Below are positions 1 through 64,000 of a stretch of 64,000 nt of DNA, in pieces. The stretch comes from Thermoanaerobaculia bacterium (GTDB lineage: Bacteria > Acidobacteriota > Thermoanaerobaculia > Multivoradales > Multivoraceae): the NCBI GenBank assembly GCA_022823665.1, contig JAJEHN010000008.1:193847-257846 (forward strand). The letters are read 5' to 3'. Position numbers and translations under genes: made by a program. The notes under the pieces were generated by a model that saw only the letters and a list, made by a program, of their open reading frames with translations, was not told where the DNA came from and made no database searches. Numbering within the stretch: the first letter of the stretch is position 1; every line of letters starts with the position of its first letter.

Positions 1-1
1 G

Positions 2-1180
2 GACCGGTTCTACGCCGGCGCGCCGAGCTGCACCCCGACCCGGGCAACGGTCATGACGGGCCGCACGAACGACCGCACCGGGGCCTTCCGCGTCGGCGAC
101 TCGATCAACAAACAGGAGAAGATGCTCTCCACGGCGTTCCGGCAGGCCGGCTACGCCACGGCCCACTTCGGCAAGTGGCACCTGAACGACGTCCATCCGG
201 CCGGCGACAACCCGCTGCCCGCGGACGATCCCCACAACCCCGGAGAACTCGGCTTCGACTACTGGCTGAGCCACACGAACCAGTTCAACGTGGATCCGGT
301 GCTGAGCCAGAACGGCGTGCCGAAGCAGTTCGAGGGCGACTCGTCCGAGGTCCTGGTCGAGGAGGCGCTGCGCTACATCTCGGAACAGCGGGAGAACGGC
401 AAACCCGTGTTCGCGGTGATCTGGTACGCCTCCCCGCACCGGCCGTTCGCCTCCCTGCCGGACGACGAGGAGCCCTTCGCTGAGCTGGACGACGCCTCGA
501 GGACGCACCACGCCGAGATCGTCGCAATGGACCGCTCCATCGGCACCCTCCGCCAGGGCCTGCGCGAACTCGGCATCGCCCACAACACCCTCGTGTGGTT
601 CACCAGCGACAACGGCGGACTGCCCGACATCTCCTACGGCCCCGAACACCCCGGCGTCCGCCCCGACACCACCGGCCACCTGCGCGGCTTCAAGAAGGAC
701 TTCTACGAAGGCGGCCTGCGCGTGCCGACGATCGTCGAATGGCCGGGCGAGATCGCCCCGCGAATCTCGAGCTTTCCCGCCAGCACGATGGACATCTTCC
801 CGACCCTGATCGAGGTCGCGGGGCTCGACCCGGAGTCGATCAACGCCGTCCACGACGGCATCTCCATCGCCGGCGTCTTCGACTCCGAGCCCGCACGCCG
901 GGATCAGCCCATCGGCTTCCGCGCCAGCGGCGGTCACGCCTGGCTCGACAACGACGTCAAGCTGATGCGGAACTTCTTCTCCGACCCGACCGATCCGTTC
1001 GAGCTCTACAACGTGATCGACGATCCCGCTGAAGAGCGGGACCTGATCGACGAGCAGCCCGAGATCGCCGCCCGGATGCGCGCCGAACTGGATGCCTGGA
1101 ACCGCTCCGTCGACGCGAGCGTCACCGGCGCCGACTACCCGGAGGGCCACGTGCTGCCTTCCGGCCGGGAGTCGAAGTAG
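2..1180 (+). CDS. Sulfatase, 5'-truncated by window edge
   Basis: Type I sulfatase (alkaline phosphatase superfamily), hydrolysing sulfate esters, probably exported. The ORF track starts at an internal ATG (53), but the same frame is open to the window edge and reads SCTPTRATVMTGR. This contains the C-x-P-x-R signature whose Cys (codon at 29-31) is converted to formylglycine, so the real start lies upstream of the window. Further family motifs are GKWHL and the metal-site FTSDNGG, followed by the usual C-terminal region with a late RxxRDQP segment. Only the nucleotides before the signature are missing. A second sulfatase lies at 47748-49220. The family assignment is firm; the substrate cannot be read from the sequence. 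Confidence 0.93.
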   Translation, partial: DRFYAGAPSCTPTRATVMTGRTNDRTGAFRVGDSINKQEKMLSTAFRQAGYATAHFGKWHLNDVHPAGDNPLPADDPHNPGELGFDYWLSHTNQFNVDPVLSQNGVPKQFEGDSSEVLVEEALRYISEQRENGKPVFAVIWYASPHRPFASLPDDEEPFAELDDASRTHHAEIVAMDRSIGTLRQGLRELGIAHNTLVWFTSDNGGLPDISYGPEHPGVRPDTTGHLRGFKKDFYEGGLRVPTIVEWPGEIAPRISSFPASTMDIFPTLIEVAGLDPESINAVHDGISIAGVFDSEPARRDQPIGFRASGGHAWLDNDVKLMRNFFSDPTDPFELYNVIDDPAEERDLIDEQPEIAARMRAELDAWNRSVDASVTGADYPEGHVLPSGRESK

Positions 1181-1201
1181 CCAGCAGGCCAGGGCCGCGG
1201 A

Positions 1202-1248
1202 ACTGGGTGCGCCGGCGCCCCCGCCGGCATCCGGCGCGCCAGCGCCGG
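1202..1248 (-). repeat. Three-hairpin repeat family, partial copy (hairpins 1 and 3)
   Basis: Read on the minus strand this has CCGGCGC-TGGC-GCGCCGG, then ATG, then GCCGGCG-GGGG-CGCCGGC and the conserved tail GCACCCAGTT. Both stems are 7 bp with 4-nt loops, as in the full 72-bp copies at 47623, 51349 and 56278, but the middle hairpin is absent. It lies just downstream of the sulfatase stop. Confidence 0.75.
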
Positions 1249-1338
1249 TTCCGACCCCGCCGGGGCCTACCTCATCTACTGCGCGAGGAACTCCCCCAAA
1301 CTCCTCGTTCTTCGGACCGCTCCCTGGACGGCTGCCAG

Positions 1339-1367
1339 TTGACCCGGACGACGTGGGTACCTAGCCT
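1339..1367 (+). promoter_or_regulatory. Sigma70-like promoter of orphan antitoxin
   Basis: TTGACC (1339-1344), a 17-bp spacer and TAGCCT (1362-1367). The ATG of the antitoxin follows 6 nt after the -10 box, so the transcript would begin at or next to the start codon. The -10 is a weak match. The same geometry is seen at the three other toxin-antitoxin loci in this window. Confidence 0.45.
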
Positions 1368-1373
1368 CCGCTC

Positions 1374-1598
1374 ATGAACGTCACCTTCTCCATCGACGAG
1401 CAGGTCATTGCCGAGGCCCGGCGGATCGCTGCCTCGCGGGGAACCAGCCTCGACCAGTTGGTGCGGGACTATCTCCACGACCTCACCCGAACCGACGACG
1501 CCGAAGCAGTCCTGGCAAGGTTGGACGCGCTCTGGGCCGAAGAGACCCACCGTTCGAAATGTTCCTGGACGCGCGAGGAAGTGCATAGACGTCCGTGA
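1374..1598 (+). CDS. Orphan RHH-type antitoxin, partner toxin missing
   Basis: 74-aa protein opening MNVTFSIDEQVIAEARRIA, a short beta strand followed by two helices, as in ribbon-helix-helix antitoxins that bind their own promoter as dimers. The tail SWTREEVHRRP resembles the C-terminal toxin-binding arm of antitoxins that pair with PIN-domain RNases. Such toxins normally start within a few bases of the antitoxin stop, but the 210 bp after 1598 contain no PIN ORF, so this looks like the remnant of a VapBC-like module. No Shine-Dalgarno is visible. The ATG lies 6 nt after a -10-like box, which would suit a leaderless message. Confidence 0.65.
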   Translation: MNVTFSIDEQVIAEARRIAASRGTSLDQLVRDYLHDLTRTDDAEAVLARLDALWAEETHRSKCSWTREEVHRRP

Positions 1599-1808
1599 GC
1601 GCCTCGGCCATCGCCCCAGCACAACCGGATCCCCGTTGATTCCACTCCACGGTCCACTAAGACGGGTCACCGAGGTCGGCAATCACGGGAGCACTCGCTG
1701 GCCAAGTCGGGTTCCGTAGCTCGTCAATGGCAGCTCGATACTCCTCATCGACCCACACTTCCGACGCAGACGCCACGTGCGGACAGCCCGCGTGGCGCGA
1801 GTATGGAC

Positions 1809-2156
1809 TCAGCGCGGAACGAGATCGTCCAAGCCGATGCCAAGAGCATCGGCGAGTCGCCGGAGCGTATGAACGGAGCCGGTCCGGCGTCCCGCTTCGA
1901 TGTCAACGATCTGGACACGGCTGGCGTCGGCGGCGCGGGCAAGAGCCGACTGCGACAAGCCGCGGTGTTCGCGCCAAACCCGGAGCGGCGGCTCGCCGTC
2001 GATCAGCAGATCAGCGACCGCTTCCGGAAGGAACTCCTCGGTCCCAGCCTCGATTCTCTTCTGCACAGCAAGCGCGGCCTGGAGGTCGGCCAGGTCGTCC
2101 TCGACGCCGCACAGACGCCGGTACTCGGCCTTCGGGATCGTCACAGTTTCGGTCAT
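1809..2156 (-). CDS. XRE-family antitoxin of RelE/XRE module
   Basis: 115-aa antitoxin with a helix-turn-helix in its C-terminal half (LSQSALARAADASRVQIVDIE, about residues 68-90) and an N-terminal dimer or toxin-binding region (TETVTIPKAEYRRL). It is encoded second, overlapping the toxin stop by 4 nt (ATGA), so the two are translationally coupled in toxin-first order, as in higBA. It is expected to neutralise the toxin and repress the operon by binding the palindrome GTAGCGCTAC that covers the -10 box at 2423-2451. The family call rests on HTH sequence and context; the subfamily is not certain. Confidence 0.82.
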   Translation of the reverse strand: MTETVTIPKAEYRRLCGVEDDLADLQAALAVQKRIEAGTEEFLPEAVADLLIDGEPPLRVWREHRGLSQSALARAADASRVQIVDIEAGRRTGSVHTLRRLADALGIGLDDLVPR

Positions 2157-2416
2157 AGAGTCATCCCCCTGTAGGCACTGGCACGACTGGCGACGTGGAG
2201 GATCTCAAGGCGGTCACCGTCGCGCATGATGGCCCGCCAGTCGCCTACGCGGAGTCGGAGCAGTGCATCCGAGCCCCGAAGCCGGGAGACGTTGTTCGCT
2301 TGGGAAGCGGGATCTTCAGCGAACATCCGGATCTTGCGGCGCAGGCGAGAGGCGTGGTTGCGGGGCATGCGAGTGAGGATCCTCACGGCGCTACGGCTGT
2401 AGACGATCTCCTTCAC
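2153..2416 (-). CDS. RelE/ParE-superfamily toxin
   Basis: 87-aa toxin that fits the RelE fold: an N-terminal beta strand (MKEIVYSRSAVRIL), a central helical region, then the strand pair RLRVGDWRAIMRDGDRLEILHVASR. The DWRAIMR segment aligns with the usual GxxRx(V/I) strand of RelE mRNA endonucleases. The start is GTG at 2416. The upstream -10 box TACATT ends 6 nt before it, so no leader or Shine-Dalgarno is available. The antitoxin follows with a 4-nt overlap. Likely role: ribosome-dependent mRNA cleavage held in check by the XRE antitoxin, in plasmid- or island-stabilising or stress function (family knowledge). Confidence 0.82.
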   Translation of the reverse strand: MKEIVYSRSAVRILTRMPRNHASRLRRKIRMFAEDPASQANNVSRLRGSDALLRLRVGDWRAIMRDGDRLEILHVASRASAYRGMTL

Positions 2417-2422
2417 CGCAGG

Positions 2423-2451
2423 AATGTAGCGCTACGCGACAGTGTCGTCAA
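2423..2451 (-). promoter_or_regulatory. Promoter and operator of RelE/XRE module
   Basis: Minus strand: TTGACG (2451-2446), a 17-bp spacer, TACATT (2428-2423). A perfect 10-bp palindrome GTAGCGCTAC (2426-2435) overlaps the -10 box and is the likely XRE operator. The GTG start is 6 nt downstream. The -35 box lies in the loop of a degenerate repeat hairpin (2442-2470). Confidence 0.7.
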
Positions 2452-2541
2452 GGGCGACACCACCCAGTAGCACCACAAGATGGTCGCCGCTTCGCGGCGC
2501 GTACTCTTCAGAAGCTGGCGAGGGCGCCGGCGCACCCAGTG
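2442..2541 (+). repeat. Three-hairpin repeat family, degenerate double copy
   Basis: First part (2442-2470): GTGTCG, 7-nt loop, CGACAC followed by CACCCAGTAG, a decayed hairpin 3 plus tail. Second part: CGCCGC-TTC-GCGGCG (2485-2499, hairpin 2) and, after 14 nt, GCTGGCG-AGGG-CGCCGGC (2514-2531, hairpin 3 with one G-T wobble) followed by GCACCCAGTG (2532-2541). It lies between the toxin promoter and the stop of the ABC permease. Confidence 0.7.
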
Positions 2542-2556
2542 GGAGGGACGGCAGCC

Positions 2557-3429
2557 TCAGTGAATCACCCCCCGCAGCCGCGGGTCCAACAGATCCCTCA
2601 GCGCGTCCCCCACACAGTTGAACGACAGCACCAGCAGGAAGATCGCGACGCCCGGGACGATCGACAGCAGCGGCTGCTGCTCAAGCATCGGGAAGGCCTG
2701 CTGGAGCATGTTCCCCCACGTCGGCGTGGGCGGCTGGATGCCGACGCCGACGAAGCCGAGGGCTGCCTCGGTGAGGACGGCGTAGCCCATGCTGAGGGTG
2801 CTCTGGACAATCACCGGCGCGATGCAGTTGGGCAGGATGTGGCGCAGGATGATGCGGCCGTGGCTGAGGCCGATGCTCTCAGCGGCCTTGACGAAGTCGC
2901 GCTCGCGGATGGACAGGCCCTGGCTGCGGATGATCCTCGCCATCCAGGGCACGTTGGCGATGCCGATCGCGATGATCACGGTCTGTAGCGAACCGCCGAG
3001 CGCGGCCGCCAGGCCGACGGCGATCAGCAGGCTCGGGAACACGACCAGGGCGTCCATCAGGCGCATCAGCACGTCGTCGACGCGGCCGCGGAAGTAGACG
3101 GACAGCAGGCCGAGAGGTACACCCAGCAGCACGCCCAGGCCGACCGCGCCGAGGCTCACCGAAAGCGCGATCCGGGCGCCGACAATCAGCCTCGCCAGCG
3201 TGTCGCGGCCCATCTGGTCGGACCCGAGCCAGTGGGCGGCGCTGGGGCCCGAGAGCAGGTTGTCGAAGTCCATCTCCTCGGCGTCGACCGGGACGATCCA
3301 GGGCGACAGCACGGCCGCGGCGGCGATCAGGGCCAGGACGACGAGGCCGGCGAGCGCCTGGGGGACGCCGGCGAGCTTGCGCAGCAGCTCGACGGTCGGG
3401 TGGCTGCCGGTCGCTGTAGCGCTAGCCAC
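2557..3429 (-). CDS. DppC-like peptide ABC transporter permease
   Basis: 290-aa inner-membrane permease of the DppC/OppC type. It has an N-terminal transmembrane segment (LAGLVVLALIAAAAVLSPWI), then the conserved DNLLSGPSAAHWLGSDQMGRDTLARLI region typical of OppC N-terminal domains, several membrane helices, and the cytoplasmic EAA loop (DFVKAAESIGLSHGRIILRHILPN) that docks on the ATPase. The start is GTG at 3429, overlapping the stop of the DppB-like gene by 8 nt. It is last in a three-gene operon (binding protein, DppB, DppC). No ATP-binding subunits follow, so the ATPases must be encoded elsewhere or be shared. Confidence 0.93.
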   Translation of the reverse strand: MASATATGSHPTVELLRKLAGVPQALAGLVVLALIAAAAVLSPWIVPVDAEEMDFDNLLSGPSAAHWLGSDQMGRDTLARLIVGARIALSVSLGAVGLGVLLGVPLGLLSVYFRGRVDDVLMRLMDALVVFPSLLIAVGLAAALGGSLQTVIIAIGIANVPWMARIIRSQGLSIRERDFVKAAESIGLSHGRIILRHILPNCIAPVIVQSTLSMGYAVLTEAALGFVGVGIQPPTPTWGNMLQQAFPMLEQQPLLSIVPGVAIFLLVLSFNCVGDALRDLLDPRLRGVIH

Positions 3430-4375
3430 CGAACTTGATCCTCGGGTCGAGCCAGGCGCAGGCGACGTCGGTGATGAGATTCGCGGCCAGTACGGCGACC
3501 GCCATCAGCAGCACCGCCGCCTGCACGACCAGGAAGTCGCGGGCGAAGATCGCCTGCACCATGTACTGGCCGGTGCCGGGGATGCCGAACAGCGTCTCGA
3601 TGACGATCGCCCCGGCGAAGATGCGACCGGTCTGCAGGCCGAGGATCGTGACCACCGGCAGCAGGGCGTTGCGCAGCGCGTGCGACCAGATCACCGTCCG
3701 CTCCCTCGCACCCCGGGCGCGGGACGTCCGCAGGTAGTCCTGCGCCAGCACTTCGAGCATCGCCGAGCGGCTCTGCCGCATGATCAGCGCGCAGCTCGTC
3801 ACGCCGAGCGCGAACGCCGGCAGGATCATGTGACGCAGGCTCTGGAGCGGATCGTCGAAGAGGCTCACGTAGCCCTGGCTCGGCAGCCAGCCGAGGCCCA
3901 CGCCGAAGAGCAGGATCGCCATGATGCCGAGCCAGAAGTTCGGGATCGCGACCCCGCCGATCGAGACCACCGTCGCCGCGTAGTCGATCGGTTTGCCGCG
4001 GTAGACCGCGGAGGCGATGCCCGCGGGCACGCCGATCAGAACCGCCAGGATCCAGGCTGCGAGGCCGAACTGCAGGGTCACGAGAGCCCGGCCGCCGAGC
4101 TCCTCCGCGACGGGCCGCATGTTCTGGGTCGAGCGGCCGAAGTCGCCCTGCAGAACGTTGCCGAGCCAGATCAGGTACTGGACGACGACCGGCTCGTCGA
4201 GGTTGTGACGCTCCCGGATGAGCTGCAACTGCTCTTCGTCGAGCGCCTCGCCGGGGCCGATGAACGCCCGCGCCGGGTCGCCCGGAATCGCGAGCATCAG
4301 CGCGAACACCAGAAACGTGACGAGGAGGAGAACGGGCACCGCCTGCAGCAGGCGGCGCGCGAGGTAGCTGCGCAT
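3422..4375 (-). CDS. DppB-like peptide ABC transporter permease
   Basis: 317-aa permease of the DppB/OppB type. The N terminus MRSYLARRLLQAVPVLLLVT is characteristic. It is followed by a periplasmic stretch with the GDFGRS motif and a six-helix domain with the EAA loop DYLRTSRARGARERTVIWSHALRN. The protein ends in the usual xDPRIKFGG. The ATG start lies 10 nt after the binding-protein stop and its stop overlaps the DppC-like gene, so the three genes are one transcriptional unit. It forms the import channel with the DppC-like partner for peptides, opines or other small amphipathic solutes; the substrate is not predictable from the permease. Confidence 0.93.
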   Translation of the reverse strand: MRSYLARRLLQAVPVLLLVTFLVFALMLAIPGDPARAFIGPGEALDEEQLQLIRERHNLDEPVVVQYLIWLGNVLQGDFGRSTQNMRPVAEELGGRALVTLQFGLAAWILAVLIGVPAGIASAVYRGKPIDYAATVVSIGGVAIPNFWLGIMAILLFGVGLGWLPSQGYVSLFDDPLQSLRHMILPAFALGVTSCALIMRQSRSAMLEVLAQDYLRTSRARGARERTVIWSHALRNALLPVVTILGLQTGRIFAGAIVIETLFGIPGTGQYMVQAIFARDFLVVQAAVLLMAVAVLAANLITDVACAWLDPRIKFGG

Positions 4376-4385
4376 TCGACCGGTG

Positions 4386-6023
4386 CTACTCCTCCAGCCA
4401 GATCGTGGCGAAGTTCATCTTGCCGTCCCAGCCCATCAACTGGTCGAGGTTGCGCACCTTCCCGGGCGCCGCCGCGTAGGTCACGCCGTAGAGCAGCGGC
4501 GTGAACCAGGCCTCGCCGAGCACGGTCCGGTTCATCTCGAGGTAGACCTGCTTGCGGGCCTCGTTGTCGTAGTACGACGCGCCAAGCTCCACCAGTTCGT
4601 CGACGTCCGGCCGCAGCACGTTCCCCGGGTTGTAGTAGCCGTCGCTCTTGTAGGCCAGCGAGGCCATCCAGTCCGGCTCCGGATAGCGGCTCCAGGAGGT
4701 GACGAACATCGGGTACTCCTGGCCGTGGTTGAACCGCTCGGTCGCGGGTCCGCTGGAAAGCACGTCGATGTCCATGTGGATGCCGATCTTCTTCAGCATC
4801 GCCCGCACGACCTCGGCGCTGGAGACGAGCAGGGGATTGTGGTGGGTGACCGCCGTGAACTCCAGGCCGCCCTCGCGTCCGGCCTTCGCGAGGTACCGCC
4901 GCGCCTTGTCGATGTCGTAGTAGGGCCGTTCAACGTCCGGCTCGTGGACCCAGGAGCCCACCGGCCACATGCCCGCATCGGCCTCGATCGCCCGGTCGAA
5001 GAAGATCGCCCGGTTGATCACGGTCGGGTCGACGGCATGGGCGATCGCGAGCCGTACGTTCACGTCGTCGAGCGGCGGCTTGTTCACGTTGAAGACCAGC
5101 GTCAGCGCGATGCCGCCGCCCGGCATCGTCTCCATCTGGAAGCGCTCGTCCCGCTCGAACGTCGACACGTCCTTGTAGGGCAGGTAGGTCACGTCGATCT
5201 CACCCGTGCGCAGGGCCGCGGCGCGCACCGTCTCGTCGCGGATCACCCGGATCGTCACCTCGTCGAGGTACGGGAGTTGGTTGCCGTGCTCGTCGCGGCC
5301 CCAGTAGTCCTCGTTCCGCACGAAGCGCACCAGCGTGCCGGTGATCACCTCCTTCAGCTTGAACGGCCCGGTCCCGGCGGGGTTCCAGCCGTAGTCGGGG
5401 CCAAGCTCATCGATCGCCGCCGGCGAACTCATCACGCCGCCCCGGTCGGCCAGCATGCCGAAGCCGGCGCCCCACGGCCGCGCCAGGTCGAAGCGCACGG
5501 TGAAGTCGTCGATCACCTCGACCGCCTCGATCACGGCGAGCGATGCGCGCGGCGTGGCCACGGTCTCGGGATCGAGGATCCGCTCGATGTTGGCCTTCAC
5601 CGCATGGGCATTGAAGGGCGTGCCGTCGTGGAAGACGACGCCCTGACGCAGGCGGAACGTGATCGTGTCGGGATCCGTCCCGATCTCCCAGGACACAGCA
5701 AGCGAGGTCTCCGGCCGCGGGTTGAGCCGCGGGTCCGCGTCGACCAGTTGATCGAAGATCTGCCGCCAGAAGTAGGCGTCGGCGCCCGACCGCCCGAGGA
5801 TCGCGTCGAGCGAGGTGGGCTCCAGGGAATGGCCCACGCGAAGGTGGCCGCCGTAGCGCGGACCGCCGACAGCGGGGGGCCGGGCCGCCAGCGCGTCGGA
5901 ATCGAGCCGCTCGGCCCGACTGCCGGGCGTACAGGCGACGAGGATGGCCTGCAGCGCCGCAACCAGAACCAGCGACGCGGATACGCTCGCTCTCGACGGC
6001 GACGCTCGTGGGACAATGGACAT
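4386..6023 (-). CDS. Extracellular solute-binding protein family 5, lipoprotein
   Basis: The ORF extends to 6386, but the coding start is the ATG at 6023 (MSIVPRASPSRAS), which gives a lipoprotein signal peptide with lipobox LVAC and a 545-aa product. It belongs to family 5 periplasmic binding proteins (DppA/OppA). Visible family features are GGHLRVGHSLEPTSLDAI near the mature N terminus, the DxxTITFRLRQGVVFHDGTPF motif, and GTGPFKLKEV. It captures the substrate for the two permeases encoded immediately downstream. It is divergent from the exporter gene beginning at about 6111 across an intergenic region under 90 bp that must hold both promoters. Binding specificity is unknown. Confidence 0.93.
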   Translation of the reverse strand: MSIVPRASPSRASVSASLVLVAALQAILVACTPGSRAERLDSDALAARPPAVGGPRYGGHLRVGHSLEPTSLDAILGRSGADAYFWRQIFDQLVDADPRLNPRPETSLAVSWEIGTDPDTITFRLRQGVVFHDGTPFNAHAVKANIERILDPETVATPRASLAVIEAVEVIDDFTVRFDLARPWGAGFGMLADRGGVMSSPAAIDELGPDYGWNPAGTGPFKLKEVITGTLVRFVRNEDYWGRDEHGNQLPYLDEVTIRVIRDETVRAAALRTGEIDVTYLPYKDVSTFERDERFQMETMPGGGIALTLVFNVNKPPLDDVNVRLAIAHAVDPTVINRAIFFDRAIEADAGMWPVGSWVHEPDVERPYYDIDKARRYLAKAGREGGLEFTAVTHHNPLLVSSAEVVRAMLKKIGIHMDIDVLSSGPATERFNHGQEYPMFVTSWSRYPEPDWMASLAYKSDGYYNPGNVLRPDVDELVELGASYYDNEARKQVYLEMNRTVLGEAWFTPLLYGVTYAAAPGKVRNLDQLMGWDGKMNFATIWLEE

Positions 6024-6110
6024 CTCTCGGGAAGGTGCAACTCTATTGACTGACGGGACGCATACGTTGGAGCAACACCCCGCCTCGGAGATCCGGTTAC
6101 TGGAGTCGCT

Positions 6111-8231
6111 CTGACGACACCGGCAGCCGCCCCGCGACTCCCGCGCCGCCCGAAGTCCTGGCGGGCAAGGCTCCGCGAAGGAGAACGAGAGCTCGATCGC
6201 TCGGCGAGCACGCTCGACACCGCTACCGACATCCCGTTCCGGGAAGTCCTGCGCATCTTCTGGCGCGCGCTCTCCTACATGCGCCTGTTCAAGGCGCGCA
6301 TCGCCGCCAAGTTCTCCCTCGTGACCGCGGAGATGGTCTTCCGGCTGCTCGTCGCGCCCTGGCCGGGCAAGATCGTCGTCGATCACGTGATCCTGGGCAT
6401 GCCGATCGTGGACGCGGCCGGCTTCCCCTCCTACCTGTCTCCGTTCGTGCTGTTCCTGGCCGGCAAGGGCCCGGTGGAGATCATGCTCTGGGTCCTGCTG
6501 CTCGGCGTGTTCATGGTGACCGTGTTCGGGTTCACCACGAGCCGGGGCACGGCCAGGTCCGCGAGCGGGATGCCCACCGGAGCGTCCGCCGCCTCATCCG
6601 GCGGCGCCACCACTCTCCTGCAGCAGGGACACGGCACGCTGGCCCAGGGGCACGACACCGCCACCCGGACCGAGAACGAGGCCAACCGCGGCTCCGGCCT
6701 GATGGGGGGCATTCTCGGACTCCTCGACTTCCGGGTCCATCTGCGCCTGACCCAGTCCGTGAACCACCTGCTCCGGACGAAACTCGCCGGACGCATCAAG
6801 CGTCTGCCGATGACCACCCTGGACGACCAGCGGATCGGTGACAGCGTCTACCGCGTCCTCTACGACACGACGAGCGTCAGCCTCGTTCTCTACGAGGTCG
6901 GTCTCGAGTTCTACTCCCACTCTCTCGGCATCACGATCAGCGCGATGATGATGTACACGTACTTCGGCGACGCTCCCGAGGTCATCCTGCTGGCCGCTCT
7001 TTCGCTGCCGATCATGCTGGTGTTCGTCGTCCCCTTCGCGCGCATGGCCCGCCGCAGAAGCCAGGCAAGCCGCGCTTCGGGCGCCGCCACGACGTCGAAC
7101 ATCGAAGAGGGCATGAGCAACGTGCTCGCCGTACAGAGCCTCGGCGGCAACGAGCGGGAGGGCCAGCGGTTCAGGAAGGCCAGCGAGGAGTCCTTCCGGC
7201 GCTTCCGCATCGAGTCGCTGCTCAAGCTGACCTACCAGCAGTTCGGCAGCCTGGCGTTCCTGCTGGGCCAGGTCCTGTTCTTCGTCGTCATCTCCGGACG
7301 CGTGATCGACGGCACGTTCACCGCCGGCGACTACTTCGTCCTCAACTACTACTTCTTCGTCCTGAGCGCGACCTTCAGCGGAGCGGGCTTCATCTACCCG
7401 GTTCTGCAGAACAACATCGCCGGACTGCGCCGCGTGTTCTTCCTGATGGACCTGCCGGCGGAGAGAACGAGCGGAGGCGTCGAACTGCCCCGGATCACCG
7501 GTGGTGTCGACATGGAGGGGGTCGAGTTGACCTACCCGGACGGCCGCCAGGCACTGCGAAACATCGATCTCGAAGCGAGGATCGGCGAGATCGTCGCCTT
7601 CGTCGGACCGACCGGCGCCGGCAAGACGAGCCTCGCCTACATGGTGCCGGCGTTCCTTCAGCCGACGGAAGGCACGGTCTCGATCGATGGCGTCGACCTG
7701 AAGGACGTGTCGGTCGACAGCCTCCGCGAACAGGTCTCCTACGTCTTCCAGGAAACGCAACTCTTCTCCGACTCGATCCTCGAGAACATCCGCTACGGCA
7801 ACCGGGACGCGACGGAAGCGGAGGTCGAGCGTGTCGCCCGCGTCGCCGGAGCCCACGACTTCATCGCCGCCCTGCCCGACGGCTACCGGACGAACCTGGG
7901 CACCGTCACCAGCAAGCTGTCGGTGGGCCAAAAGCAGCGCATCGCCATTGCCCGCGGGCTACTGCGGGATGCCCGCATCCTGATCCTCGATGAGCCGACG
8001 TCCGCACTGGACCCGGAGACGGAGGCCTACCTCGTCGACGCCCTGCACGAAGCGGCGAAGGACAAGCTGGTCATCATCATCGCCCACCGCCTGTCGACGA
8101 TCGCCAACGCAGACCGGATCTGTTTCCTGGAGGACGGCGAGATCCGGGAACAGGGAACCCACGAGGAGCTGATGGCGGTGCCCGACGGGCGCTACCGGAG
8201 GTACGCCACGCTGCAGGCCGGGGCAGGCTGA
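6111..8231 (+). CDS. ABC exporter (type IV fold), probable CTG start
   Basis: The ORF track starts at ATG 6279, but the frame is open back to a stop at 6051. The region 6111-6278 encodes LDTATDIPFREVLRIFWRAL, which matches the N terminus of the paralogue at 11176-13272. No ATG, GTG or TTG exists in that stretch. CTG at 6111, preceded by TGGAG, gives 706 aa, close to the paralogue's 698. The protein has a six-helix membrane domain with a long Gly/Ser/Thr-rich loop after the first hairpin (TSRGTARSASG..), then a nucleotide-binding domain with Walker A GPTGAGKTS, signature LSVGQ, Walker B ILILDEPTSALD and H-loop IAHRLS. It overlaps the GH32 gene by 1 nt (TGATG). It likely works as a homodimer or with the 811-aa subunit; the substrate is unknown. 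Confidence 0.88.
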   Translation: MTTPAAAPRLPRRPKSWRARLREGERELDRSASTLDTATDIPFREVLRIFWRALSYMRLFKARIAAKFSLVTAEMVFRLLVAPWPGKIVVDHVILGMPIVDAAGFPSYLSPFVLFLAGKGPVEIMLWVLLLGVFMVTVFGFTTSRGTARSASGMPTGASAASSGGATTLLQQGHGTLAQGHDTATRTENEANRGSGLMGGILGLLDFRVHLRLTQSVNHLLRTKLAGRIKRLPMTTLDDQRIGDSVYRVLYDTTSVSLVLYEVGLEFYSHSLGITISAMMMYTYFGDAPEVILLAALSLPIMLVFVVPFARMARRRSQASRASGAATTSNIEEGMSNVLAVQSLGGNEREGQRFRKASEESFRRFRIESLLKLTYQQFGSLAFLLGQVLFFVVISGRVIDGTFTAGDYFVLNYYFFVLSATFSGAGFIYPVLQNNIAGLRRVFFLMDLPAERTSGGVELPRITGGVDMEGVELTYPDGRQALRNIDLEARIGEIVAFVGPTGAGKTSLAYMVPAFLQPTEGTVSIDGVDLKDVSVDSLREQVSYVFQETQLFSDSILENIRYGNRDATEAEVERVARVAGAHDFIAALPDGYRTNLGTVTSKLSVGQKQRIAIARGLLRDARILILDEPTSALDPETEAYLVDALHEAAKDKLVIIIAHRLSTIANADRICFLEDGEIREQGTHEELMAVPDGRYRRYATLQAGAG

Positions 8232-10018
8232 TGACCGAACGCGACCTCGGATCTTCGGGCGCGCGAGCCAAGGACGCGGTGCTGGCCGCGCTGCGGGCCT
8301 ACGACACCGCGACGAGGACGGGCGACCTCGACGGGCAGGTCGACTTCTTTGCGGAGGCCTGGCGAAGCAGTTCCGGCACGACGAAGGCCGACCTGCGGGA
8401 CCAACTGCAGCAGCAGGCCGACCGGAGCGGCGATCAGGACAAGCGGTTCGTGCTTGACGAAGCGATGGTGGTCGTCGACGGAGACACAGCAACCGTCGAC
8501 CCCGTGAAGCTCCGTTCACCGACCGGGAACGGCTCCTTCGAGTTCAGGATGACGAGGGAGCCCGACGGCGCCTGGCGATGCGTGTCGATTGCGCTCTCGC
8601 AGATCGACGACGCGCCCGCCGAAAGCACCCGCGCACTCCGTGAACGCATCCTGAGCGACCCGGCACGTCCCGGCTATCACTTCGTGATCCCCGAAGGCGT
8701 GGCGATGCCCTTCGACCCGAACGGCGCCATCTACTGGAAGGGCCGCTACCACCTCTTCTACATCTTCCAGGACAGTCGCCTCGGCAAGAAGTCCGACCAC
8801 TGGGGCCACATGTCGAGCTCGGACCTGTTTCACTGGCGCCACCATCCGACCGGTCTGCTCGACGGCATGTACAGCGGCAACTGCTTCCTCAACAGGGAGG
8901 GAGTGCCGACGATCTGCTACCACCAGAAAGGCCAGGGCAACGCGATGGCGGTGGCTCTGGACGACGACCTGAACGAGTGGAAGAAGCTCGACTCGAACCC
9001 GATCACGCCCGAGACCCGGGAAGGAGACGAGCACCACGGGAGATACCGTTCATGGGACCCCTTCGGCTGGCTCGAGGGCCACACCTGCTACGCCATCTTC
9101 GGCGGCCAGCGACCGGCCGTCGCGAAAGCACCCGCGCTCGAGGGCGAGTGGAAGTACGCCGGGGACCTGTTCGCGCACGGCGTCGAGGGCGTGTCCCTCG
9201 ACGAGGACGTGTCCTGCCCCGAGCTCTTCGAGCTGGGCGGCAAGCACGTGCTCCTCTGCATCAGTCACCGCCTCGGCTGCCGCTACTACGTGGGCGAATG
9301 GCGGGACGAACAGTTCCATCCCGAATCCCACGCCCAAATGAGCTGGATCGACAACTCGTTCTTCGCGCCCGAAAGCCTGGTCGACGACCGGGGACGTCGC
9401 ATCATGTGGGCCTGGATCCTCGATGAACCCCTGTTCGGAGCGCGCACGAAGCACGGCTGGTCCGGCACGTTGAGCCTTCCGCGGGTGTTGACGCTCGGAG
9501 GCGACGGGCTGCTCCGCATCGACGTGCCGGAGGAGATCGAAGCGCTCCGCTACGGTGAGATCCGAAAAGGGCCGTTGGTCGTGCCGGCCGACGAGGAGGT
9601 GCCCCTGGACGGCGTCGCCGGCGACAGCCTGGAGCTGATGGTCGAGATGAAGAGCGCCGCGGCTTCCCGGTTCGGAATCAGGGTATGCGCGTCGCCCGAC
9701 GGCCAGGAGGAGACGCCCATCTTCTACGACGCCGAAGAGAAACTGCTGAAGCTCGACACGCGCAGATCAGGCCCCGAGAACACACCGAAGGTCGTCGAGG
9801 CGGCGCCCTTCGAACTGCGGGACGGCGAGCGACTGAAGCTGCGTGTCTTCGTCGACAAGTCCGTCGTCGAGGTCTTCGCCAACAGCCGTCAGGCCATTGC
9901 GCGCCGCGTCTACCCGTCGCGCAAGGACAGCATCCGCGTCCATCTTTTCTCCACCGGCGGCGACGCCCGCGTGCACTCGCTCAAGGCATGGAAGATCACG
10001 CCTTCCAATCCCTACTAG
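8231..10018 (+). CDS. NTF2/DUF4440-like domain fused to GH32 fructosidase
   Basis: 595-aa protein. Residues about 14-125 form an NTF2-like (SnoaL/DUF4440) domain (AALRAYDTATRTGDLDGQVDFF). From about 145 it is a glycoside hydrolase family 32 beta-propeller with the nucleophile motif FDPNG (161-165), the transition-state motif RSWDPFGW and the acid/base motif CPELFEL, then a C-terminal beta-sandwich with the family's VFVDKSVVEVFAN. GH32 enzymes cleave beta-fructosides (sucrose, levan, inulin). No signal peptide is visible, so it is probably cytoplasmic. The start overlaps the exporter stop, implying coupled translation. The domain fusion is unusual. Confidence 0.88.
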   Translation: MTERDLGSSGARAKDAVLAALRAYDTATRTGDLDGQVDFFAEAWRSSSGTTKADLRDQLQQQADRSGDQDKRFVLDEAMVVVDGDTATVDPVKLRSPTGNGSFEFRMTREPDGAWRCVSIALSQIDDAPAESTRALRERILSDPARPGYHFVIPEGVAMPFDPNGAIYWKGRYHLFYIFQDSRLGKKSDHWGHMSSSDLFHWRHHPTGLLDGMYSGNCFLNREGVPTICYHQKGQGNAMAVALDDDLNEWKKLDSNPITPETREGDEHHGRYRSWDPFGWLEGHTCYAIFGGQRPAVAKAPALEGEWKYAGDLFAHGVEGVSLDEDVSCPELFELGGKHVLLCISHRLGCRYYVGEWRDEQFHPESHAQMSWIDNSFFAPESLVDDRGRRIMWAWILDEPLFGARTKHGWSGTLSLPRVLTLGGDGLLRIDVPEEIEALRYGEIRKGPLVVPADEEVPLDGVAGDSLELMVEMKSAAASRFGIRVCASPDGQEETPIFYDAEEKLLKLDTRRSGPENTPKVVEAAPFELRDGERLKLRVFVDKSVVEVFANSRQAIARRVYPSRKDSIRVHLFSTGGDARVHSLKAWKITPSNPY

Positions 10019-10033
10019 AACAAGGACCATGTG

Positions 10034-10207
10034 ATGAAGATCCACGACCCCGAACTACGCATGATCGCCGAACAGCTCGCCCGGCTCGAGGACAGGCTCG
10101 GAGCCGGAACCGGGCCCGTCGTCGAGTCTCCGGGAAACGCGATTCTGGAACTGCTCAGAGTCGTGCGCGCGCTGACCGAGCGTCTCGACGAACTGGGTCG
10201 GCGCTGA
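10034..10207 (+). CDS. Small coiled-coil-like protein of unknown function
   Basis: 57-aa ORF below the track's length cutoff: ATG at 10034 preceded by AAGGA 7 nt upstream and lying 15 nt after the GH32 stop, so it is probably co-transcribed with it. The sequence MKIHDPELRMIAEQLARLEDR and LLRVVRALTERLDELGRR shows two amphipathic helices with heptad spacing. It overlaps the 3' end of the convergent WD40 gene by about 50 nt. I recognise no family. The ribosome site and operon position are the main support. Confidence 0.5.
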   Translation: MKIHDPELRMIAEQLARLEDRLGAGTGPVVESPGNAILELLRVVRALTERLDELGRR

Positions 10208-11225
10208 CGACATAGATCATGCCGCTTGCGTCACCGGCCGTAACCGTCCGTCTGTCGAGCGAGACCGGGCAGGAACGTGCGCGCTCTCTGCACTCGAAGC
10301 TGGCGATTGGCTGCCCGAGTTCGAGGTCCCACAGACGCAGCGTCTTGTCCGGGGAGGTGGAGACGGCGCACGATCCGTCCGGTGTCACAGTCGCGGCGTA
10401 GACCGGTTCGGTATGGCCTTCAAGCATGTGCAGGGCGCGGCCGGTCTGTAGATCCCACACCCCTAGCGTCCCATCCGCGGACGCGGAGACGGCGCGGCTG
10501 CAGTCGGGTGTCGCCGCGACCGCGTAGACTGGCCCCGTGTGACCGCCGAGAGCCCGCATGGAGCGCCCCGAGACCAGGTCCCATACCCGTAGCGTCCGGT
10601 CCTCGGATGCCGAGACTGCACGGGCGCCGTCCGGGACAACGGCTACGGCGTGGACGGCGTCGGTGTGGCCTTCGAGCGTCCGCTGACCGCGGCCGGAGTC
10701 GAGGTCCCACAGGCGAACGGTCCCGTCCCAGGACGCGGAGACGGCGCGGGTGCCGTTGGGAGTGAGGGCGAACGACTTGACGTCATCCGTGTGGCCTCGG
10801 AGTGTGTGCAGGGCGCGGCCCGAGTGGAGGTCCCAGACGCGCAGGGTGGCGTCCGCGGACGAGGAGACGGCACGCTTGCCGTCCGGCGTCACCGCAACGG
10901 CGTAGACCTCCGTTGCGTGCCCCTGAAGCACGTGCCGCGTGCGACCTGAAGCGAGATCCCACACGCGCAGGGTCGCGTCAAAGGAACCGGAAACGGCGCG
11001 GGTGCCGTCCGGAGTTACCGCGACGGACCAGACGCCGGCAGTGTGGCCTTCGAGGGTGTAGAGAGCACGCATGGACCGGAGGTCCCACACGCGGAGGGTG
11101 GTGTCGGCGGAGGTGGAGATGAGGCGTTTTCCGTCAGGCGTCAGCGCGAGGGCCTCGACCCTCCCGGTGTGCCCCTCAAGCCTGTGAGCCAGCCTGAAGC
11201 GACACATACTCGCGATAACGGCCAT
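10155..11225 (-). CDS. WD40 seven-repeat beta-propeller protein
   Basis: 356 aa made almost entirely of seven WD40 repeats. Each has GHTxxV, then LTPDGxRAVSxSxDxTLRVWDL, giving one complete seven-bladed propeller closed by a short C-terminal strand (SGMIYVVSADP). No signal peptide or extra catalytic domain is present, so it is probably a cytoplasmic scaffold. The repeats are very alike, which suggests recent expansion. The start lies inside the 3' end of the ABC exporter gene (50-nt overlap), so expression is coupled to the TonB-receptor/esterase/exporter operon. The partner is unknown; binding to the exporter is only a contextual guess. Confidence 0.88.
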   Translation of the reverse strand: MAVIASMCRFRLAHRLEGHTGRVEALALTPDGKRLISTSADTTLRVWDLRSMRALYTLEGHTAGVWSVAVTPDGTRAVSGSFDATLRVWDLASGRTRHVLQGHATEVYAVAVTPDGKRAVSSSADATLRVWDLHSGRALHTLRGHTDDVKSFALTPNGTRAVSASWDGTVRLWDLDSGRGQRTLEGHTDAVHAVAVVPDGARAVSASEDRTLRVWDLVSGRSMRALGGHTGPVYAVAATPDCSRAVSASADGTLGVWDLQTGRALHMLEGHTEPVYAATVTPDGSCAVSTSPDKTLRLWDLELGQPIASFECRERARSCPVSLDRRTVTAGDASGMIYVVSADPVRRDARSARARL

Positions 11226-13272
11226 CGGGGATCGCCATCAGTTCCTCGTGTGAGCCTGACTCCCGGACCTCGCCCTCCTCCAGGAAGTAGATGCGATTCG
11301 CGTGGGCGATGGTCGACAGGCGGTGGGCGATGATGATGACCAGCCTGTCCTTCGCCGCTTCGTGCAGGGCATCGACGAGGTAGGCCTCGGTCTCCGGGTC
11401 GAGCGCGGAGGTCGGTTCGTCGAGGATCAGAATCCGGGCATCGCGCAGCAGCCCGCGGGCGATCGCGATGCGTTGTTTCTGGCCCACAGACAGCTTGCTC
11501 GTCACGGTACCTAGATTCGTCCGGTATCCGTCGGGCAGCGCGGCGATGAAATCGTGGGCGCCCGCTATGCGGGCCGCACGCTCGACCTGCGCCTCGGTCG
11601 CGGCCGGGTTGCCGTAGCGGATGTTCTCGAGGATCGAGTCGGAGAAGAGCTGCGTCTCCTGGAAGACGTAAGAGACTTGCTCGCGGAGGCTCTCGACCGA
11701 CACGTCCTTGAGGTCGACGCCGTCGACCGACACCGTCCCCTCCGTCGCCTGCACGAAGGCCGGCACCAGGTAGGCGAGGCTCGTCTTGCCCGCGCCTGTG
11801 GGGCCGACGAAGGCGACGATCTCGCCGACGCGTGCTTCCAGGTCGACGTTCCTGAGTGCGCGGCGACCATCCGGGTAGACGAGCCCCACGCCCTTCATCT
11901 CGACGCCGCGCTTGATTCGATCCAGTTCGACGCCGTCCCGCGCCTTCTCCGCCGGCAGGTCCATCAGGAAGAACACGCGGCGCATCCCCGCGATGTCTCG
12001 CTGCCACTCCGTGTACATGAAGCCCCAGGCGCCAAACGTCGCACTTAGGACGAAGAAGTAGTACGTGAGAACGAAGTAGTCGCCAGCCGTGAACGTGCCG
12101 TCGATGACCCGACCCGCCATCACGATGAAGAACACGACCTGGCTCAGCAGCAGCGCCAGGCTGAACGCCTGCCGGTACGTGAGCACGAGGAACCACTCCC
12201 AACGGAAGCGCCTGAACGACTCCTCGCTGGCTTTCCTGAACCTCTCTCCTTCCCGCTCGTTCCCGCCGAGGCTCTGCACGGCGAGCACGTTGCTCATCCC
12301 CTCCTCGATGTTGCTCGTCGTGCTGGAGCCGGAAGCCCGGCTGGCCTGGCCCCGGCGCCGCGCCATGCGGGCGAAGGGGAGTTCGATGAGGAACACGATC
12401 GGAAGGGCCAGCATGCCCAGCACGATGACCTCGGGCGCGGCGCCGAAGTACGTGAACATGATGGACAGGGTGATCACGACTCCGAGCAACCCCGAGTAGA
12501 GCCCCAGCGCGATCCCGTGCAGCAGCATGTTGGCGCTCGTCGTGTCGTACAGGACGCGGTAGACGCTGTCGCCGATCCGCAGGTCGTCCAGGGTCGTCAT
12601 CGGCAGCGACCGGAGCTTCCGGGCTACCCGGGTTCGCAGGAAGTGGTTCATCGACTGCGAGAGCCGGAGGTGCACCCGGAAGTCGAGAAACCCCAGGATG
12701 CCCGCCATCAGGCCGGAGCCCATGTTCGCCAGGTTCTCCGTCTGCGTGGCGATGTCGTGGCCCTGGGCCAGGGTGCCGTGACCCTGCGGCGTGAGGGCCG
12801 TGGCGCCGCCGGAAGACCCCGCCGACGCCCCCGTCGGCGCTCCGCTGGGCGACCGGCCCGCGCCCCGGCTCGTGGTGAACCCGAAGACCGTCACCATGAA
12901 CACGCCGAGCAGGAACACCCAGAGCATCATCTCGACCGGACCCATGCCGTCCAGCAGCAGCACCGCCGGCGCCAGGTAGGCAGGGAAGCCGGACGCGTCC
13001 CCGATCGGCGCGCCCAGGATGATGTGGTCGACCACGACCTTGCCCGGCCAGGGCGCGACCATCAGCCGGAAGACCAGCTCCACCGTGATGAAGCCGAGCT
13101 TCGTCGCGATCCGCGCCTTGAACAGCCGGAAGGTCGAGACGACCCGCGCGAAGATGCGCAGGACCTCCCGGAACGGGATGTCCGTGCCCAGGTCGAGGAC
13201 GCTGGCGGCACGGTCGAGCTGCTTCTCGCCTTCCCGAAGCGACGGCCGCGACGCCCGGACCGCTTCGGCCAT
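11176..13272 (-). CDS. ABC exporter subunit, second of heterodimeric pair
   Basis: 698-aa membrane ABC protein, closely related along its whole length to the one at 6111-8231. It has six transmembrane helices with the same Gly/Ser/Thr-rich loop (TSRGAGRSPSGAPTG), Walker A GPTGAGKTS, signature LSVGQ, Walker B ILILDEPTSALD and H-loop IAHRLS. The ATG at 13272 overlaps the stop of the 811-aa subunit (TGATG); the track's start at 13275 is a TTG just before it. The pairing with the adjacent, different subunit points to a heterodimer. Such pairs include drug and lipid exporters and also siderophore importers of the IrtAB/YbtPQ type, which would fit the TonB receptor and Fes-like esterase upstream. 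Confidence 0.92.
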   Translation of the reverse strand: MAEAVRASRPSLREGEKQLDRAASVLDLGTDIPFREVLRIFARVVSTFRLFKARIATKLGFITVELVFRLMVAPWPGKVVVDHIILGAPIGDASGFPAYLAPAVLLLDGMGPVEMMLWVFLLGVFMVTVFGFTTSRGAGRSPSGAPTGASAGSSGGATALTPQGHGTLAQGHDIATQTENLANMGSGLMAGILGFLDFRVHLRLSQSMNHFLRTRVARKLRSLPMTTLDDLRIGDSVYRVLYDTTSANMLLHGIALGLYSGLLGVVITLSIMFTYFGAAPEVIVLGMLALPIVFLIELPFARMARRRGQASRASGSSTTSNIEEGMSNVLAVQSLGGNEREGERFRKASEESFRRFRWEWFLVLTYRQAFSLALLLSQVVFFIVMAGRVIDGTFTAGDYFVLTYYFFVLSATFGAWGFMYTEWQRDIAGMRRVFFLMDLPAEKARDGVELDRIKRGVEMKGVGLVYPDGRRALRNVDLEARVGEIVAFVGPTGAGKTSLAYLVPAFVQATEGTVSVDGVDLKDVSVESLREQVSYVFQETQLFSDSILENIRYGNPAATEAQVERAARIAGAHDFIAALPDGYRTNLGTVTSKLSVGQKQRIAIARGLLRDARILILDEPTSALDPETEAYLVDALHEAAKDRLVIIIAHRLSTIAHANRIYFLEEGEVRESGSHEELMAIPDGRYREYVSLQAGSQA

Positions 13273-15707
13273 CAACCGGCCTCGGCGGCCCGTCTCGACA
13301 GTCTCGCCTCGGTCTCCACGAATGACCGGTAGCGCCCGCCGTCCACGGCCATCAGTTCGTCATGGGATCCGTTCTCGACGATCCGGCCGCCGTCGAGATA
13401 GAGGATCCGGTCCGCCTGCTGGATCGTCGAGATCCGGTGCGTGATCAGGAAGATGGCGCGGCCCTCGCCCCACGCCGACAGGCGCTCGAGCACCCGGTGT
13501 TCGGTGTAGGCGTCGAGCGCGGCCGTGGGCTCGTCGAGGATCAGGATCGGAGCATCCTTGACGATCGCCCGGGCGATCGAAAGACGCTGCCGCTGGCCCG
13601 TGGACAGCTTGCCGCCGCGGTCGCTGAGCACGGTGTCCAGGCCTTCCGGCAACCCGGCGACGTACTCGTCGACGCAGGCGACGCGGGCGGCCTCGAGCAC
13701 CCGCTCGTCGCTCGCGTCGGGAACGACGTAGCGGATGTTGTCGCGCACGGACATGCCGAACAGGACGTTCTCCTGCAGGGCGACCGAGACGTTGCCGCGC
13801 AGGCTGTCCAGATCCAGCTTGCGCAGGTCGACGCCATCGATCGAGACCGTGCCCGAGTCGGGGTCGAACAGCCGGAGCAACAGGCTGACCAGCGTGCTCT
13901 TGCCCGAGCCCGTCGGGCCGACGATCGCCGTGATCGAGCCCGGCTCGACACCGAAGCTGACGCCCCGTAGAACAGGACGATCCGGTTCGTAGGCGAAGTC
14001 GACGTCGTCGAAGCGGATCCTGCGGCGGAAGGGCCCCATCGGCACAGCGTCCGGAGCGTTCTTCACGTCGGGCTCGATGTCGAGGATGTCGAAGGACCGA
14101 TCGAGCCCCATCGCCATGTCCTGGGCCTGCGACCACAAGGTGACCAGGTTCCGCACGGAAACGCTCGACGCGCCGATCTGCTCCTGGGCCCAGTTGTACG
14201 CGGACAGGTTCCACGTCACGAAGCTCAGACCCACGAGGGCGACGAGCGCGGTCGCGAACGTCTCCCGTTCGCCGTTGGCCCAGACCGCCATCAGGAACTG
14301 CGCCGTCAGCAGCGCGGCGGCGGCGATCGAAAAGGTGACGATGCCGACGACGGCCATCAGCGATCGCACCCGGAAGGACGCGTTGAAGGCCCTGACGGAA
14401 TCGCGCTCGAGCCGCTCCTGCTCCCTGTCCGCGGCGCCGTAGGCCTTGATCACCCGGATCGCGGCGAACGTCTCCTGCACGCGCGACGTGAAGTCCGAGT
14501 TGGCCTCCCGGGAAGCGAGCGATCTCTCCCGCATCCGCGGCGAGAACCAGCGCCCCCAGACCACGGCGAGCAGGACGATGCTGAGCGCCATGGTGCCGAG
14601 GATCGGGTCGAGCGCGGCCAGGAAGACGACGCCGATCGCGTAGGTGCTCAGCATCTGCATCGACTGCGTCACATTGCCGATGACGGCCGTGACCTGGGCG
14701 CTGTCCTGGTAGATGCGGTAGACCGAATCGCCCACCCGGTGGTCGCTGTGGTAGCGGAGAGACAGCCCGAGCCAGCGCTCCACCAGCGCCATCCGCAGGT
14801 CCTGGTTCACGCGCTGCATGATGAAGATGTAGTAGTAGGGCAGCAGCATCATCACCGGGAGCTGCGCGAACCACCCGAAGACCATGAAGACGGCGTAAAT
14901 CCACTTCAGGCTGTGCCTCTGCTCGGCGGTCAGCGGCGCCAGGTCGATGTTCGCTTCGGCGGCGGCCTCGGGCCGCGCCTCGCCGGCGAGCTCCGACCGG
15001 CCGATGAAGTCGGCCAGGAACGGGGTCAGCGGCTCGGCCTGCAGGATCGACTGGCTGATCAGGTCCACCGAGAAGAGGGCGATCACCATCGTCAGCAGGG
15101 TCGAGGCCCACACCAGGACGAAGTAGTAGACGAGGTGACTGCCGAGCCGGATGCGGAAGCGCAGCCGGCCGCCGTCGAAGCGGTACTGCAGCACCCAGAT
15201 GCAGACGCACCCCGCCGCCACGAGCCCGACGTAGATGCTGTCGGCGAGACCGGCCACGCCGAACAGCGCGAAGACGAACGTCGCCGTGCCGGCGAGCACG
15301 AGCGCGAAGGACGTCCAAAGATAGGCGCGGCCCTTTACGAACAGCAGCGCCCAGACGAGGGCCGTCATCAGGACCGTGCCGGCCAGCAGGAGATCGTGCC
15401 GCCAGTCGGTTCCCGGGGGCTGAAGCCAGAGGAGCGGCCCGAGCGCCGTGAGCACCGTGACCAGGGGCGGAACGTGACGGAAGCTCCACGCGCCGTCCGC
15501 GGCAGCGTCGCCCTCGGCGGCCCTGCTGCGCGGCAGCTCCCGCCAGCGGCCGACGATCTGGGGCCAGAGATAGGGCCAGGTGCGGACGAAGATCCGGAGG
15601 ACGGCGACGAAGCCCTGCTCCTCCGGAGTCTTGCCCGGCGGGGACTCCGGAGGGGTGTCCGCCTCGCCCCAGAAGGGGAGCGCGCGTGCCTGCTTCAGAT
15701 CGTCCAC
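13272..15707 (-). CDS. ABC exporter subunit with extra N-terminal membrane helices
   Basis: 811-aa ABC protein, longer than the usual 580-700 aa. Residues about 75-235 add several extra hydrophobic segments (PLVTVLTALGPLLWL, LLLAGTVLMTALVWALLF and others) before the standard six-helix domain. The nucleotide-binding domain has Walker A GPTGSGKST, signature LSTGQ, Walker B ILILDEPTAALD and H-loop ITHRIS, so both ATP sites look intact apart from the T in LSTGQ. GTG start. It lies 25 nt after the esterase gene and is translationally coupled to the 698-aa subunit. The extra helices may bind an accessory protein. Confidence 0.9.
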   Translation of the reverse strand: MDDLKQARALPFWGEADTPPESPPGKTPEEQGFVAVLRIFVRTWPYLWPQIVGRWRELPRSRAAEGDAAADGAWSFRHVPPLVTVLTALGPLLWLQPPGTDWRHDLLLAGTVLMTALVWALLFVKGRAYLWTSFALVLAGTATFVFALFGVAGLADSIYVGLVAAGCVCIWVLQYRFDGGRLRFRIRLGSHLVYYFVLVWASTLLTMVIALFSVDLISQSILQAEPLTPFLADFIGRSELAGEARPEAAAEANIDLAPLTAEQRHSLKWIYAVFMVFGWFAQLPVMMLLPYYYIFIMQRVNQDLRMALVERWLGLSLRYHSDHRVGDSVYRIYQDSAQVTAVIGNVTQSMQMLSTYAIGVVFLAALDPILGTMALSIVLLAVVWGRWFSPRMRERSLASREANSDFTSRVQETFAAIRVIKAYGAADREQERLERDSVRAFNASFRVRSLMAVVGIVTFSIAAAALLTAQFLMAVWANGERETFATALVALVGLSFVTWNLSAYNWAQEQIGASSVSVRNLVTLWSQAQDMAMGLDRSFDILDIEPDVKNAPDAVPMGPFRRRIRFDDVDFAYEPDRPVLRGVSFGVEPGSITAIVGPTGSGKSTLVSLLLRLFDPDSGTVSIDGVDLRKLDLDSLRGNVSVALQENVLFGMSVRDNIRYVVPDASDERVLEAARVACVDEYVAGLPEGLDTVLSDRGGKLSTGQRQRLSIARAIVKDAPILILDEPTAALDAYTEHRVLERLSAWGEGRAIFLITHRISTIQQADRILYLDGGRIVENGSHDELMAVDGGRYRSFVETEARLSRRAAEAG

Positions 15708-15732
15708 ACCGCCGGGAGCTTACGCCGCGGCG

Positions 15733-16962
15733 CTAGGGATCCGCGGTTCTCCTCCGGCCCTCGACCGCGTAGTCGCCCGCGGGGGGCACATCGAGGCTGA
15801 GGGCGCCGCGGAAGGTGTCTCCTCGCACTTGCAGCCAGGCGCTCAGCTTGCCGACCGATCCCTTGCCCCAGTTCACCTGGGATCCGGACGCGACGTAGTC
15901 GTAGCTCAGAATGCCGTCTTCGAAGCGGACCGCCGTGACCTCCATCTCGCCGTCCACCTCGTCGTGGAGCGTCGCGGCAAGCGCGCCGCCCCGCTCGCCA
16001 AGGGTCAACACGCTGCGGCGAAACTCGCCGAGGACCCTCGTCACAACGTCCCACGTGCCGGTCACCGCTTCAAGGTCGGGCGGGTCGCCGGCGCCCTTGA
16101 CACCGGGATAATCGCGCCAGAGCCACCGCAGCGTGTCGGGGAAGATGGCGCCGCCGTGCTTCAGGTCGTGGCCGCCCGTGCCCATCTCGAAGCGGTAGTC
16201 GTAGCGGGCGAATAGGAGCGCCGAGTCCATCTGGAGGTTGGCCAGCGTCCAGTTCCCCTCCGCGAGGTTGATGTCGTTCTCCCCGTCCTGGAGGAAGACG
16301 CGGATCGGCTTCGGGTTCCCGCGGGTCGCGCGAATCAGATACGGGTACTGCGAACCGCCCTGGAGCCGCGTGTAGCTGCCGACGTGGCTGACGACCTTGC
16401 TGAAGGCGTCGGGACGCTGCCAGGCGACGGTGAACGAAGCCAGTCCGCCATCGCTCATGCCGGCGATCGCGCGGCCCGCCGCCTCGTCCGTCAGGTTGTA
16501 GTCCCTGCCGACCTCGGGGAGGATCTCCTCCAGCAGGAAGCGGGCGTACGTGTCGGCGACCGACGGGTACTGGATGCTCCGCAGGTCCCAGGGGATCTCC
16601 TTCATCCCGGGGTTGATGAAGATGCCGATCGTCACCGGCATCTCGCCCATGTGGATCAGGTTGTCGAAGACCGTCGGCGCCCTGACTAGGCCCTCGGGGT
16701 CGGCGTAGAACTCGCCGTCCTGGAAGACCATGACGGCCGCTGGCTCGGCGTCCGTGTACTGGGCCGGAACGTAGACCCGGTACTCGTGGGTCGTGCCCGG
16801 GTAGATGCGGCTGGCGTCCCAGGTGCGTTTCTCCACCGTGCCGGCGGGGACGCCTTCCTGGGGTAGAGAATCGGGGCCCAGCGTGTACTCGGCCCCGCCG
16901 ACTCCGGTCGCCATCAGGAGAAGCAACAGGGGGATCGGAAAGCGTCCGATCCCCCTGCTCAT
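15733..16962 (-). CDS. Secreted Fes-like esterase (alpha/beta hydrolase)
   Basis: 409-aa exported hydrolase with signal peptide MSRGIGRFPIPLLLLLMATGVGGA. The catalytic region resembles the putative-esterase family that includes enterochelin esterase Fes/IroE and esterase D: YRVYVPAQYT, MVFQDGEFY, nucleophile elbow AGMSDGG (GxSxG) and a late GGHDLKHGG that probably holds the catalytic His. The last about 110 residues form an extra beta-rich domain (TGTWDVVTRVLGEFRRSVLTL). It lies 19 nt after the TonB receptor stop and 25 nt before the ABC exporter pair. In context it could hydrolyse an ester-linked ligand taken up by the receptor. The start codon sits next to a strong hairpin (16928-16956). 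Confidence 0.85.
   Translation of the reverse strand: MSRGIGRFPIPLLLLLMATGVGGAEYTLGPDSLPQEGVPAGTVEKRTWDASRIYPGTTHEYRVYVPAQYTDAEPAAVMVFQDGEFYADPEGLVRAPTVFDNLIHMGEMPVTIGIFINPGMKEIPWDLRSIQYPSVADTYARFLLEEILPEVGRDYNLTDEAAGRAIAGMSDGGLASFTVAWQRPDAFSKVVSHVGSYTRLQGGSQYPYLIRATRGNPKPIRVFLQDGENDINLAEGNWTLANLQMDSALLFARYDYRFEMGTGGHDLKHGGAIFPDTLRWLWRDYPGVKGAGDPPDLEAVTGTWDVVTRVLGEFRRSVLTLGERGGALAATLHDEVDGEMEVTAVRFEDGILSYDYVASGSQVNWGKGSVGKLSAWLQVRGDTFRGALSLDVPPAGDYAVEGRRRTADP
16928..16956 (-). promoter_or_regulatory. 12-bp hairpin over the start of the esterase gene
   Basis: Perfect inverted repeat AGGGGGATCGGA / TCCGATCCCCCT with a 5-nt loop, beginning 3 nt inside the esterase coding sequence and 26 nt after the TonB receptor stop. 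On the mRNA it would fold right after the start codon. It could attenuate the operon or stabilise the receptor message 3' end. No U-run follows, so a classic terminator is unlikely. Confidence 0.6.
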
Positions 16963-16981
16963 GACTGTCGTACCGGCGCCG

Positions 16982-19915
16982 CTAGTTGAACGGCCGGAAC
17001 CGAAGCTGTATGCCCGCTTCGCGGGGCGGCGTCAAGAAGCCGATCGCGGGGACGCCCCCGTTACCGGAGATCGGCAGGTACTCGAGAACCGCGACCTCGT
17101 CCATGATGTTCTTGAGGAACAACGAGATCGACCACCTGTCGCTCGGAGCGCTCCAGGTGCCGCCCACGTCGAACCGGTCGAATGCCGGCAGCTCCCAGAT
17201 GTCGACGTTGCCGATGCTGGGATAGGCAGGATCGGTGTAGGTGTAGGTCGCCTGGAACGAGAGGTGGCCCGCGGAAACGAGCGGCTTGAACCAGGTCGCC
17301 GTCAGCGCCAGCTTGTTCGTCGGCTGCTTCGGCAACCGGTTCCCGGTCTGATCCGTCGGCAAGTCGTACTCGCTGGTGGCCGGCTCGCCGGTGTCGAAGT
17401 TGATGTAGTTCCAGATCGCCGTCTGGGCGTCGGGGTGGCCGTCGATCACCGAGGAGTGCCGACCGATCTCCGAGTCCTGCCAGGCATAGAAGCCCCGAAG
17501 CCCGAAAGAGCCGATCCGGTAGCTGAACTCGAAGTCCACGCCCTGAATCGTCGTGTCGGGAATGTTCGCCGTGTACTCGACGAGCGGCGTCGACGAGTAG
17601 ATCGAGATCGGAATGTCCACACCCGGCGGCGGCGCCTGCGTGGCGGCGAGCTGGTAGTTGTCGAACTGGTTGTACCAGAGGCCGGCCGAGAGCTGCAGGC
17701 GGGAGTCGAGGAAGAAGCCCTTCGCCCCGAGTTCGTAGTTCACCAGCGTTTCTTCCTCGATGTACGGGGGCACCTGGCCCGGCAGACCGATGTTGAAGCC
17801 GCCGGAACGGAAGCCCGTGGAAACCCGGCCGTACACCAGATGGCCGGCATCCGTCGTGTGCTCCAGAGCGAGGTGGCCGATCGGCCGCGACCAGGTCTGA
17901 GGGTAGGGGTTGCCCTCGCCTGAAAGCGCGATCGTGACCGGGGCGCCTCCCAGAGCCAGCGTGAAGAACCCGCCCTGGTCTTCGGGCTTCTGCTCCTTCT
18001 TGTCTTCGGTGTAGCGGATGCCGCCGGAGAGAGCCCAACTGTCGTTGAACCGGTAGTCGGCACTGAAGAACGCGGCCTCGGTCCAGTTCTTGCCCCTGTT
18101 GAAGAAGCTGAGCAGATGGCTGAGATCGTCGCCCTCCGGGCAGTACCAGTAGAGCCCTTCCTCGTCGCCCGCCGGGTCGCTCGTGCCGATCCCGAATCCC
18201 TCGACGACCTTGATCAGGACATCCTGACAGTTGTTGGCCTCGACGAAACCATAGATCGGCGAGGCCCTCCGGGCCTGCTCATCGGCCGTCCCGAAGCGGT
18301 ACGGGATCTGCAAGTCATGGCGATGGATCGTCCCGGACCTCTGGTTGTCGTACATGAACAACCCGCCGATGAAGTTGAAGTCCCCCGCGTAGCTCGACCT
18401 GAACAGGAGTTCCTGCGAGTTCTCCTCGTACTCGAACGGAAGGTCGTAGAACGAGTTCGAGAACTGCACCGTGCCGTCGGGACACAGGCCGTCCCAGCGC
18501 CCCACCGTGCAGGTCGTCAGCGTGTGGTCCAGCGAGTTCGGGTCGCCGCCGATTCCCGGATCGCCCGGCGGCGTGTTGATCGGCACCCGATTCGTGTAAT
18601 CGGCGTCCCGGAGCGCGCGCTGCACCGTTTCGCCGCTGCTCGCGTTGAAGCTGATGCCGAGGGACCTGGAAACCTGCCAGTCGGCCCGGAGTACGCCGAA
18701 GTCGCTCTCGCTCTCGTTGCTTCCGGGGTAGTTGAACGCCACCCTGTTCCGGATCTCGCCGGGGCAGTTCCATGCGGGGAGATCGAAGCCACAGCTCGGA
18801 TCGAGAGCCGGATTGGGCGTCTCCCAGAGGTAGTAGCGGTCCCGGGAGTAGCCGGCGATCGTCCGGTCCACGTTCGAGAGCTGTACGAAGCCGCGCGGCG
18901 TCCCGTTGTCCTCCACGTTAGACCAACGCACCCGCGCGGAGAAGCGATCGGTCTCGGCGCGAAGCTGCGGCGAGTAGAAAGTCTGATCGGGCGCGTCATG
19001 GTCGCCGCCCGCCCCGACGTTCTCCTGCCTGCCGTCGCCCGTGTGGTTTCCGGCCGTCAGGCGGAAGCTGAACGGACTGTCGCCGAGCGGGCCGCCGAGC
19101 GCGCCGTTCAGGCGCTGCTGCGAGATGTCGGTGACCTCCCCCATCAGCTCGGCATCCCAGTGATCCGTCGGGCCCTTGGTGACCACGTTGATCGCTCCCG
19201 CGATGGAGTTGCGGCCGTTCAGGGTTCCCTGCGGTCCACGGGCCACCTCGACCCGTTCGAGGTCGAAGCCGCCGCCGGGCGTCGTGCCGTAGACGCCCAG
19301 CGTATAGGCGCCGTCGACGTAGGTGGCGACGGCATAGTCGGCCTGGTCGTACTGGGCGTTCCTCGTGCCGATACCGCGGATGACCGTTCCCTGGCCCTGC
19401 TGCTCGATCTCGTCTCCGAACTGGAGGCCCGGAACCAGGTTCTGCAGATCCGTCCTCTCCTGGATCACGAGATCTTCGAGGATGCTCGAGTCGAAGGCGG
19501 TGATCGTCATCGGCACTTCCATGACGTTCTCCTCGACCCGCTCCGCCGTGACCATGACCGTGCCGTGGTAGGCGGGGCGAATCTCGAAGGACGCCGTGGC
19601 GCCGCTCGCGGTCACGTTGACCGTCTGGCTCGCGGACTGAAACCCGTCCAGGCTGACGGTCGCCGTGTAGGCGCCCGCCGCGACGCCCGAGATCGAGAAC
19701 GCGCCGTCGGCGCCGCTCATGGCGGAACCCGCCTCGCTGCCGTCCGCGCCCTCCAGACTGACCATCGCGCCGGGGACGGGGTCCCCGTTCGTGTCGCTGA
19801 CCGTTCCAGAGACGCTGCCGTCCTGCGCCCAGGCGGACACCGTCAGGAATGCCAGCGCGAGAAGAAGTGTCAGGACCTTGGCGGTCCTCGATACGGCTCC
19901 GGTTCTGCTATCCAT
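16982..19915 (-). CDS. TonB-dependent outer-membrane receptor
   Basis: 977 aa from the ATG at 19915, which is preceded by AGGAGGGAGAA; the ORF track's longer start lacks a signal peptide. Order: signal peptide (VLTLLLALAFLTVSAWAQ), a carboxypeptidase regulatory-like beta-sandwich (GSVSGTVSDTNGDPVPGAMV, about 25-110), plug domain (TVMVTAERVEENVMEVPMTI, DLQNLVPGLQFGDE, VEVARGPQGTLNGRNSIAGAINV), then a 22-strand barrel ending with aromatic RFRPFN. It imports a scarce ligand using TonB energy. It is first in an operon with a Fes-like esterase, two ABC subunits and a WD40 protein, and divergent from the ADP-ribosylglycohydrolase gene. The ligand is not determined. Confidence 0.95.
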   Translation of the reverse strand: MDSRTGAVSRTAKVLTLLLALAFLTVSAWAQDGSVSGTVSDTNGDPVPGAMVSLEGADGSEAGSAMSGADGAFSISGVAAGAYTATVSLDGFQSASQTVNVTASGATASFEIRPAYHGTVMVTAERVEENVMEVPMTITAFDSSILEDLVIQERTDLQNLVPGLQFGDEIEQQGQGTVIRGIGTRNAQYDQADYAVATYVDGAYTLGVYGTTPGGGFDLERVEVARGPQGTLNGRNSIAGAINVVTKGPTDHWDAELMGEVTDISQQRLNGALGGPLGDSPFSFRLTAGNHTGDGRQENVGAGGDHDAPDQTFYSPQLRAETDRFSARVRWSNVEDNGTPRGFVQLSNVDRTIAGYSRDRYYLWETPNPALDPSCGFDLPAWNCPGEIRNRVAFNYPGSNESESDFGVLRADWQVSRSLGISFNASSGETVQRALRDADYTNRVPINTPPGDPGIGGDPNSLDHTLTTCTVGRWDGLCPDGTVQFSNSFYDLPFEYEENSQELLFRSSYAGDFNFIGGLFMYDNQRSGTIHRHDLQIPYRFGTADEQARRASPIYGFVEANNCQDVLIKVVEGFGIGTSDPAGDEEGLYWYCPEGDDLSHLLSFFNRGKNWTEAAFFSADYRFNDSWALSGGIRYTEDKKEQKPEDQGGFFTLALGGAPVTIALSGEGNPYPQTWSRPIGHLALEHTTDAGHLVYGRVSTGFRSGGFNIGLPGQVPPYIEEETLVNYELGAKGFFLDSRLQLSAGLWYNQFDNYQLAATQAPPPGVDIPISIYSSTPLVEYTANIPDTTIQGVDFEFSYRIGSFGLRGFYAWQDSEIGRHSSVIDGHPDAQTAIWNYINFDTGEPATSEYDLPTDQTGNRLPKQPTNKLALTATWFKPLVSAGHLSFQATYTYTDPAYPSIGNVDIWELPAFDRFDVGGTWSAPSDRWSISLFLKNIMDEVAVLEYLPISGNGGVPAIGFLTPPREAGIQLRFRPFN

Positions 19916-20037
19916 GGCGGTTCTCCCTCCTGGTTGGGTGTCGTCGACGGCGCGCCGGCGAGCTGGCTCTTGATCCGCTGAACATGATACACCGTTCAAG
20001 GTTCCACGTCGTAACTCGGCGCCGAAGATCCAACACG

Positions 20038-22113
20038 ATGAACATGCCTCTACCTCAGGACTACGCGGAGCGCGTCTACGCCGGCGTCCTCGGCAAGGTC
20101 ATCGGCGTGTACCTCGGCCGCCCCTTCGAGGGCTGGCCCTACGAGTGGATCCGGAAGCGGCTGGGCGACATCGAGTACTACGTCCACGAACGGCTCGACG
20201 TGCCCCTGATCGTCACCGACGACGACATCACGGGCACCTTCACCTTCCTGCGGGCGCTGGAGGATCACGGCTCCGGCGCCGACCTCAGCCCGCGCGAAGT
20301 GGGCGAGACCTGGCTCAACTACCTGATCCGGGAGCGGACGGTGCTGTGGTGGGGCGGTCTCGGCAACTCCACCGAGCACACGGCCTACCTTCGTCTCAAG
20401 AGCGGGATCGAGGCGCCCGCAAGCGGCTCGATGGAGCTGAACGGCAAGGTCGTGGCCGAGCAGATCGGCGCGCAGATCTTCATCGACGGCTGGGCGATGG
20501 TCGCCCCGGGCGATCCGGACCTGGCCGTCCGCCTGGCCACCGCCGCCGCGCGGGTGAGCCACGATGGCGAGGCGGTGTACGGCGCCCGCGTCCTCGCCGC
20601 GATGGAGTCGATGGCGTTCGTCGAGCGGGACACGGACACGCTCCTGGACGCCGCCCTCGCCTACATCCCGCCGGACTCGGTGATCGCCCGGATGATCGGC
20701 GACCTCCGCCGCTGGCACGCCGCGGACGGCGACTGGCGCGCCAACCGGGAGAGGCTCGCCGAGCGTTACGGCTACGACAAGTACGGCGGCAACTGCCACA
20801 TGGTCCCCAACCACGGCCTGATCATCCTGGCGCTGCTGCACGGCGAGAGCGACTTCGCCGAGACGCTGAAGATCGTGAACACCTGCGGTTGGGACACCGA
20901 CTGCAACTCGGGCAACGTCGGCTGTCTCCTGGGGATCAAGGAGGGTCTGGCCGGGATCGAGGCCGGGCTGGAGAAGGGTCTCGACTGGCGCGGGCCGGTG
21001 GCCGACCGCATCTACCTGCCGACGGCCGACGGCGGCCGGGCGATCAGCGACTGCGGCCATGAAGCGCTTCAGATCGTCAACATGGGGCGCAGCCTGGCCG
21101 GCCAGGACGCGCTGGCGCCGAAGGACGGCGCGCAGTTCCACTTCGCCTTCCCAGGCTCGGTCCAGGGCTTCCAGGTCGCCGCCGGTGAGGCCGAGATCGC
21201 GAACGTAGCCCTGCCGGCCGGCGAACGCGCCCTGCGCATCGACGCCGCGAGCGAGGCTCGCGTCGGATCCCCCGTCTTCATCCCCTCACTGGAGACGGCG
21301 AAGTGGTTCGAGGGCCGCGTCTATCCGCTGATGGCTTCGCCGCGGATCTTCCCCGGCCAGACCGTCCAAGCGACCCTCAGCGCCGGAGCGGACAGCGCCC
21401 GGGCCAACATCTATCTCGGCTACTACGGCGAGGACGACGAGACAGCCGCCTTCGACGGCGACACCGTGGAGCTCGAGCCCGGCGAGAGCAGGCGCGTGTC
21501 GTTCACCGTCCCGGCCCTGCCCGGTCCGATCTTCTCGGCCGGCGTGCGGGTCCCCGGCCGGACGGGCACCGTCTTCCTGGAGGCGCTCAAGTGGTCCGGC
21601 GCGCCGGCGTTCCGTCTCGAGCGTTCAACCCACCGCGGCACGATGTGGCGCCGCGCCTGGGTCAACGGCGTCGACCTGCTGACCAAGGGAATCGAGATGT
21701 TCCGGCTGGTCCAGAACGCCGGCATGGGCCTGCTGATCCAGGGAACCCGCGAGTGGCGGGACTACTCGGTGACCGCCGACGTAACGCCCCATCTCGTAAA
21801 GCGAGCCGGCGTCGCCGCCCGGGTCCAGGGTCTCACCCGCTTCTACGGCCTGCTCCTCGCTCCCGGGAACCGCGTGCAGCTCGTGCGGATGGTGCACGGC
21901 GAAGAGGTGCTGGCGGAAACCGACTTCGAGTGGCGGCTTGGCGAGCCCCATGAACTGACGCTTGAGGCCTGTGGCGACCGAATCGCCGGCAAGGTGGACG
22001 GCGCTACGCTCGTCGAAGCCACCGACGACGCCCTCGACTGCGGCGCCATCGGCCTGGTCGTCGAAGAAGGGCGGCTCGGCATCGACCGCGTGGAGGTCGT
22101 CCCCGTCGCATAA
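20038..22113 (+). CDS. ADP-ribosylglycohydrolase family protein with C-terminal beta domains
   Basis: The coding start is ATG at 20038 (MNMPLPQDYAERVYAGVLGKVIG); the ORF track extends into antisense of the receptor gene. 691 aa. Residues 1-360 form an ADP-ribosylglycohydrolase fold with metal-binding TDDDITGT and GWDTDCNSGN, plus the typical GVYLGRPFEGW. The C-terminal about 300 residues contain a beta-sandwich and a LamG/DUF1080-like module (GLLIQGTREWRDYSVTADV, FYGLLLAPGNRVQLVRM) found in sugar-binding proteins. This architecture suggests a carbohydrate or nucleoside hydrolase rather than a protein de-ADP-ribosylase (inference). No signal peptide is visible. Confidence 0.85.
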   Translation: MNMPLPQDYAERVYAGVLGKVIGVYLGRPFEGWPYEWIRKRLGDIEYYVHERLDVPLIVTDDDITGTFTFLRALEDHGSGADLSPREVGETWLNYLIRERTVLWWGGLGNSTEHTAYLRLKSGIEAPASGSMELNGKVVAEQIGAQIFIDGWAMVAPGDPDLAVRLATAAARVSHDGEAVYGARVLAAMESMAFVERDTDTLLDAALAYIPPDSVIARMIGDLRRWHAADGDWRANRERLAERYGYDKYGGNCHMVPNHGLIILALLHGESDFAETLKIVNTCGWDTDCNSGNVGCLLGIKEGLAGIEAGLEKGLDWRGPVADRIYLPTADGGRAISDCGHEALQIVNMGRSLAGQDALAPKDGAQFHFAFPGSVQGFQVAAGEAEIANVALPAGERALRIDAASEARVGSPVFIPSLETAKWFEGRVYPLMASPRIFPGQTVQATLSAGADSARANIYLGYYGEDDETAAFDGDTVELEPGESRRVSFTVPALPGPIFSAGVRVPGRTGTVFLEALKWSGAPAFRLERSTHRGTMWRRAWVNGVDLLTKGIEMFRLVQNAGMGLLIQGTREWRDYSVTADVTPHLVKRAGVAARVQGLTRFYGLLLAPGNRVQLVRMVHGEEVLAETDFEWRLGEPHELTLEACGDRIAGKVDGATLVEATDDALDCGAIGLVVEEGRLGIDRVEVVPVA

Positions 22114-22191
22114 ACTGAGTCAACACTCATGATCTCACGGTATAGTGAGCCCAAGTCGCCAGAGCCCCAAACAAACCAAGGCGAGCCGCCC

Positions 22192-23769
22192 ATGAACCAG
22201 AGAGCACTCCGCATCCCGACCGCGACCCTCTTCCTTGCAGCCGCGCTGGCCGCCACTCTCGTCGCGACATCCCCGGCCGCCGCCGACGCGCCGACCTACA
22301 CGCGCGACGTGGCGCCAATCTTCTTCAGCAACTGTGTCCAGTGCCACCGGACCGGCGAGGTCGCCCCGATGTCGCTGATGACCTACAGGGAGGCCCGGCC
22401 CTGGGCCCGCTCGATCGCCCGCGCCGTCGAGAACCGCGACATGCCGCCGTGGAGCGGCGAGTCCGAGAACCACGTCTGGTCGAACGACCTGTCGCTGACC
22501 GACAGTGAGATCGAGACGATCGTCAACTGGGCGAAGGGCGGCGCCCCGCAGGGCGACCCCGCCGACCTGCCCGAGGCGCCGACCTTCCCGAAGGGCTGGA
22601 GGCTCGGCGAGCCCGATTTCGTCGTCACGCTCGACAGCATCGAGGTTCCGGCTGAGGGCGAAGACATCTTCCCGCAGCAGATCGTCGAGGTCGACCTCGG
22701 CGAGCCGCGCTGGGTCCGGGCCATCGAGTTCCTGCCGGAGGACTCCCGCGTCACCCATCACTTCCTGACGACCTACGTGAGCGAGCTGAACGAGGGCGAC
22801 CCCGCCGCCTCCGGCGTTCTCGGCATCTGGACGGCCGGCATGCCGCCGTACGTCTTCCCGGACGGCGTCGGCCGCCGCTTCGGCTCGAAGATCCGCATCA
22901 TCGTCGATCAGCACTACCACCCGATCGGCGAAGCGACCCGTGACGCCTCGCGGATCGGCCTCCACTTCGGCGAGGGCGAGCTCGAGAAGGAAGTCATCAC
23001 GATCCCGGTGACGAACACCGGCCTGCGTATCCCGCCGGGCGCCGGCCACCACGCCGAGAACGCCCACTACCTGTTCGACAAGGACGTGCAGATCCTCGCC
23101 TTCAGCCCGCACATGCACGTCCGCGGCAAGGCGATGAGCTACGAGGTCACCTACCCCGACGGCTCGAAGGAGATGCTGCTCGACGTACCGAAGTACGACT
23201 ACAACTGGCAGTGGCTCTACTACCCGACGAGGCCGATCGACATTCCGGCCGGCAGCCGCCTCGACGTCACCGCCGTCTGGGACAACTCCGAGGACAATCC
23301 GGCCAACCCGGACCCGACGAAGGAGATCATCTACCGCGGCGACACGTTCAGCGAGATGTTCAACGGCTTCATCGAGGTCACCCGGAAGGAAGGCGTCCTT
23401 TTCGAGCAGCAGAACCAGAGGGAGCAGATCCTCGACCTCCTGGCGCTGCACCCGGCGAAGGACTCCTACGTGTCCGGTGCCTTCATGGGCTTCCACGTTC
23501 CCCGTGAGGGCGAGGGCTGGCTCTACATGGGCGGCATCTACTCCATCGTCCTCGACGACTTCGAGTGGCAGGGCGACGAGCTGAAGATCACGACGCAGTT
23601 CCCCACGCTCAATGCGAGCGCCACGACCACCGTCATCGAGGGCTCGCTCAACGAGCAGGGGCAACTCCAGGGAACGGTCACGATCGGCGCGGACACGGAT
23701 CAGCCGCAACGGATGCCACTGTTCGCCGAGCCGGTCGGAGGCGGGACGGCGTCATCCGCGGGGCCCTGA
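22192..23769 (+). CDS. Cytochrome c fused to copper monooxygenase-like domain
   Basis: 525 aa from ATG 22192, with AAGGCGAG upstream; the track's earlier start adds 21 residues before the signal peptide. After the signal peptide comes a haem c site CVQCH (48-52) with a candidate Met ligand at 60 (GEVAPM), then MPPW. The remainder resembles copper type II ascorbate-dependent monooxygenases (PHM/DBH family), with HHF, QHYHP and HMHVRGK as copper ligands. Such fusions are common in Acidobacteriota and Planctomycetota; their substrate is unknown. It is likely periplasmic, receiving or passing electrons through the haem. The downstream dehydratase-like gene overlaps its stop. Confidence 0.85.
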   Translation: MNQRALRIPTATLFLAAALAATLVATSPAAADAPTYTRDVAPIFFSNCVQCHRTGEVAPMSLMTYREARPWARSIARAVENRDMPPWSGESENHVWSNDLSLTDSEIETIVNWAKGGAPQGDPADLPEAPTFPKGWRLGEPDFVVTLDSIEVPAEGEDIFPQQIVEVDLGEPRWVRAIEFLPEDSRVTHHFLTTYVSELNEGDPAASGVLGIWTAGMPPYVFPDGVGRRFGSKIRIIVDQHYHPIGEATRDASRIGLHFGEGELEKEVITIPVTNTGLRIPPGAGHHAENAHYLFDKDVQILAFSPHMHVRGKAMSYEVTYPDGSKEMLLDVPKYDYNWQWLYYPTRPIDIPAGSRLDVTAVWDNSEDNPANPDPTKEIIYRGDTFSEMFNGFIEVTRKEGVLFEQQNQREQILDLLALHPAKDSYVSGAFMGFHVPREGEGWLYMGGIYSIVLDDFEWQGDELKITTQFPTLNASATTTVIEGSLNEQGQLQGTVTIGADTDQPQRMPLFAEPVGGGTASSAGP

Positions 23770-24692
23770 TCAAGCCACTCCACATCGAAACGCCGCTGTT
23801 CGAGTCGCGGCCGCTGTCCGACCACGCCGGCCGGAGCGTCTGGCTGAAGCTCGACGCCTTGCAGCCGCCCGGCTCCTTCAAGATCCGGGGCATCGGCTTC
23901 GCCTGCCAGGAGTACGTGCGGCGGGGCGCCAGACGGCTGATCTCCTCGTCCGGCGGCAACGCGGGGATCGCGGTGGCCTACGCCGGGCGGCATCTCTCGG
24001 TGCCCGTGCTGATCGTCGTGCCGGAAACGACGAGCGAGAGGGCGAAGGCCCTGATCCGGCAGGAAGGCGCCGAAGTGGTCGTCCACGGGGATTCCTGGCA
24101 GGAAGCGAACGAACTCGCCATCTCGACGGTCGGGGAGTCGGACGTTCTGATTCATCCGTTCGACGACCCCCTCGTCTGGCGAGGCCATTCCACGCTGATC
24201 GACGAGGTCGCGCGGTCGGGGATCAAGCCCGGTGCCCTGGTCGTCTCAGTCGGCGGCGGTGGGCTGCTCTGCGGCCTCGTCGAGGGGATGAAGCAGAACG
24301 GCTGGGCCGACGTTCCGGTGATCGCGGTCGAAACGGAAGGCGCCGACTCCCTGGCCCAGTCGGTGCGGGCCGGCCGCAGGGTCGAACTGGCCGCCATCAC
24401 CAGCCTCGCCATCACGCTGGGGGCGAAGAAGATCTGCGAACGGGCGTTCGACTGCACCAGGGATCATCCGCTTCGGAGCGTCGTCGTGTCGGATCGGGCC
24501 GCGGTTTCGGCGTGCCAGCGGTTCCTCGACGACCACCGGCTGATCGTCGAGCCGGCCTGCGGCGCATCGCTTGCGGTCGTGTATGAGGGCGCGCCGGAGC
24601 TGGAGGACTTCGAGTCCGTTCTGGTCGTGGTTTGCGGCGGCGCGACGACGACTCTCGAACAGTTGAGAGAATGGGCTAATGGCAGCGCGTGA
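23766..24692 (+). CDS. Serine/threonine dehydratase-like PLP enzyme, probable CTG start
   Basis: Fold type II PLP enzyme close to L-serine dehydratase/threonine deaminase. PLP lysine in PPGSFKIRG (K39), SSSGGNAG substrate loop, and the phosphate-binding SVGGGGLLCG. The ORF track start (23565) reads out of frame through the preceding gene. Homologous N termini begin a few residues before PLHxxTPLxES, which here is LIKPLHIETPLFES. The first codon there is CTG at 23766, overlapping the previous stop (CTGA), and there is no ATG, GTG or TTG nearby. The product is 308 aa. Expected reaction: deamination of serine or threonine to a keto acid and ammonia. The exact substrate is uncertain. Confidence 0.85.
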   Translation: MIKPLHIETPLFESRPLSDHAGRSVWLKLDALQPPGSFKIRGIGFACQEYVRRGARRLISSSGGNAGIAVAYAGRHLSVPVLIVVPETTSERAKALIRQEGAEVVVHGDSWQEANELAISTVGESDVLIHPFDDPLVWRGHSTLIDEVARSGIKPGALVVSVGGGGLLCGLVEGMKQNGWADVPVIAVETEGADSLAQSVRAGRRVELAAITSLAITLGAKKICERAFDCTRDHPLRSVVVSDRAAVSACQRFLDDHRLIVEPACGASLAVVYEGAPELEDFESVLVVVCGGATTTLEQLREWANGSA

Positions 24693-26154
24693 CGGAGTCC
24701 TCCTGGCCGTCCTGGTGCTCGGCATCGGCTGCGCCGGTCCCGACGACTCGCCGGCGGGCGCCGAAGTCGGTGCCGACGACGCCGCTATCGACGCAATCTT
24801 CGCCTCCTGGGACAAGCCCGATTCACCCGGATGCGCGCTCGCCGTCGCGCGGAACGGCGACTTCGTCTACACCCGCGGCTACGGCTACGCCAACCTCGAC
24901 TACGACATTCCGGTCACGCCGCAGACGGTCTTCGACGTCGCCTCGGTGACCAAGCAGTTCGTCGCCGCCGTCGCCAATCTCCTCGCGCAGGAGGGCGCGG
25001 TTTCGCTCGACGACGACGTCCGCAAGTGGCTGCCGGAACTCCCCGAGTACGACCCGCCCATCACGCTGCGGCACCTGATCTTCCACACGGGCGGCCTTCG
25101 CGACTACCTGAACCTGTTCCCGCTCGCCGGCGCCGGCGACTACTACTCGGTGTCCCGCGAGCAGCTCCTGGCGATGATGTCGCGGCAACGCGCGCCCGTG
25201 TTCGCTCCCGGCGAGCGCTACGAGTACAGCAACACCGGCTACATGCTGCTGGCCCACGCCCTCGAACGGGCCGCCGGCAAGTCGATCGGCGAGCTGGCGC
25301 GGGAGCGGATCTTCGAGCCGCTGGGGATGGACGGCAGCCTGATGTACGAGAACCGCGAGCGGATCATCCCGCGGCGCGCAACCGGATACAACCGCGACGA
25401 CGACGGCGGGCTGCGGGTCGTCCACAACTACAACTTCGAGATCGCCGGCGACGGACAGCTCTACACGACGGTGGAGGACCTGCTGCGCTGGGACGACTAC
25501 CTGCACGGCGAGGACAAGCCGGCGATCCACGAGTCGATGCTGACCGAGGGGACACTCAACGACGGCGAACCGATCGGCTACGCCCACGGCATCACTCCCG
25601 GCGAGTATCGGGGCCTGCGCACCGTGGGGCACAGCGGGCATTCGTGGGGGTTCCTGACCGAGCTCAGACGGTACGTGGAACCGGCTCTCGCGATCGCGGT
25701 TTCCTGCAACGCCGAGTACGGGGATCCCGGCGAGCTGGCGCGGCGCGTCGCCGATCACTACCTCGCGGATCAGCTCGGGCCCGAAGAAAGCGACGAAGAG
25801 GAGGAGAATGCCAACGAGGACCAGGACGACGACGCTCCCGTTTCGTCCCTGCCATCTGCCGAGCTGGCCCCGTTCACGGGCAGCTTCTTCTCCGCCGAAC
25901 TCGACGCCACCTACCGGTTCGCCGTGACGGACGGCGGACTCGTGGTGCGGGTCGAGCAGCAGCCCGCGCTTGAAGTGCAACCGGTTGCCGAAGATGCGTT
26001 CCGGGTCGAGTTCGAGAGTCGCGGCTGGGCCGCGTCGCCGGCACGGCTGGAGTTCCAGCGCGATGGGACAGGCTCAGTCACCGGGTTCAGTCTCAGTTCG
26101 GGCTCGGAGCGGGGGCTGATGTTCGAGAGGCAGCCGTCGCTGGAGGTTCGATGA
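24679..26154 (+). CDS. Class C beta-lactamase-family serine hydrolase, lipoprotein
   Basis: 491 aa with lipobox LGIGC (Cys18). The beta-lactamase/transpeptidase domain has SVTK (S89, K92; the SxxK nucleophile), YSN (183-185) and a late HSGHSWG in place of KTG. There follows an acidic linker (EESDEEEENANEDQDDD) and a C-terminal beta-barrel-like domain (about 390-491), as in the AmpC-like esterase/D-aminopeptidase group. Role: a periplasmic esterase or D-amino-acid peptidase is more likely than antibiotic resistance. It starts 14 nt inside the dehydratase gene and ends overlapping the D-aminoacylase-like gene, so the three may process D-amino-acid or wall-derived compounds together (inference). 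Confidence 0.9.
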   Translation: MAARDGVLLAVLVLGIGCAGPDDSPAGAEVGADDAAIDAIFASWDKPDSPGCALAVARNGDFVYTRGYGYANLDYDIPVTPQTVFDVASVTKQFVAAVANLLAQEGAVSLDDDVRKWLPELPEYDPPITLRHLIFHTGGLRDYLNLFPLAGAGDYYSVSREQLLAMMSRQRAPVFAPGERYEYSNTGYMLLAHALERAAGKSIGELARERIFEPLGMDGSLMYENRERIIPRRATGYNRDDDGGLRVVHNYNFEIAGDGQLYTTVEDLLRWDDYLHGEDKPAIHESMLTEGTLNDGEPIGYAHGITPGEYRGLRTVGHSGHSWGFLTELRRYVEPALAIAVSCNAEYGDPGELARRVADHYLADQLGPEESDEEEENANEDQDDDAPVSSLPSAELAPFTGSFFSAELDATYRFAVTDGGLVVRVEQQPALEVQPVAEDAFRVEFESRGWAASPARLEFQRDGTGSVTGFSLSSGSERGLMFERQPSLEVR

Positions 26155-27716
26155 TGGGCACAGAGCGGAGCGAGATCTGCCCACTAGGTGCGCCGCTCCT
26201 TTGTGCCACGGCTCTCGTGGCCGCCATCGGTCTTGCCCTCACCGCCTGCGCACCAGGCGAGCCCGAACCCGCCGGCACGGTCATCGTCAATGCCCGCGTC
26301 ATCGACGGCAGCGGCGGCCCCTCCCGAGACGTCAACGTCCGGATCGCGGGCGACCGGATCGTCGCCGTCGGCGACTTCGAAGCGCCGGCAGAGGACACCG
26401 TCGTCGATGCGGGGGGCCTGGTGCTGGCGCCCGGTTTCATCGACGTCCACAGCCATCACGACTCCAGGCTGTTCGAGCTTCCTGACGCCCTGGCGGCCGT
26501 CAACCAGGGCATCACGACGATCGTGGCCGGACAGGATGGCGGCCAGCAGTACCCGCTGGCCGAGTTCTTCGACGAGCTCGAGACCTCGCCCGTGGCCGTC
26601 AACGTCGCGTCCTATGCCGGTTTCGGGACGCTGCGGGAAGAAGTGATGGGAGACGACTACCAGCGCCACGCGACGCCGGACGAGGTCGCCGCGATGGCGG
26701 CTCTGCTCCGCACAGAGCTGGAAGCCGGCGCGCTCGGACTCTCCTCCGGTCTCGAGTACGACCCGGGTTCCTTCTCGACCACCGAGGAGGTGGTCGAACT
26801 CGCCAGGGTCGCCGCCGCCCACGGCGGCACCTACATCAGCCACATCCGCAGCGAGGACCGGTACTTCTGGGAGGCGATCGACGAGATCATCCGGATCGGC
26901 CGCGAAGCGGACCTGCCCGTCCAGGTGACGCACATCAAGCTGGCGATGAACAACTGGTGGGGTCAGGCCGAACGGCTCCTGGCCACACTGGACGAGGCCA
27001 GGGCCTCAGGCGTCGAGATCACGGCGGACATCTATCCCTACCGGGCCTGGAGCACGTCCTTCACCTGGCTCACGACCGTCTTCCCCGACCGCGACCTCGA
27101 CCGCCGTGACGGCGCGGAGTACATCCTCCGCGACCTGCTCTCGCCCGACGACGTCCTCCTCCCCGACTTCCTGCCCGAACCGGCCTACAACGGCCTGACG
27201 CTGGCCGAGATCGCGGAAGTCCGCGGCACCGACGTGGAAACGACTCTGATGGACCTGCTCAAGGCAGACACCGAGATGGGCAGTGAATCACTCATGATCG
27301 GTTTCGCCATGGACGAACCCGACATCGAAGCCATCATGGCCTGGCCGCACGCCGTGATCTGCAGCGACGGCGGCCTCGACGGCTCCCATCCGCGCGGCTT
27401 CGGCGCCTTCACGCGCTTCCTCGGCCACTACGTTCGTGACCGGAACGTCGTCAGCCTGGAAGAAGGCATCCGCAAGATGACGGCGCTCTCCGCCCAGCAC
27501 CTGGGGATCGCCGACCGCGGCGCGATCGAGGAGGGGCACTACGCCGACCTCGTCCTGTTCGACCCCGAGACAGTCATCGACCGTTCGACCTACGAGGACC
27601 CGCACATTCCTTCAGCAGGAATCGAGAAAGTCTGGGTCAACGGCGAACTCGTGTTCGACGGCGGCGAAACCACCGGCAACCGGCCCGGCAGTGTGATCCG
27701 GCGAGTCGGTTCTTGA
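26151..27716 (+). CDS. N-acyl-D-amino-acid deacylase-like amidohydrolase
   Basis: 521-aa metal-dependent amidohydrolase with a lipoprotein-type signal (lipobox LTAC, about residue 33). The N-terminal beta-sandwich is followed by the metal motif HSHHD (100-104), SSGLEYDPG, and H-I-x-x-E and THIK segments. The C-terminal ICSDGGLDGSHPRGFGAFTRFLG is characteristic of the D-aminoacylase branch. It would release D-amino acids from N-acyl-D-amino acids in the periplasm. It overlaps the previous gene by 4 nt (ATGA). It is the last gene of the 22-27.7 kb run. Confidence 0.9.
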   Translation: MMGTERSEICPLGAPLLCATALVAAIGLALTACAPGEPEPAGTVIVNARVIDGSGGPSRDVNVRIAGDRIVAVGDFEAPAEDTVVDAGGLVLAPGFIDVHSHHDSRLFELPDALAAVNQGITTIVAGQDGGQQYPLAEFFDELETSPVAVNVASYAGFGTLREEVMGDDYQRHATPDEVAAMAALLRTELEAGALGLSSGLEYDPGSFSTTEEVVELARVAAAHGGTYISHIRSEDRYFWEAIDEIIRIGREADLPVQVTHIKLAMNNWWGQAERLLATLDEARASGVEITADIYPYRAWSTSFTWLTTVFPDRDLDRRDGAEYILRDLLSPDDVLLPDFLPEPAYNGLTLAEIAEVRGTDVETTLMDLLKADTEMGSESLMIGFAMDEPDIEAIMAWPHAVICSDGGLDGSHPRGFGAFTRFLGHYVRDRNVVSLEEGIRKMTALSAQHLGIADRGAIEEGHYADLVLFDPETVIDRSTYEDPHIPSAGIEKVWVNGELVFDGGETTGNRPGSVIRRVGS

Positions 27717-27769
27717 GGGGTGCTAGCGAGCCGCCAGCCGCAGCGCGCTGTCGCTACAGCCTGTGGCCG

Positions 27770-27799
27770 TTGACGCGACTGTAGCCAGTTGGCTACAAT
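27770..27799 (+). promoter_or_regulatory. Promoter and palindromic operator of HigBA-like module
   Basis: TTGACG (27770-27775), 18-bp spacer, TACAAT (27794-27799). A perfect palindrome GTAGCCA-gt-TGGCTAC (27781-27796) fills the spacer and overlaps the -10 box. A second inverted pair GCTACAG (27753-27759) / CTGTAGC (27779-27785) surrounds the -35. The toxin's TTG start follows 7 nt after the -10. This is strong evidence for autorepression by the HTH antitoxin. Confidence 0.75.
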
Positions 27800-27806
27800 C
27801 TCCCGT

Positions 27807-28145
27807 TTGATACGGGTCGTCCACTACGTCTCCGAGGACGGCAGAGACTACTTCGATGTTTGGTTTCGACGACAGTCGCGCGAGGCTCGCGCCCGCATTC
27901 AAACCCGGATCGACCGTGTGGAACTCGGCAACTTCGGAGATCACAAAAGCGTAGGAGGCGGTGTGTCGGAGCTTCGAATCGATGTCGGGCCCGGATACCG
28001 GCTCTACTTCGGTCGCGATGGCGAGACGCTCGTGATTCTGCTGGGGGGCGGCGTGAAGAAGGGCCAAGCGGCCGACATCAAGGCAGCGCGCTCGCGCTGG
28101 CAGGCGTACAAGCAGGAGAAGCGGAATGCCGGTGAAAGCTCATAG
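27807..28145 (+). CDS. HigB-like addiction-module toxin
   Basis: RelE-superfamily toxin of the addiction-module-killer type. DYFDVWFRRQSREARARIQTRIDRVELGNFGDHKSVGGGVSELRID, then GPGYRLYFGRDGETLVILLGGGVKKGQAADI follows that family closely. TTG at 27807 gives 112 aa and matches the family N terminus (IRVVHYVSEDG). The track's TTG at 27789 would lie inside the operator and promoter, so it is rejected. The start lies 7 nt after the -10 box, leaving essentially no leader. It overlaps the antitoxin start by 20 nt. Expected action: ribosome-associated mRNA cleavage. Confidence 0.87.
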   Translation: MIRVVHYVSEDGRDYFDVWFRRQSREARARIQTRIDRVELGNFGDHKSVGGGVSELRIDVGPGYRLYFGRDGETLVILLGGGVKKGQAADIKAARSRWQAYKQEKRNAGESS

Positions 28146-28410
28146 GGCCAGTGACTACCTCAAGTCGCCTGAGGACGCGGCGGCCTATCTGAACGCGGCG
28201 CTAGAAGAGATGGGCGATGATCCGCGCCTGCTCATGAAGGCGTTTCGGAACGTGGCTGAGGCGCACGGAGGCGTATCCGCCGTTGCTCGTCACGCTGAAC
28301 TAGACCGGGTGGCGCTTTCACGCGCACTGTCGGGCCGCAGAAACCCGAGACTCGACACGGTCACGAAGGTGACCGCCGCCTGCGGCTTGAAGCTCCGGTT
28401 CTCAGCGTAG
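28126..28410 (+). CDS. HigA-like HTH antitoxin (addiction-module antidote)
   Basis: 94-aa antidote with SDYLKSPEDAAAYLNAALEEMGDDPRLLMKAFRNVAEAHGG, the standard N-terminal segment of the addiction-module-antidote family. It is followed by a helix-turn-helix (VSAVARHAELDRVALSRALSGRRNPRLDTVTKV). It overlaps the toxin by 20 nt and would bind GTAGCCAGTTGGCTAC in the promoter. The module sits tail-to-tail with the SIR2-domain gene about 96 nt away, a common defence-island arrangement. Confidence 0.88.
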   Translation: MPVKAHRASDYLKSPEDAAAYLNAALEEMGDDPRLLMKAFRNVAEAHGGVSAVARHAELDRVALSRALSGRRNPRLDTVTKVTAACGLKLRFSA

Positions 28411-28506
28411 CCCGTCCTCCCTGACGCGCACACGCACAAAGCCGCGATCAGCCGCTCTGGCTGGGTGTAACACCGACGCAACGGGCCATTGCACGGAGCC
28501 CACCAG

Positions 28507-31500
28507 TTAGTCGTACCTCTCCGCCCGCAGTTCGAACCACTGTAGACGCCGATCTGTCTCCAGAACAGGGTCGGCCGCCACGATTTGATCGATGATGTCT
28601 GCCATATCGAAGAGACGACGCCCGCCAGGCGGCCCACAGACACGCCAAACAAGATCGAGCGTCTCCCGAGGAAACGTCTTGGCGACACCTGACGCCTTGA
28701 TTGAGTGCAGGTTCCCGCGACTCTCGTCAAACGGCAAGATGTAGTGCCTTAGTTGATCCAGCGCCTCGGGGAACGCTTTGCCAGTCGCCGCCACGAGATC
28801 AACGAAACCCTGGGTCGTCGAATCGTCGAGGAGCTTTCCTTCCTTTGGCCAGATCCGACTCAACAAGGGGCCAACCAGATCTCTCCAACTGCTGGCGGCA
28901 TCAGGATCGACCCTCTCAAGCCAGGGGAGAAGAGCTCGCAGAGCTCCGCTCCTGACGACAGAAGGGCCGTCGCGCAGGACCCGTTCACATTCCGTGAGTG
29001 TAATGCCCCAGCTAACCGACTCGTCTCGAAAGTGCGACAGCGCCGGCGCCAGAATCTTCGAAGCGACTATCGTTCCTTGCCGCTCGTTCTCACGACTCTC
29101 CATCGCGCCTTGAACAACAGGTTCCTTCAAGACAACGGAGACCGCGGGCGTGAATCCACCGTACTTCAACATTACCGTGCGTAGTGCCGAACCCTCCTCG
29201 TCGCAGCGCATGAGCCGTGCCCGAAAAGCGTCCCTCCAAGGGTCCGGCGGGAGAAGCATCAAGAAGGCAACGTTCCTAGCCAAGATCGCTCGCCCTAGCT
29301 GTCCCGCTGCGCCATCCTGGCTGACCACCTTTGCGAGCAACCGCAACTCATCGGCGGCGGGTGCCGTACGAGCCTGGTGCTTACGCTCGAACTCCCGGAC
29401 CAGACATTCCACTAACTTACCGGGAGCCGAGTTAATCGCAGCATTGAGAAGCTCCCGAGTCAGCTCAACTCCGTCGCTTGGGGACTCGGCCAAGACGTCC
29501 CAGAGGCGCTGTAACCAGACCTCAAGATCTGCAACCGCCGTCGAAGAAACCACCGAGAGCACGTCGACCAAGCCCGAGGCCATCGGCTCCAGCAGTTCGT
29601 TGGAGGTTCCGCGAAGATAGGCTAGCGCATCAACCGCCAAGGATCTGCGGTTGCTCTCCGTAGCGTCGTAGCCGAAGGCGAGTCCGTTGAGGAAGTCATT
29701 CCACAGCACACCGTGCGCGGGGGTTGTTTCCTCGTTACGCAGTAGATCGTAGGCTCCTTGAGGATCCGCCCGACAGTAGGCCCACCAACTTCGGCCTAGT
29801 TCCGGGTCGGGACTGTGAACGAGTTCTCTCGCCGCCTCAAGACGGTCTTCGGGGGCCTGTTCGGCGATCGGCTCTGCCTCTCCCATGGAAGCACGCGGCT
29901 TGTACATGTAGACGCCGAAGAAATCACGATCCTCGACTTCCCTGTCCAAGTACTCACGACGCTGCGTGATGTCGCCTAGTTCAGCCAGCCCCTTCTCGGA
30001 GAGAGCCTCCGCCTTCTCAAGCATCTTGAGCCGTAGCCAGACCGTCGTATCTCTAGAGTGAGGGCGCCAGTCGGGCTGCCCGACGTCGATGCTGAAGCGG
30101 GCGTAGTAGGTCTCACCAGTGCCACAGACTTGGTCCTCGACCTGAGAGGCAAGGGACAGCGACGCGTCACCGGCCCGGTCCCGAAGCAAGAGCGCGATCT
30201 CACGCCGAATCGTCCAGAAGTCCGCTTCAGTCAGGTCGAGTAGCGAACGCATCGCGGTATCGGCTGAGAAGAGGTCCCGATTCCGCATTGCGTGTAGGCA
30301 GAGCCGCGTACCGATTCGTCCTGGGAAGTGTCGCCAGTCTTCTACAACTCTCTTGGTGCGCTCGAAGTCGAGCTTCATGGCCCCGGGAACCGCATCGACG
30401 AGTACGCGAACCAGAAAGCTGACCCCTTCGTGATGATCGTTCTGGACGTGTTCTTCGATCGACGAAACCTCGAAGTCGTTCACGTCGTAGTCCCCCGAGA
30501 TCAACTCAAGATCGCACTCAAGCGCGAGAGCAGATCGCAGTCTCGCCGTAGCGGCTTCGAGAATCTCCAACCCTCGATCTGTCAACCCACGAAGACCGGC
30601 TACAACATCCACCGCCCAAGGGCCGGACACGGCCATCTCCGGTCGCATAGCGTCAAGTAGTCGTCTTACTGGTTCGTCTTCCTCGCCCTCACCGAACAGC
30701 TCCGAGTATCGTTCCTGGAGTACCAGCCGGGGCCCGACGTAGTTCACTGCCTCCTCAAGGTCAGCGCGCAACACGAGGCCACGCTCGAGTCGGCTCTTGA
30801 TCACGTAACCTCTGTTGTCATCCCTCACTGGCACATCGGCCAGACAAAAAAGACGCCAGATGCGAGTCCAGCAATCATCCAACTCCGCCGATGAGCGGAG
30901 TCGCCTCTCGAGGTGCTCCGTGAAGGGGCGGCCCAAACGACTTTGCCACTCACGTGCCACGTCAAGGCGCTCTGGATTCGAAGCGTCAAGCGCGATCCAA
31001 GCAGGAACAACCCATGTGGCGTCCTCGTTCGACCACAATTCCCTGTCCGAGAACGTCGTGAACCACTCTGCATCCGCTACTTCCGTGATCACAAGGGGCC
31101 AAAGGTCTGCCGGAGAGCGCAGGAGCCATCTAAGCTGCGCCAAACCGTTCCGGTCGAGATTCGTCGGCGGTGCCGCCAAGAGCTCGCGTGCTCGACGGCG
31201 CCGCCACGCTCGGGGACGCTCAACGATATCGGCCAACCGGCCCAGGCCGGCCCATAAGGGCGAATGATCGGCCTCACCACTCTCGGGGTTGAACTTACTG
31301 TAAGCAATAGGCTGTACTGCCAGGGTGTCCCAGCGCCGACGGACTTCCTTGCCGTCGCGACAGTAGGCATCAAAGGCATACACGTGATGGAGGTCGGGGA
31401 AACGTGAGCGATCAGCTCGAAGGACATTGAGGATGTATCGGACCGGAGCATCGTTCGCCCTGTACCCGACGAGCACGATCGTCCTGCAGCGGACCAGGTC

Positions 31501-32112
31501 GAAGAGGAACCGTGAGGCCCAGCCGGAACGCAGGTAGGCATCGCCGTAGTCGGCGCTCGTCAACACCAACGGAGTAGCTTCGAGAGCTAGCTCTTCATCT
31601 CTAAGCCGGCCATGAATGTGGATGATCCCGGAGAAACCGGCGCTACCGGGCGCTGGAAGCGCCTGGCCGGCGAAGCTCCCGGTCCCAGCATCGGGAGTGG
31701 TCCGAGCGGCTCTCTCAAAGAGCGTGTCGAAGTTGGTCGTTACGACCGAGATCTGGTTGTCGAGCCCACGGGACAGTCTGAGAACAATCTTGTGCTGTTC
31801 GAGAGCTGGAGGCTCCGGCACAGCCAGCAGGTCCGAGACCGTCGCCTCTACAGCGGAAGGGTCCGCCAGTTTTCGGTCGAGTGCGCCGAGAACTTCCTCG
31901 TAGCGCCCCTCGTCGAATGCCTTCTTCTCTGAGCCCTCTAGATCAACACGAAGCCTCTCGTATGTCTGGCGCACCAGCTCCTCGAAGTCCGGCAGCTGCG
32001 GAGCACTGACGCCTGCGCCGCAGAGAAACACGACTTCTCCCGCCAAGAGCGAATCAAGGAGTTCCGTGGGGAGTTCCGGCCCACCAGATGACAACTGAAT
32101 GGTCTCGGGCAT
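28507..32112 (-). CDS. Large SIR2-domain protein, probable anti-phage NADase
   Basis: 1201 aa. Residues 1-250 form a SIR2-like NAD-binding domain: FLCGAGVSAPQLPDF (GAG at 32-34), TTNFD (125-129), HIHG (165-168) and VGYRANDAP. The putative catalytic Asn127 and His165 are spaced as in defence-associated sirtuins that deplete NAD. No zinc-binding Cys cluster of deacetylase sirtuins is visible. The remaining about 900 residues are helix-rich without a recognised domain, as in DSR-type sensors where the C-terminal part binds phage proteins. ATG at 32112. Base composition is visibly less GC-rich than its neighbours, which suggests horizontal transfer. It stands alone, convergent with a toxin-antitoxin module. 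The defence role is inferred. Confidence 0.8.
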   Translation of the reverse strand: MPETIQLSSGGPELPTELLDSLLAGEVVFLCGAGVSAPQLPDFEELVRQTYERLRVDLEGSEKKAFDEGRYEEVLGALDRKLADPSAVEATVSDLLAVPEPPALEQHKIVLRLSRGLDNQISVVTTNFDTLFERAARTTPDAGTGSFAGQALPAPGSAGFSGIIHIHGRLRDEELALEATPLVLTSADYGDAYLRSGWASRFLFDLVRCRTIVLVGYRANDAPVRYILNVLRADRSRFPDLHHVYAFDAYCRDGKEVRRRWDTLAVQPIAYSKFNPESGEADHSPLWAGLGRLADIVERPRAWRRRRARELLAAPPTNLDRNGLAQLRWLLRSPADLWPLVITEVADAEWFTTFSDRELWSNEDATWVVPAWIALDASNPERLDVAREWQSRLGRPFTEHLERRLRSSAELDDCWTRIWRLFCLADVPVRDDNRGYVIKSRLERGLVLRADLEEAVNYVGPRLVLQERYSELFGEGEEDEPVRRLLDAMRPEMAVSGPWAVDVVAGLRGLTDRGLEILEAATARLRSALALECDLELISGDYDVNDFEVSSIEEHVQNDHHEGVSFLVRVLVDAVPGAMKLDFERTKRVVEDWRHFPGRIGTRLCLHAMRNRDLFSADTAMRSLLDLTEADFWTIRREIALLLRDRAGDASLSLASQVEDQVCGTGETYYARFSIDVGQPDWRPHSRDTTVWLRLKMLEKAEALSEKGLAELGDITQRREYLDREVEDRDFFGVYMYKPRASMGEAEPIAEQAPEDRLEAARELVHSPDPELGRSWWAYCRADPQGAYDLLRNEETTPAHGVLWNDFLNGLAFGYDATESNRRSLAVDALAYLRGTSNELLEPMASGLVDVLSVVSSTAVADLEVWLQRLWDVLAESPSDGVELTRELLNAAINSAPGKLVECLVREFERKHQARTAPAADELRLLAKVVSQDGAAGQLGRAILARNVAFLMLLPPDPWRDAFRARLMRCDEEGSALRTVMLKYGGFTPAVSVVLKEPVVQGAMESRENERQGTIVASKILAPALSHFRDESVSWGITLTECERVLRDGPSVVRSGALRALLPWLERVDPDAASSWRDLVGPLLSRIWPKEGKLLDDSTTQGFVDLVAATGKAFPEALDQLRHYILPFDESRGNLHSIKASGVAKTFPRETLDLVWRVCGPPGGRRLFDMADIIDQIVAADPVLETDRRLQWFELRAERYD

Positions 32113-32187
32113 TGAGGCGCGGATCCTGCTTGTCCCTCGGATCGTGCGAGAACTTGGAGCGGAGGCGGTGCGCCCTCGCGAGGGCGC

Positions 32188-32703
32188 CTACTCCGACTCA
32201 AGCGGCGGGAACGGGCCGAAGAAGCCGACGATCAACTTGAGTCGGCCGTCCTCGTCGAGCTCTCCGTAGTCCATTCCCTCGGCGAGGGTCTGCCCGGCGG
32301 CTGATTGCATCGCCCAACTGAAGCGAAGCCGGGTGCCATGGTGATGGTCGACCTGGCTCGTGATGACGATTCGGCCGCCCTGGGCCTGTTCGAGGAAGCC
32401 GCCGATGTGGGCGACCAGCGCCTCCCGGCCCTTCACCTCCGCGGTCGGATCGGTGTACACGCCGTCTTCCGCCCACGCGCGTTCCAGCAGGTCAAGGCGA
32501 CGCTCCTCGTCGGGCTCGGCCCACGCAGCGCCGTAGAGGTCGACCGCCTCCTGGGCCGTCAAGCTCTGGCCAAGGAGGGCACCCGGCACGAGAAGGGCGG
32601 ATACGAGCAGGCCCGCGAGAGCACCAGGCAGCAGGACACTTCGGGACTCCGCTGGCGCTCGGTTCTCCGTCCGACGTTTCGACCTCTCCGTTCCCTCAAC
32701 CAT
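32188..32703 (-). CDS. Secreted NTF2-like (SnoaL) domain protein
   Basis: 171 aa: a hydrophobic N-terminal signal (LLPGALAGLLVSALLVPGALLGQ, about 24-46) preceded by a charged region, then an NTF2-like fold (AVDLYGAAWAEPDEERRLDLLERAWAEDGVYTDPTAEVKGREALVAHIGGFL). This pattern (W, DP, G-x-L) is typical of SnoaL-like proteins. The ATG at 32703 is preceded by AAGGGAAGG. Family members are isomerases, hydrolases or simple ligand binders, so no activity is assigned. It stands alone between the SIR2 gene and the VOC protein. Confidence 0.75.
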   Translation of the reverse strand: MVEGTERSKRRTENRAPAESRSVLLPGALAGLLVSALLVPGALLGQSLTAQEAVDLYGAAWAEPDEERRLDLLERAWAEDGVYTDPTAEVKGREALVAHIGGFLEQAQGGRIVITSQVDHHHGTRLRFSWAMQSAAGQTLAEGMDYGELDEDGRLKLIVGFFGPFPPLESE

Positions 32704-32834
32704 GGCGGCCTTCCCTTCGTGTCGACCGCGGCAATCGTCCGCCGGGCCGAAGTGAGCTGTTTCCTGAGTCGCTAGCCATCATCCTAGCCGCTCATCAGCG
32801 TCGGCTGGGCGCAACTAGTCGATCCGGGAGCAGC

Positions 32835-33611
32835 TCAGACGAGCCGGAGGCGCATGCCGCAGATCGTCACGAGATCGTCGCCACTGCGGCAGCCCGCTGC
32901 CTCGGCGTTGGCGAGCGCTCGCGCACGGTCGGTCACACGGATGTCCAGGCCTCCGAGGCCCTCGGGACGGCCGTCGCGAAGGGGGACGAAGCGGATCTCG
33001 GCATCCCGTAGCGCGATCGTCGGAACATCGCCGCCGCCGACCGGCTCGTCCAGGACCTCGCTCCAGCGGGCGGCCAGCGCCGCCGGATCCGCGGTCTGGA
33101 TCTCTGCAGCGCGAATGCCGTCAACGATCTCCGTGTGCTTCGCCCGCTGCCAATCCTCTCCGGCGGGCCACCAGTCGCCGTCCGGGCGTTCCTCGTCGAC
33201 GTTCCAGCGCAGTTCCGGGATGGCCCCCGGCACGTCCTTCGGGTGGAGCTGCATGCCCATGCCGCGCTCGTTCCGGCCCGGCTCGGAGACCAGGCGGATG
33301 CCGAGGTCCGCCACCCGCTGCTGGTAGCCGGCGTAGCTCTCCCGTGGAACCTGCATGATCACCATGTAGCCGCCGTCGCCGCCACGACGCTTCAGATAGC
33401 GGCCGCCCGGGGTGTCGTGCTCGCCCGGCTGGGGCGCCACCGTCTCGAGGAACTGGTCGCCGAACGGGATCAGGAAGTTGTGCAGGCCGTACTTCCCCAC
33501 GCCCGGATCGCGATAGCAGACCTCGACGCCGAAGACCGACTCGCACTGCCGCTGGATGCGATCGAGGTCATGGGCGACCAGGCAGATCTGGCGCATGCGG
33601 ATTTCGGACAT
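32835..33611 (-). CDS. VOC (glyoxalase-like) family protein
   Basis: 258 aa from ATG 33611 with AAGGAG 6 nt upstream; the track's long ORF (to 35195) reads antisense and out of frame through the quinoprotein. Two VOC beta-alpha-beta-beta-beta modules are visible: MRQICLVAHDLDRIQRQCESVFGVEVCY, then a second beginning RAAEIQTADPAALAARWSEVLDEPV. Candidate metal ligands include His14 and the Glu of QFLETVAP. The family covers dioxygenases, isomerases and glyoxalases, so the reaction is open. It lies 35 nt downstream of the quinoprotein gene and is probably co-transcribed with it. Confidence 0.82.
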   Translation of the reverse strand: MSEIRMRQICLVAHDLDRIQRQCESVFGVEVCYRDPGVGKYGLHNFLIPFGDQFLETVAPQPGEHDTPGGRYLKRRGGDGGYMVIMQVPRESYAGYQQRVADLGIRLVSEPGRNERGMGMQLHPKDVPGAIPELRWNVDEERPDGDWWPAGEDWQRAKHTEIVDGIRAAEIQTADPAALAARWSEVLDEPVGGGDVPTIALRDAEIRFVPLRDGRPEGLGGLDIRVTDRARALANAEAAGCRSGDDLVTICGMRLRLV

Positions 33612-33646
33612 GGGCGGCTCCTTGTGCGTGCTGGTTGGGGGCGACT

Positions 33647-35440
33647 CTAAGGCAACGCGAACACGAACAGATTGCTGCCGCGCCCCGGGCGGAGTTCGGG
33701 CGTCATGCGCGCGTTGGTCAACCGGCCCGGACCCGTGTTGACGGCCACGTACTGGCGGCCCGAGACGGCATACGTGACCGGGAAGCCCATGACCGGCGCG
33801 CCCAGGTTGATCTCCCACATCACCTCGCCGGTCTCCTGGTCCAGGGCCCGGAAGCGTCCGCCCTGGTCGCCTCCGAAGAGCAGGCCGCCGCCGGTCGCCA
33901 CCAGCGAGAAGGTCGCGGCCCGCGTCTCGTACACCCACCGGGTCTCGCCGGTCTCCACCGAGATCGCCCGCACCGTGCCGAGCTGGTCCGTGCCGGGCGC
34001 CACGCGGTGGTTGGCCGCCAGGGCGTAGTGCGCGACGATCTGGTCCAGGGCCTTGACCTTCTCGCTTTCGAAGTCGGTCGTCACGAGCATCTCGGCGCAG
34101 GCCTGCCGCAGCGGGAAGTACATCGTGCGCGTGAGTGGACTGTAGGCGCCGGTTTCCCAGTCCTTGCCGCCCGCCCACGAGGGACAGATGAACATGACCT
34201 GCTCGAGTTCCCGGAAGATCACCTCTTCGTTCAGGCTGACCTCGCCGGTGGCGCCGTCGATGCCGGTGATCACATTCTGCCGCACCGTCGGCGTCGCCCA
34301 GAGAAACTCGCCGGTGGCGCGGTCGAGGGTGTAGACGAGCCCGGTCTTGCCGGGGATGCCGGTGACGACCCTGCGGACCTCTCCCGTCTCGAGCTGGGGG
34401 TTGATCCACTCGACCGCTTCCGGATCCGGCGTGACCGCGGTATCGACCAGGATGCGCTCGAAGACATGGTCGAGATCCCAGGAGTCGTTCAGGTGCTGGT
34501 AGTACCAGCGGATCTCGCCGGTCGAGGCGTCGAGCGCCAGCGTCGAGTTGTGGTACAGGTGCGTGAGGTCGGTGCCGCCCAGCATGAACCTCGGCGCCGG
34601 CGCCGTGACGCCGGTGCCGATGTAGACGAGTTCGAGTTCCGGGTCGTAGCTCGGCGGCATCCAGGTCCCCACGTGCCGGCGCTCCTCGTAGGGCACCGTG
34701 CCCCAGGTCTCGTTGCCCGGTTCCCCGGGCGCCGGCAACGTGCGGCGCCGCCAGAGCTCCCGGCCGGTCCGCGCGTCGTGAGCGAGGATGACGCAAGCGT
34801 CGGGCCCGCCGAGAGGCCTGCAGCTCCGGCCCGAGATCAGCTTGCCGTCGGCGACGATCGGTCCGGCGCTGTGATGGGCCGGGTTGACCTTGTAGTCGAG
34901 GATCCGCGTCTCCCAGGCGAGCTCGCCGGTCACGGCATCGAGGGCATAGGCGTAGTGGTCGGCGCTGGTGCCGAGGATGTACTCGCCCCAGATCGCGATG
35001 TTGCGCGTCTTGCGGGCGAGCGCGCCCGTGTAGCCCCAGACGTCCTCGGGCAGATCGCGTCCGTACTCCCAGATCAGATCGCCGGTCTCGGCCGAGAGCG
35101 CCTGAATGACGTCCCGGGTACTGGCGACGTACAGGACGCCGTCGTAGGCGAGCGGCGTCGTCTCGGCGCTTCCGTCGGCCATGGTCCTCGTCCACTCCAT
35201 CCGGATCCGCCCGACGTTCTCCCGCGTGATCTGGTCGAGCGGGCTGTAGCCCCAGGCGTCGAGCGTGCGGCGGAAGCTGAGCCAGTCTTCCGGCGCCGGG
35301 TTCTGCAGCATGGCGTCCGTGACGGGGACGAAGCCGCCTGCCGGAGGCTCCTGCGCGCCGGCGGTCGGACCCGTCAGGGCCGGCGATGCGACCGCGAGGA
35401 CGGTCAACAGCGCGAGCAGGAGCCTCGCGGATACCTGCAT
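33647..35440 (-). CDS. PQQ-dependent dehydrogenase (quinoprotein)
   Basis: About 597-aa periplasmic quinoprotein with a signal peptide (LLLALLTVLAVASPALTGPTAGA). It is an eight-bladed propeller of the methanol/alcohol dehydrogenase superfamily with repeated tryptophan-docking segments: ALSAETGDLIWEY, ALDAVTGELAWET, ALDASTGEIRWYY, ALDQETGEVMWEI. WLSFRRTLDAWGYSPLDQIT is typical of the N terminus. The ATG at 35440 directly follows a GTG at 35443. PQQ binding is a family inference. Substrate, likely an alcohol or aldose, is unknown. It is divergent from the deacetylase gene, with a palindrome between them. Confidence 0.9.
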   Translation of the reverse strand: MQVSARLLLALLTVLAVASPALTGPTAGAQEPPAGGFVPVTDAMLQNPAPEDWLSFRRTLDAWGYSPLDQITRENVGRIRMEWTRTMADGSAETTPLAYDGVLYVASTRDVIQALSAETGDLIWEYGRDLPEDVWGYTGALARKTRNIAIWGEYILGTSADHYAYALDAVTGELAWETRILDYKVNPAHHSAGPIVADGKLISGRSCRPLGGPDACVILAHDARTGRELWRRRTLPAPGEPGNETWGTVPYEERRHVGTWMPPSYDPELELVYIGTGVTAPAPRFMLGGTDLTHLYHNSTLALDASTGEIRWYYQHLNDSWDLDHVFERILVDTAVTPDPEAVEWINPQLETGEVRRVVTGIPGKTGLVYTLDRATGEFLWATPTVRQNVITGIDGATGEVSLNEEVIFRELEQVMFICPSWAGGKDWETGAYSPLTRTMYFPLRQACAEMLVTTDFESEKVKALDQIVAHYALAANHRVAPGTDQLGTVRAISVETGETRWVYETRAATFSLVATGGGLLFGGDQGGRFRALDQETGEVMWEINLGAPVMGFPVTYAVSGRQYVAVNTGPGRLTNARMTPELRPGRGSNLFVFALP

Positions 35441-35474
35441 CACGTCACCACCTCCGACCTCATACGCTGCCGCT

Positions 35475-35490
35475 GACTTCAGTTGAAGTC
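35475..35490. promoter_or_regulatory. 16-bp palindrome between divergent genes
   Basis: GACTTCA-gt-TGAAGTC, a perfect 7-bp inverted repeat with a 2-nt centre, in the short region between the quinoprotein (minus) and deacetylase (plus) starts. It has the same arm length and centre (CAgtTG) as the HigBA operator at 27781. It is a candidate operator for a dimeric regulator. Confidence 0.45.
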
Positions 35491-35553
35491 AAGCGACGCG
35501 TTCCCCCGCACCCGCTACCATCCATCGCTCCGGCACCCACGCGGGTCTTCCCC

Positions 35554-36489
35554 ATGAGCGTTTCCGTCTGCCTCACGTTCGACTTCGACGGCATCTCGTC
35601 GTGGTCCGGCGGCGCCCGCCGGACCCGGTCGCCCAACCTGCTCGCGCGAGGTGAGTTCGGAGCGGTAGGCGCCGAGCGGCTCCTCGATCTGCTGGAAGAC
35701 CGGCAGCTCCCGTCGACCTGGTTCACGCCCGGCCACACGATCGACACCTGGCCCGACCTGTGCCGGCGGATCGCCGAGACCGGCCACGAGCTCGCCTACC
35801 ACGGCTACTGCCACGAAGCGCCGTCGAGCAAGCGAGACGAAGCCGAGGAGCGCGCCATCCTCGAACGAGGAATCGCCTGCATCGAACGGGTCCGGGGCCG
35901 ACCTCCCGTAGGCAGCCGGAATCCAGGCGGGAACCTCGGTCCCCGCTGGGTCGATCTGCTGCTCGAGTACGGCTTCTCCTACGACTCCTCGATGGCGCCG
36001 CACGACTTCCAGCCGACGTGGGTGCGCAAGGGCGACATCGCCCGCACGGACGGCCCGCACGTTTTCGGCGAACCGGTCGACCTGGTCGAACTCCCCTTCG
36101 ACTGGGCGCTCGACGACTGGCCGTACTTCAGCCCCGACCTCCCGCGTTCGGAAGGCCTACGCTCCCCGAACGACGTCTACGAGATCTGGGCCGCGGAGTT
36201 CGACTACCTCCATCAGCGCCTCGGCGCCGGCGTCTTCGTCCTCTGTCTCCATCCGCAGTGCATCGGACGCGGCGCCCGGATGCTCATGCTGGAGCGGCTC
36301 CTCGACCACATGGCGGACTGCGACGGCGTCGCCTTCCGCACGATGGAGGACACGGCGGCCGAGTTCAGAACCAGGGAAGGGACTGGCCGTTCAGGCACTG
36401 ACCGCCTCAACGAACCCCCGGACCCGACACTGGATTGGGACGATGTCAAGCGCGATCTACTCGATCAGGACCCAGGTCGGCGCGGCTAG
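35554..36489 (+). CDS. Polysaccharide deacetylase family protein
   Basis: 311 aa from ATG 35554; the track's longer ORF adds 56 unrelated residues. NodB-homology (CE4) fold: the first motif LTFDFDG (7-13) supplies the catalytic and metal Asp, HGYCH supplies the metal His pair, and SRNPGGNLG stands where family members have RxPxG. The later LELPFDWALDDWPYF and FVLCLHPQCIGRG are typical of the PuuE-like branch that acts on non-polysaccharide amides. No signal peptide, so it is probably cytoplasmic. Substrate unknown. The palindrome at 35475 lies upstream. Confidence 0.88.
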   Translation: MSVSVCLTFDFDGISSWSGGARRTRSPNLLARGEFGAVGAERLLDLLEDRQLPSTWFTPGHTIDTWPDLCRRIAETGHELAYHGYCHEAPSSKRDEAEERAILERGIACIERVRGRPPVGSRNPGGNLGPRWVDLLLEYGFSYDSSMAPHDFQPTWVRKGDIARTDGPHVFGEPVDLVELPFDWALDDWPYFSPDLPRSEGLRSPNDVYEIWAAEFDYLHQRLGAGVFVLCLHPQCIGRGARMLMLERLLDHMADCDGVAFRTMEDTAAEFRTREGTGRSGTDRLNEPPDPTLDWDDVKRDLLDQDPGRRG

Positions 36490-36498
36490 CGCCTGGAG

Positions 36499-36531
36499 TC
36501 GACGCGAACACACTTGACTGCTATTGTGTTC
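36499..36531 (+). promoter_or_regulatory. Promoter and operator of RHH/RelE module
   Basis: TCGACG (36499-36504), 17-bp spacer, TATTGT (36522-36527), then 7 nt to the ATG at 36535. An inverted repeat GAACACA (36506-36512) / TGTGTTC (36525-36531) spans the spacer and the -10 box and is the likely antitoxin operator. Confidence 0.6.
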
Positions 36532-36534
36532 TCC

Positions 36535-36777
36535 ATGAGCAAGACGATCACCCTGAGACTCGACCAGGCGATCTACGAGGAGTTCAAGGAGGCGGCGGCA
36601 GCCGAGAATCGGCCCTTGTCGAATCTCATTCAGACGGCGGCGCTCGCGAAGGTCCGCGAGCAACAGTTCGTCGACGACGCCGAGATGGCCGAGATCCTGG
36701 AGGACGAGTCGTTGCTCCGCCGGCTGAGGGCAGGGTCGCGCGACGCGGCTCAGCGCAAGGGCGCGTTTGTTGACTGA
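36535..36777 (+). CDS. RHH-type antitoxin of RelE module
   Basis: 80 aa from ATG 36535 (MSKTITLRLDQAIYEEFKEAA), the classic ribbon-helix-helix N terminus: one strand, two helices. It is followed by a toxin-binding tail (DDAEMAEILEDESLLRRLRAGSRDAAQRKG). The track's start at 36514 lies within the promoter and operator. The stop overlaps the RelE-type toxin start. It neutralises the toxin and represses by binding the GAACACA/TGTGTTC repeat (inferred from position). Confidence 0.85.
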   Translation: MSKTITLRLDQAIYEEFKEAAAAENRPLSNLIQTAALAKVREQQFVDDAEMAEILEDESLLRRLRAGSRDAAQRKGAFVD

Positions 36778-37051
36778 CTATCGGCTGTTCGAGACGGACC
36801 AATTCGATCGCGACCTGCGCCGGCTCTCCCGTGCCGGCCATCAAGCGATCGTCGACAAGCTCAGGAAGGTCGTGTACCCGCAACTACGCCAGCATCCGCA
36901 CGCGGGCCCACACATCAGGCGCCTCAGAGGCTATGAGCCGCCGACCTGGCGCTACCGGATCGGCGCCTGGCGCTTCTTCTACGAGATCGACGAAGAGACG
37001 CGGAGCGTCTTCTTGATCGGCGCCGTTCACCGCGGCGCCGCGTATCGCTAG
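36767..37051 (+). CDS. RelE-family toxin
   Basis: 94-aa RelE-fold toxin: YRLFETDQFDRDLRRLSRAGHQAIVDKLRKVVYPQLRQHPHAGPHIRRLRGYEPPTWRYRIGAWRFFYEIDEETRSVFLIGAVHRGAAYR. The YRIGxWRxFYEID strand and the final basic and aromatic residues match the RNase surface of the family. The start is TTG (36767 or 36770) inside the antitoxin's last codons, so translation is coupled. Antitoxin-first order, unlike the other two complete modules here. Confidence 0.88.
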   Translation: MLTDYRLFETDQFDRDLRRLSRAGHQAIVDKLRKVVYPQLRQHPHAGPHIRRLRGYEPPTWRYRIGAWRFFYEIDEETRSVFLIGAVHRGAAYR

Positions 37052-37076
37052 CGTCAACGTCGAGGAAGCAGGACTG

Positions 37077-37982
37077 ATGGCACAAGGATTTACGGACCGC
37101 GACGTCCCCGACCAGTCGGGACGGACCTTCCTCGTCACCGGCGCGAACACCGGCATCGGCTTCGAGACGGCCAGAGTGCTGGCGAGGAAAGGCGGACGAG
37201 TGCTTCTCGGGTGCCGTTCCGAGGAGCGCGCCGCGGGCGCGATCGAGCGGATCCGCGCCGAGTCGCCCGAAGCCGACGTCGAGTTCCTGCCGCTCGACCA
37301 GGCCGACCTGGCCAGCGTCCGCGCCGCCGCCGAACGGGCGGCCGCCGAGCCGCGCCTCGACGTACTCGTCAACAACGCCGGCATCATGGGGGTGCCGCGC
37401 ACCCTGACCGTGGACGGCTTCGAGGCGCAGTTCGCCGTCAATCACCTGGGCACGTTCGCCCTCACCGGGCTGCTCCTGCCGAAGCTCGAGGAAACCGAGG
37501 GCAGCCGGGTCGTCGTCACCGCCAGCCTCGCTCACCGCGGCGGCCGGATCCACTGGGAGGACATCGACGGCGCGAAGGTCTACTCGCGCCAGGCCCGCTA
37601 CCAGCAGAGCAAGCTGGCCAATCTGCTCTTCATGGTCGAGCTCGACCGGCGGCTGAAGGCCCGCGGCTCCCGGACGATCGCCGTCGCCTGCCATCCGGGT
37701 CTGGCGCAGACCGAGATCGGCCGCGCCTTTCCGCTGATCCAGATGGCGGCGCCGCTGGTTCGCACCTTCTTCAACACCCAGGCGATGGGCGCCTGGCCCA
37801 CGCTGATGGCGGCGACCGGGTCCGATGTCGAGGGTGGCGACTACTACGGTCCGGCACGGTTCGGGGAGTTGAGCGGTCCGGCCATCAAGGCATGGTCGAA
37901 TCCGGCGAGCCGCGACCCGGAACTGGGCCGGCGGTTGTGGGAGCTTTCGGTGGAGATGACGGGGGTCGATCCGGGGATCTGA
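37077..37982 (+). CDS. Short-chain dehydrogenase/reductase (retinol dehydrogenase-like)
   Basis: 301-aa classical SDR: NAD(P)-binding TGANTGIG (21-28), NNAGIMG, and catalytic Ser (VVVTASLAHRGG) with YQQSK. The sequence FTDRDVPDQSGRTFLVTGANTGIGFETARVLA and the later CHPGLAQTEIGR place it near the retinol dehydrogenase/WW-domain oxidoreductase group. It lies 25 nt after the toxin gene and ends 1 nt before the GTG of the FAD monooxygenase, so those two oxidoreductases probably act in one pathway on a hydroxylated or carbonyl substrate. The pathway is not identifiable. Confidence 0.92.
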   Translation: MAQGFTDRDVPDQSGRTFLVTGANTGIGFETARVLARKGGRVLLGCRSEERAAGAIERIRAESPEADVEFLPLDQADLASVRAAAERAAAEPRLDVLVNNAGIMGVPRTLTVDGFEAQFAVNHLGTFALTGLLLPKLEETEGSRVVVTASLAHRGGRIHWEDIDGAKVYSRQARYQQSKLANLLFMVELDRRLKARGSRTIAVACHPGLAQTEIGRAFPLIQMAAPLVRTFFNTQAMGAWPTLMAATGSDVEGGDYYGPARFGELSGPAIKAWSNPASRDPELGRRLWELSVEMTGVDPGI

Positions 37983-39590
37983 GTGAACGCCAGGACCATC
38001 GAGACGCAGGTGCTGATCGTCGGCGGCGGTCCGATCGGTCTCATGGGCTCGCTGCTGCTGTCCCGGCTGGGCGTCAGGTCGCTCGTCGTCGACCTGCGGG
38101 GACGGACCAGCACGCACCCGCGTTCCCGGCTGCTCGACGCCCCGTCGGTCGAACTGATGCGCGAGGTCGGCGTCGAGCAGCAGGTGATCGACACCGGCCT
38201 CGGCCCCGACTGGACCGAGTACAACCGCTGGTTCGACAGCCTGGCGGGCAGGGAGATCTGCCGGGTGCCCACGCCGTCGTTCCACTCGGTGCGGACCGAC
38301 CGTAGTTCCTCCATGCCCGTGATGACGGCGCAGGACTACGTCGAGGCGATCCTCTTCGACAAGGCTCAGGAGGACCCGAACGTCGACCTCCGCTTCGACA
38401 CCACGGCGAGCGCGCTGGCCCAGGACGACTCCGGCGTCACCTGCACGATCCGCGACAACCGCAGCGGCCGCACCACACTCGTGTCCGCCGAGTTCGCGGT
38501 CGGCGCCGACGGTCTCCGGAGTTCGACGCGCGCCGCGATCGGAACCACGCTGGAAGCGGACTTCATGGACGTTTTCTTCCAGGACGTGATCTTCGAGGCG
38601 GACTTCACGATGCACACGAGCGACCGGCAGGGCGGCCTGCTCTTCATCGCCCACCCGATGGGAGCGGCCGTCTTCCAGCCGCTCGACGGCGTACGACGCT
38701 GGCGCTGCCAGATCGGTGGATTCGACCGGAGCCGCGAGATGACCGCGGAGTTCGCCGAGGAGTGGATCCGATCGGCGCTCGGCGCGGACGACCCGGTCCC
38801 GATCGAAGTGCGGACAATGACGGAATGGCAGTTCCAGCCAGGCCGCGCCGGCCGTCTCGGCAGGGGCCGGATCTTCCTGGCCGGCGACGCCGCGCACGTG
38901 TTCATCCCGACCGGGGGCCTCGGCAACAACACGGGCTTCGTCGGTATCCGCAACCTTGCCTGGAAGCTCGCCTTCGTGCTCCGCGGCGCCTCGCCCGCTT
39001 CCCTGCTCGAGACGTACGACGCCGAGCACCAGCCGGTCGCTGAGCAGCGCGTCGCAGCCGGCCGGCGCAACGCGCAACTGTCCGGAGGGATCTTCCGGGC
39101 GTTCCACGAGGGCGGCGATACGGAAGCCGCCGCCCGGAACTGCCGCCAGTACGGGGACTACGACGGCCTGATCTACGGATACGAGTTGACGTCGGCGCTC
39201 TGCGCCCGCGACGACGCGGCCGCACCGGAAGTCGACAACACCGTCTGCGACTACGTGCCCGTCGTCCGTTCCGGGCGACGGGCGCCCAACCTCTGGCTGG
39301 ACGAGAGCTGGACCCGTTCCGTCCACGACTGGAACGGCCAGGGCTACACCGCCGTGCTGGGCGCGTACGTGGACCCTGCGCCGTGGCAGGCGGCCGTCGA
39401 CGCGACCGCCGCGCCCGGGTTCCCCATTCAGGTCAAGCAACTGCCCGAGGTGCCTTCGGCCTCCCCGTACGACAACGGAGAGATCGTCCTCATGCGCCCG
39501 GACAGCATCGTCGCCGACCACTGGAACGCCGCCAGCATCCGCGCCGGTGAAGAGACGGTACGCCTAACCCGCATGCTGCCAACCGGGTAG
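37983..39590 (+). CDS. FAD-dependent aromatic monooxygenase-like protein
   Basis: 535 aa, GTG start immediately after the SDR stop. Group A flavin monooxygenase (PheA/TfdB/MhpA family): Rossmann VLIVGGGPIGL (10-20), the DG motif VGADGLRSSTRAAIG, and the FAD-ribityl motif GDAAHVFIPTGGLGNNTGF (about 301). The C-terminal region (about 400-535) is a shortened thioredoxin-like domain ending in NGEIVLMRPDSIVADHW, as in family members. Expected reaction: NAD(P)H- and O2-dependent hydroxylation of a phenolic or polyketide-like ring. Substrate unknown. Confidence 0.92.
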   Translation: MNARTIETQVLIVGGGPIGLMGSLLLSRLGVRSLVVDLRGRTSTHPRSRLLDAPSVELMREVGVEQQVIDTGLGPDWTEYNRWFDSLAGREICRVPTPSFHSVRTDRSSSMPVMTAQDYVEAILFDKAQEDPNVDLRFDTTASALAQDDSGVTCTIRDNRSGRTTLVSAEFAVGADGLRSSTRAAIGTTLEADFMDVFFQDVIFEADFTMHTSDRQGGLLFIAHPMGAAVFQPLDGVRRWRCQIGGFDRSREMTAEFAEEWIRSALGADDPVPIEVRTMTEWQFQPGRAGRLGRGRIFLAGDAAHVFIPTGGLGNNTGFVGIRNLAWKLAFVLRGASPASLLETYDAEHQPVAEQRVAAGRRNAQLSGGIFRAFHEGGDTEAAARNCRQYGDYDGLIYGYELTSALCARDDAAAPEVDNTVCDYVPVVRSGRRAPNLWLDESWTRSVHDWNGQGYTAVLGAYVDPAPWQAAVDATAAPGFPIQVKQLPEVPSASPYDNGEIVLMRPDSIVADHWNAASIRAGEETVRLTRMLPTG

Positions 39591-39596
39591 GTCGCC

Positions 39597-39622
39597 CCAC
39601 ACAGGGTGCGCCGGCGCCCGCG
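39597..39622 (-). repeat. Three-hairpin repeat family, eroded 3' end
   Basis: On the minus strand GCGCCGGCGCACCCTGTGTGGGG: the second arm of hairpin 3 and the tail with one substitution. The first arm is lost. It lies 7 nt after the monooxygenase stop. The extended tail CACCC(A/T)GTGTGGGG is shared with the copies at 47685, 47719 and 53827. Confidence 0.5.
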
Positions 39623-39712
39623 TTCGCAGACGCCTACGGTAACCGCTGGCCCGTCGACATCGTCAGTCTTGCAGGAGGCCTCCGCCTCCGGTTCGGAGAG
39701 AATGTTCCGGCA

Positions 39713-41083
39713 ATGACGAGAGCCAGGATCGCCGGCGGCACCGCCGCGCTCTTGCTGGTCGCCCTTCTCGTGGCTCTCGGCCTCGTCGCGGCCCGTCTGC
39801 TGCGAAACGTGGACCTCGACGCTGACGTCGCCGCCGCGGCGGCGATTCCCCGCTCGCCCGCGACGTCGGTGGAGGCCCACCAGGGCTTCCTCTACGGACG
39901 CGTCACGACGAAGAGCGGCACCCCGTACGAGGGAAGACTGCGCTTCGGCGGCGACGAGGAGGCCTTCTGGGGCGACTACTTCAACGGCTTCAAGGAGGAG
40001 AACCCCTGGGCCGCCAACGTGCCGCCCGAGCGGCTGACCGAGAGCCGGCCGGTCACCGTCCTCGGCGTCGAGATCACCCGGCGGAAGAACCGGCTCAACC
40101 TGGGCCGGCCCTTCATGGCGCGCTTCGGCGACATCAGACGGATCGAGCCGAGCGGACGCGAACTCCTCGTGACGCTCAGGAGCGGGACCGGGTTCATCCT
40201 CGACCGCTTCGACGCCGACGACTTCGCCGATGGCGTGCGGGTGTGGGACGACCGGCACGGCGTCGTGGACCTCGGCGAGCGTCGGATCCCTGCCATCGAG
40301 TTCCTGCCGACCGCCGACCTGGAAGCCGCTCCGGACCGGCTGCATGCCACGGTACGCACCGCACAGGGGAGCTTCACCGGCTTCGTCCAGTGGGACCGGC
40401 AGTACAGCGTCGGCGTCGACGAGCTTCAGGGCCGGACCGACGACGGGGAGCTCAGCCTGCGCTTAGACGCCATTCGTGCCATTGCGCGCGACTCCGAGGA
40501 CAGCGCGCTGGTGACGCTGCGCGACGGTCGCAAGTTGATGCTCTCCGGCACCCGCGCCGTCGGGCGCGGCAATCGCGGCGTCTACGTCGACGACCGGCGG
40601 TACGGCCGCGTGCTCGTGTCGTGGGCGGCTTTCGAGCGGCTCGACTTCGGCGGTGGCGACGGCAGCGGCCCCGCCTACGACGACTTCCCGCCGGGGCAGC
40701 CGCTTTCAGGGACCGTAACGACCCGCACGGGCAGGCGCCTCGCCGGCCGGCTCGTCTTCGACCTCGATGAGAGCGAGACGACCGAGACACTCGACGCGCC
40801 GGCGGGCGGCATCGACTACACGATTCCCTTCGGCCTGGTCGCGTCGGTTGTGCTTCCCGACCGGGAGGGCTGCGGCCCGGGCCGGCATGCCGGCGTGACG
40901 CTACACAGCGGCGAGACCCTGGAACTCGAGTGCGCAGGGGACCTCGGCGAAGGCAATGCCGGAATGCTGATCTTCACCGACGGTAGCGAGAGCGCCGAGT
41001 ACGTGGCTTGGGGCGACGTGGAGCGGATCGACCTCGATCGGACGCCGGCCATGTTCCCACCGCTGGAAGCATCTCGCGGCTGA
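39713..41083 (+). CDS. Membrane-anchored beta-rich protein of unknown function
   Basis: 456 aa. One N-terminal transmembrane helix (TAALLLVALLVALGLVAARLL, about 10-30) anchors a periplasmic domain with no recognised motif. The domain has repeated short beta patterns of the type GxVxTxxGxxYEGRLRFG, TLRSGTGFILDRF, TVRTAQGSFTGFVQWD, TLRDGRKLMLSG, TVTTRTGRRLAGRLVFDL and TLHSGETLELECAGD. This suggests four to six Sm- or SH3-like strand repeats, each followed by an IxRIE-type segment (DIRRIEPSG, AIRAIARDS, DVERIDLDR). The stop lies in the 41072 direct repeat. Function unknown; ORF quality and codon use support a real gene. Confidence 0.7.
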   Translation: MTRARIAGGTAALLLVALLVALGLVAARLLRNVDLDADVAAAAAIPRSPATSVEAHQGFLYGRVTTKSGTPYEGRLRFGGDEEAFWGDYFNGFKEENPWAANVPPERLTESRPVTVLGVEITRRKNRLNLGRPFMARFGDIRRIEPSGRELLVTLRSGTGFILDRFDADDFADGVRVWDDRHGVVDLGERRIPAIEFLPTADLEAAPDRLHATVRTAQGSFTGFVQWDRQYSVGVDELQGRTDDGELSLRLDAIRAIARDSEDSALVTLRDGRKLMLSGTRAVGRGNRGVYVDDRRYGRVLVSWAAFERLDFGGGDGSGPAYDDFPPGQPLSGTVTTRTGRRLAGRLVFDLDESETTETLDAPAGGIDYTIPFGLVASVVLPDREGCGPGRHAGVTLHSGETLELECAGDLGEGNAGMLIFTDGSESAEYVAWGDVERIDLDRTPAMFPPLEASRG

Positions 41084-41106
41084 TCGCGTCGCCGCGTTCC
41101 GCCTCG
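41072..41106 (+). repeat. Direct repeat, left copy (about 35 bp)
   Basis: Shares CTCGCGGCTGATCGCGTCGC and the following CCGCCTCGA with 41580-41614, with only about three mismatches. It includes the stop codon of the 39713 gene. The two copies are 508 bp apart and bracket the small coiled-coil membrane protein gene. Confidence 0.65.
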
Positions 41107-41273
41107 ACGACGGACACGTCGTGCGCGGCCCGCATCGTCGTTGATACTCTCCCCGGCATCGCGTGAGTCCGGCCCCGACCCACACCGTCGTACACGCTGC
41201 GCGGTCATCAAGTGCAGCGAGGCGAGACTTGAAGGAGCAGCCCGATGGCGTTCAGGCAGAGGCAGCGGTCGCG

Positions 41274-41570
41274 ATGATGGGTGGCAATCAACACACGCCG
41301 GCAACGAAGCGCGACCTCGCTTCGGTTGAGAGTTCACTCACGCACGATTTCGAGAATCTCCGGACCGAACTCCGGCAGGACGTCGCGCAACTCCGGACCG
41401 ACGCCATACTGCAGGACGTGCGGCACCAGTTCGAGAGCACCCGCCGCGAGTTCGCCGGCCTACTGGGCGACCTGCGACGAGATCTGAGGACCATCAAGTG
41501 GGTGCTGGCGGCAGTGCTCGCCATCATGGTGTCGATCACGGTCGGCACTATCGCTCTTGCTCTCAGTTGA
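41274..41570 (+). CDS. Small coiled-coil protein with C-terminal membrane anchor
   Basis: 98 aa from ATG 41274 (MMGGNQHTPATKRDLASVE). A long amphipathic helix (LTHDFENLRTELRQDVAQLRTDAILQDVRHQFESTRREF) is followed by one transmembrane helix (WVLAAVLAIMVSITVGTIALAL). The layout resembles DUF1640/CCDC90-like and phage-type bdr membrane proteins, but no specific family is claimed. The upstream GAAGGAG best fits an ATG at 41245 that opens a 10-codon Arg-rich ORF (MAFRQRQRSR) whose TGA overlaps the ATG here, so translation may be coupled through it. The GTG at 41163 used by the track is less likely. Confidence 0.6.
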   Translation: MMGGNQHTPATKRDLASVESSLTHDFENLRTELRQDVAQLRTDAILQDVRHQFESTRREFAGLLGDLRRDLRTIKWVLAAVLAIMVSITVGTIALALS

Positions 41571-41579
41571 GTGGAAGCT

Positions 41580-41614
41580 CCTCGCGGCTGATCGCGTCGC
41601 CACGCCCCGCCTCG
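41580..41614 (+). repeat. Direct repeat, right copy (about 35 bp)
   Basis: Second copy of the repeat at 41072-41106, starting 9 nt after the coiled-coil gene stop. Together they flank that gene like the ends of a duplicated or inserted segment. No transposase or target duplication is visible. Confidence 0.6.
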
Positions 41615-41799
41615 AAGACTCGCGGCTCGCCAGACTCCTGAAGCAAAGGAGCCCGCGACGCCGGCCAAGAGAGTTCCCGCACGGCGCCGCAGCTCAGGCT
41701 CAGCACCATGTAGAAGAAGTTCACACGCCGCCGAGTCGGTCGGCGCAACCTCCTCTCTCGCCGGGCCGTAGGAAGACGGCCCCTTCGTGGGACTGCAGG

Positions 41800-43350
41800 T
41801 CAGAGGCCCGTGAGCGTGACGATGCAGCACAACTCCGCCACGCCGAAGAGGAGCGCGTCCAAGAGTCCGCGAACCGATGTCACGACCGCCAAGGCCTCGC
41901 CGAGAAACAGGGCAACGAGGCCCGTCGACGCAAGCAGAATCTGCAAGGAGGCGCCCAACCAAGCGGGCCACTGGACGCCCTTCGGAGTCGTAAAGTCCTC
42001 TCGACGAAGCCACCACTTGCCGAGATAGTGGCCCACATCCCGTCGCGCGCTGCGCGCCTTCAGGTAGGCGCCGTGAGCAATGAACGCCCAGCGGTTGCCG
42101 CTGAAGCGGAACACCTCGGGCCGGAGCTTCGCCTTCGCTGCCGCTTCATTCCCCCTGATCGCGCGCAATGCGCCTGAGATCGGGTCGAACGGGCTGCAGA
42201 CGTTGAGCCATCGAAAACCCTTGGCGAACACATCGTTCTTGTTCAGCATGACCATGTGGGGCCACAGGTCGACGAAAACGTGAAGCGGCGAACCGTAGGT
42301 CACGAAGCCTCCCAAGTCTCTGAACAACTCCTCGCGCGACAGAGCGTCCGTCGGCTCCAACCAGTCCGGTCTTCTCGGCCACATGTTCTCCGTGTCGTCG
42401 TCCTCCCGCTGCGTCTTGAACCGCGGGTCAAGCTGGTCCCAGTGCCCCTCTTCGAGGTAGTTCGGCAGGACGTAGTCCGGCTCCATGAGTCCGTTGAACG
42501 CAACGACGCTGCCGAGACTGTGCGCCATCACGTACCACTGGTCGTAGTCGCGCTCCGCCATCGACACCATCTTCTGCACCATGCGGCGGCTGATCGGAAC
42601 CCGCGACGGCAGCCCCATGTCGGGACCGCTTCCAGTGTCCGCCCGCGCTCCCTCGGTGTAGATCTGCACATCGCCAAAGGACTCGAGCAACACTACGGGA
42701 GAGGGCGCGAAGCCCCGCAGAAGACGGCGGAGCAAGCCCCACGTGAAAGCAACGAGAATCGCCAGGCTCGAGAAGCAGCCGAGGACGAAGAACTGAGGTA
42801 GGCGGCGCATGCCCGAGCGGGGAGACTCCAACTCCACGAGACCGCCATTCCGGGCTCGATTCCTCCAAAGCCTGTTATCGAACCTTCCGGTTCTGGCCCG
42901 GAAGCGGAGGAAGGGCGCGCGCACGACCCACCAAAGGAATCTCCCCCAGTAGCGCAACCCCGTCCGCACCCCCAGGTCTGCCCACCAGACTTCGTGGAAA
43001 TGAAGATCCACCGTTTCGTTCTGGTTCCCGCCCACCTGAACGCGCACGACGATCCGACGACCACCCTCGGCCGCACGAGCCTCCGTACCATCGCGGTCGC
43101 CCTTTTGCCCTGCCGCCGGGTCGGCAGGCCTCGGGCGTTCAGGCTCCTGGCATACGTCACGTACCTCGTAGTCGGTTCCCCAGCTCGCGATCAGGCTGCG
43201 CACCACTTTCTCCACGTGGGCACCCGGCTTCTGCTCGCCCATGCCATGCACGAGCAGTACGCCGAGTTCGCGGCGGGCCGAAGCGAAGGCGTTGCCATCC
43301 ACGCCGCCGACCGTGCCGCCGTCCTTGTCTGCTGCACCTGGATCCGTCAT
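41800..43350 (-). CDS. Membrane-associated lipase-like alpha/beta hydrolase
   Basis: 516 aa from ATG 43350, which has GGAAGGG 8 nt upstream; GTG 43440 would add 30 residues. The N-terminal strand ends in LLVHGMGEQ (oxyanion region), and the nucleophile elbow is MAHSLGSVVAFNG (GxSxG). A central hydrophobic segment (FFVLGCFSSLAILVAFTWGLL) and two C-terminal ones (LGASLQILLASTGLVALFLG, LLDALLFGVAELCCIVTLTGL) indicate a membrane protein. The later VTYGSPL matches the second signature of this hydrolase group. It is the last gene of the 41.8-47.3 kb cluster. Substrate unknown, possibly lipid. Confidence 0.75.
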   Translation of the reverse strand: MTDPGAADKDGGTVGGVDGNAFASARRELGVLLVHGMGEQKPGAHVEKVVRSLIASWGTDYEVRDVCQEPERPRPADPAAGQKGDRDGTEARAAEGGRRIVVRVQVGGNQNETVDLHFHEVWWADLGVRTGLRYWGRFLWWVVRAPFLRFRARTGRFDNRLWRNRARNGGLVELESPRSGMRRLPQFFVLGCFSSLAILVAFTWGLLRRLLRGFAPSPVVLLESFGDVQIYTEGARADTGSGPDMGLPSRVPISRRMVQKMVSMAERDYDQWYVMAHSLGSVVAFNGLMEPDYVLPNYLEEGHWDQLDPRFKTQREDDDTENMWPRRPDWLEPTDALSREELFRDLGGFVTYGSPLHVFVDLWPHMVMLNKNDVFAKGFRWLNVCSPFDPISGALRAIRGNEAAAKAKLRPEVFRFSGNRWAFIAHGAYLKARSARRDVGHYLGKWWLRREDFTTPKGVQWPAWLGASLQILLASTGLVALFLGEALAVVTSVRGLLDALLFGVAELCCIVTLTGL

Positions 43351-43423
43351 TCCGAATTCCCTTCCGGTCCCGATGGTGGCCTCTCCGCCCTCCAAAGCTC
43401 CCTTCCTCTTCACGGTCATGACC

Positions 43424-43816
43424 TCAAAGGCCGCCGCCACCCCTCCGAAGCAAGGACCGTCGGCTAGCTCCCCCCTCCCGACATTCGAAATCCCTCGGAC
43501 ACCCGTATGCGAAGCGGCAGGCCAGCGATCCGATTCCGCGCGCTTGGACTAGGCCATATCCGGCCAGCGCAACTCCGCCCGTTTCCCCCTTCGGGATCGA
43601 TCCCGCAACACCGGAAGAGACCGCGCAGCGCCACCGTTCCCTCGACCCTTCGTGCACCGCCTGCACCACAGGTGTTGCCGGAATCTCAGTCCGCAGGCAA
43701 GCTGTAACGGAGGCCGCGGAAAGGCCGCCAACCAGGAAAACCACTGAGACCTTCAGCGTAGAGAAGCGCTTGGGACACAACAACCACCTGCCGGAATGAC
43801 GCCGCACACTCCCCAC
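43424..43816 (-). CDS. Putative cysteine-containing lipoprotein
   Basis: 130 aa from GTG 43816, with AAGGAG 9 nt upstream. After a basic n-region comes VSVVFLVGGLSAASVTAC with lipobox VTAC. The mature part includes RERWRCAVSSG and a cluster CRFAYGCPRDFEC. The ERWRC motif is shared with the lipoprotein at 45505-45939, so the two may be distant relatives. It starts 14 nt after the upstream gene's stop and ends 73 nt before the preferred hydrolase start, consistent with one operon. No family recognised; the ORF is listed in the track but easily taken for a shadow. Confidence 0.55.
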   Translation of the reverse strand: MGSVRRHSGRWLLCPKRFSTLKVSVVFLVGGLSAASVTACLRTEIPATPVVQAVHEGSRERWRCAVSSGVAGSIPKGETGGVALAGYGLVQARGIGSLACRFAYGCPRDFECREGGASRRSLLRRGGGGL

Positions 43817-43829
43817 TTCCCCAGACTCC

Positions 43830-44258
43830 TTAGACGAGAGAGAGAAGCTCGTTGAGTATCTTCAGCGCCTTCTTGATCCAGTCGGGCAGATCGAGGATCT
43901 GCTCAATAGAGTCCTTGACGGTCGCTGCATCGCCAAGGGCCTTGCCGGTATCACTATTCGAGTCCTCGCCATGCATGGCGTTAAAGAGCTTCATCTCCTG
44001 AATCAGCAAATCGTGAACCGCCTTCCCCTCTCGGGACGGGTTCCCAAACTCGCTCAGAGCGCGGCCTACCTCAGCTAGCGCTTCAGGAGAGCCGAGCAGA
44101 GAGAAGAGGCTCTCCGCCATTCCAGCCGCGATAGACTTGGGCTGCTCCGGGAGGTCCGCCACCCTCTTTTCGACTATACGGCGAACGTTGCAAAGAAATA
44201 GACGGTACGCTTCTGACACGTACCCCTTCTGCTCTTTTGGTGCGTCTTGCTCCGGCAC
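43830..44258 (-). CDS. Small helical protein of unknown function
   Basis: 142 aa, GTG start at 44258 with AGGAG 8 nt upstream. No signal peptide or membrane segment. The sequence is predicted almost wholly helical (YRLFLCNVRRIVEKRVADLPEQ, SIAAGMAESLFSLLGSPEALAEVGRALSEFG, and SIEQILDLPDWIKKALKILNELLSLV). It sits between the papain-like enzyme and the lipoprotein in the same orientation with short gaps, so it is probably co-expressed. It may be an immunity, chaperone or adaptor protein for its neighbours, but that is speculation from position. Confidence 0.6.
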   Translation of the reverse strand: MPEQDAPKEQKGYVSEAYRLFLCNVRRIVEKRVADLPEQPKSIAAGMAESLFSLLGSPEALAEVGRALSEFGNPSREGKAVHDLLIQEMKLFNAMHGEDSNSDTGKALGDAATVKDSIEQILDLPDWIKKALKILNELLSLV

Positions 44259-44343
44259 TTGTCTTCTCCTCTTGCGGCCTTCCGTCTTCCCAGGGAACCG
44301 AGCAGCCCCCTCGGGTTCCGACGGCCGGCAATTGAATCCTCCC

Positions 44344-44946
44344 CTAGTAGACCATCGTCAGCGGGATCTCCCGACCAAGGGTCCCCTTCTTGAGGGGTAG
44401 TTGCCTCGATGACGAAAAGTCGGCCGGTACGTATTCGTTTGATGGTCTGCGACTCCCGAGTAAACCCAGCGCCTGGTAGGCTTCCGCCACGAGTTCGCTG
44501 CAAAAGACGCTACTCAGATCTTCTTCGTTCCTACCGAACGGTCCGTCGTAGGCAGCCTTGAGGAGTTCTATCTTGTCCTTCTCGTACGGGCGGGTGCGAA
44601 GGTCTTCGCGAAGCCTCCAGAGGCGGCTGTAGACGCCTTCTTGGAGGTCCGCATCTTGGAGGCGGCGAACGGCGACAGAGCCTCGGTACGTGATGAGGCG
44701 GTCACTTAGCGGAACGAGTTGTACACCTTTCCGGACTTGGCCGGAATCGAGATCACGAAGGCGCGTACCCTGCTTGGTCGATTCCCACACTGAGACGAGC
44801 CTGCAGTCGGGCAGGTACACGACCATCCCCACATGGGACCATCGGTTGCTCGTGGCAAGCTTGATGACAGTACTGATCGCGGCGCTACCCGAGTACAGAA
44901 CGATATCTCCAGTACGCAGTTCGTCTCGAATGGCGTCGTAGTTCAC
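44344..44946 (-). CDS. Permuted papain-like (NlpC/P60, YiiX-type) enzyme
   Basis: 200 aa, GTG start. The layout matches circularly permuted NlpC/P60 enzymes of the YiiX/YaeF group: an N-terminal LRTGDIVLYSG, then the catalytic-His motif WSHVGMVV (His38), then, far downstream, the catalytic-Cys motif FCSELVAEAYQALG (Cys about 148). The order His-then-Cys is the mark of the permutation. No signal peptide. Relatives act on lipid-linked or peptidoglycan-derived amides or thioesters. It is part of the 41.8-47.3 kb cluster that also encodes a lipase-like enzyme. Activity is inferred. Confidence 0.78.
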   Translation of the reverse strand: MNYDAIRDELRTGDIVLYSGSAAISTVIKLATSNRWSHVGMVVYLPDCRLVSVWESTKQGTRLRDLDSGQVRKGVQLVPLSDRLITYRGSVAVRRLQDADLQEGVYSRLWRLREDLRTRPYEKDKIELLKAAYDGPFGRNEEDLSSVFCSELVAEAYQALGLLGSRRPSNEYVPADFSSSRQLPLKKGTLGREIPLTMVY

Positions 44947-45095
44947 CGGTGTGCCCGCAGGGATAGGACCTTGAGGATTGGGGTGCTTTCACTTGACAGT
45001 CGGCAAGGGGAAGACCGGTGCTCCCCGTTCGCCTCTGGTCCTATGCCAACGTTCATCGCAGTCGGCGTCAAGCCGTTTTCTGGAGCCGCCGCGGA

Positions 45096-45436
45096 TCACT
45101 GAGCGTCAGCCGGAGCTTCGAACGTGAGCAGGTAGTCGGCACCGTCACCAGTGAAGCGGTGCTCGATATCGCCTTGCCCTCATGCGCGGCCCGAGCGTAG
45201 GTCCGACCCAGATGATCGTCGGCGGCCAGCCAGCCAGTATCCTCATAGTAGAGGTCGATTCGGGCCTTGCTTTGGAAGCTGACCGGGCGGGTGCCCACAA
45301 AGTCGACCGTGTCCCCGTCGTTCATTAACTGCGGTCCCCAACGACGTTTTCCCTTGACGACGAGGTATGCCTCGTCGGCACCCGTCCAATCCTCGGTCTT
45401 CCGGCAGTGCAGCGAGGCGAGCGGGAGTTGCGGCAT
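45096..45436 (-). CDS. C2-like beta-sandwich protein, single-base frameshift
   Basis: ATG 45436 is preceded by a strong AAGGAGGT. The protein reads LHCRKTEDWTGADEAYLVVKGKRRWGPQLMNDGDTVDF and ARIDLYYEDTGWLAADDHLG, a beta-sandwich resembling C2-like Ca-binding domains seen in secreted or toxin-linked proteins. After ARAAHEGK the track ORF continues with an unlikely sequence, whereas the next frame reads DIEHRFTGDGADYLLTFEAPADAQ and stops at 45096, completing the fold. One base is missing near 45171 (AAGGC for an expected AAGGGC). This is either a sequencing error or a recent mutation. The uncorrected ORF would end at 45068. Confidence 0.65.
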
Positions 45437-45504
45437 ACGTGGGACCTCCTTGTTCTGAGACGGTTCGAGTCCGCGAGGCTTCGCGCTCTAGCGGGACCCG
45501 ACCA

Positions 45505-45939
45505 CTACCGGCCAGGCCGCGAGCAGGAGCACTCGTCGTCCTTCTCGAGTTCGTAGTGGTCCGGATGGCCTGTGTTGCACGGCCAGCCTCCCGCTAGCTG
45601 AGCCTTGGCTCGACTGCAGACCCAACCCCGGGAGCCAGCGTCCTCGTACCAGGCTGTGCCGGAGTCGATCAACTCGGTACGTGCTCCGGTATCGTCATCC
45701 GTGTCGAAGCAGCGCCAACGGACCTCGCAGCGCCAGCGTTCCTCCTGTGAAGACCGGCCGGGGAACGGCACCGGGCTGAACAGGGGGACTCGCGCGGAGT
45801 CCGCGGTTCGGAGTTCTTCCTGCGGCGCGCCCTGCCAAGGCGGGTCAGGCACACCGACCTCTCGCAGCCCCGTCCCCGCACACCCTGCCAGAAACACGAC
45901 GCTCAACCCTGTGGCGATCAGCTGTCTCCTCCGCAACAA
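45505..45939 (-). CDS. Cysteine-rich lipoprotein of unknown function
   Basis: 144 aa, TTG start at 45939 with GGAGGGG just upstream. Signal peptide LIATGLSVVFLAGC ends in lipobox LAGC. The mature protein is Cys-rich with EERWRCEVRWRC, GWVCSRAKAQLAGGWPC and a terminal DDECSCSRPGR, suggesting disulfide bonds outside the cytoplasm. The RWRC motif links it to the lipoprotein at 43424-43816. It is first gene after the LuxR regulator, separated by 208 bp that carry two long hairpins. No family recognised. Confidence 0.65.
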   Translation of the reverse strand: MLRRRQLIATGLSVVFLAGCAGTGLREVGVPDPPWQGAPQEELRTADSARVPLFSPVPFPGRSSQEERWRCEVRWRCFDTDDDTGARTELIDSGTAWYEDAGSRGWVCSRAKAQLAGGWPCNTGHPDHYELEKDDECSCSRPGR

Positions 45940-45994
45940 TCAGGCCCCTCCTCGCTTGCCAATAGAAGGAATCTAGCCCCTCGCAGGCCTTCTT

Positions 45995-46018
45995 GTCCCC
46001 GGCAGTTTTGCCGGGGAC
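45995..46018. terminator. 10-bp hairpin between LuxR and lipoprotein genes
   Basis: GTCCCCGGCA-gttt-TGCCGGGGAC, a perfect 10-bp stem with a 4-nt loop. It is placed to end the regulator transcript or act as a leader element of the lipoprotein operon. No U-run follows on either strand, so it is not a textbook terminator. Confidence 0.45.
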
Positions 46019-46066
46019 TACCCAAGTTCTCCAACCCCCAAAGCCGACGACAACCAAAACGGCCCA

Positions 46067-46093
46067 CATCCGAGACGACGACGCTCTCGGATG
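46067..46093. promoter_or_regulatory. 9-bp inverted repeat in LuxR 3' region
   Basis: CATCCGAGA, 9-nt loop, TCTCGGATG, just after the LuxR stop. Together with the hairpin at 45995 it gives the 208-bp gap two tandem stem-loops. Termination or operator function is possible. Confidence 0.35.
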
Positions 46094-46147
46094 ACCAGCC
46101 CAGGGCTACAGGGGCTCCCGTATCGTCCAGAGGGAGCGAAGCAACCT

Positions 46148-47291
46148 TCAGGCGAACTCGGTCGCCGCCAACACCAGCCGCACCAGGTCGACTTGCCGGC
46201 GGACGCCCACCTTGGCGTAGATCTGCTCCAGGAGCCAGTAGACGGAGCGCTTCTGCCGGCCCGTGCTCGCTGCAATCTCGGCGACGCTCTTGCCTTGCGC
46301 CAACCAACAGGCGACCTCACTCTCCGCAGGTGTGAGGCCGAACGCGGTAGCCACATGACGTGGGTCGATGGGAGGGGGAAGCGATGGATCGACAATCAGC
46401 ACCAGTGCCGCGGCCCGCCGGACGATGAGGTCCAGTTCTCGGACAACCGTGGGCTTGACGTGGACCATGAGGCGCCGGCGTCCGGGCTGGCGGCTGAGCG
46501 ACATCGAGCCGCCAACAGAGATGGAGCCGGGTTGGGGCACGGCGTTGGCCAACAACTGTTCGAGACCCATTCGATCGGCCGGCGTGCTCGCGGAGAGAGT
46601 CCCACCACGGTCAGACAAACCGTCGCCGCGCCGCAGGACTTCACGGGCGAGGTCATTCGCCGCAATGATCCGCTGCCACCGGTCGAGGTGAATGACACCC
46701 AGCCGTTGGGAGTCAAGGAGTTGACTCAAGGAGGCGCCGAGCGCCCCGGCGTCCGCCAGCGCCTGACGCACCCAGACGAATTGCCGAACGTGGGGCACAA
46801 CTCGCTCGATCATCTCGATCTGACTGGACGACCAGGCGCCACCCCCCCCCTACCGGGTCGCCGATCACCCACGTGAAGTGCGAGTAGCCCTCCGGCCCGT
46901 CAAGGCGCACGATCAGGGCCTTCTGGGAGAGCGTCCGGACGGAGAATTCGTTGTACGTCTCTGAGGTCTTCAGTTCCTCCTTGGTATAGAGGTCTACCAG
47001 TCGCCTCAAACGGCCATACGGTTGTTGGCGGGACCGCGGCACCATTTCATCTTTACGGTAGTAGGTCTCAAGGTACTCTCGCTCCAGATCCTCGCGGCGT
47101 TCTCCCCGGTGGTAGAGCCCGACCGCGTAGATTCGCGAATCCTCTTCCGGACCTTCAATGATCCAGAGGGCGCTGCCCCTTGCACCGCAAGCCTCCTCGA
47201 TCAGGGTCGAGGCGCGGGGCCAATGAGCGCCGTCGAACGCGGCACGGTCCAAGGAAGCGAGGATGCGTTCGAACTTTCCCAGTTCGCTCAC
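46148..47291 (-). CDS. LuxR-family regulator, frame broken at a G9 tract
   Basis: Two overlapping ORFs form one gene. Upstream (start GTG 47291, MSELGKFERILASLD) encodes a sensor-like domain through SHFTWVIGDPVGGG. Downstream resumes AWSSSQIEMIERVVPHVRQFVWVRQAL, a PAS-like segment (RLGVIHLDRWQRIIAANDLAREVL) and a C-terminal LuxR helix-turn-helix (FGLTPAESEVACWLAQGKSVAEIAASTGRQKRSVYWLLEQIYAKVGV). The break falls at nine consecutive G (plus-strand C 46842-46850); eight or eleven would restore a product of about 380 aa. Slippage could switch the regulator on and off, or the read length may be wrong. It heads the accessory cluster and is its likely regulator. Confidence 0.8.
46842..46850 (-). repeat. 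Homopolymeric G9 tract within LuxR gene
   Basis: Nine C on the plus strand at the exact point where the reading frame of the regulator shifts. Homopolymers of this length are rare in the window and are classic slippage sites. Confidence 0.8.
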
Positions 47292-47340
47292 AGCGGACCC
47301 AAGCAGCTGCTCACCGACATGTACGCACCGGAGACGAGCA

Positions 47341-47364
47341 AGTAGAAAAAGGTGCCTTTCTACT
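47341..47364. promoter_or_regulatory. Inverted repeat upstream of LuxR gene
   Basis: AGTAGAAA, 8-nt spacer, TTTCTACT, perfect 8-bp arms about 50 bp upstream of the GTG start, in an otherwise gene-free stretch. Plausible operator, perhaps for the regulator itself. Confidence 0.45.
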
Positions 47365-47622
47365 CCGTGCGGTTCCAGCACGATAGGCGTGCAGCCGCCA
47401 CCTGCGTTGAGAGCACGGCACCCATACCGTCACCTGCCCAGATGCGAGTTGAGCCAACTACTGAGGAGTTTGAACCACAGGACGGCTCTACGCGCCGGTA
47501 GAATTGCCGGGGCTCTCGTGACGAACAGCGTCGCCGCTCCAGGACCGGAGCGAGCAACCGCCGCATGTGGACAAACAACCTGCGGTTGCTTGATGTTCCG
47601 GCGTTGGTCTGCAGGGAGCGGA
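47365..47622. other. Intergenic stretch without a recognised gene
   Basis: No supportable coding sequence between the LuxR promoter region and the repeat at 47623. The only structure seen is AGCAACCGC ... GCGGTTGCT (about 47551-47590), 9-bp arms around a 20-nt loop. ORF-track entries here are antisense or repeat-derived. Confidence 0.5.
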
Positions 47623-47694
47623 GCGAGGCTGACGCCTCGCGCGTTTCCTGGCCGCCTTCGGCGGCAGCCGGCGAGGGCGCCGGCGCACCCAGTG
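47623..47694 (+). repeat. Three-hairpin repeat, full 72-bp copy
   Basis: GCGAGGC-TGAC-GCCTCGC (47623-47640), GCGTTTCCTG linker, GCCGCC-TTC-GGCGGC (47651-47665), A, GCCGGCG-AGGG-CGCCGGC (47667-47684), GCACCCAGTG (47685-47694). A partial tail copy GCACCCAGTGTGGGG follows at 47719. It lies downstream of the sulfatase stop (47748, minus strand). Confidence 0.9.
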
Positions 47695-47718
47695 TGGGGA
47701 CTCGGTAGTGGCGGCGGC

Positions 47719-47734
47719 GCACCCAGTGTGGGGC
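47719..47734 (+). repeat. Three-hairpin repeat, tail fragment
   Basis: GCACCCAGTGTGGGGC repeats the end of the adjacent full copy 34 bp away, preceded by GGCGGC. Only the tail is conserved, so it is probably a truncated tandem copy. Confidence 0.6.
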
Positions 47735-47747
47735 CTCGCGCTGGAGG

Positions 47748-49220
47748 TCAGAAGATGAGCTGCAGCCCCTCGCCGTCGACGACGGCGGCGGTGCCGCGGT
47801 TGCTCCACCAGCGCGGTTCGGCGAGTTCGCTTTCCCAGGCGTCGAGGGCGCGCTGGAGTTCTTCGAGGACTTCGGTCTCCTCGCCGGCGACGGTGTGCAA
47901 CTCGCCGAGGTCGACCCCCAGGTCGTGGAGCCGCAGGACCTGGCCGAGGGGTGAGTCGCGGGGCGCGTCGAAGTCCCGGAGCAGATCGCCGGTGCGGGTG
48001 ATCTGGGAGAGGCGTTCTTCGGTTGCCCTGTTGACTTCCCAGAGCTTCCAGTCGCCGCGGCGGACGGCGCGGTTCGGGCCGGCGCGCCAGAACAGCATCT
48101 CGTGCGGCGGCCCCGTCTGTTCGCCGCGGACGTAGGGCAGGAGATCGACGCCGTCGAGCGGCTTCTCGGGCAGCGGCGCGCCGGCGGCGGCGGCGAACGT
48201 CGGCAGCAGGTCGAGCGACGACACCGCCGGCTCGTAGACCTGGCCCGGTTCGACGCTGGCCGGCCAGCTCAGCAGGAAGGGCACGCGGATGCCGCCTTCG
48301 AAGAACCAGCGCTTGCCGCCGCGCAGCGGGCCGTTCGTGCAGGCGCCGTCGACGTACAGCGCGCAACCGTTGTCGGAGAGGAAGACGATCATCGTGTCCT
48401 CCTCGAGGCCGTGCTCGCGTAGTTTCGCCACGACTTCGCCGACGCTGTCGTCGAGCGACGAGACCATCGCCGCGAAGATGCGGGTCTTCGGGTCCTCGAT
48501 GTGGCGGTAGCGGTCGAGGTACTTCGCCGTCGCCTGCAGCGGCACGTGCGGCGTGTAGTGCGCCAGGTAGAGGAAGAAGGGCTCGTCACGGTGGCGGTCG
48601 ATGAAGTCGAGCGCCTCGCGGGTCAGGACCTCGGTCAGGTACTCGGTCTCCTCCACGACTTCGCGGCCGCGGAAGATGGGCCGCTGGCGCGTCTCGGAGA
48701 TCGGCGCGGGATTCCAGTTCTCCACTCCTTCGGCAGACGGTTCGATGAAGATCGAGCCGCTCTGCATGCCGAAGAACTCGTCGAAGCCGCGGTCGAGCGG
48801 GTGCATGCCCCCCTCCCAGCCGAGCTGCCACTTGCCGACCGCGCCGGTCGCGTAGCCGGCGGACCGCATCACTTCGGCCAGGGTCTTCTCGTCGAGGCTC
48901 AGGCCGAACGCCTGGCCCATCCCGTTGAACTCGTAGCCGTGGCGCTGGGGGTAGCGGCCGGTCATCAGGCCGGCGCGGGAGGGGCTGCAGACGGCGGCGG
49001 TGACGTAGCCGGCTTCGAAGCGGACGCCGGAGGCGGCGAGGGCGTCGATGTTCGGCGTGTCGATGATCGTGCTGCCGTAGGCGCCGAGGTCGCCGTAGCC
49101 GAGGTCGTCGGCGAGGACGAAGATGACGTTGGGTTGGCGAGCCTCGGGCGCGGATGCGCAGCCGATCGCGACGGAGAGCGCCGCCGCTGCGAAGAGGAAT
49201 CGAACGCGCGTATCAGGCAA
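47748..49220 (-). CDS. Sulfatase, lipoprotein
   Basis: 490-aa type I sulfatase. The start is TTG at 49220, supported by GGAGGAG 8 nt upstream. Lipobox VAIGC (Cys21). Metal-binding VLADDLGYGD (36-45), formylglycine signature CSPSRAGLMTGR (Cys78), GKWQLG, and SDNGCAL complete the active site. It is related to arylsulfatase A/N-acetylgalactosamine-type enzymes. As a lipoprotein it probably works in the periplasm or on the cell surface, releasing sulfate from polysaccharides or aryl esters. It needs a formylglycine-generating or anaerobic maturase encoded elsewhere. Divergent from the VCBS lipoprotein gene 65 bp away. Confidence 0.95.
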   Translation of the reverse strand: MPDTRVRFLFAAAALSVAIGCASAPEARQPNVIFVLADDLGYGDLGAYGSTIIDTPNIDALAASGVRFEAGYVTAAVCSPSRAGLMTGRYPQRHGYEFNGMGQAFGLSLDEKTLAEVMRSAGYATGAVGKWQLGWEGGMHPLDRGFDEFFGMQSGSIFIEPSAEGVENWNPAPISETRQRPIFRGREVVEETEYLTEVLTREALDFIDRHRDEPFFLYLAHYTPHVPLQATAKYLDRYRHIEDPKTRIFAAMVSSLDDSVGEVVAKLREHGLEEDTMIVFLSDNGCALYVDGACTNGPLRGGKRWFFEGGIRVPFLLSWPASVEPGQVYEPAVSSLDLLPTFAAAAGAPLPEKPLDGVDLLPYVRGEQTGPPHEMLFWRAGPNRAVRRGDWKLWEVNRATEERLSQITRTGDLLRDFDAPRDSPLGQVLRLHDLGVDLGELHTVAGEETEVLEELQRALDAWESELAEPRWWSNRGTAAVVDGEGLQLIF

Positions 49221-49285
49221 CTCGGTACTCCTCCGGGTCGATACACTGCGGAGTCTACTCCCAACTACGTTCGAGAGATCGCTTC

Positions 49286-50809
<1,524 letters not shown>

Positions 50810-50825
50810 GGCATAGACCTGTGGC

Positions 50826-51446
50826 CTAGTCGGTATCCGGCCGATCGTCCAGGACGAAGCCGTCGCGGTTCGGCATCTCGACCTTGGGCAGGGTCTCCCG
50901 GTCGAGTACCGCGTCCCCGCCGACGATGCCTCCCAGGTGCAGCAGGTGGGCGACGACGGCGTAGATCTCGTCGTCGCTGAGCGAGCCCGGCGACTCGTAG
51001 GGCATGGAGCGGCGGATGTAGTCCCACAGGCTCGTGGCGTAGGGCCAGTAGCTCTCGACGGTCTTCCGTGGCCGCTCCGAGGTCAGGCTGTCGCGGCCCC
51101 CGACGAGCGCCGCGGCCTCGTCGCCTTCGGCGTTCCTGCCGTGGCAGGCCGCGCAGAACTGCTGGTAGACGGCCTTGCCCTCGCCCACGGTGCCGCGGCC
51201 TTCGGGCAGGCCCTTGCCGTCGGGGAACACGGTGTAACCGGCGGCGCCGAGTTCTTCGGCGGTTGCTTCGTGGCCGAGGCCGGTCGTCCCGGACTGGGCG
51301 GCGAGGGCAGCGGGCAGGACGAGGAAGAGGAGGGCGACGCGGAGTGGAGCGAGGCTGACGCCTCGCGCGTTTCGACGCCGCCTTGGGCGGCAGCGGGTCA
51401 GAGGACCCGCGCACCCAGTGAGAAGCGGGCCCCTAAGCCTCGGCAT
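50826..51446 (-). CDS. SoxD-like cytochrome c with repeat-encoded N terminus
   Basis: 206 aa. ATG 51446 overlaps the stop of the SoxC-like gene by 14 nt. Residues about 10-33 (TGCAGPLTRCRPRRRRNARGVS) are encoded by a full copy of the 72-bp repeat, then comes a hydrophobic signal (VALLFLVLPAALAAQ). No alternative ATG, GTG or TTG lies between the repeat and the signal core, so the repeat must be translated or a non-standard start used. The mature part has FPDGKGLPEGRGTVGEGK, haem site CAACH (98-102) and a likely axial Met in RSMPYESPG. It is the expected electron acceptor of the molybdenum protein. Confidence 0.88.
   Translation of the reverse strand: MPRLRGPLLTGCAGPLTRCRPRRRRNARGVSLAPLRVALLFLVLPAALAAQSGTTGLGHEATAEELGAAGYTVFPDGKGLPEGRGTVGEGKAVYQQFCAACHGRNAEGDEAAALVGGRDSLTSERPRKTVESYWPYATSLWDYIRRSMPYESPGSLSDDEIYAVVAHLLHLGGIVGGDAVLDRETLPKVEMPNRDGFVLDDRPDTD
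51349..51420 (+). repeat. Three-hairpin repeat, full 72-bp copy within cytochrome gene
   Basis: GCGAGGC-TGAC-GCCTCGC (51349-51366), GCCGCC-TTG-GGCGGC (51377-51391), A, GCGGGTC-AGAG-GACCCGC (51393-51410), GCACCCAGTG (51411-51420). Same length and spacing as 47623, but hairpin 3 has a completely re-paired stem. Confidence 0.92.
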
Positions 51447-52656
51447 TCGTCACCTCGCCCGATTCCTGGACTTCCCAGGCCTTGATCCGGTTGTTGTGGT
51501 AGATCGTCGACCGGCCTCTCGCATCGAGCAGCGCCGCAAGGGTCGGCTGAACGTAGCCCGTGTCGTCGGTAGCCCGGGACATCAACACATGCCGGCCGCC
51601 GTCCCAGCGCCAGGGCGATCGGAAGCGGGTGAACGCCTTCGCATGGCGCGGGCCCTCGATCTCCGCATCCGTCCACGAGCGGCCGCCGTCCGTCGACACC
51701 TCGACGCGGGAGATCGCGCCGCGGCCGGACCAGGCCAAGCCGCGGATCTCGCAGAACCCGGGCCCGTCCAGCTTCTGCTCGCCCGAAGGCCGCGTGATGA
51801 CGGACTTCGCGTCCATGACCAGCGTGAACTGCCGCGCCTTGCCGTCCGGCAGCAGGTCCGTGTACTTCGACGTCTCGTCGCGGGCCATCGACGGCATGTG
51901 GGCCACCTCGATCCGCCGCAGCCACTTGACGCTGATGCTGCCTTCGCAGCCCGGCACCAGGAGCCGTAGCGGGTAGCCCTGCTCGGGCCGGACCGCCTCG
52001 CCGTTCTGGCCGTAGGCGATCATCACGTCGTCGAGCGCCCGCGCCAGCGGCACGCTGCGGCTCATCAGCCCCGCGTCGGCGCCCTCCGCGACGATCCAGC
52101 TCGCCTCCGGCTTCACGCCGACCTCGTCCAGCAGGTCCGCCAGCAGCACGCCGGTCCACTCGCTGCAGCTCGCCAGGCCGTGGCTCAACTGCACGTTCGG
52201 CGCGCCGGCCGGCGACCACTCTCGGGCGCTGTTGCCGGAGCACTCGATGAAGTGGAAACGCGACACCGAGGACATTCGGACGAGGTCGTCCATCGTGAAG
52301 ACGAGCGGACGATCGACGAGGCCGTGGATCGTCAGCCGGTGGCTGTCCGGGTCGATCGCCGGCACGCCCGTGTGGTGGCGCTCGAAGTGGAGACCGGACG
52401 GCGTGACGATGCCCTCCAGGTCGGCAAGGGGCGTGTTCGAGGACGACGCCGTGGCGTCGGGCGCGCGGCTCCAGCGCTTCGAGTCCTCGAAGGGCGACGG
52501 CTTGCCGTACTCGGTGGGGGTCTCGCCGAGGTCGCGGATGGCGCCCGGCGTCTGGGCGCTTGCGCGGGCGGCGAAAGAGCCCGCCGCGGCCGCGCCGGCG
52601 AGTCCGAGGAACGAGCGGCGGCTGGGCCGTTCCGAGCCGCGCCTGCGAGTAGTCAT
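51433..52656 (-). CDS. soxC: SoxC-like sulfite/sulfane dehydrogenase, molybdenum subunit
   Basis: 407 aa from ATG 52656, with AAGGAGAG upstream. Tat signal RRSFLGLAGAA (13-23). The sulfite oxidase fold shows GIVTPSGLHFERHHTGVPAIDP, HFIECSGNSAREW (Cys139 coordinates molybdenum), CSEWTGVLLADLL and PGCEGSISVKWLRRI. This pattern is closer to SoxC than to assimilatory nitrate reductase-like members. The next gene, overlapping by 14 nt, is a SoxD-like cytochrome c, so the pair would oxidise sulfite or protein-bound sulfane sulfur in the periplasm. No SoxXA, YZ or B is present in the window. Confidence 0.9.
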   Translation of the reverse strand: MTTRRRGSERPSRRSFLGLAGAAAAGSFAARASAQTPGAIRDLGETPTEYGKPSPFEDSKRWSRAPDATASSSNTPLADLEGIVTPSGLHFERHHTGVPAIDPDSHRLTIHGLVDRPLVFTMDDLVRMSSVSRFHFIECSGNSAREWSPAGAPNVQLSHGLASCSEWTGVLLADLLDEVGVKPEASWIVAEGADAGLMSRSVPLARALDDVMIAYGQNGEAVRPEQGYPLRLLVPGCEGSISVKWLRRIEVAHMPSMARDETSKYTDLLPDGKARQFTLVMDAKSVITRPSGEQKLDGPGFCEIRGLAWSGRGAISRVEVSTDGGRSWTDAEIEGPRHAKAFTRFRSPWRWDGGRHVLMSRATDDTGYVQPTLAALLDARGRSTIYHNNRIKAWEVQESGEVTNAEA

Positions 52657-52763
52657 CACTCTCTCCTTCAAGCTGTGTTCGGTGTTCCAAGCCTAGCGGC
52701 TGCACCGACGACCCACACTGGCTGCGTCGTTGTTACAGTTGCCCGTTCACGGTCGCCGCGACG

Positions 52764-53819
52764 ATGTCTTCACACGACGAAAGGACGGGCCCCGAGGGCT
52801 ACGATCAACCCGCAGTCGAGGCCTGGATCGCCGACCACGTCGACAGCCTGACGCCGCCTCTCCAGTGGACCCGGCTGCAGGGCGGGCACTCGAACCTGAC
52901 CTACCGGATCGACGACACGGAAGGCCGCGCCGCGGTCATCCGCCGGCCGCCGCAGGGCAAGCTCCTGCCCAAGGCGCACGACATGAGCCGCGAGTGGGCG
53001 CTGATCTCGGCCCTCGGGCCGACCCCGGTGCCGGTGCCGCCGGCGATTGCGTTCTGCGAGAGCCCGGACGTGACCGGCGCCTGGTTCTACGTGATGGGCC
53101 TGGTCAACGGCCGGCCGCTCTACAGTTCGGCTCACACTGAGGAGTGGGTGCCACGGGAGCGCCGCCCGAAGCTGGCGCATTCGTTCATCGACGTGCTGGC
53201 CGCACTCCACGCCGTCGACCCGGACGAGGTCGGGCTCGGTGAACTCGGCAAGCGCGACAGCTACGTCGGGCGGCAGCTTCGCACCTGGTACCGGTCGTGG
53301 ACGGCTTCCGTCGAGCCGGCGCAGCTAGACGACCCGCGGGCGCACGATCTGCAGCGCTACTTCCTCGATCACCTGCCGGACCAGGGGCCGGCGCGGGTCG
53401 TCCACGGCGACTACGGGCTGCACAACTGCCTCGTGGGGCCGGACTCGACGATTGCCGCCGTCGTCGACTGGGAGATCTCGACCCTGGGCGATCCGCTGGC
53501 CGACCTGGCCTACGCGATGAACCAGTGGATGCCGGCGACGGACACCATGCCCACCGGCTCGGGCGGCGCCACCGCGGCGCCCGGCTTCCCGGCGCGCGAG
53601 GACCTGCTGGAGCGCTACGCGGAGCGGACCGGCCGCGACCTGTCGAATCTCGACTACTACGTCGGCTTCAACCGCTGGAAGTCGGCGGCGATCGTGCACG
53701 GCGTGTACGCGCGGTACATGGAAGGGAAGAAGAGCACCGAAGGCGTCGACCTGCCGGAGATGCGCCAGCGAATCGTGCGCACGCTCGACCTGGCGGAAGA
53801 AGCAGTCAACCGCCTCTGA
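52764..53819 (+). CDS. Aminoglycoside phosphotransferase-fold kinase (ACAD10-like)
   Basis: 351-aa protein kinase-like phosphotransferase. LQGGHSNLTYRI (P-loop equivalent), IRRPP lysine strand region, catalytic HGDYGLHNCLV and metal-binding VVDWEISTLGDPLADLA. These motifs and the C-terminal YYVGFNRWKSAAIVHGVYARYMEGK match the phosphotransferases that accompany acyl-CoA dehydrogenases (ACAD10/11 N-terminal domain), which phosphorylate 4-hydroxy acids. The acyl-CoA dehydrogenase partner is not in the window. ATG 52764, no clear Shine-Dalgarno. Convergent with the quinoprotein gene, whose stop is 30 nt away. Confidence 0.9.
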   Translation: MSSHDERTGPEGYDQPAVEAWIADHVDSLTPPLQWTRLQGGHSNLTYRIDDTEGRAAVIRRPPQGKLLPKAHDMSREWALISALGPTPVPVPPAIAFCESPDVTGAWFYVMGLVNGRPLYSSAHTEEWVPRERRPKLAHSFIDVLAALHAVDPDEVGLGELGKRDSYVGRQLRTWYRSWTASVEPAQLDDPRAHDLQRYFLDHLPDQGPARVVHGDYGLHNCLVGPDSTIAAVVDWEISTLGDPLADLAYAMNQWMPATDTMPTGSGGATAAPGFPAREDLLERYAERTGRDLSNLDYYVGFNRWKSAAIVHGVYARYMEGKKSTEGVDLPEMRQRIVRTLDLAEEAVNRL

Positions 53820-53826
53820 GGCCCCA

Positions 53827-53848
53827 CACTGGGTGCGCCGGCGCCCCC
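53827..53848 (-). repeat. Three-hairpin repeat, half hairpin 3 and tail
   Basis: On the minus strand CGCCGGC then GCACCCAGTG and TGGGG. The first arm of hairpin 3 is replaced by the 3' end of the quinoprotein gene, whose stop begins at 53849. It sits between two convergent genes. Confidence 0.6.
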
Positions 53849-55723
53849 CTACGGCAACCGGAACGCGACCAGCTCTTCCGTCGCCGCCACCGCCACGTAC
53901 TGCCGGCCGTCCGCCGCCACGTACGTCATCGGGTTCGCGTTGCCCTGGAGCGGCAACTCCAGCGACCACAGTTCCTCGCCGGTCTCCACGTCGAGCGCCC
54001 GGAAGCGGCGGTCGTCGGTCGCGGCGATGAAGGCGAGGCCCCCGGCGGTGACGATCGCCGAGGCGCGGCCCGGGCGGCCGGTCTCCCGCTTCTCCGCCGG
54101 CAGGCCCTCGGTCAGTCCGAGCGGTCGCCGCCAGGCGACTTGGCCGGTATCGGCATCGACCGCGGTCAGCGTTCCCCAGGGCGGTTTCTGGCACGGCCAG
54201 GACACGTCGCCGATGCGGACCGCGAAGGAGAACGGCCGGGCCACGCGCAGGACGTACGTCGCGGTATCGGCCTCCGTGTCCTCCTCGACCCAGCCCATCG
54301 TGCCGACGTCCTGGCTGAAAGCGAGCAGCCGGCGCGTCGCCGGATCGAAGGCGACGCCGCCCCAGTTCGGCCCGCCGGCCAGGCCCGGGAACAGCAGGGT
54401 GGCGCCGCGATCCTCGGCCCCACGGTGCACCCAGGGCGTGTACGGACCCGCGTTGTGAAGCGGTCCGGCGCTCTCGACCAGGGCCGCGCAGGCTTCCGCG
54501 TGCTCGGCGGTCGTGTCGTCGGCGGTCACCAGGTCCTCCGCCTCGTAGCCGACTCGCCCCAATGCCGGCGTCACACCCGGAATCGGCTGGGTCGGGTGGG
54601 TCCGCTCCCCGGGCACCGTGCTCGCCGGCATCGGCCGCTCCTCGACGTCGAAGACCGGCTCGCCGTTCTCCCGGTTCAGGACGAAGAGGTAGCCGGACTT
54701 CGTCGTCACGGCGAGGGCGTCGATCGTCTCGCCGCCCCGCTCGACCTCGAACAACACCGGCGGCGCCGGCGGATCGTGGTCCCAGATGTCGTGGTGGATG
54801 GTCTGGAAGTGCCAGCGGTACTCGCCGGTCCGGATGTCGACGGCGACCACGGCGTTCGCGAACAGGTTGGCGCCGTGCCGGTCGCCGCCGTAAGCGAAGG
54901 GAATCGGCGCGGCGAGTGGCAGGAACACGAGTTCCCGTTCCTCGTCGACCGTGAAGTAGAACGGCCACGCGTTCCCGCCCAGGCGGCCACGCCAGCTCTC
55001 GCCCTCCCAGGTCTCGTTGCCAACCTCGCCCGGCTGTGCCACGGAGTTGAACTCCCAGAGCTTCTCGCCGGTGACGGCGCTGAACGCCCGGGCGTTGCCG
55101 ATTCCGCCCGCCGTGCCGGGCGGCGTGTTCGCGCCGACGACGACGATGTCCTGCCAGACCAGGGGCACGGAGTTGTAGGGAACGCCGATGTCGACGATGC
55201 CGCCATCGCCGAACTCCGTCGCCGGCGTTCCTGTGGCCGCGTCGAGCGCGATGAGCCGCGCGCCGGCGCAGAACAGGATGCGGGGCGCCGCCCCGTCCGC
55301 TCCAACGCCCGGCCAGTACGAGACGCCGCGGCGCGAAGGGGCGCCGTCCGCCACCGTGTGGCGCCAGATCTCGGCCCCGGTCGCCGCGTCGAGCGCGACC
55401 ACCGAGCCGGCCGCCGGCAGGTAGAGCAGGCCGTCCACCGCGATGGGCGTCGCCTGCGAGCGCGCCGGCCGCCCGGGATCGCCAACGGCGCCCTCGCCGG
55501 CAGCCGAAGAGGCGAGTCCGTAGCTCCAGACCTGCTCCAGGTGGCCGACGTTGGCGGTCGTGATCTCGGCCAGCGGCGAGTACCCGGTTCCCGCGGCGTC
55601 GCCGCGGTACATCGGCCAGTCGGCGCGCGCCGGACCGTCCGAGGAACCGTCGCCGCAGCCCAGGACGGCAACCGCCGCGACCGTCGCCGCCAGAGGCCGT
55701 ATGATCCTCGCTCCAGACTTCAT
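53849..55723 (-). CDS. PQQ-dependent quinoprotein dehydrogenase, lipoprotein
   Basis: 624 aa from ATG 55723 (MKSGARIIRPLAATVAAVAVLGC) with lipobox VLGC; the ORF track extends 82 residues antisense into the cytochrome gene. PQQ beta-propeller of the glucose/quinate dehydrogenase type: WPMYRGDAAGTGYSPLAEITTANVGHLEQVW, repeated AxDAATGAEIWRH, VDIRTGEYRWHF, VDADTGQVAWRR, LDVETGEELWSL docking motifs, and HDIWDHDPPAPPVL characteristic of membrane-type glucose dehydrogenases without their membrane domain. It is divergent from a cytochrome c gene that may be its electron acceptor. Substrate undefined. Confidence 0.92.
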   Translation of the reverse strand: MKSGARIIRPLAATVAAVAVLGCGDGSSDGPARADWPMYRGDAAGTGYSPLAEITTANVGHLEQVWSYGLASSAAGEGAVGDPGRPARSQATPIAVDGLLYLPAAGSVVALDAATGAEIWRHTVADGAPSRRGVSYWPGVGADGAAPRILFCAGARLIALDAATGTPATEFGDGGIVDIGVPYNSVPLVWQDIVVVGANTPPGTAGGIGNARAFSAVTGEKLWEFNSVAQPGEVGNETWEGESWRGRLGGNAWPFYFTVDEERELVFLPLAAPIPFAYGGDRHGANLFANAVVAVDIRTGEYRWHFQTIHHDIWDHDPPAPPVLFEVERGGETIDALAVTTKSGYLFVLNRENGEPVFDVEERPMPASTVPGERTHPTQPIPGVTPALGRVGYEAEDLVTADDTTAEHAEACAALVESAGPLHNAGPYTPWVHRGAEDRGATLLFPGLAGGPNWGGVAFDPATRRLLAFSQDVGTMGWVEEDTEADTATYVLRVARPFSFAVRIGDVSWPCQKPPWGTLTAVDADTGQVAWRRPLGLTEGLPAEKRETGRPGRASAIVTAGGLAFIAATDDRRFRALDVETGEELWSLELPLQGNANPMTYVAADGRQYVAVAATEELVAFRLP

Positions 55724-55842
55724 CGCTGTAGTTCCGGGAGTGCCCGCCGGGAAGGGACTAGACTGTAGCCGAGACCCGTTGCCGGCTCTAGTCCAGACTG
55801 CTGAGGCGGCGCGGGTCTCTCGGCTTGAACGGAAGAGAAGGC

Positions 55843-56268
55843 ATGAACACACGTCCCCGATTGTCCCTGGCTGTGGCTCTGGCGCTGCTGATCGCCGGTA
55901 CAGCCGGCGCGCCGCCGGCGAGCGGTCAGGACGAGAAGCAGATCGACTACGCCAGGGACGTGCAGCCAATCCTCGAAGCGTTCTGCTACGAGTGCCACGG
56001 CGAGGACAGGTCCCTGCGCGAGGCGGATCTCCGTCTTGACATCAGGGAGCTGGCCTTCAAGGACCTCGGCGGCTTCCCCAACATCGCCCCCGGCGACCCG
56101 GACGACAGCGAGCTCTACATCCGCGTGAGCTCGGAGTTCCTGGAGATGCGGATGCCGCCGTACGAGGCCGGCACCCAGTTGACCGAAGAGCAGATCGAGA
56201 CGATCCGGCTGTGGATCCTCCAGGGAGCCGAGTGGCCGGAAGAGGCGGAAGGCGGGACGGATGGTTAG
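55843..56268 (+). CDS. Planctomycete-type cytochrome c
   Basis: 141 aa from ATG 55843 with GGAAG upstream. Signal peptide LSLAVALALLIAGTAGAPPASG. Single haem site CYECH (48-52) within YARDVQPILEAFCYECHGEDRSLREADLRLDIRE, the PSCyt1 pattern, and a distal MRMPPYEAGTQLTEEQIETIRLWI that supplies Met. It probably carries electrons for the adjacent quinoproteins: one is divergent upstream, the other (56361) follows after a repeat insertion. Confidence 0.9.
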   Translation: MNTRPRLSLAVALALLIAGTAGAPPASGQDEKQIDYARDVQPILEAFCYECHGEDRSLREADLRLDIRELAFKDLGGFPNIAPGDPDDSELYIRVSSEFLEMRMPPYEAGTQLTEEQIETIRLWILQGAEWPEEAEGGTDG

Positions 56269-56277
56269 TGTTGTGGT

Positions 56278-56349
56278 GCCGGCCTGACGGCCGGCGCGTT
56301 ACCTGGCCGCCTGCGGCGGCAGCGGGTCAGAAGACCCGCGCACCCAGTG
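56278..56349 (+). repeat. Three-hairpin repeat, full 72-bp copy
   Basis: GCCGGCC-TGAC-GGCCGGC (56278-56295), GCCGCC-TGC-GGCGGC (56306-56320), A, GCGGGTC-AGAA-GACCCGC (56322-56339), GCACCCAGTG (56340-56349). Hairpin 1 has four positions changed on one arm with matching changes on the other relative to 47623 and 51349. It lies between a cytochrome stop and the sugar dehydrogenase start, leaving only 11 nt to the ATG. Confidence 0.92.
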
Positions 56350-56360
56350 GGGGACGGACA

Positions 56361-57650
56361 ATGAAGCGAAAGACCGCTACTCGAATGACCAGGATCGCCG
56401 CGTTCTGCCTGGCAGCCGCCATCGCGGGCCAGGCCGCGGCCCAGACGGGCTACGGCGGCGGGGGCAGCGGCCTCCCCCGGGTCGAATTGCCCGACGAGCC
56501 GTGGATCATGAACACCCACCTGATCCCCGAGGTGAAGGTCTCCGTCGTCGCCCGCGGCATCAACCGGCCGTGGTCCCTCGCCTTCCTGCCCAAGGGCGAC
56601 ATGCTGGTCACCGAGCGGGGTGGCGACCTGCGCCTGATCCGCGACGGCGTGCTCGTCGACGAGCCGATCTCCGGAGTCCCCGACGATGTGCTCGCCCGCA
56701 GCCTCGCCGGCATGATGGAAGTGGCCGTCCACCCGCACTTCGCCGACAACGGCTACGTCTATCTCACCTACACCCGGCAGGTCTCCGGCCGCGAGGGCAC
56801 CGTCGCCCTGGTCCGCGGCCGGCTCGACGGCACCTCGCTCGTCGACGTCGAGGACGTGTTCGTCGCCGAGCCCTGGGGCGGCTCGATCGCGGCCGCCCGG
56901 CTCGCCTTCGTGCCCGGCGAGGACATCATGTACATGACGATGGGCGGAGCCTTCGGCGCCGACCTCGTCGACGGCACCCAGAGCTTCTTCGGCCACGCCA
57001 AGCTGGCCCAGGACCCGAACAGCCACGCCGGCAAGACGCTGCGCCTGCGCCTCGACGGCAGCGTGCCCGACGACAACCCCTTCGTCGGCATGGAGGGTCA
57101 CAAGCCCGAGGTCTACTCGATGGGCCACCGCAACCAGATGGGGCTGGCGCTCCACCCCGAGACCAACCAGCCCTGGACCACCGAGCATGCCCCGCAGGGC
57201 GGCGACGAACTGAACGCGATCGAAGCCGGCAAGAACTACGGCTGGCCGGTCGTCTCCTACGGCCGCCACTACAACGGCGTGCGCATCTCCGAGCGCTTCT
57301 GGGCCGAAGGGATGGAGGAACCGGCGATCTTCTGGCTGCCTTCCATCGCGCCTTCCGGCCTCGTCTTCTACACCGGCGACGCCTTCCCCGAGTGGAAGGG
57401 CAACCTCTTCGCGGGCGCGCTGATGACCGGCCGGATGCCGAACACCGGCCACCTCGAACGGCTGATCTTCAGCGAGAAGGGCGAGGAGCTCGGCCGCGAG
57501 TGGCTGCTCAAGGAGATCGGCAAGCGCATCCGTGACGTCCGCCAGGGCCCCGACGAGTTCATCTACGTCATCACCGACGAGCGGGACGGCGCGGTGATCA
57601 AGCTGGAGCCGGTCGAGAAGGCGGAAGAGGCCGAAACCGCCGCCGGGTAG
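56361..57650 (+). CDS. PQQ-dependent soluble aldose dehydrogenase-like protein
   Basis: 429 aa from ATG 56361; the ORF track begins in the repeat. Signal peptide IAAFCLAAAIAGQAAAQ. Six-bladed propeller of the soluble glucose/L-sorbosone dehydrogenase (Gcd-B/Asd) type: GINRPWSLAFLPKGDMLVTERGGDLRLI, GMMEVAVHPHF, YSMGHRNQMGLALHPE (catalytic His region), TTEHAPQGGDELNAIEAGKNYGWP. It oxidises an aldose with PQQ in the periplasm. Upstream is a cytochrome c on the same strand. Its TAG stop abuts the stop of the convergent DUF3604 gene without a spacer. Confidence 0.93.
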   Translation: MKRKTATRMTRIAAFCLAAAIAGQAAAQTGYGGGGSGLPRVELPDEPWIMNTHLIPEVKVSVVARGINRPWSLAFLPKGDMLVTERGGDLRLIRDGVLVDEPISGVPDDVLARSLAGMMEVAVHPHFADNGYVYLTYTRQVSGREGTVALVRGRLDGTSLVDVEDVFVAEPWGGSIAAARLAFVPGEDIMYMTMGGAFGADLVDGTQSFFGHAKLAQDPNSHAGKTLRLRLDGSVPDDNPFVGMEGHKPEVYSMGHRNQMGLALHPETNQPWTTEHAPQGGDELNAIEAGKNYGWPVVSYGRHYNGVRISERFWAEGMEEPAIFWLPSIAPSGLVFYTGDAFPEWKGNLFAGALMTGRMPNTGHLERLIFSEKGEELGREWLLKEIGKRIRDVRQGPDEFIYVITDERDGAVIKLEPVEKAEEAETAAG

Positions 57651-59546
57651 CTACGGCGTGTACCAGATCGGCGAGCTCCACGCCCGTTCCTGGTGGGTGG
57701 CGTGGAGATCCGGATTCGGCTCGATGCCGAGGCTGAGGGCGTCCCAGGTCGACCAGCGGCAGGTCGGATTCTCGAGCACGCGGACGTAGTAGAAGGAACG
57801 GGCGCCCGGGTCGAAGTCCGGGTCGGTCCAGGTGGTCCGGAGTTCGACGGCGCCCTTGTCCCGGCTGATCGAGCAGTCGTCCAGGTTGACCTGGGCGCCG
57901 TTGTCGTCGCAGCGGTGCGTTTCGGGGTCGGGCTCCAGGCCGTCGGAGCAGACGACGTCGTAGACCTGTTCCCGCGTCTCGCCGTCCTCCAGCCAGCCCT
58001 TGATGACCTGGGCCCGCTGCAGCCAGGCGTTCTCCGGATCGCGCAGGGCCCAGACGAGGAAGCTGGGTGCGGCGTTTCCAGATGCCGGCGAGGGCGCCGG
58101 CGCACCCAGTGGGCGACCCTCCGACGCACCGAGGTCGCCGCCCATCGGCACGCCGTGCTCGTAGGCCGCGGCGACCTGATCGGCGGCGCCGACGATCGCC
58201 TCGTCGAGCCCGAAGCCGCCGAAGAAGCGCACCCGGATGCGGGTGCCCGAGGTGGCGAACGACTCGCGTCGCTTCAGCGCGTCGAAGATCGCGGCGCGGG
58301 TGTTCCCGGCGGCCCACACTCCGGCCAGCCCGCCGGTGCCGTGGGTCGCCTGGCGAGGCGTCCAGAAGTTCTCCCAGCCGCCGTCCTCCTCGCGGTACGC
58401 GGAACCGCGTGCCTGGGGCGTGTTCGTCCTCGACGTGAAGCGGTTGTCCTCCTCGAACGAGCCGGCGGAGACGTGGCTGTCGCTCGAGCCGACCGCCCCG
58501 AGGGCATAGGGGTTCACGCCCAGGCGCTCCTCCATCTGGAGCCCGGTCAGCAGCGCGTCCCGCCAGTAGCCGCCCTTGAAGACCGAGATCGGGTCCGTGT
58601 TGTTCACCCGGTCCAGGTAGTACTGGACGATCTGGAAGTCGGCCCACTCGTCGTTCGGCGACAGCGACGGATGCACCTCCGAGGTGCCCTTCTGCTGGCT
58701 GATCTCGGCCACCGGTTCGTTCCGAATCCGCTTGGCCGCGAACTCCGCGTCGATCTCCGCACCCTTCCAGGTCTCCCGGTCGGGGAACGCCAGACCGTCG
58801 CTCTGGTTCATGTTGTGCGGCATCGCCAGCGCCTCGATCCCCTCCTCCCGCAGGCCGTCGAGCCAGTTCCAGAGGTCCTCGGGGTCGCCGTCGAGGGAAC
58901 TGAAGGGCAGCTCGGGCGCCTCGCTGCCGCGGAAGATGACGTTCCGGTGCACATGGCGGCCACCCACCCCCATCGTGTACTCGTAGCCGATCAGGGCGGT
59001 GAACCGACCCGGATCGTTGTGGCGCTCGGCGGCATCGATGACCCGTTGCCAGGCGCTTGCCCGCACTTCCGGGCCATTGATCGGGTCGCCTGCGCGACCC
59101 AGTTCCCGCAACCGGCTCAGCGCTCCCAGCCGCGCCCGGGCCCCGCGGCCCTCGCCGCTGAAGAGATCCTCTGTCAACGGGTGCCCGTAGGTGGGACTGT
59201 CCGGATCGATCAGCGCGGCCAGGGCGCCCAGGTACTCCGCGTGGTCCGTTACCGCGAGGAAGTCGAGCGGCGCGCCGGAGAGGCGGATCGACTCACCCGA
59301 CGGATGCGGGATCGCCTCTCCCCTCGCGTACCGGTAGGCGTCGTCCGGGGTCGTCCGCACCGTGCCCATGAAGGCGTCGTGCGAGTACATCGTGTGGATG
59401 TGCATGTCGCCGAACAGGGCGACCCGGTCGGCTGGGGCCGTGGACGCGGCGCCGGCGCCTCCGACGACGCGGGTGGCCTCGTCGCCCGCGGGCGCGCCGC
59501 AGGCGAGAGCGGTCAGGACGAGAGCGAGGAGACCGGGCCTGGTCAT
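57651..59546 (-). CDS. DUF3604 family lipoprotein with in-frame repeat insertion
   Basis: 631 aa, lipobox ALAC (Cys16). The DUF3604 domain has a PHP-like metal site GDMHIHTMYSHDAF (46-59) and VTDHAEYLG (about 99), YEYTMG, MPHNMNQSDG, and SSDSHVSAG. Family members are abundant in marine bacteria and of unknown activity, probably a metal-dependent hydrolase. Residues about 479-495 (LGAPAPSPASG region) are encoded by a copy of the window's repeat family that has kept the frame. Relatives usually pass straight from MGGDL to the PxFxVWALRDP strand there. The stop is back-to-back with that of the aldose dehydrogenase. Confidence 0.9.
   Translation of the reverse strand: MTRPGLLALVLTALACGAPAGDEATRVVGGAGAASTAPADRVALFGDMHIHTMYSHDAFMGTVRTTPDDAYRYARGEAIPHPSGESIRLSGAPLDFLAVTDHAEYLGALAALIDPDSPTYGHPLTEDLFSGEGRGARARLGALSRLRELGRAGDPINGPEVRASAWQRVIDAAERHNDPGRFTALIGYEYTMGVGGRHVHRNVIFRGSEAPELPFSSLDGDPEDLWNWLDGLREEGIEALAMPHNMNQSDGLAFPDRETWKGAEIDAEFAAKRIRNEPVAEISQQKGTSEVHPSLSPNDEWADFQIVQYYLDRVNNTDPISVFKGGYWRDALLTGLQMEERLGVNPYALGAVGSSDSHVSAGSFEEDNRFTSRTNTPQARGSAYREEDGGWENFWTPRQATHGTGGLAGVWAAGNTRAAIFDALKRRESFATSGTRIRVRFFGGFGLDEAIVGAADQVAAAYEHGVPMGGDLGASEGRPLGAPAPSPASGNAAPSFLVWALRDPENAWLQRAQVIKGWLEDGETREQVYDVVCSDGLEPDPETHRCDDNGAQVNLDDCSISRDKGAVELRTTWTDPDFDPGARSFYYVRVLENPTCRWSTWDALSLGIEPNPDLHATHQERAWSSPIWYTP
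58063..58111 (+). repeat. Three-hairpin repeat family, partial copy inside DUF3604 gene
   Basis: GCCGGCG-AGGG-CGCCGGC (58084-58101) followed by GCACCCAGTG, preceded by GGCGTTTCCAGAT. An outer 8-bp pair CTGGGTGC (58063-58070) / GCACCCAG (58102-58109) would enclose the whole segment. The segment keeps the reading frame open on the minus strand. Confidence 0.8.
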
Positions 59547-59595
59547 CGGCGGAGCCCTCCAGGTTGTCAGCGCGGACCCTCAACGATAGCGGAGG

Positions 59596-60510
59596 TCACT
59601 CCGTCTTCTTCACCACCACGAACGTGATGTCGTCCTCCGGCGCCGCGAAGGCCAGCACGTCCTGCCGCAGCCGCTCGCAGATCTCCGGCGCCGACTCGCC
59701 GCGAACGGCCTCGAGCAGCGCCTCCGCCCGCTCCTCGAGATACCGGCCGCCGCCGTGCTCGGCGAAGCCGTCCGTGTACAGCAGGAGCAGGTCTCCCGCC
59801 TCGAGCAGCTCCACTTCGCTGACCTCGTAGGGCCGCTTGTAGCCGAGGGGACCGGGGTCGACGCGCTCGTCCATGTAGGCGTTCGACGCGAACATGCCGA
59901 CCGGCGGGAAGCGGACGAGCTGTTCTTCGGGCAGGTGCTCGATGCGGCCCGGCCGGCCGGCGAACACCAGGGGCGCCGGGTGGCCGGCCGAGAAGAAGCG
60001 GAACCTGCCCTGCTCGGACACCTCGCCATAGACCATCGTGAGGTATTTGTTCAGGGTGGTCGACTTGTAGAAGCGCTGGTTGATGTGCTCGAACAGCCGG
60101 GTCGTGATCTCGCCGAAGAGGTCGAGCTCGTAGTACGCCCCGAGCAGGAAGGCCTGGTGAAGCATGGCCGCGACCAGGGCGTCCGTCACCTTGTGCCCGG
60201 AAACGTCGGCCACCAGGACGCCGGCCCGCTGCTGGCACTTGCGCAGACCGGCGACGACCTCCTCCCGTCCCGCCGCTTCCGCCTCGCGAAGCCGGCGCTC
60301 CAGGTCGTAGCGCTGCTTGAAGTCGAGGTAGATCACATGGTCGCCGCCGATCGCCCGCAGCAGCGGAACGGAGACCCCGTGCACCTCCACGCCGCGCAGG
60401 TTCGGCAGGTCGCCCGGCTCCGGCTTCGTCGCCAGACCGATCTCCTCGAGATTGGCCAGCTCGGCCCGAACCTCGGCCTGCCAGGTATCGGTCGGGGGAC
60501 TCTGCGGCAC
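59596..60510 (-). CDS. SpoIIE/RsbU-type PP2C serine phosphatase
   Basis: 304 aa, GTG start. PP2C-like phosphatase of the SpoIIE group: VLVADVSGHKVTDALVAAML (metal Asp), YGEVSEQGRFRFFSAGHPAPLVF, LLLLYTDGFAEHGG (metal Asp) and PEDDITFVVVKK. An N-terminal helical region (about 1-90) with coiled-coil character (RYDLERRLREAEAAGREEV) takes the place of the usual receiver or GAF sensor. It would dephosphorylate an anti-sigma-factor antagonist in a partner-switching pathway controlling an alternative sigma factor. The antagonist and kinase are not in the window. Cytoplasmic. Confidence 0.92.
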   Translation of the reverse strand: MPQSPPTDTWQAEVRAELANLEEIGLATKPEPGDLPNLRGVEVHGVSVPLLRAIGGDHVIYLDFKQRYDLERRLREAEAAGREEVVAGLRKCQQRAGVLVADVSGHKVTDALVAAMLHQAFLLGAYYELDLFGEITTRLFEHINQRFYKSTTLNKYLTMVYGEVSEQGRFRFFSAGHPAPLVFAGRPGRIEHLPEEQLVRFPPVGMFASNAYMDERVDPGPLGYKRPYEVSEVELLEAGDLLLLYTDGFAEHGGGRYLEERAEALLEAVRGESAPEICERLRQDVLAFAAPEDDITFVVVKKTE

Positions 60511-60543
60511 GACGCGGTCGACTGTATCGCGCCAAAGGAGAAA

Positions 60544-60572
60544 GGGGCGGCAGGCTTCCAGCCTGCCGCCCC
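60544..60572 (-). terminator. 12-bp GC hairpin with T-rich tail (minus strand)
   Basis: GGGGCGGCAGGC, 5-nt loop, GCCTGCCGCCCC, perfect 12-bp stem. On the minus strand it is followed by TTTCTCCTTT, giving a factor-independent terminator for transcripts of the secreted-protein gene at 60753-62486, 180 bp upstream of it. The core AGGCTGGAAGCCT may also mark a dispersed palindrome. Confidence 0.6.
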
Positions 60573-60752
60573 GGGGAGAGTTGGCAGCGACGAAGAGCGG
60601 GTTATGCGCTTTTCATCACTCAGGTTTTGTTGGACAGACGGCCTAAGTTTGAACCTCCATCGCTGCCTGGCAGCGTCCCGGAGCAAGGAGTCGGATGCTG
60701 ATGATCACCCGAATGAACCCCTGAGACGCTACCGTATGTCGCTTTCCGTTCC

Positions 60753-62486
60753 TTACTGTTGAGTTGGGAACGGGCTGCCAGGCACCAACTGCTGCCCCTG
60801 GTTTGCCGACGATGAACTCCCCGGACACATCACGGTTAGCATCGTCGAGGCAGCTACGTGGCTGCCCAGGATCCTTCCAGCGCTTGCGATACCAGGAACG
60901 ATGTCCGTGTTCAGCGCCTGGGCGGTGCTCAGAGGAGCGTAGATCCGCACCTTCGTCGGGTGGTTGTTGCCCGGTCCGCAGTGGGAGGTCGACGGCGAGA
61001 TCTCGATGCTACCGGTAGCCATCGTAGTTGTCGTCGTCCCGGGTTGCGTGGCACAGATGACCTCAGGGAGATCGCGCGTCACCGCCGGCGTCGTGTTGCC
61101 TGCGTCGTCGTTTGCGGTCTCCGTCAGGGTGTTCCTCTTGATCAAGTCGGCGTTGGCGGCCTGACCGTTCCACTCGGTCGCCCACGTGGCTTGGTCCGCC
61201 CAACTAGCGGTACCGGTGAGGTTGTTAGTGAGTCCGAGCGAAGCGCCCTGTGCATCCAGAGCAGCACCGCTACCATCCACCGTCACCATGACCGTCCCGC
61301 CCGAAGCGCCAGCGAAGTAGAGGACCGCACCCGCGCCACCAGTCCTCTCATCGGCCTTCTGCGTGCAGTACGTGAGCTGACCTCCGAACATCCCGAAACC
61401 GTTGTCGACTGCTGCGTCGATGGTGTCGTCCGTGGCAACGGCGATGTTGTTGTCAGCTCGCGAGTCGGCAGTAGTGCCCACTGAAGGGGCAGTCGCAGCC
61501 GTCTCCCCAGTTGCGAAGTGCCCAAGAACCACTTCGTCCGGCGTTGTCTCTTCCAGCACGGGGCCGTTCATCACCTCGCTGATGCCCGCCGACGCAAGCG
61601 TCGCGTTCGGCGCATCCGGAAGATCAACGGTGAAGTCCGCCGCGAAGGACTCAGGAACGTGACCTCCGGACGCCTTCATGTCCCAGCCTCTCAGGGCAGC
61701 GGCACTGTTGTGTCCGCTGGTACTGCCAGCCTCCGTCGAGACGTGGCCGGAACCGTTGCCCCAGAGCCCAAACGAAACCGTCACGGTTTCGCCCGCAACC
61801 ACCGGGCGGTACACGACGCCGTTCGTGACCCGCTGTCGCAAGCCAACACTGTTAGAAGGCCCGGTCACGGCGATCGCGGTACCCCCGTCGCCCAACATGC
61901 AGCCAGACTGTTGGCTCCAGTAGACCCTGCTGCCCGAGTGGTACCTGGGACCGCAGAGCGTCGCCGGCGCAGCCGGCGCCTCCGGCAACACGTGGTGCAG
62001 AATGCCGATACGACCGGTGCTCACCTCTTTGAGGATCGTGGTGGCGCCGCCCTCCATTGACTCCAGCGTGATGTCCGGCGAACCGGGGTTGGTCGGCATG
62101 ACCATGTCGTTACCGAGAGCGTCCTTCCTTACGAGTGACGCGACGGCCGAGTTCATGGTGTCGTTGATCCAGTACCATCCGCCGTCTTTCAGACCGACGA
62201 TCTCGACCGTGCCGCCGTCGGCGCAATCCAGACCGACATCGGCAGCGAGCCGCTGAGAAGCGATGCCATCGTCGTTTACCGGGGCAGTCCCGGTGGTGTT
62301 GACGCGACCGCAATCGACAACGAAGGTGACTTCGTCGTATCCATCCGCCTTCTCGCCGACGAAGCCACCCTCGCCCTTGAAGTAGGGAGCGACATGGCAA
62401 CCGTCCCCCTCGCACCTAGCGGTCTGGCCGAAGGCCATGGAGGCAGTCGCGCCAATCATGAGCGCGAACGTGAGATAGTTCTTCAC
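60753..62486 (-). CDS. Large secreted protein of unknown function
   Basis: 577 aa, GTG start at 62486 with AAGGAG 5 nt upstream. Cleavable signal peptide MKNYLTFALMIGATASMAFGQ. The mature protein is rich in Gly, Ala, Thr, Asp and Asn, with scattered Cys (CEGDGCH, VDCGRV, STLCGPRYH, CMLGDGG, YCTQKA, VICATQ, SHCGPGNNH), and looks beta-rich, like an S-layer or surface-structure protein. No domain recognised. Composition is less GC-rich than the neighbours. The C-terminal segment around SHCGPGNNHPTKVRIYAPLSTAQALN is repeated in the fragment at 62854-63036, and a recombinase gene lies beyond. The 5' leader contains two small hairpins. Confidence 0.75.
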   Translation of the reverse strand: MKNYLTFALMIGATASMAFGQTARCEGDGCHVAPYFKGEGGFVGEKADGYDEVTFVVDCGRVNTTGTAPVNDDGIASQRLAADVGLDCADGGTVEIVGLKDGGWYWINDTMNSAVASLVRKDALGNDMVMPTNPGSPDITLESMEGGATTILKEVSTGRIGILHHVLPEAPAAPATLCGPRYHSGSRVYWSQQSGCMLGDGGTAIAVTGPSNSVGLRQRVTNGVVYRPVVAGETVTVSFGLWGNGSGHVSTEAGSTSGHNSAAALRGWDMKASGGHVPESFAADFTVDLPDAPNATLASAGISEVMNGPVLEETTPDEVVLGHFATGETAATAPSVGTTADSRADNNIAVATDDTIDAAVDNGFGMFGGQLTYCTQKADERTGGAGAVLYFAGASGGTVMVTVDGSGAALDAQGASLGLTNNLTGTASWADQATWATEWNGQAANADLIKRNTLTETANDDAGNTTPAVTRDLPEVICATQPGTTTTTMATGSIEISPSTSHCGPGNNHPTKVRIYAPLSTAQALNTDIVPGIASAGRILGSHVAASTMLTVMCPGSSSSANQGQQLVPGSPFPTQQ

Positions 62487-62501
62487 TTGTTCTCCTTCTG
62501 T

Positions 62502-62542
62502 CCGGCGCCTTCCGCGCCGGCAAACCTGGGGCGATTAGCCCC
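62502..62542 (-). promoter_or_regulatory. Two leader hairpins of secreted-protein gene
   Basis: On the mRNA strand GGGGC-TAATC-GCCCC (62542-62528) and then CCGGCGC-GGAAG-GCGCCGG (62520-62502), directly before AGAAGGAG and the GTG start. They could stabilise the message or control translation. No known riboswitch consensus was recognised. Confidence 0.4.
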
Positions 62543-62853
62543 TTGTCCAAAATGACGGGGACGACCCCCGCCACAAATCTGTCTCTCAGCTAGTCCAGCG
62601 GAACGTCCGCCGGATTGCCTGTTCGGGCTCGCATCACCTCCAGGGGAAAAAGTGCCGTGCTCTCATTGCTGGGGATTTCGCAGGATCAGCCCGCGACGCC
62701 ATTCGGTGCCCGCGCTGAACCCGTCGTGCGAGGCACGTTACTTCCTCACTAGGGGTGTTATGTGTTGCTAAGTGCCGGTGCGGAACTTGCCTCGAATACG
62801 CACGTCAATCGGTGCATTGAACAAAAGAAACTACGCCCGGACGAGAGGGCTGG
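62543..62853. other. Intergenic leader and promoter region, no gene seen
   Basis: About 310 bp upstream of the secreted-protein leader with no supportable ORF. It must contain that gene's promoter. A clear -35/-10 pair could not be fixed by eye. Composition is less GC-rich than average. Confidence 0.4.
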
Positions 62854-63036
62854 TCATGCCCCTGCCGGCGACGACCGTAGTCGCTGACCGCCGGACCTCC
62901 CTGCCGACTCGAAGGGCGGAATCACACCGGGGTTCAGGTTGTTGGGGGTCTCCAGAGGGGTGTCGATCGGCGCCCTGACCGAGTGGCTGTTGCCCGGTCC
63001 GCAAACGAGCTTTGGCGGCGGCAGGTCAGCCACGAC
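62854..63036 (-). pseudogene. 3' fragment of a secreted-protein paralogue
   Basis: In the frame of the track ORF 62854-63246, residues VVADLPPPKLVCGPGNSHSV and APIDTPLETPNNLNPGVIPPFESAG match the C-terminal part of the 577-aa protein (SPSTSHCGPGNNHPTKVR, APLSTAQALNTDIVPGIASAG). At DNA level TGGYTGTTGCCCGGTCCGCA is shared (60961-60980 and 62984-63003). No signal peptide or upstream part of the gene is present; the sequence 5' to the match is unrelated and runs into the recombinase promoter. It is a truncated duplicate or a silent cassette. Confidence 0.6.
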
Positions 63037-63098
63037 GGACTGACTTCCCTGCAAGGTGGAACGGCGTGCCTGTCGTTCCGCCAAGGAGCTACGTATAC

Positions 63099-64000
63099 GT
63101 GAACACCAGAAACAGGCCGGACGCAGAACGCGTGTTCTCCGTCCGGGATGCACTTCGGACCTCGCTGTCCGCCAACACCCGCCGCGCCTACCGCAACGGC
63201 TGGCGCCGCTTCGCCGCCTACTGCGATGAGGCCGGCAAGAAGCCAATGGACGCGACGCCGGCCGACGTGGCCGGCTTCATCGTCAGGATGGCCTCGCAAC
63301 CCCGGTCGCCCAAGGCCACGACGGGCAGGCGGGAGCCGCTGTCCGTGGCCACGATCCGGGTCTATCTCGCGGCGATCAAGCGCAAGTACCGCGAGCGGAA
63401 CCGGCCCTCTCCCGTGGACGACCTCAGAGTGGTCGCTGTGCTGCGGGGACTGGGACGCCGGCGGGACCGGCGGGAGCGTCAGGTCAAGGCGCTGCGCGAG
63501 GACGAGATCGGCCGCATCCTGGCCTGCTGTGACGAGCAGGCGACGAACGACGGACGCGGTCTCATCGCGGTCCGGGACTCCGCGCTCGTGGCCATCGGCT
63601 TCGCCGCGGCGCTCCGGCGCTCAGAGCTCTGCGCCCTTCTGTTCGACGACGTGGAGTTCCTGAGCGCGTCCCGCAAGGCCGCGGGGATGTTCCTGCACAT
63701 CCGCAGGTCGAAGACGGACCAGTTCGGCCGCGGCCAGCGCGTCGCCGTGCCGGAGGGCCGTCTGCTCCGGCCCGCAGCCAGGCTCCGCCGCTGGCTGGCG
63801 CTTTCCGGCATCGAGTGGGGGCCGCTGTTCCAGACGATGCGGCGCGGCGGCCACGTCCAGGGAAGACCGTTGCACCCAACGGACGTCGCGCGGCTGGTCA
63901 AACGCTACGTGGCCGCCATCGGCCTGGACCCCGCTCACTACTCGGGCCACTCGCTGAGGGCGGGCTTCGTGACAAGCGCGGCGGCTCACGGGGCCCGGCT
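63099..64000 (+). CDS. Tyrosine recombinase/integrase, 3'-truncated by window edge
   Basis: Missing from the ORF track because no stop is reached. GTG 63099 has AAGGAG 11 nt upstream and opens VNTRNRPDAERVFSVRDALR. About 300 codons are open to the window end. The N-terminal SAM-like core-binding domain (SANTRRAYRNGWRRFAAYCDEAGK, PADVAGFIVRMAS) is followed by the catalytic domain: FAAALRRSELCALLFDDVEF (catalytic Arg173), HIRRSKTDQFGRGQRVAVP (Lys), and YSGHSLRAGFVTSAAAHG (His-x-x-Arg). The final Tyr lies beyond the window. It catalyses site-specific recombination of an element whose remainder is off the right edge; the neighbouring paralogue fragment may be its cargo or target. Confidence 0.93.
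   Translation, partial: MNTRNRPDAERVFSVRDALRTSLSANTRRAYRNGWRRFAAYCDEAGKKPMDATPADVAGFIVRMASQPRSPKATTGRREPLSVATIRVYLAAIKRKYRERNRPSPVDDLRVVAVLRGLGRRRDRRERQVKALREDEIGRILACCDEQATNDGRGLIAVRDSALVAIGFAAALRRSELCALLFDDVEFLSASRKAAGMFLHIRRSKTDQFGRGQRVAVPEGRLLRPAARLRRWLALSGIEWGPLFQTMRRGGHVQGRPLHPTDVARLVKRYVAAIGLDPAHYSGHSLRAGFVTSAAAHGAR

Follow-up and report, generated by a model that had tools for sequence, protein, structure and literature searches.

A REP family adjoining RAYT transposase genes in Acidobacteriota and its probable in-frame copy within a DUF3604 gene

REPs are already known from within genes. In 2013 intragenic REPs of the GTAG/CGTC type were reported in the ORFs of several species, to which they add tens of residues, with shorter homologues found elsewhere and with flexible linkers or loops suggested as the sites (PMC3733652). 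The same study mentions the acidobacterium Koribacter, with TIR-type repeats (PMC3733652). As to mobilisation, TnpA-REP of E. coli cleaves at a CT adjoining the REP, and in a related system the tag was shown to guide the choice of the site (PMC8266576). Until now, annotation has been the main basis for inferring intragenic REPs; the present work shows one site that is filled in some close orthologues and empty in others.

The window, i.e., the whole stretch of 64,000 nucleotides that was analysed (G000:C11:193847-257846), is part of a 4.5-Mb genome in 38 contigs with 67% GC. It contains on the minus strand a DUF3604 (PF12228) gene (57651-59546), which is an intact ORF of 631 aa carrying the insert described below. 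The protein matches PF12228 over its full length (profile positions 3-591 of 591, 682 bits, E 9e-205), and its N-terminus resembles a lipoprotein signal (LTALAC). A PDB sequence search with the protein gave no match and a fold search with its structural model gave nothing at E <0.001, the most plausible fold match being the PHP domain of 7ug9 (E 0.017, prob 0.97). Near orthologues sit in MAGs labelled Acidobacteria, Thermoanaerobaculia, Holophagales and 'Candidatus Multivorans thiocomprendens', which we take to be mainly sponge-associated; a search of the literature on DUF3604 and 'Candidatus Multivorans' found nothing useful. Elsewhere in the window, positions 6161-8221 and 11189-13249 form a large inverted pair of about 2 kb with 78-81% complementarity, which consists of divergent paralogous genes in opposite orientation, and between these paralogues lies a seven-fold array of a 126-bp repeat (10321-11159).

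A sequence-only reading of the window had placed an in-frame repeat copy inside the DUF3604 gene at 58063-58111, and its sequence, frame and coordinates all proved correct. The insert has the gene-strand sequence CACTGGGTGC GCCGGCG CCCT CGCCGGC ATCTGGAAACGCC and is translated as LGAPAPSPASGN within the intact ORF. It is composed of the head or tag ACTGGGTGC (58102-58110, minus strand), near-invariant across the repeat family, of the hairpin GCCGGCG-CCCT-CGCCGGC with a 7-bp stem and a 4-nt loop (58084-58101, minus strand), and of a trailing ATCTGGAAACGCC 3' of the hairpin (58071-58083, minus strand), which is either an element remnant or linker. The whole linker, residues 473-492 (GASEGRPLGAPAPSPASGNA; 58071-58130, minus strand), encompasses 20 residues versus 5-6 in empty orthologues, and the orthologue alignment revealed that GASEGRP, the seven residues ahead of LGAP, is also part of the altered linker. 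The gain, initially put at about 16 residues, was corrected to a net 14-15 codons relative to the empty orthologues. An outer 8-bp inverted pair CTGGGTGC/GCACCCAG, said to bracket the insert, is literally present, but its arm GCACCCAG (58063-58070, minus strand) is host coding sequence, namely codons of the conserved APSF motif that are complementary to the head and lie outside the element. In empty orthologues this site reads GCGCCGAG, GCCCCCAG and similar, in the other filled orthologues GCACCGAG or GCGCCCAG. The outer arm is not an element end: on aligning the orthologues, the idea that the pair marks the ends of the element was abandoned, and the arm is a coincidental match of host sequence. 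The junctions of the insert are not clean because the surrounding linker has diverged.

In the window, the core GCGCCGGCGCACCCAGT has 8 near-copies versus 1.3 expected, with 0 of 100 shuffles attaining 8, and the G000 genome contains 47 exact core copies versus 0 for the reversed control, with a head count of 49. A 16-mer of the core is present in all 21 of 21 genus genomes (3-245 copies each) and gave one match among 39 genomes of other genera. In a hairpin survey of 583 kb, comprising loci partly picked for containing the repeat, 130 of 188 CTGGGTGC heads were followed by a hairpin of at least 6 bp, with 0/16 for the reversed word and 1/186 on the complementary strand. Five main stems covary on both sides (GCCGGCG, GCGGGTC, GCGGACC, GCCGGCC and GCCGACG), and in 93 copies anchored on the stem the nine bases ACTGGGTGC show a conservation of 96-99%, which falls just upstream. 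This strand-specific tagged hairpin classifies the repeat as a REP, and since its tag is ACTGGGTGC and not the tetranucleotide GTAG, it falls outside the GTAG superfamily. As is characteristic of REPs and REPINs, it is in G000 a short palindrome of high copy number that lies mostly between genes.

Within the window, copies outside any scored coding frame lie at 1202-1247 (plus strand; head and two hairpins) and 2495-2540 (minus strand). A copy with one core mismatch is found at 39601-39617 (plus strand) and a full-length REP with three hairpins and a second head 34 bp on at 47615-47738 (minus strand). Two copies on the minus strand, 51341-51420 and 56270-56349, have the GCGGGTC stem, the stem type flanking the RAYT gene, and a truncated REP of head and half stem (53828-53846, plus strand) adjoins the stop codon of the gene at 53849-55969.

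One Y1_Tnp gene was detected in the G000 genome (L045:1195-1797, 201 aa). Its product matches Y1_Tnp above the Pfam cut-off, scores 79.4 bits (E 2e-22) against the NCBIfam model REP_Tyr_transpos (REP-associated tyrosine transposase), just below the cut-off of 80, and has the HUH-type motif PNHVHVL. On either side of the gene lies a 147-bp REPIN, an inverted REP doublet that has the same head and that begins and ends with CTCTGGGTGCGCGGGTCTTCTGACCCGC in inverted orientation; the two have folding energies of -119 and -115 kcal/mol. The stem differs, being GCGGGTC in the REPs around this RAYT gene and GCCGGCG in the DUF3604 copy. The RAYT loci of G006, G008 and G014 are likewise near CTGGGTGC hairpins, each of its own stem type, and at those of G009 and G013 no such hairpins were found nearby within the stretch examined, so that the same head adjoins RAYT genes in 4 of 6 loci inspected. 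In G014 the RAYT gene is present with 31 repeat copies. The CT dinucleotide forms part of the conserved head ACTGGGTGC. Mobilisation of the REPs by RAYT would be consistent with this arrangement, and the insert in DUF3604 is very probably an intragenic REP whose REP/REPIN family is specific to the genus and associated with a RAYT (HUH tyrosine) transposase. Points against this explanation are the tag, which is not GTAG, the usual guide of RAYT, the unclean junctions of the DUF3604 insert, and the lack of a detected RAYT gene in G005 and G018 despite 160-180 exact copies in each.

The genus contains 13 orthologues of the DUF3604 protein with 91-94% identity. The long linker is present in seven proteins including the window copy (G000, G001, G002, G005, G010, G013 and G016), in all of which the hairpin stem is perfect, and a short linker of 5-6 residues, versus 20, in seven orthologues (G003, G006, G008, G012, G014, G017 and G020), e.g., MGGDL-EGGDGG-APSFL versus MGGDL-GASEGRPLGAPAPSPASGNA-APSFL. 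All 16 of 16 more distant homologues from other subfamilies, genera and phyla are without the insert, and one of these, L060, has a partly longer linker of unrelated sequence. The homologue comparison proposed along with the original reading therefore came out in its favour: seven close orthologues and 16 distant homologues lack the added residues, and no homologue was found that has this length without the repeat. The insert is derived, because these close and distant relatives do not have the residues, and an assembly error is unlikely, as it is present in seven assemblies. In G013, the orthologue (L058 / L115) has a frameshift at about residue 517, shortly past the insert region, which is either a recent pseudogene or an assembly error.

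An AlphaFold2 model of the DUF3604 protein built on 51 homologues has a mean pLDDT of 87 and a pTM of 0.89. The residue blocks 471-480 and 481-490 reach 65 and 52, respectively, with neighbours above 90, and secondary structure is absent in the insert region until the strand 495-501. As anticipated, the insert was thus modelled as a loop (pLDDT 52-65) between strands above 90. The model agrees with a probable location of the insert in a flexible surface loop, low pLDDT being also expected for any insert missing from most of the alignment.

On the gene tree, calculated with the insert excluded, the filled alleles are not one clade (AU p 1e-7); a single-clade origin of the insert was rejected on this whole-gene tree and weakly on local trees, in which the flanks of the site fail to group all seven filled alleles (AU p 0.017-0.044). 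The empty allele of G003 and the filled allele of G013 are 99.7% identical 300-600 nt upstream and 87% identical over the final 150 nt, a part in which G013 is closer to G000 (95%). As read from these identities, alleles have been exchanged by recombination close to the insert site, and the breakpoint near the site weakens any tree-based inference on the origin of the insert. As the filled alleles do not form one clade, one insertion with recombination is not proven over a variant of the same explanation in which REPs were inserted twice, independently, at this position, once in the G000/G001/G013/G016 group and once in the G002/G005/G010 group. This variant is possible, if doubtful. The failure of the local flanks to unite the seven filled alleles speaks for it, as do differences between the groups in the last linker residues and in tandem units; position, frame and the trailing ATCTGGAAAC are, however, identical in G000 and G002, and the breakpoint seen between G003 and G013 would give the same pattern from one event.

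The tandem units are found in G005 and G010, in which a 36-bp (12-codon) unit, PGAATDAPGTRT-like and containing the head-like ACCGGGTGCG, was added once and twice, respectively, in frame. Other tandem REP units have lengths of 34 bp (window 47683-47727) and 39 bp (L099). It is conceivable, although we consider it rather unlikely, that the REPs of this genus are a recurrent source of in-frame peptide, with intragenic copies staying in the REP population of the genome, in keeping with their perfect hairpin stems and with a loop type that is the prevailing one of their genome, and amplifying in codon-multiples; if true, a mobile repeat would both seed and remodel protein loops, as with the 36-bp units of DUF3604 in two strains.

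A copy was counted as intragenic if a coding signal was present in the same frame on both sides, by which copies at gene ends may be missed. By this measure, only two of the 47 exact copies of G000 lie in genes, and 400 kb of G010/G005 contain one intragenic copy among 51, so genes are avoided. Other copies are crossed by long ORFs (L008, L024 and others) and were rejected as intragenic, as these ORFs have no same-frame coding signal on both sides. The second in-gene REP in G000 is in a LamG-domain protein (PF13385; L031:464-2299), whose initial ~80 codons probably consist of repeat sequence that is not translated. The protein reads TADFAPDAGGGAGAPSFEPPATF in G000, G003 and G013, a gain of exactly 13 codons, and the empty sites in G001, G002, G012, G014 and G017 are clean (TTDFDPPATF). 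This insert measures 39 bp, of which 36 nt are a REP on the opposite strand that starts exactly at ACTGGG; the remainder is a TTC repeat. A third case, with 29 additional codons in G001, G005 and G010, was found in a protein that was named VOC-type from sequence motifs; here the REP is longer, with further hairpins, and ten other genomes have clean, LLGLSPAADDGALLRCAYEDF-like empty sites, while GCC borders the insert at either end.

The first loop base differs between genomes. T-type copies are few in G000 (1/49), G013 (12/57) and G003 (11/61) and many in G001 (52/76), G002 (101/111), G005 (138/178), G010 (205/245) and G016 (90/117), these fractions being lower bounds because the T-type pattern is longer. 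The in-gene copies in DUF3604, LamG and VOC always have the majority loop type of their own genome, which fits either their origin from REPs of that same genome or a subsequent conversion. For DUF3604 alone, both C-type alleles are in both C-type genomes, which has a chance of 1 in 21 and is suggestive only.

At the insertion junctions, direct repeats of 3-4 nt are found, TTC/TTCG for LamG (L031 near 1660-1700) and GCC for VOC (L224-L226). These are unexpected for an IS200-like route, count against the RAYT step and would suit an alternative to RAYT-driven REPs, namely MITEs mobilised by a DDE transposase that duplicates 3 bp of its target. We regard this as quite improbable, since the two junction pairs are the only cases and short enough that they may be chance matches, single copies do not end in inverted repeats, and the same head is found beside RAYT genes in four of six loci. 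The likeness to Rickettsia palindromic elements (RPEs) noted in the sequence-only reading was upheld for the effect, an in-frame insertion, and not for the element, which is a RAYT-tied REP that is rare in genes. That these repeats are an RPE-like system adapted to move within genes and to contribute peptide is suggested by in-frame insertion into three unrelated genes and by stop-poor frames; it is nevertheless very improbable, as the stop-freedom of the REP frames is only modestly above that of same-composition shuffles and as the intragenic fractions given above contrast with the first reported RPEs, of which nearly half lie in ORFs (PMC10969869). Hardly tenable is an ancestral long linker that was deleted in other lineages and became REP-like by drift: filled alleles are scattered among empty ones on the gene tree and the linker is Ala/Pro/Gly-rich, like many GC-rich linkers, yet the linker is short in each of the 16 more distant homologues and the insert has the exact head and the perfect stem of a 47-copy family, the stem being perfect in 7/7 filled genomes.

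According to the favoured explanation, an intragenic REP, a single REP unit would have been copied into the loop between L472 and A493 of DUF3604 in some lineages of the genus. RAYT would perform this move as E. coli TnpA-REP does, cutting a single strand close to the CT in the head. The frame would have stayed open, with a gain of about 15 residues in a tolerant loop, because the net gain is a multiple of three and the REP is stop-free in this frame. The added peptide would be neutral, and homologous recombination would then shuffle filled and empty alleles between strains.

Like the REP/REPIN-RAYT systems of E. coli, Pseudomonas and Stenotrophomonas, the family described here consists of a 5'-tagged short hairpin in many, mostly intergenic copies, with inverted doublets and with repeats flanking a Y1 HUH transposase gene (PMC2817692, PMC3116915, PMC8266576). 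It differs from them in its tag, ACTGGGTGC instead of GTAG, in its host, Acidobacteriota, and in that the stem varies by locus and genome while the head is fixed; a REP family with an unusual tag is thereby documented in uncultured Acidobacteriota. With RPEs it shares the in-frame insertion into unrelated genes, but RPEs are reported to be ~150 bp long, with nearly half of them in ORFs (PMC10969869), whereas the elements here have 36-90 bp, are rare in ORFs and are tied to RAYT. New are the lineage, the non-GTAG tag, the pairs of presence and absence, the recombination around the site and the in-frame tandem amplification. Three loci (DUF3604, LamG and VOC) show both filled and empty states, and these pairs, including the two further loci with cleaner junctions, make the cost and fate of REPs in genes directly measurable. 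In contrast to the earlier intragenic cases (PMC3733652), several close orthologues of both states are available here for one and the same site, with exact codon counts, and in two strains the insert expanded in tandem and in frame by 12-codon units.
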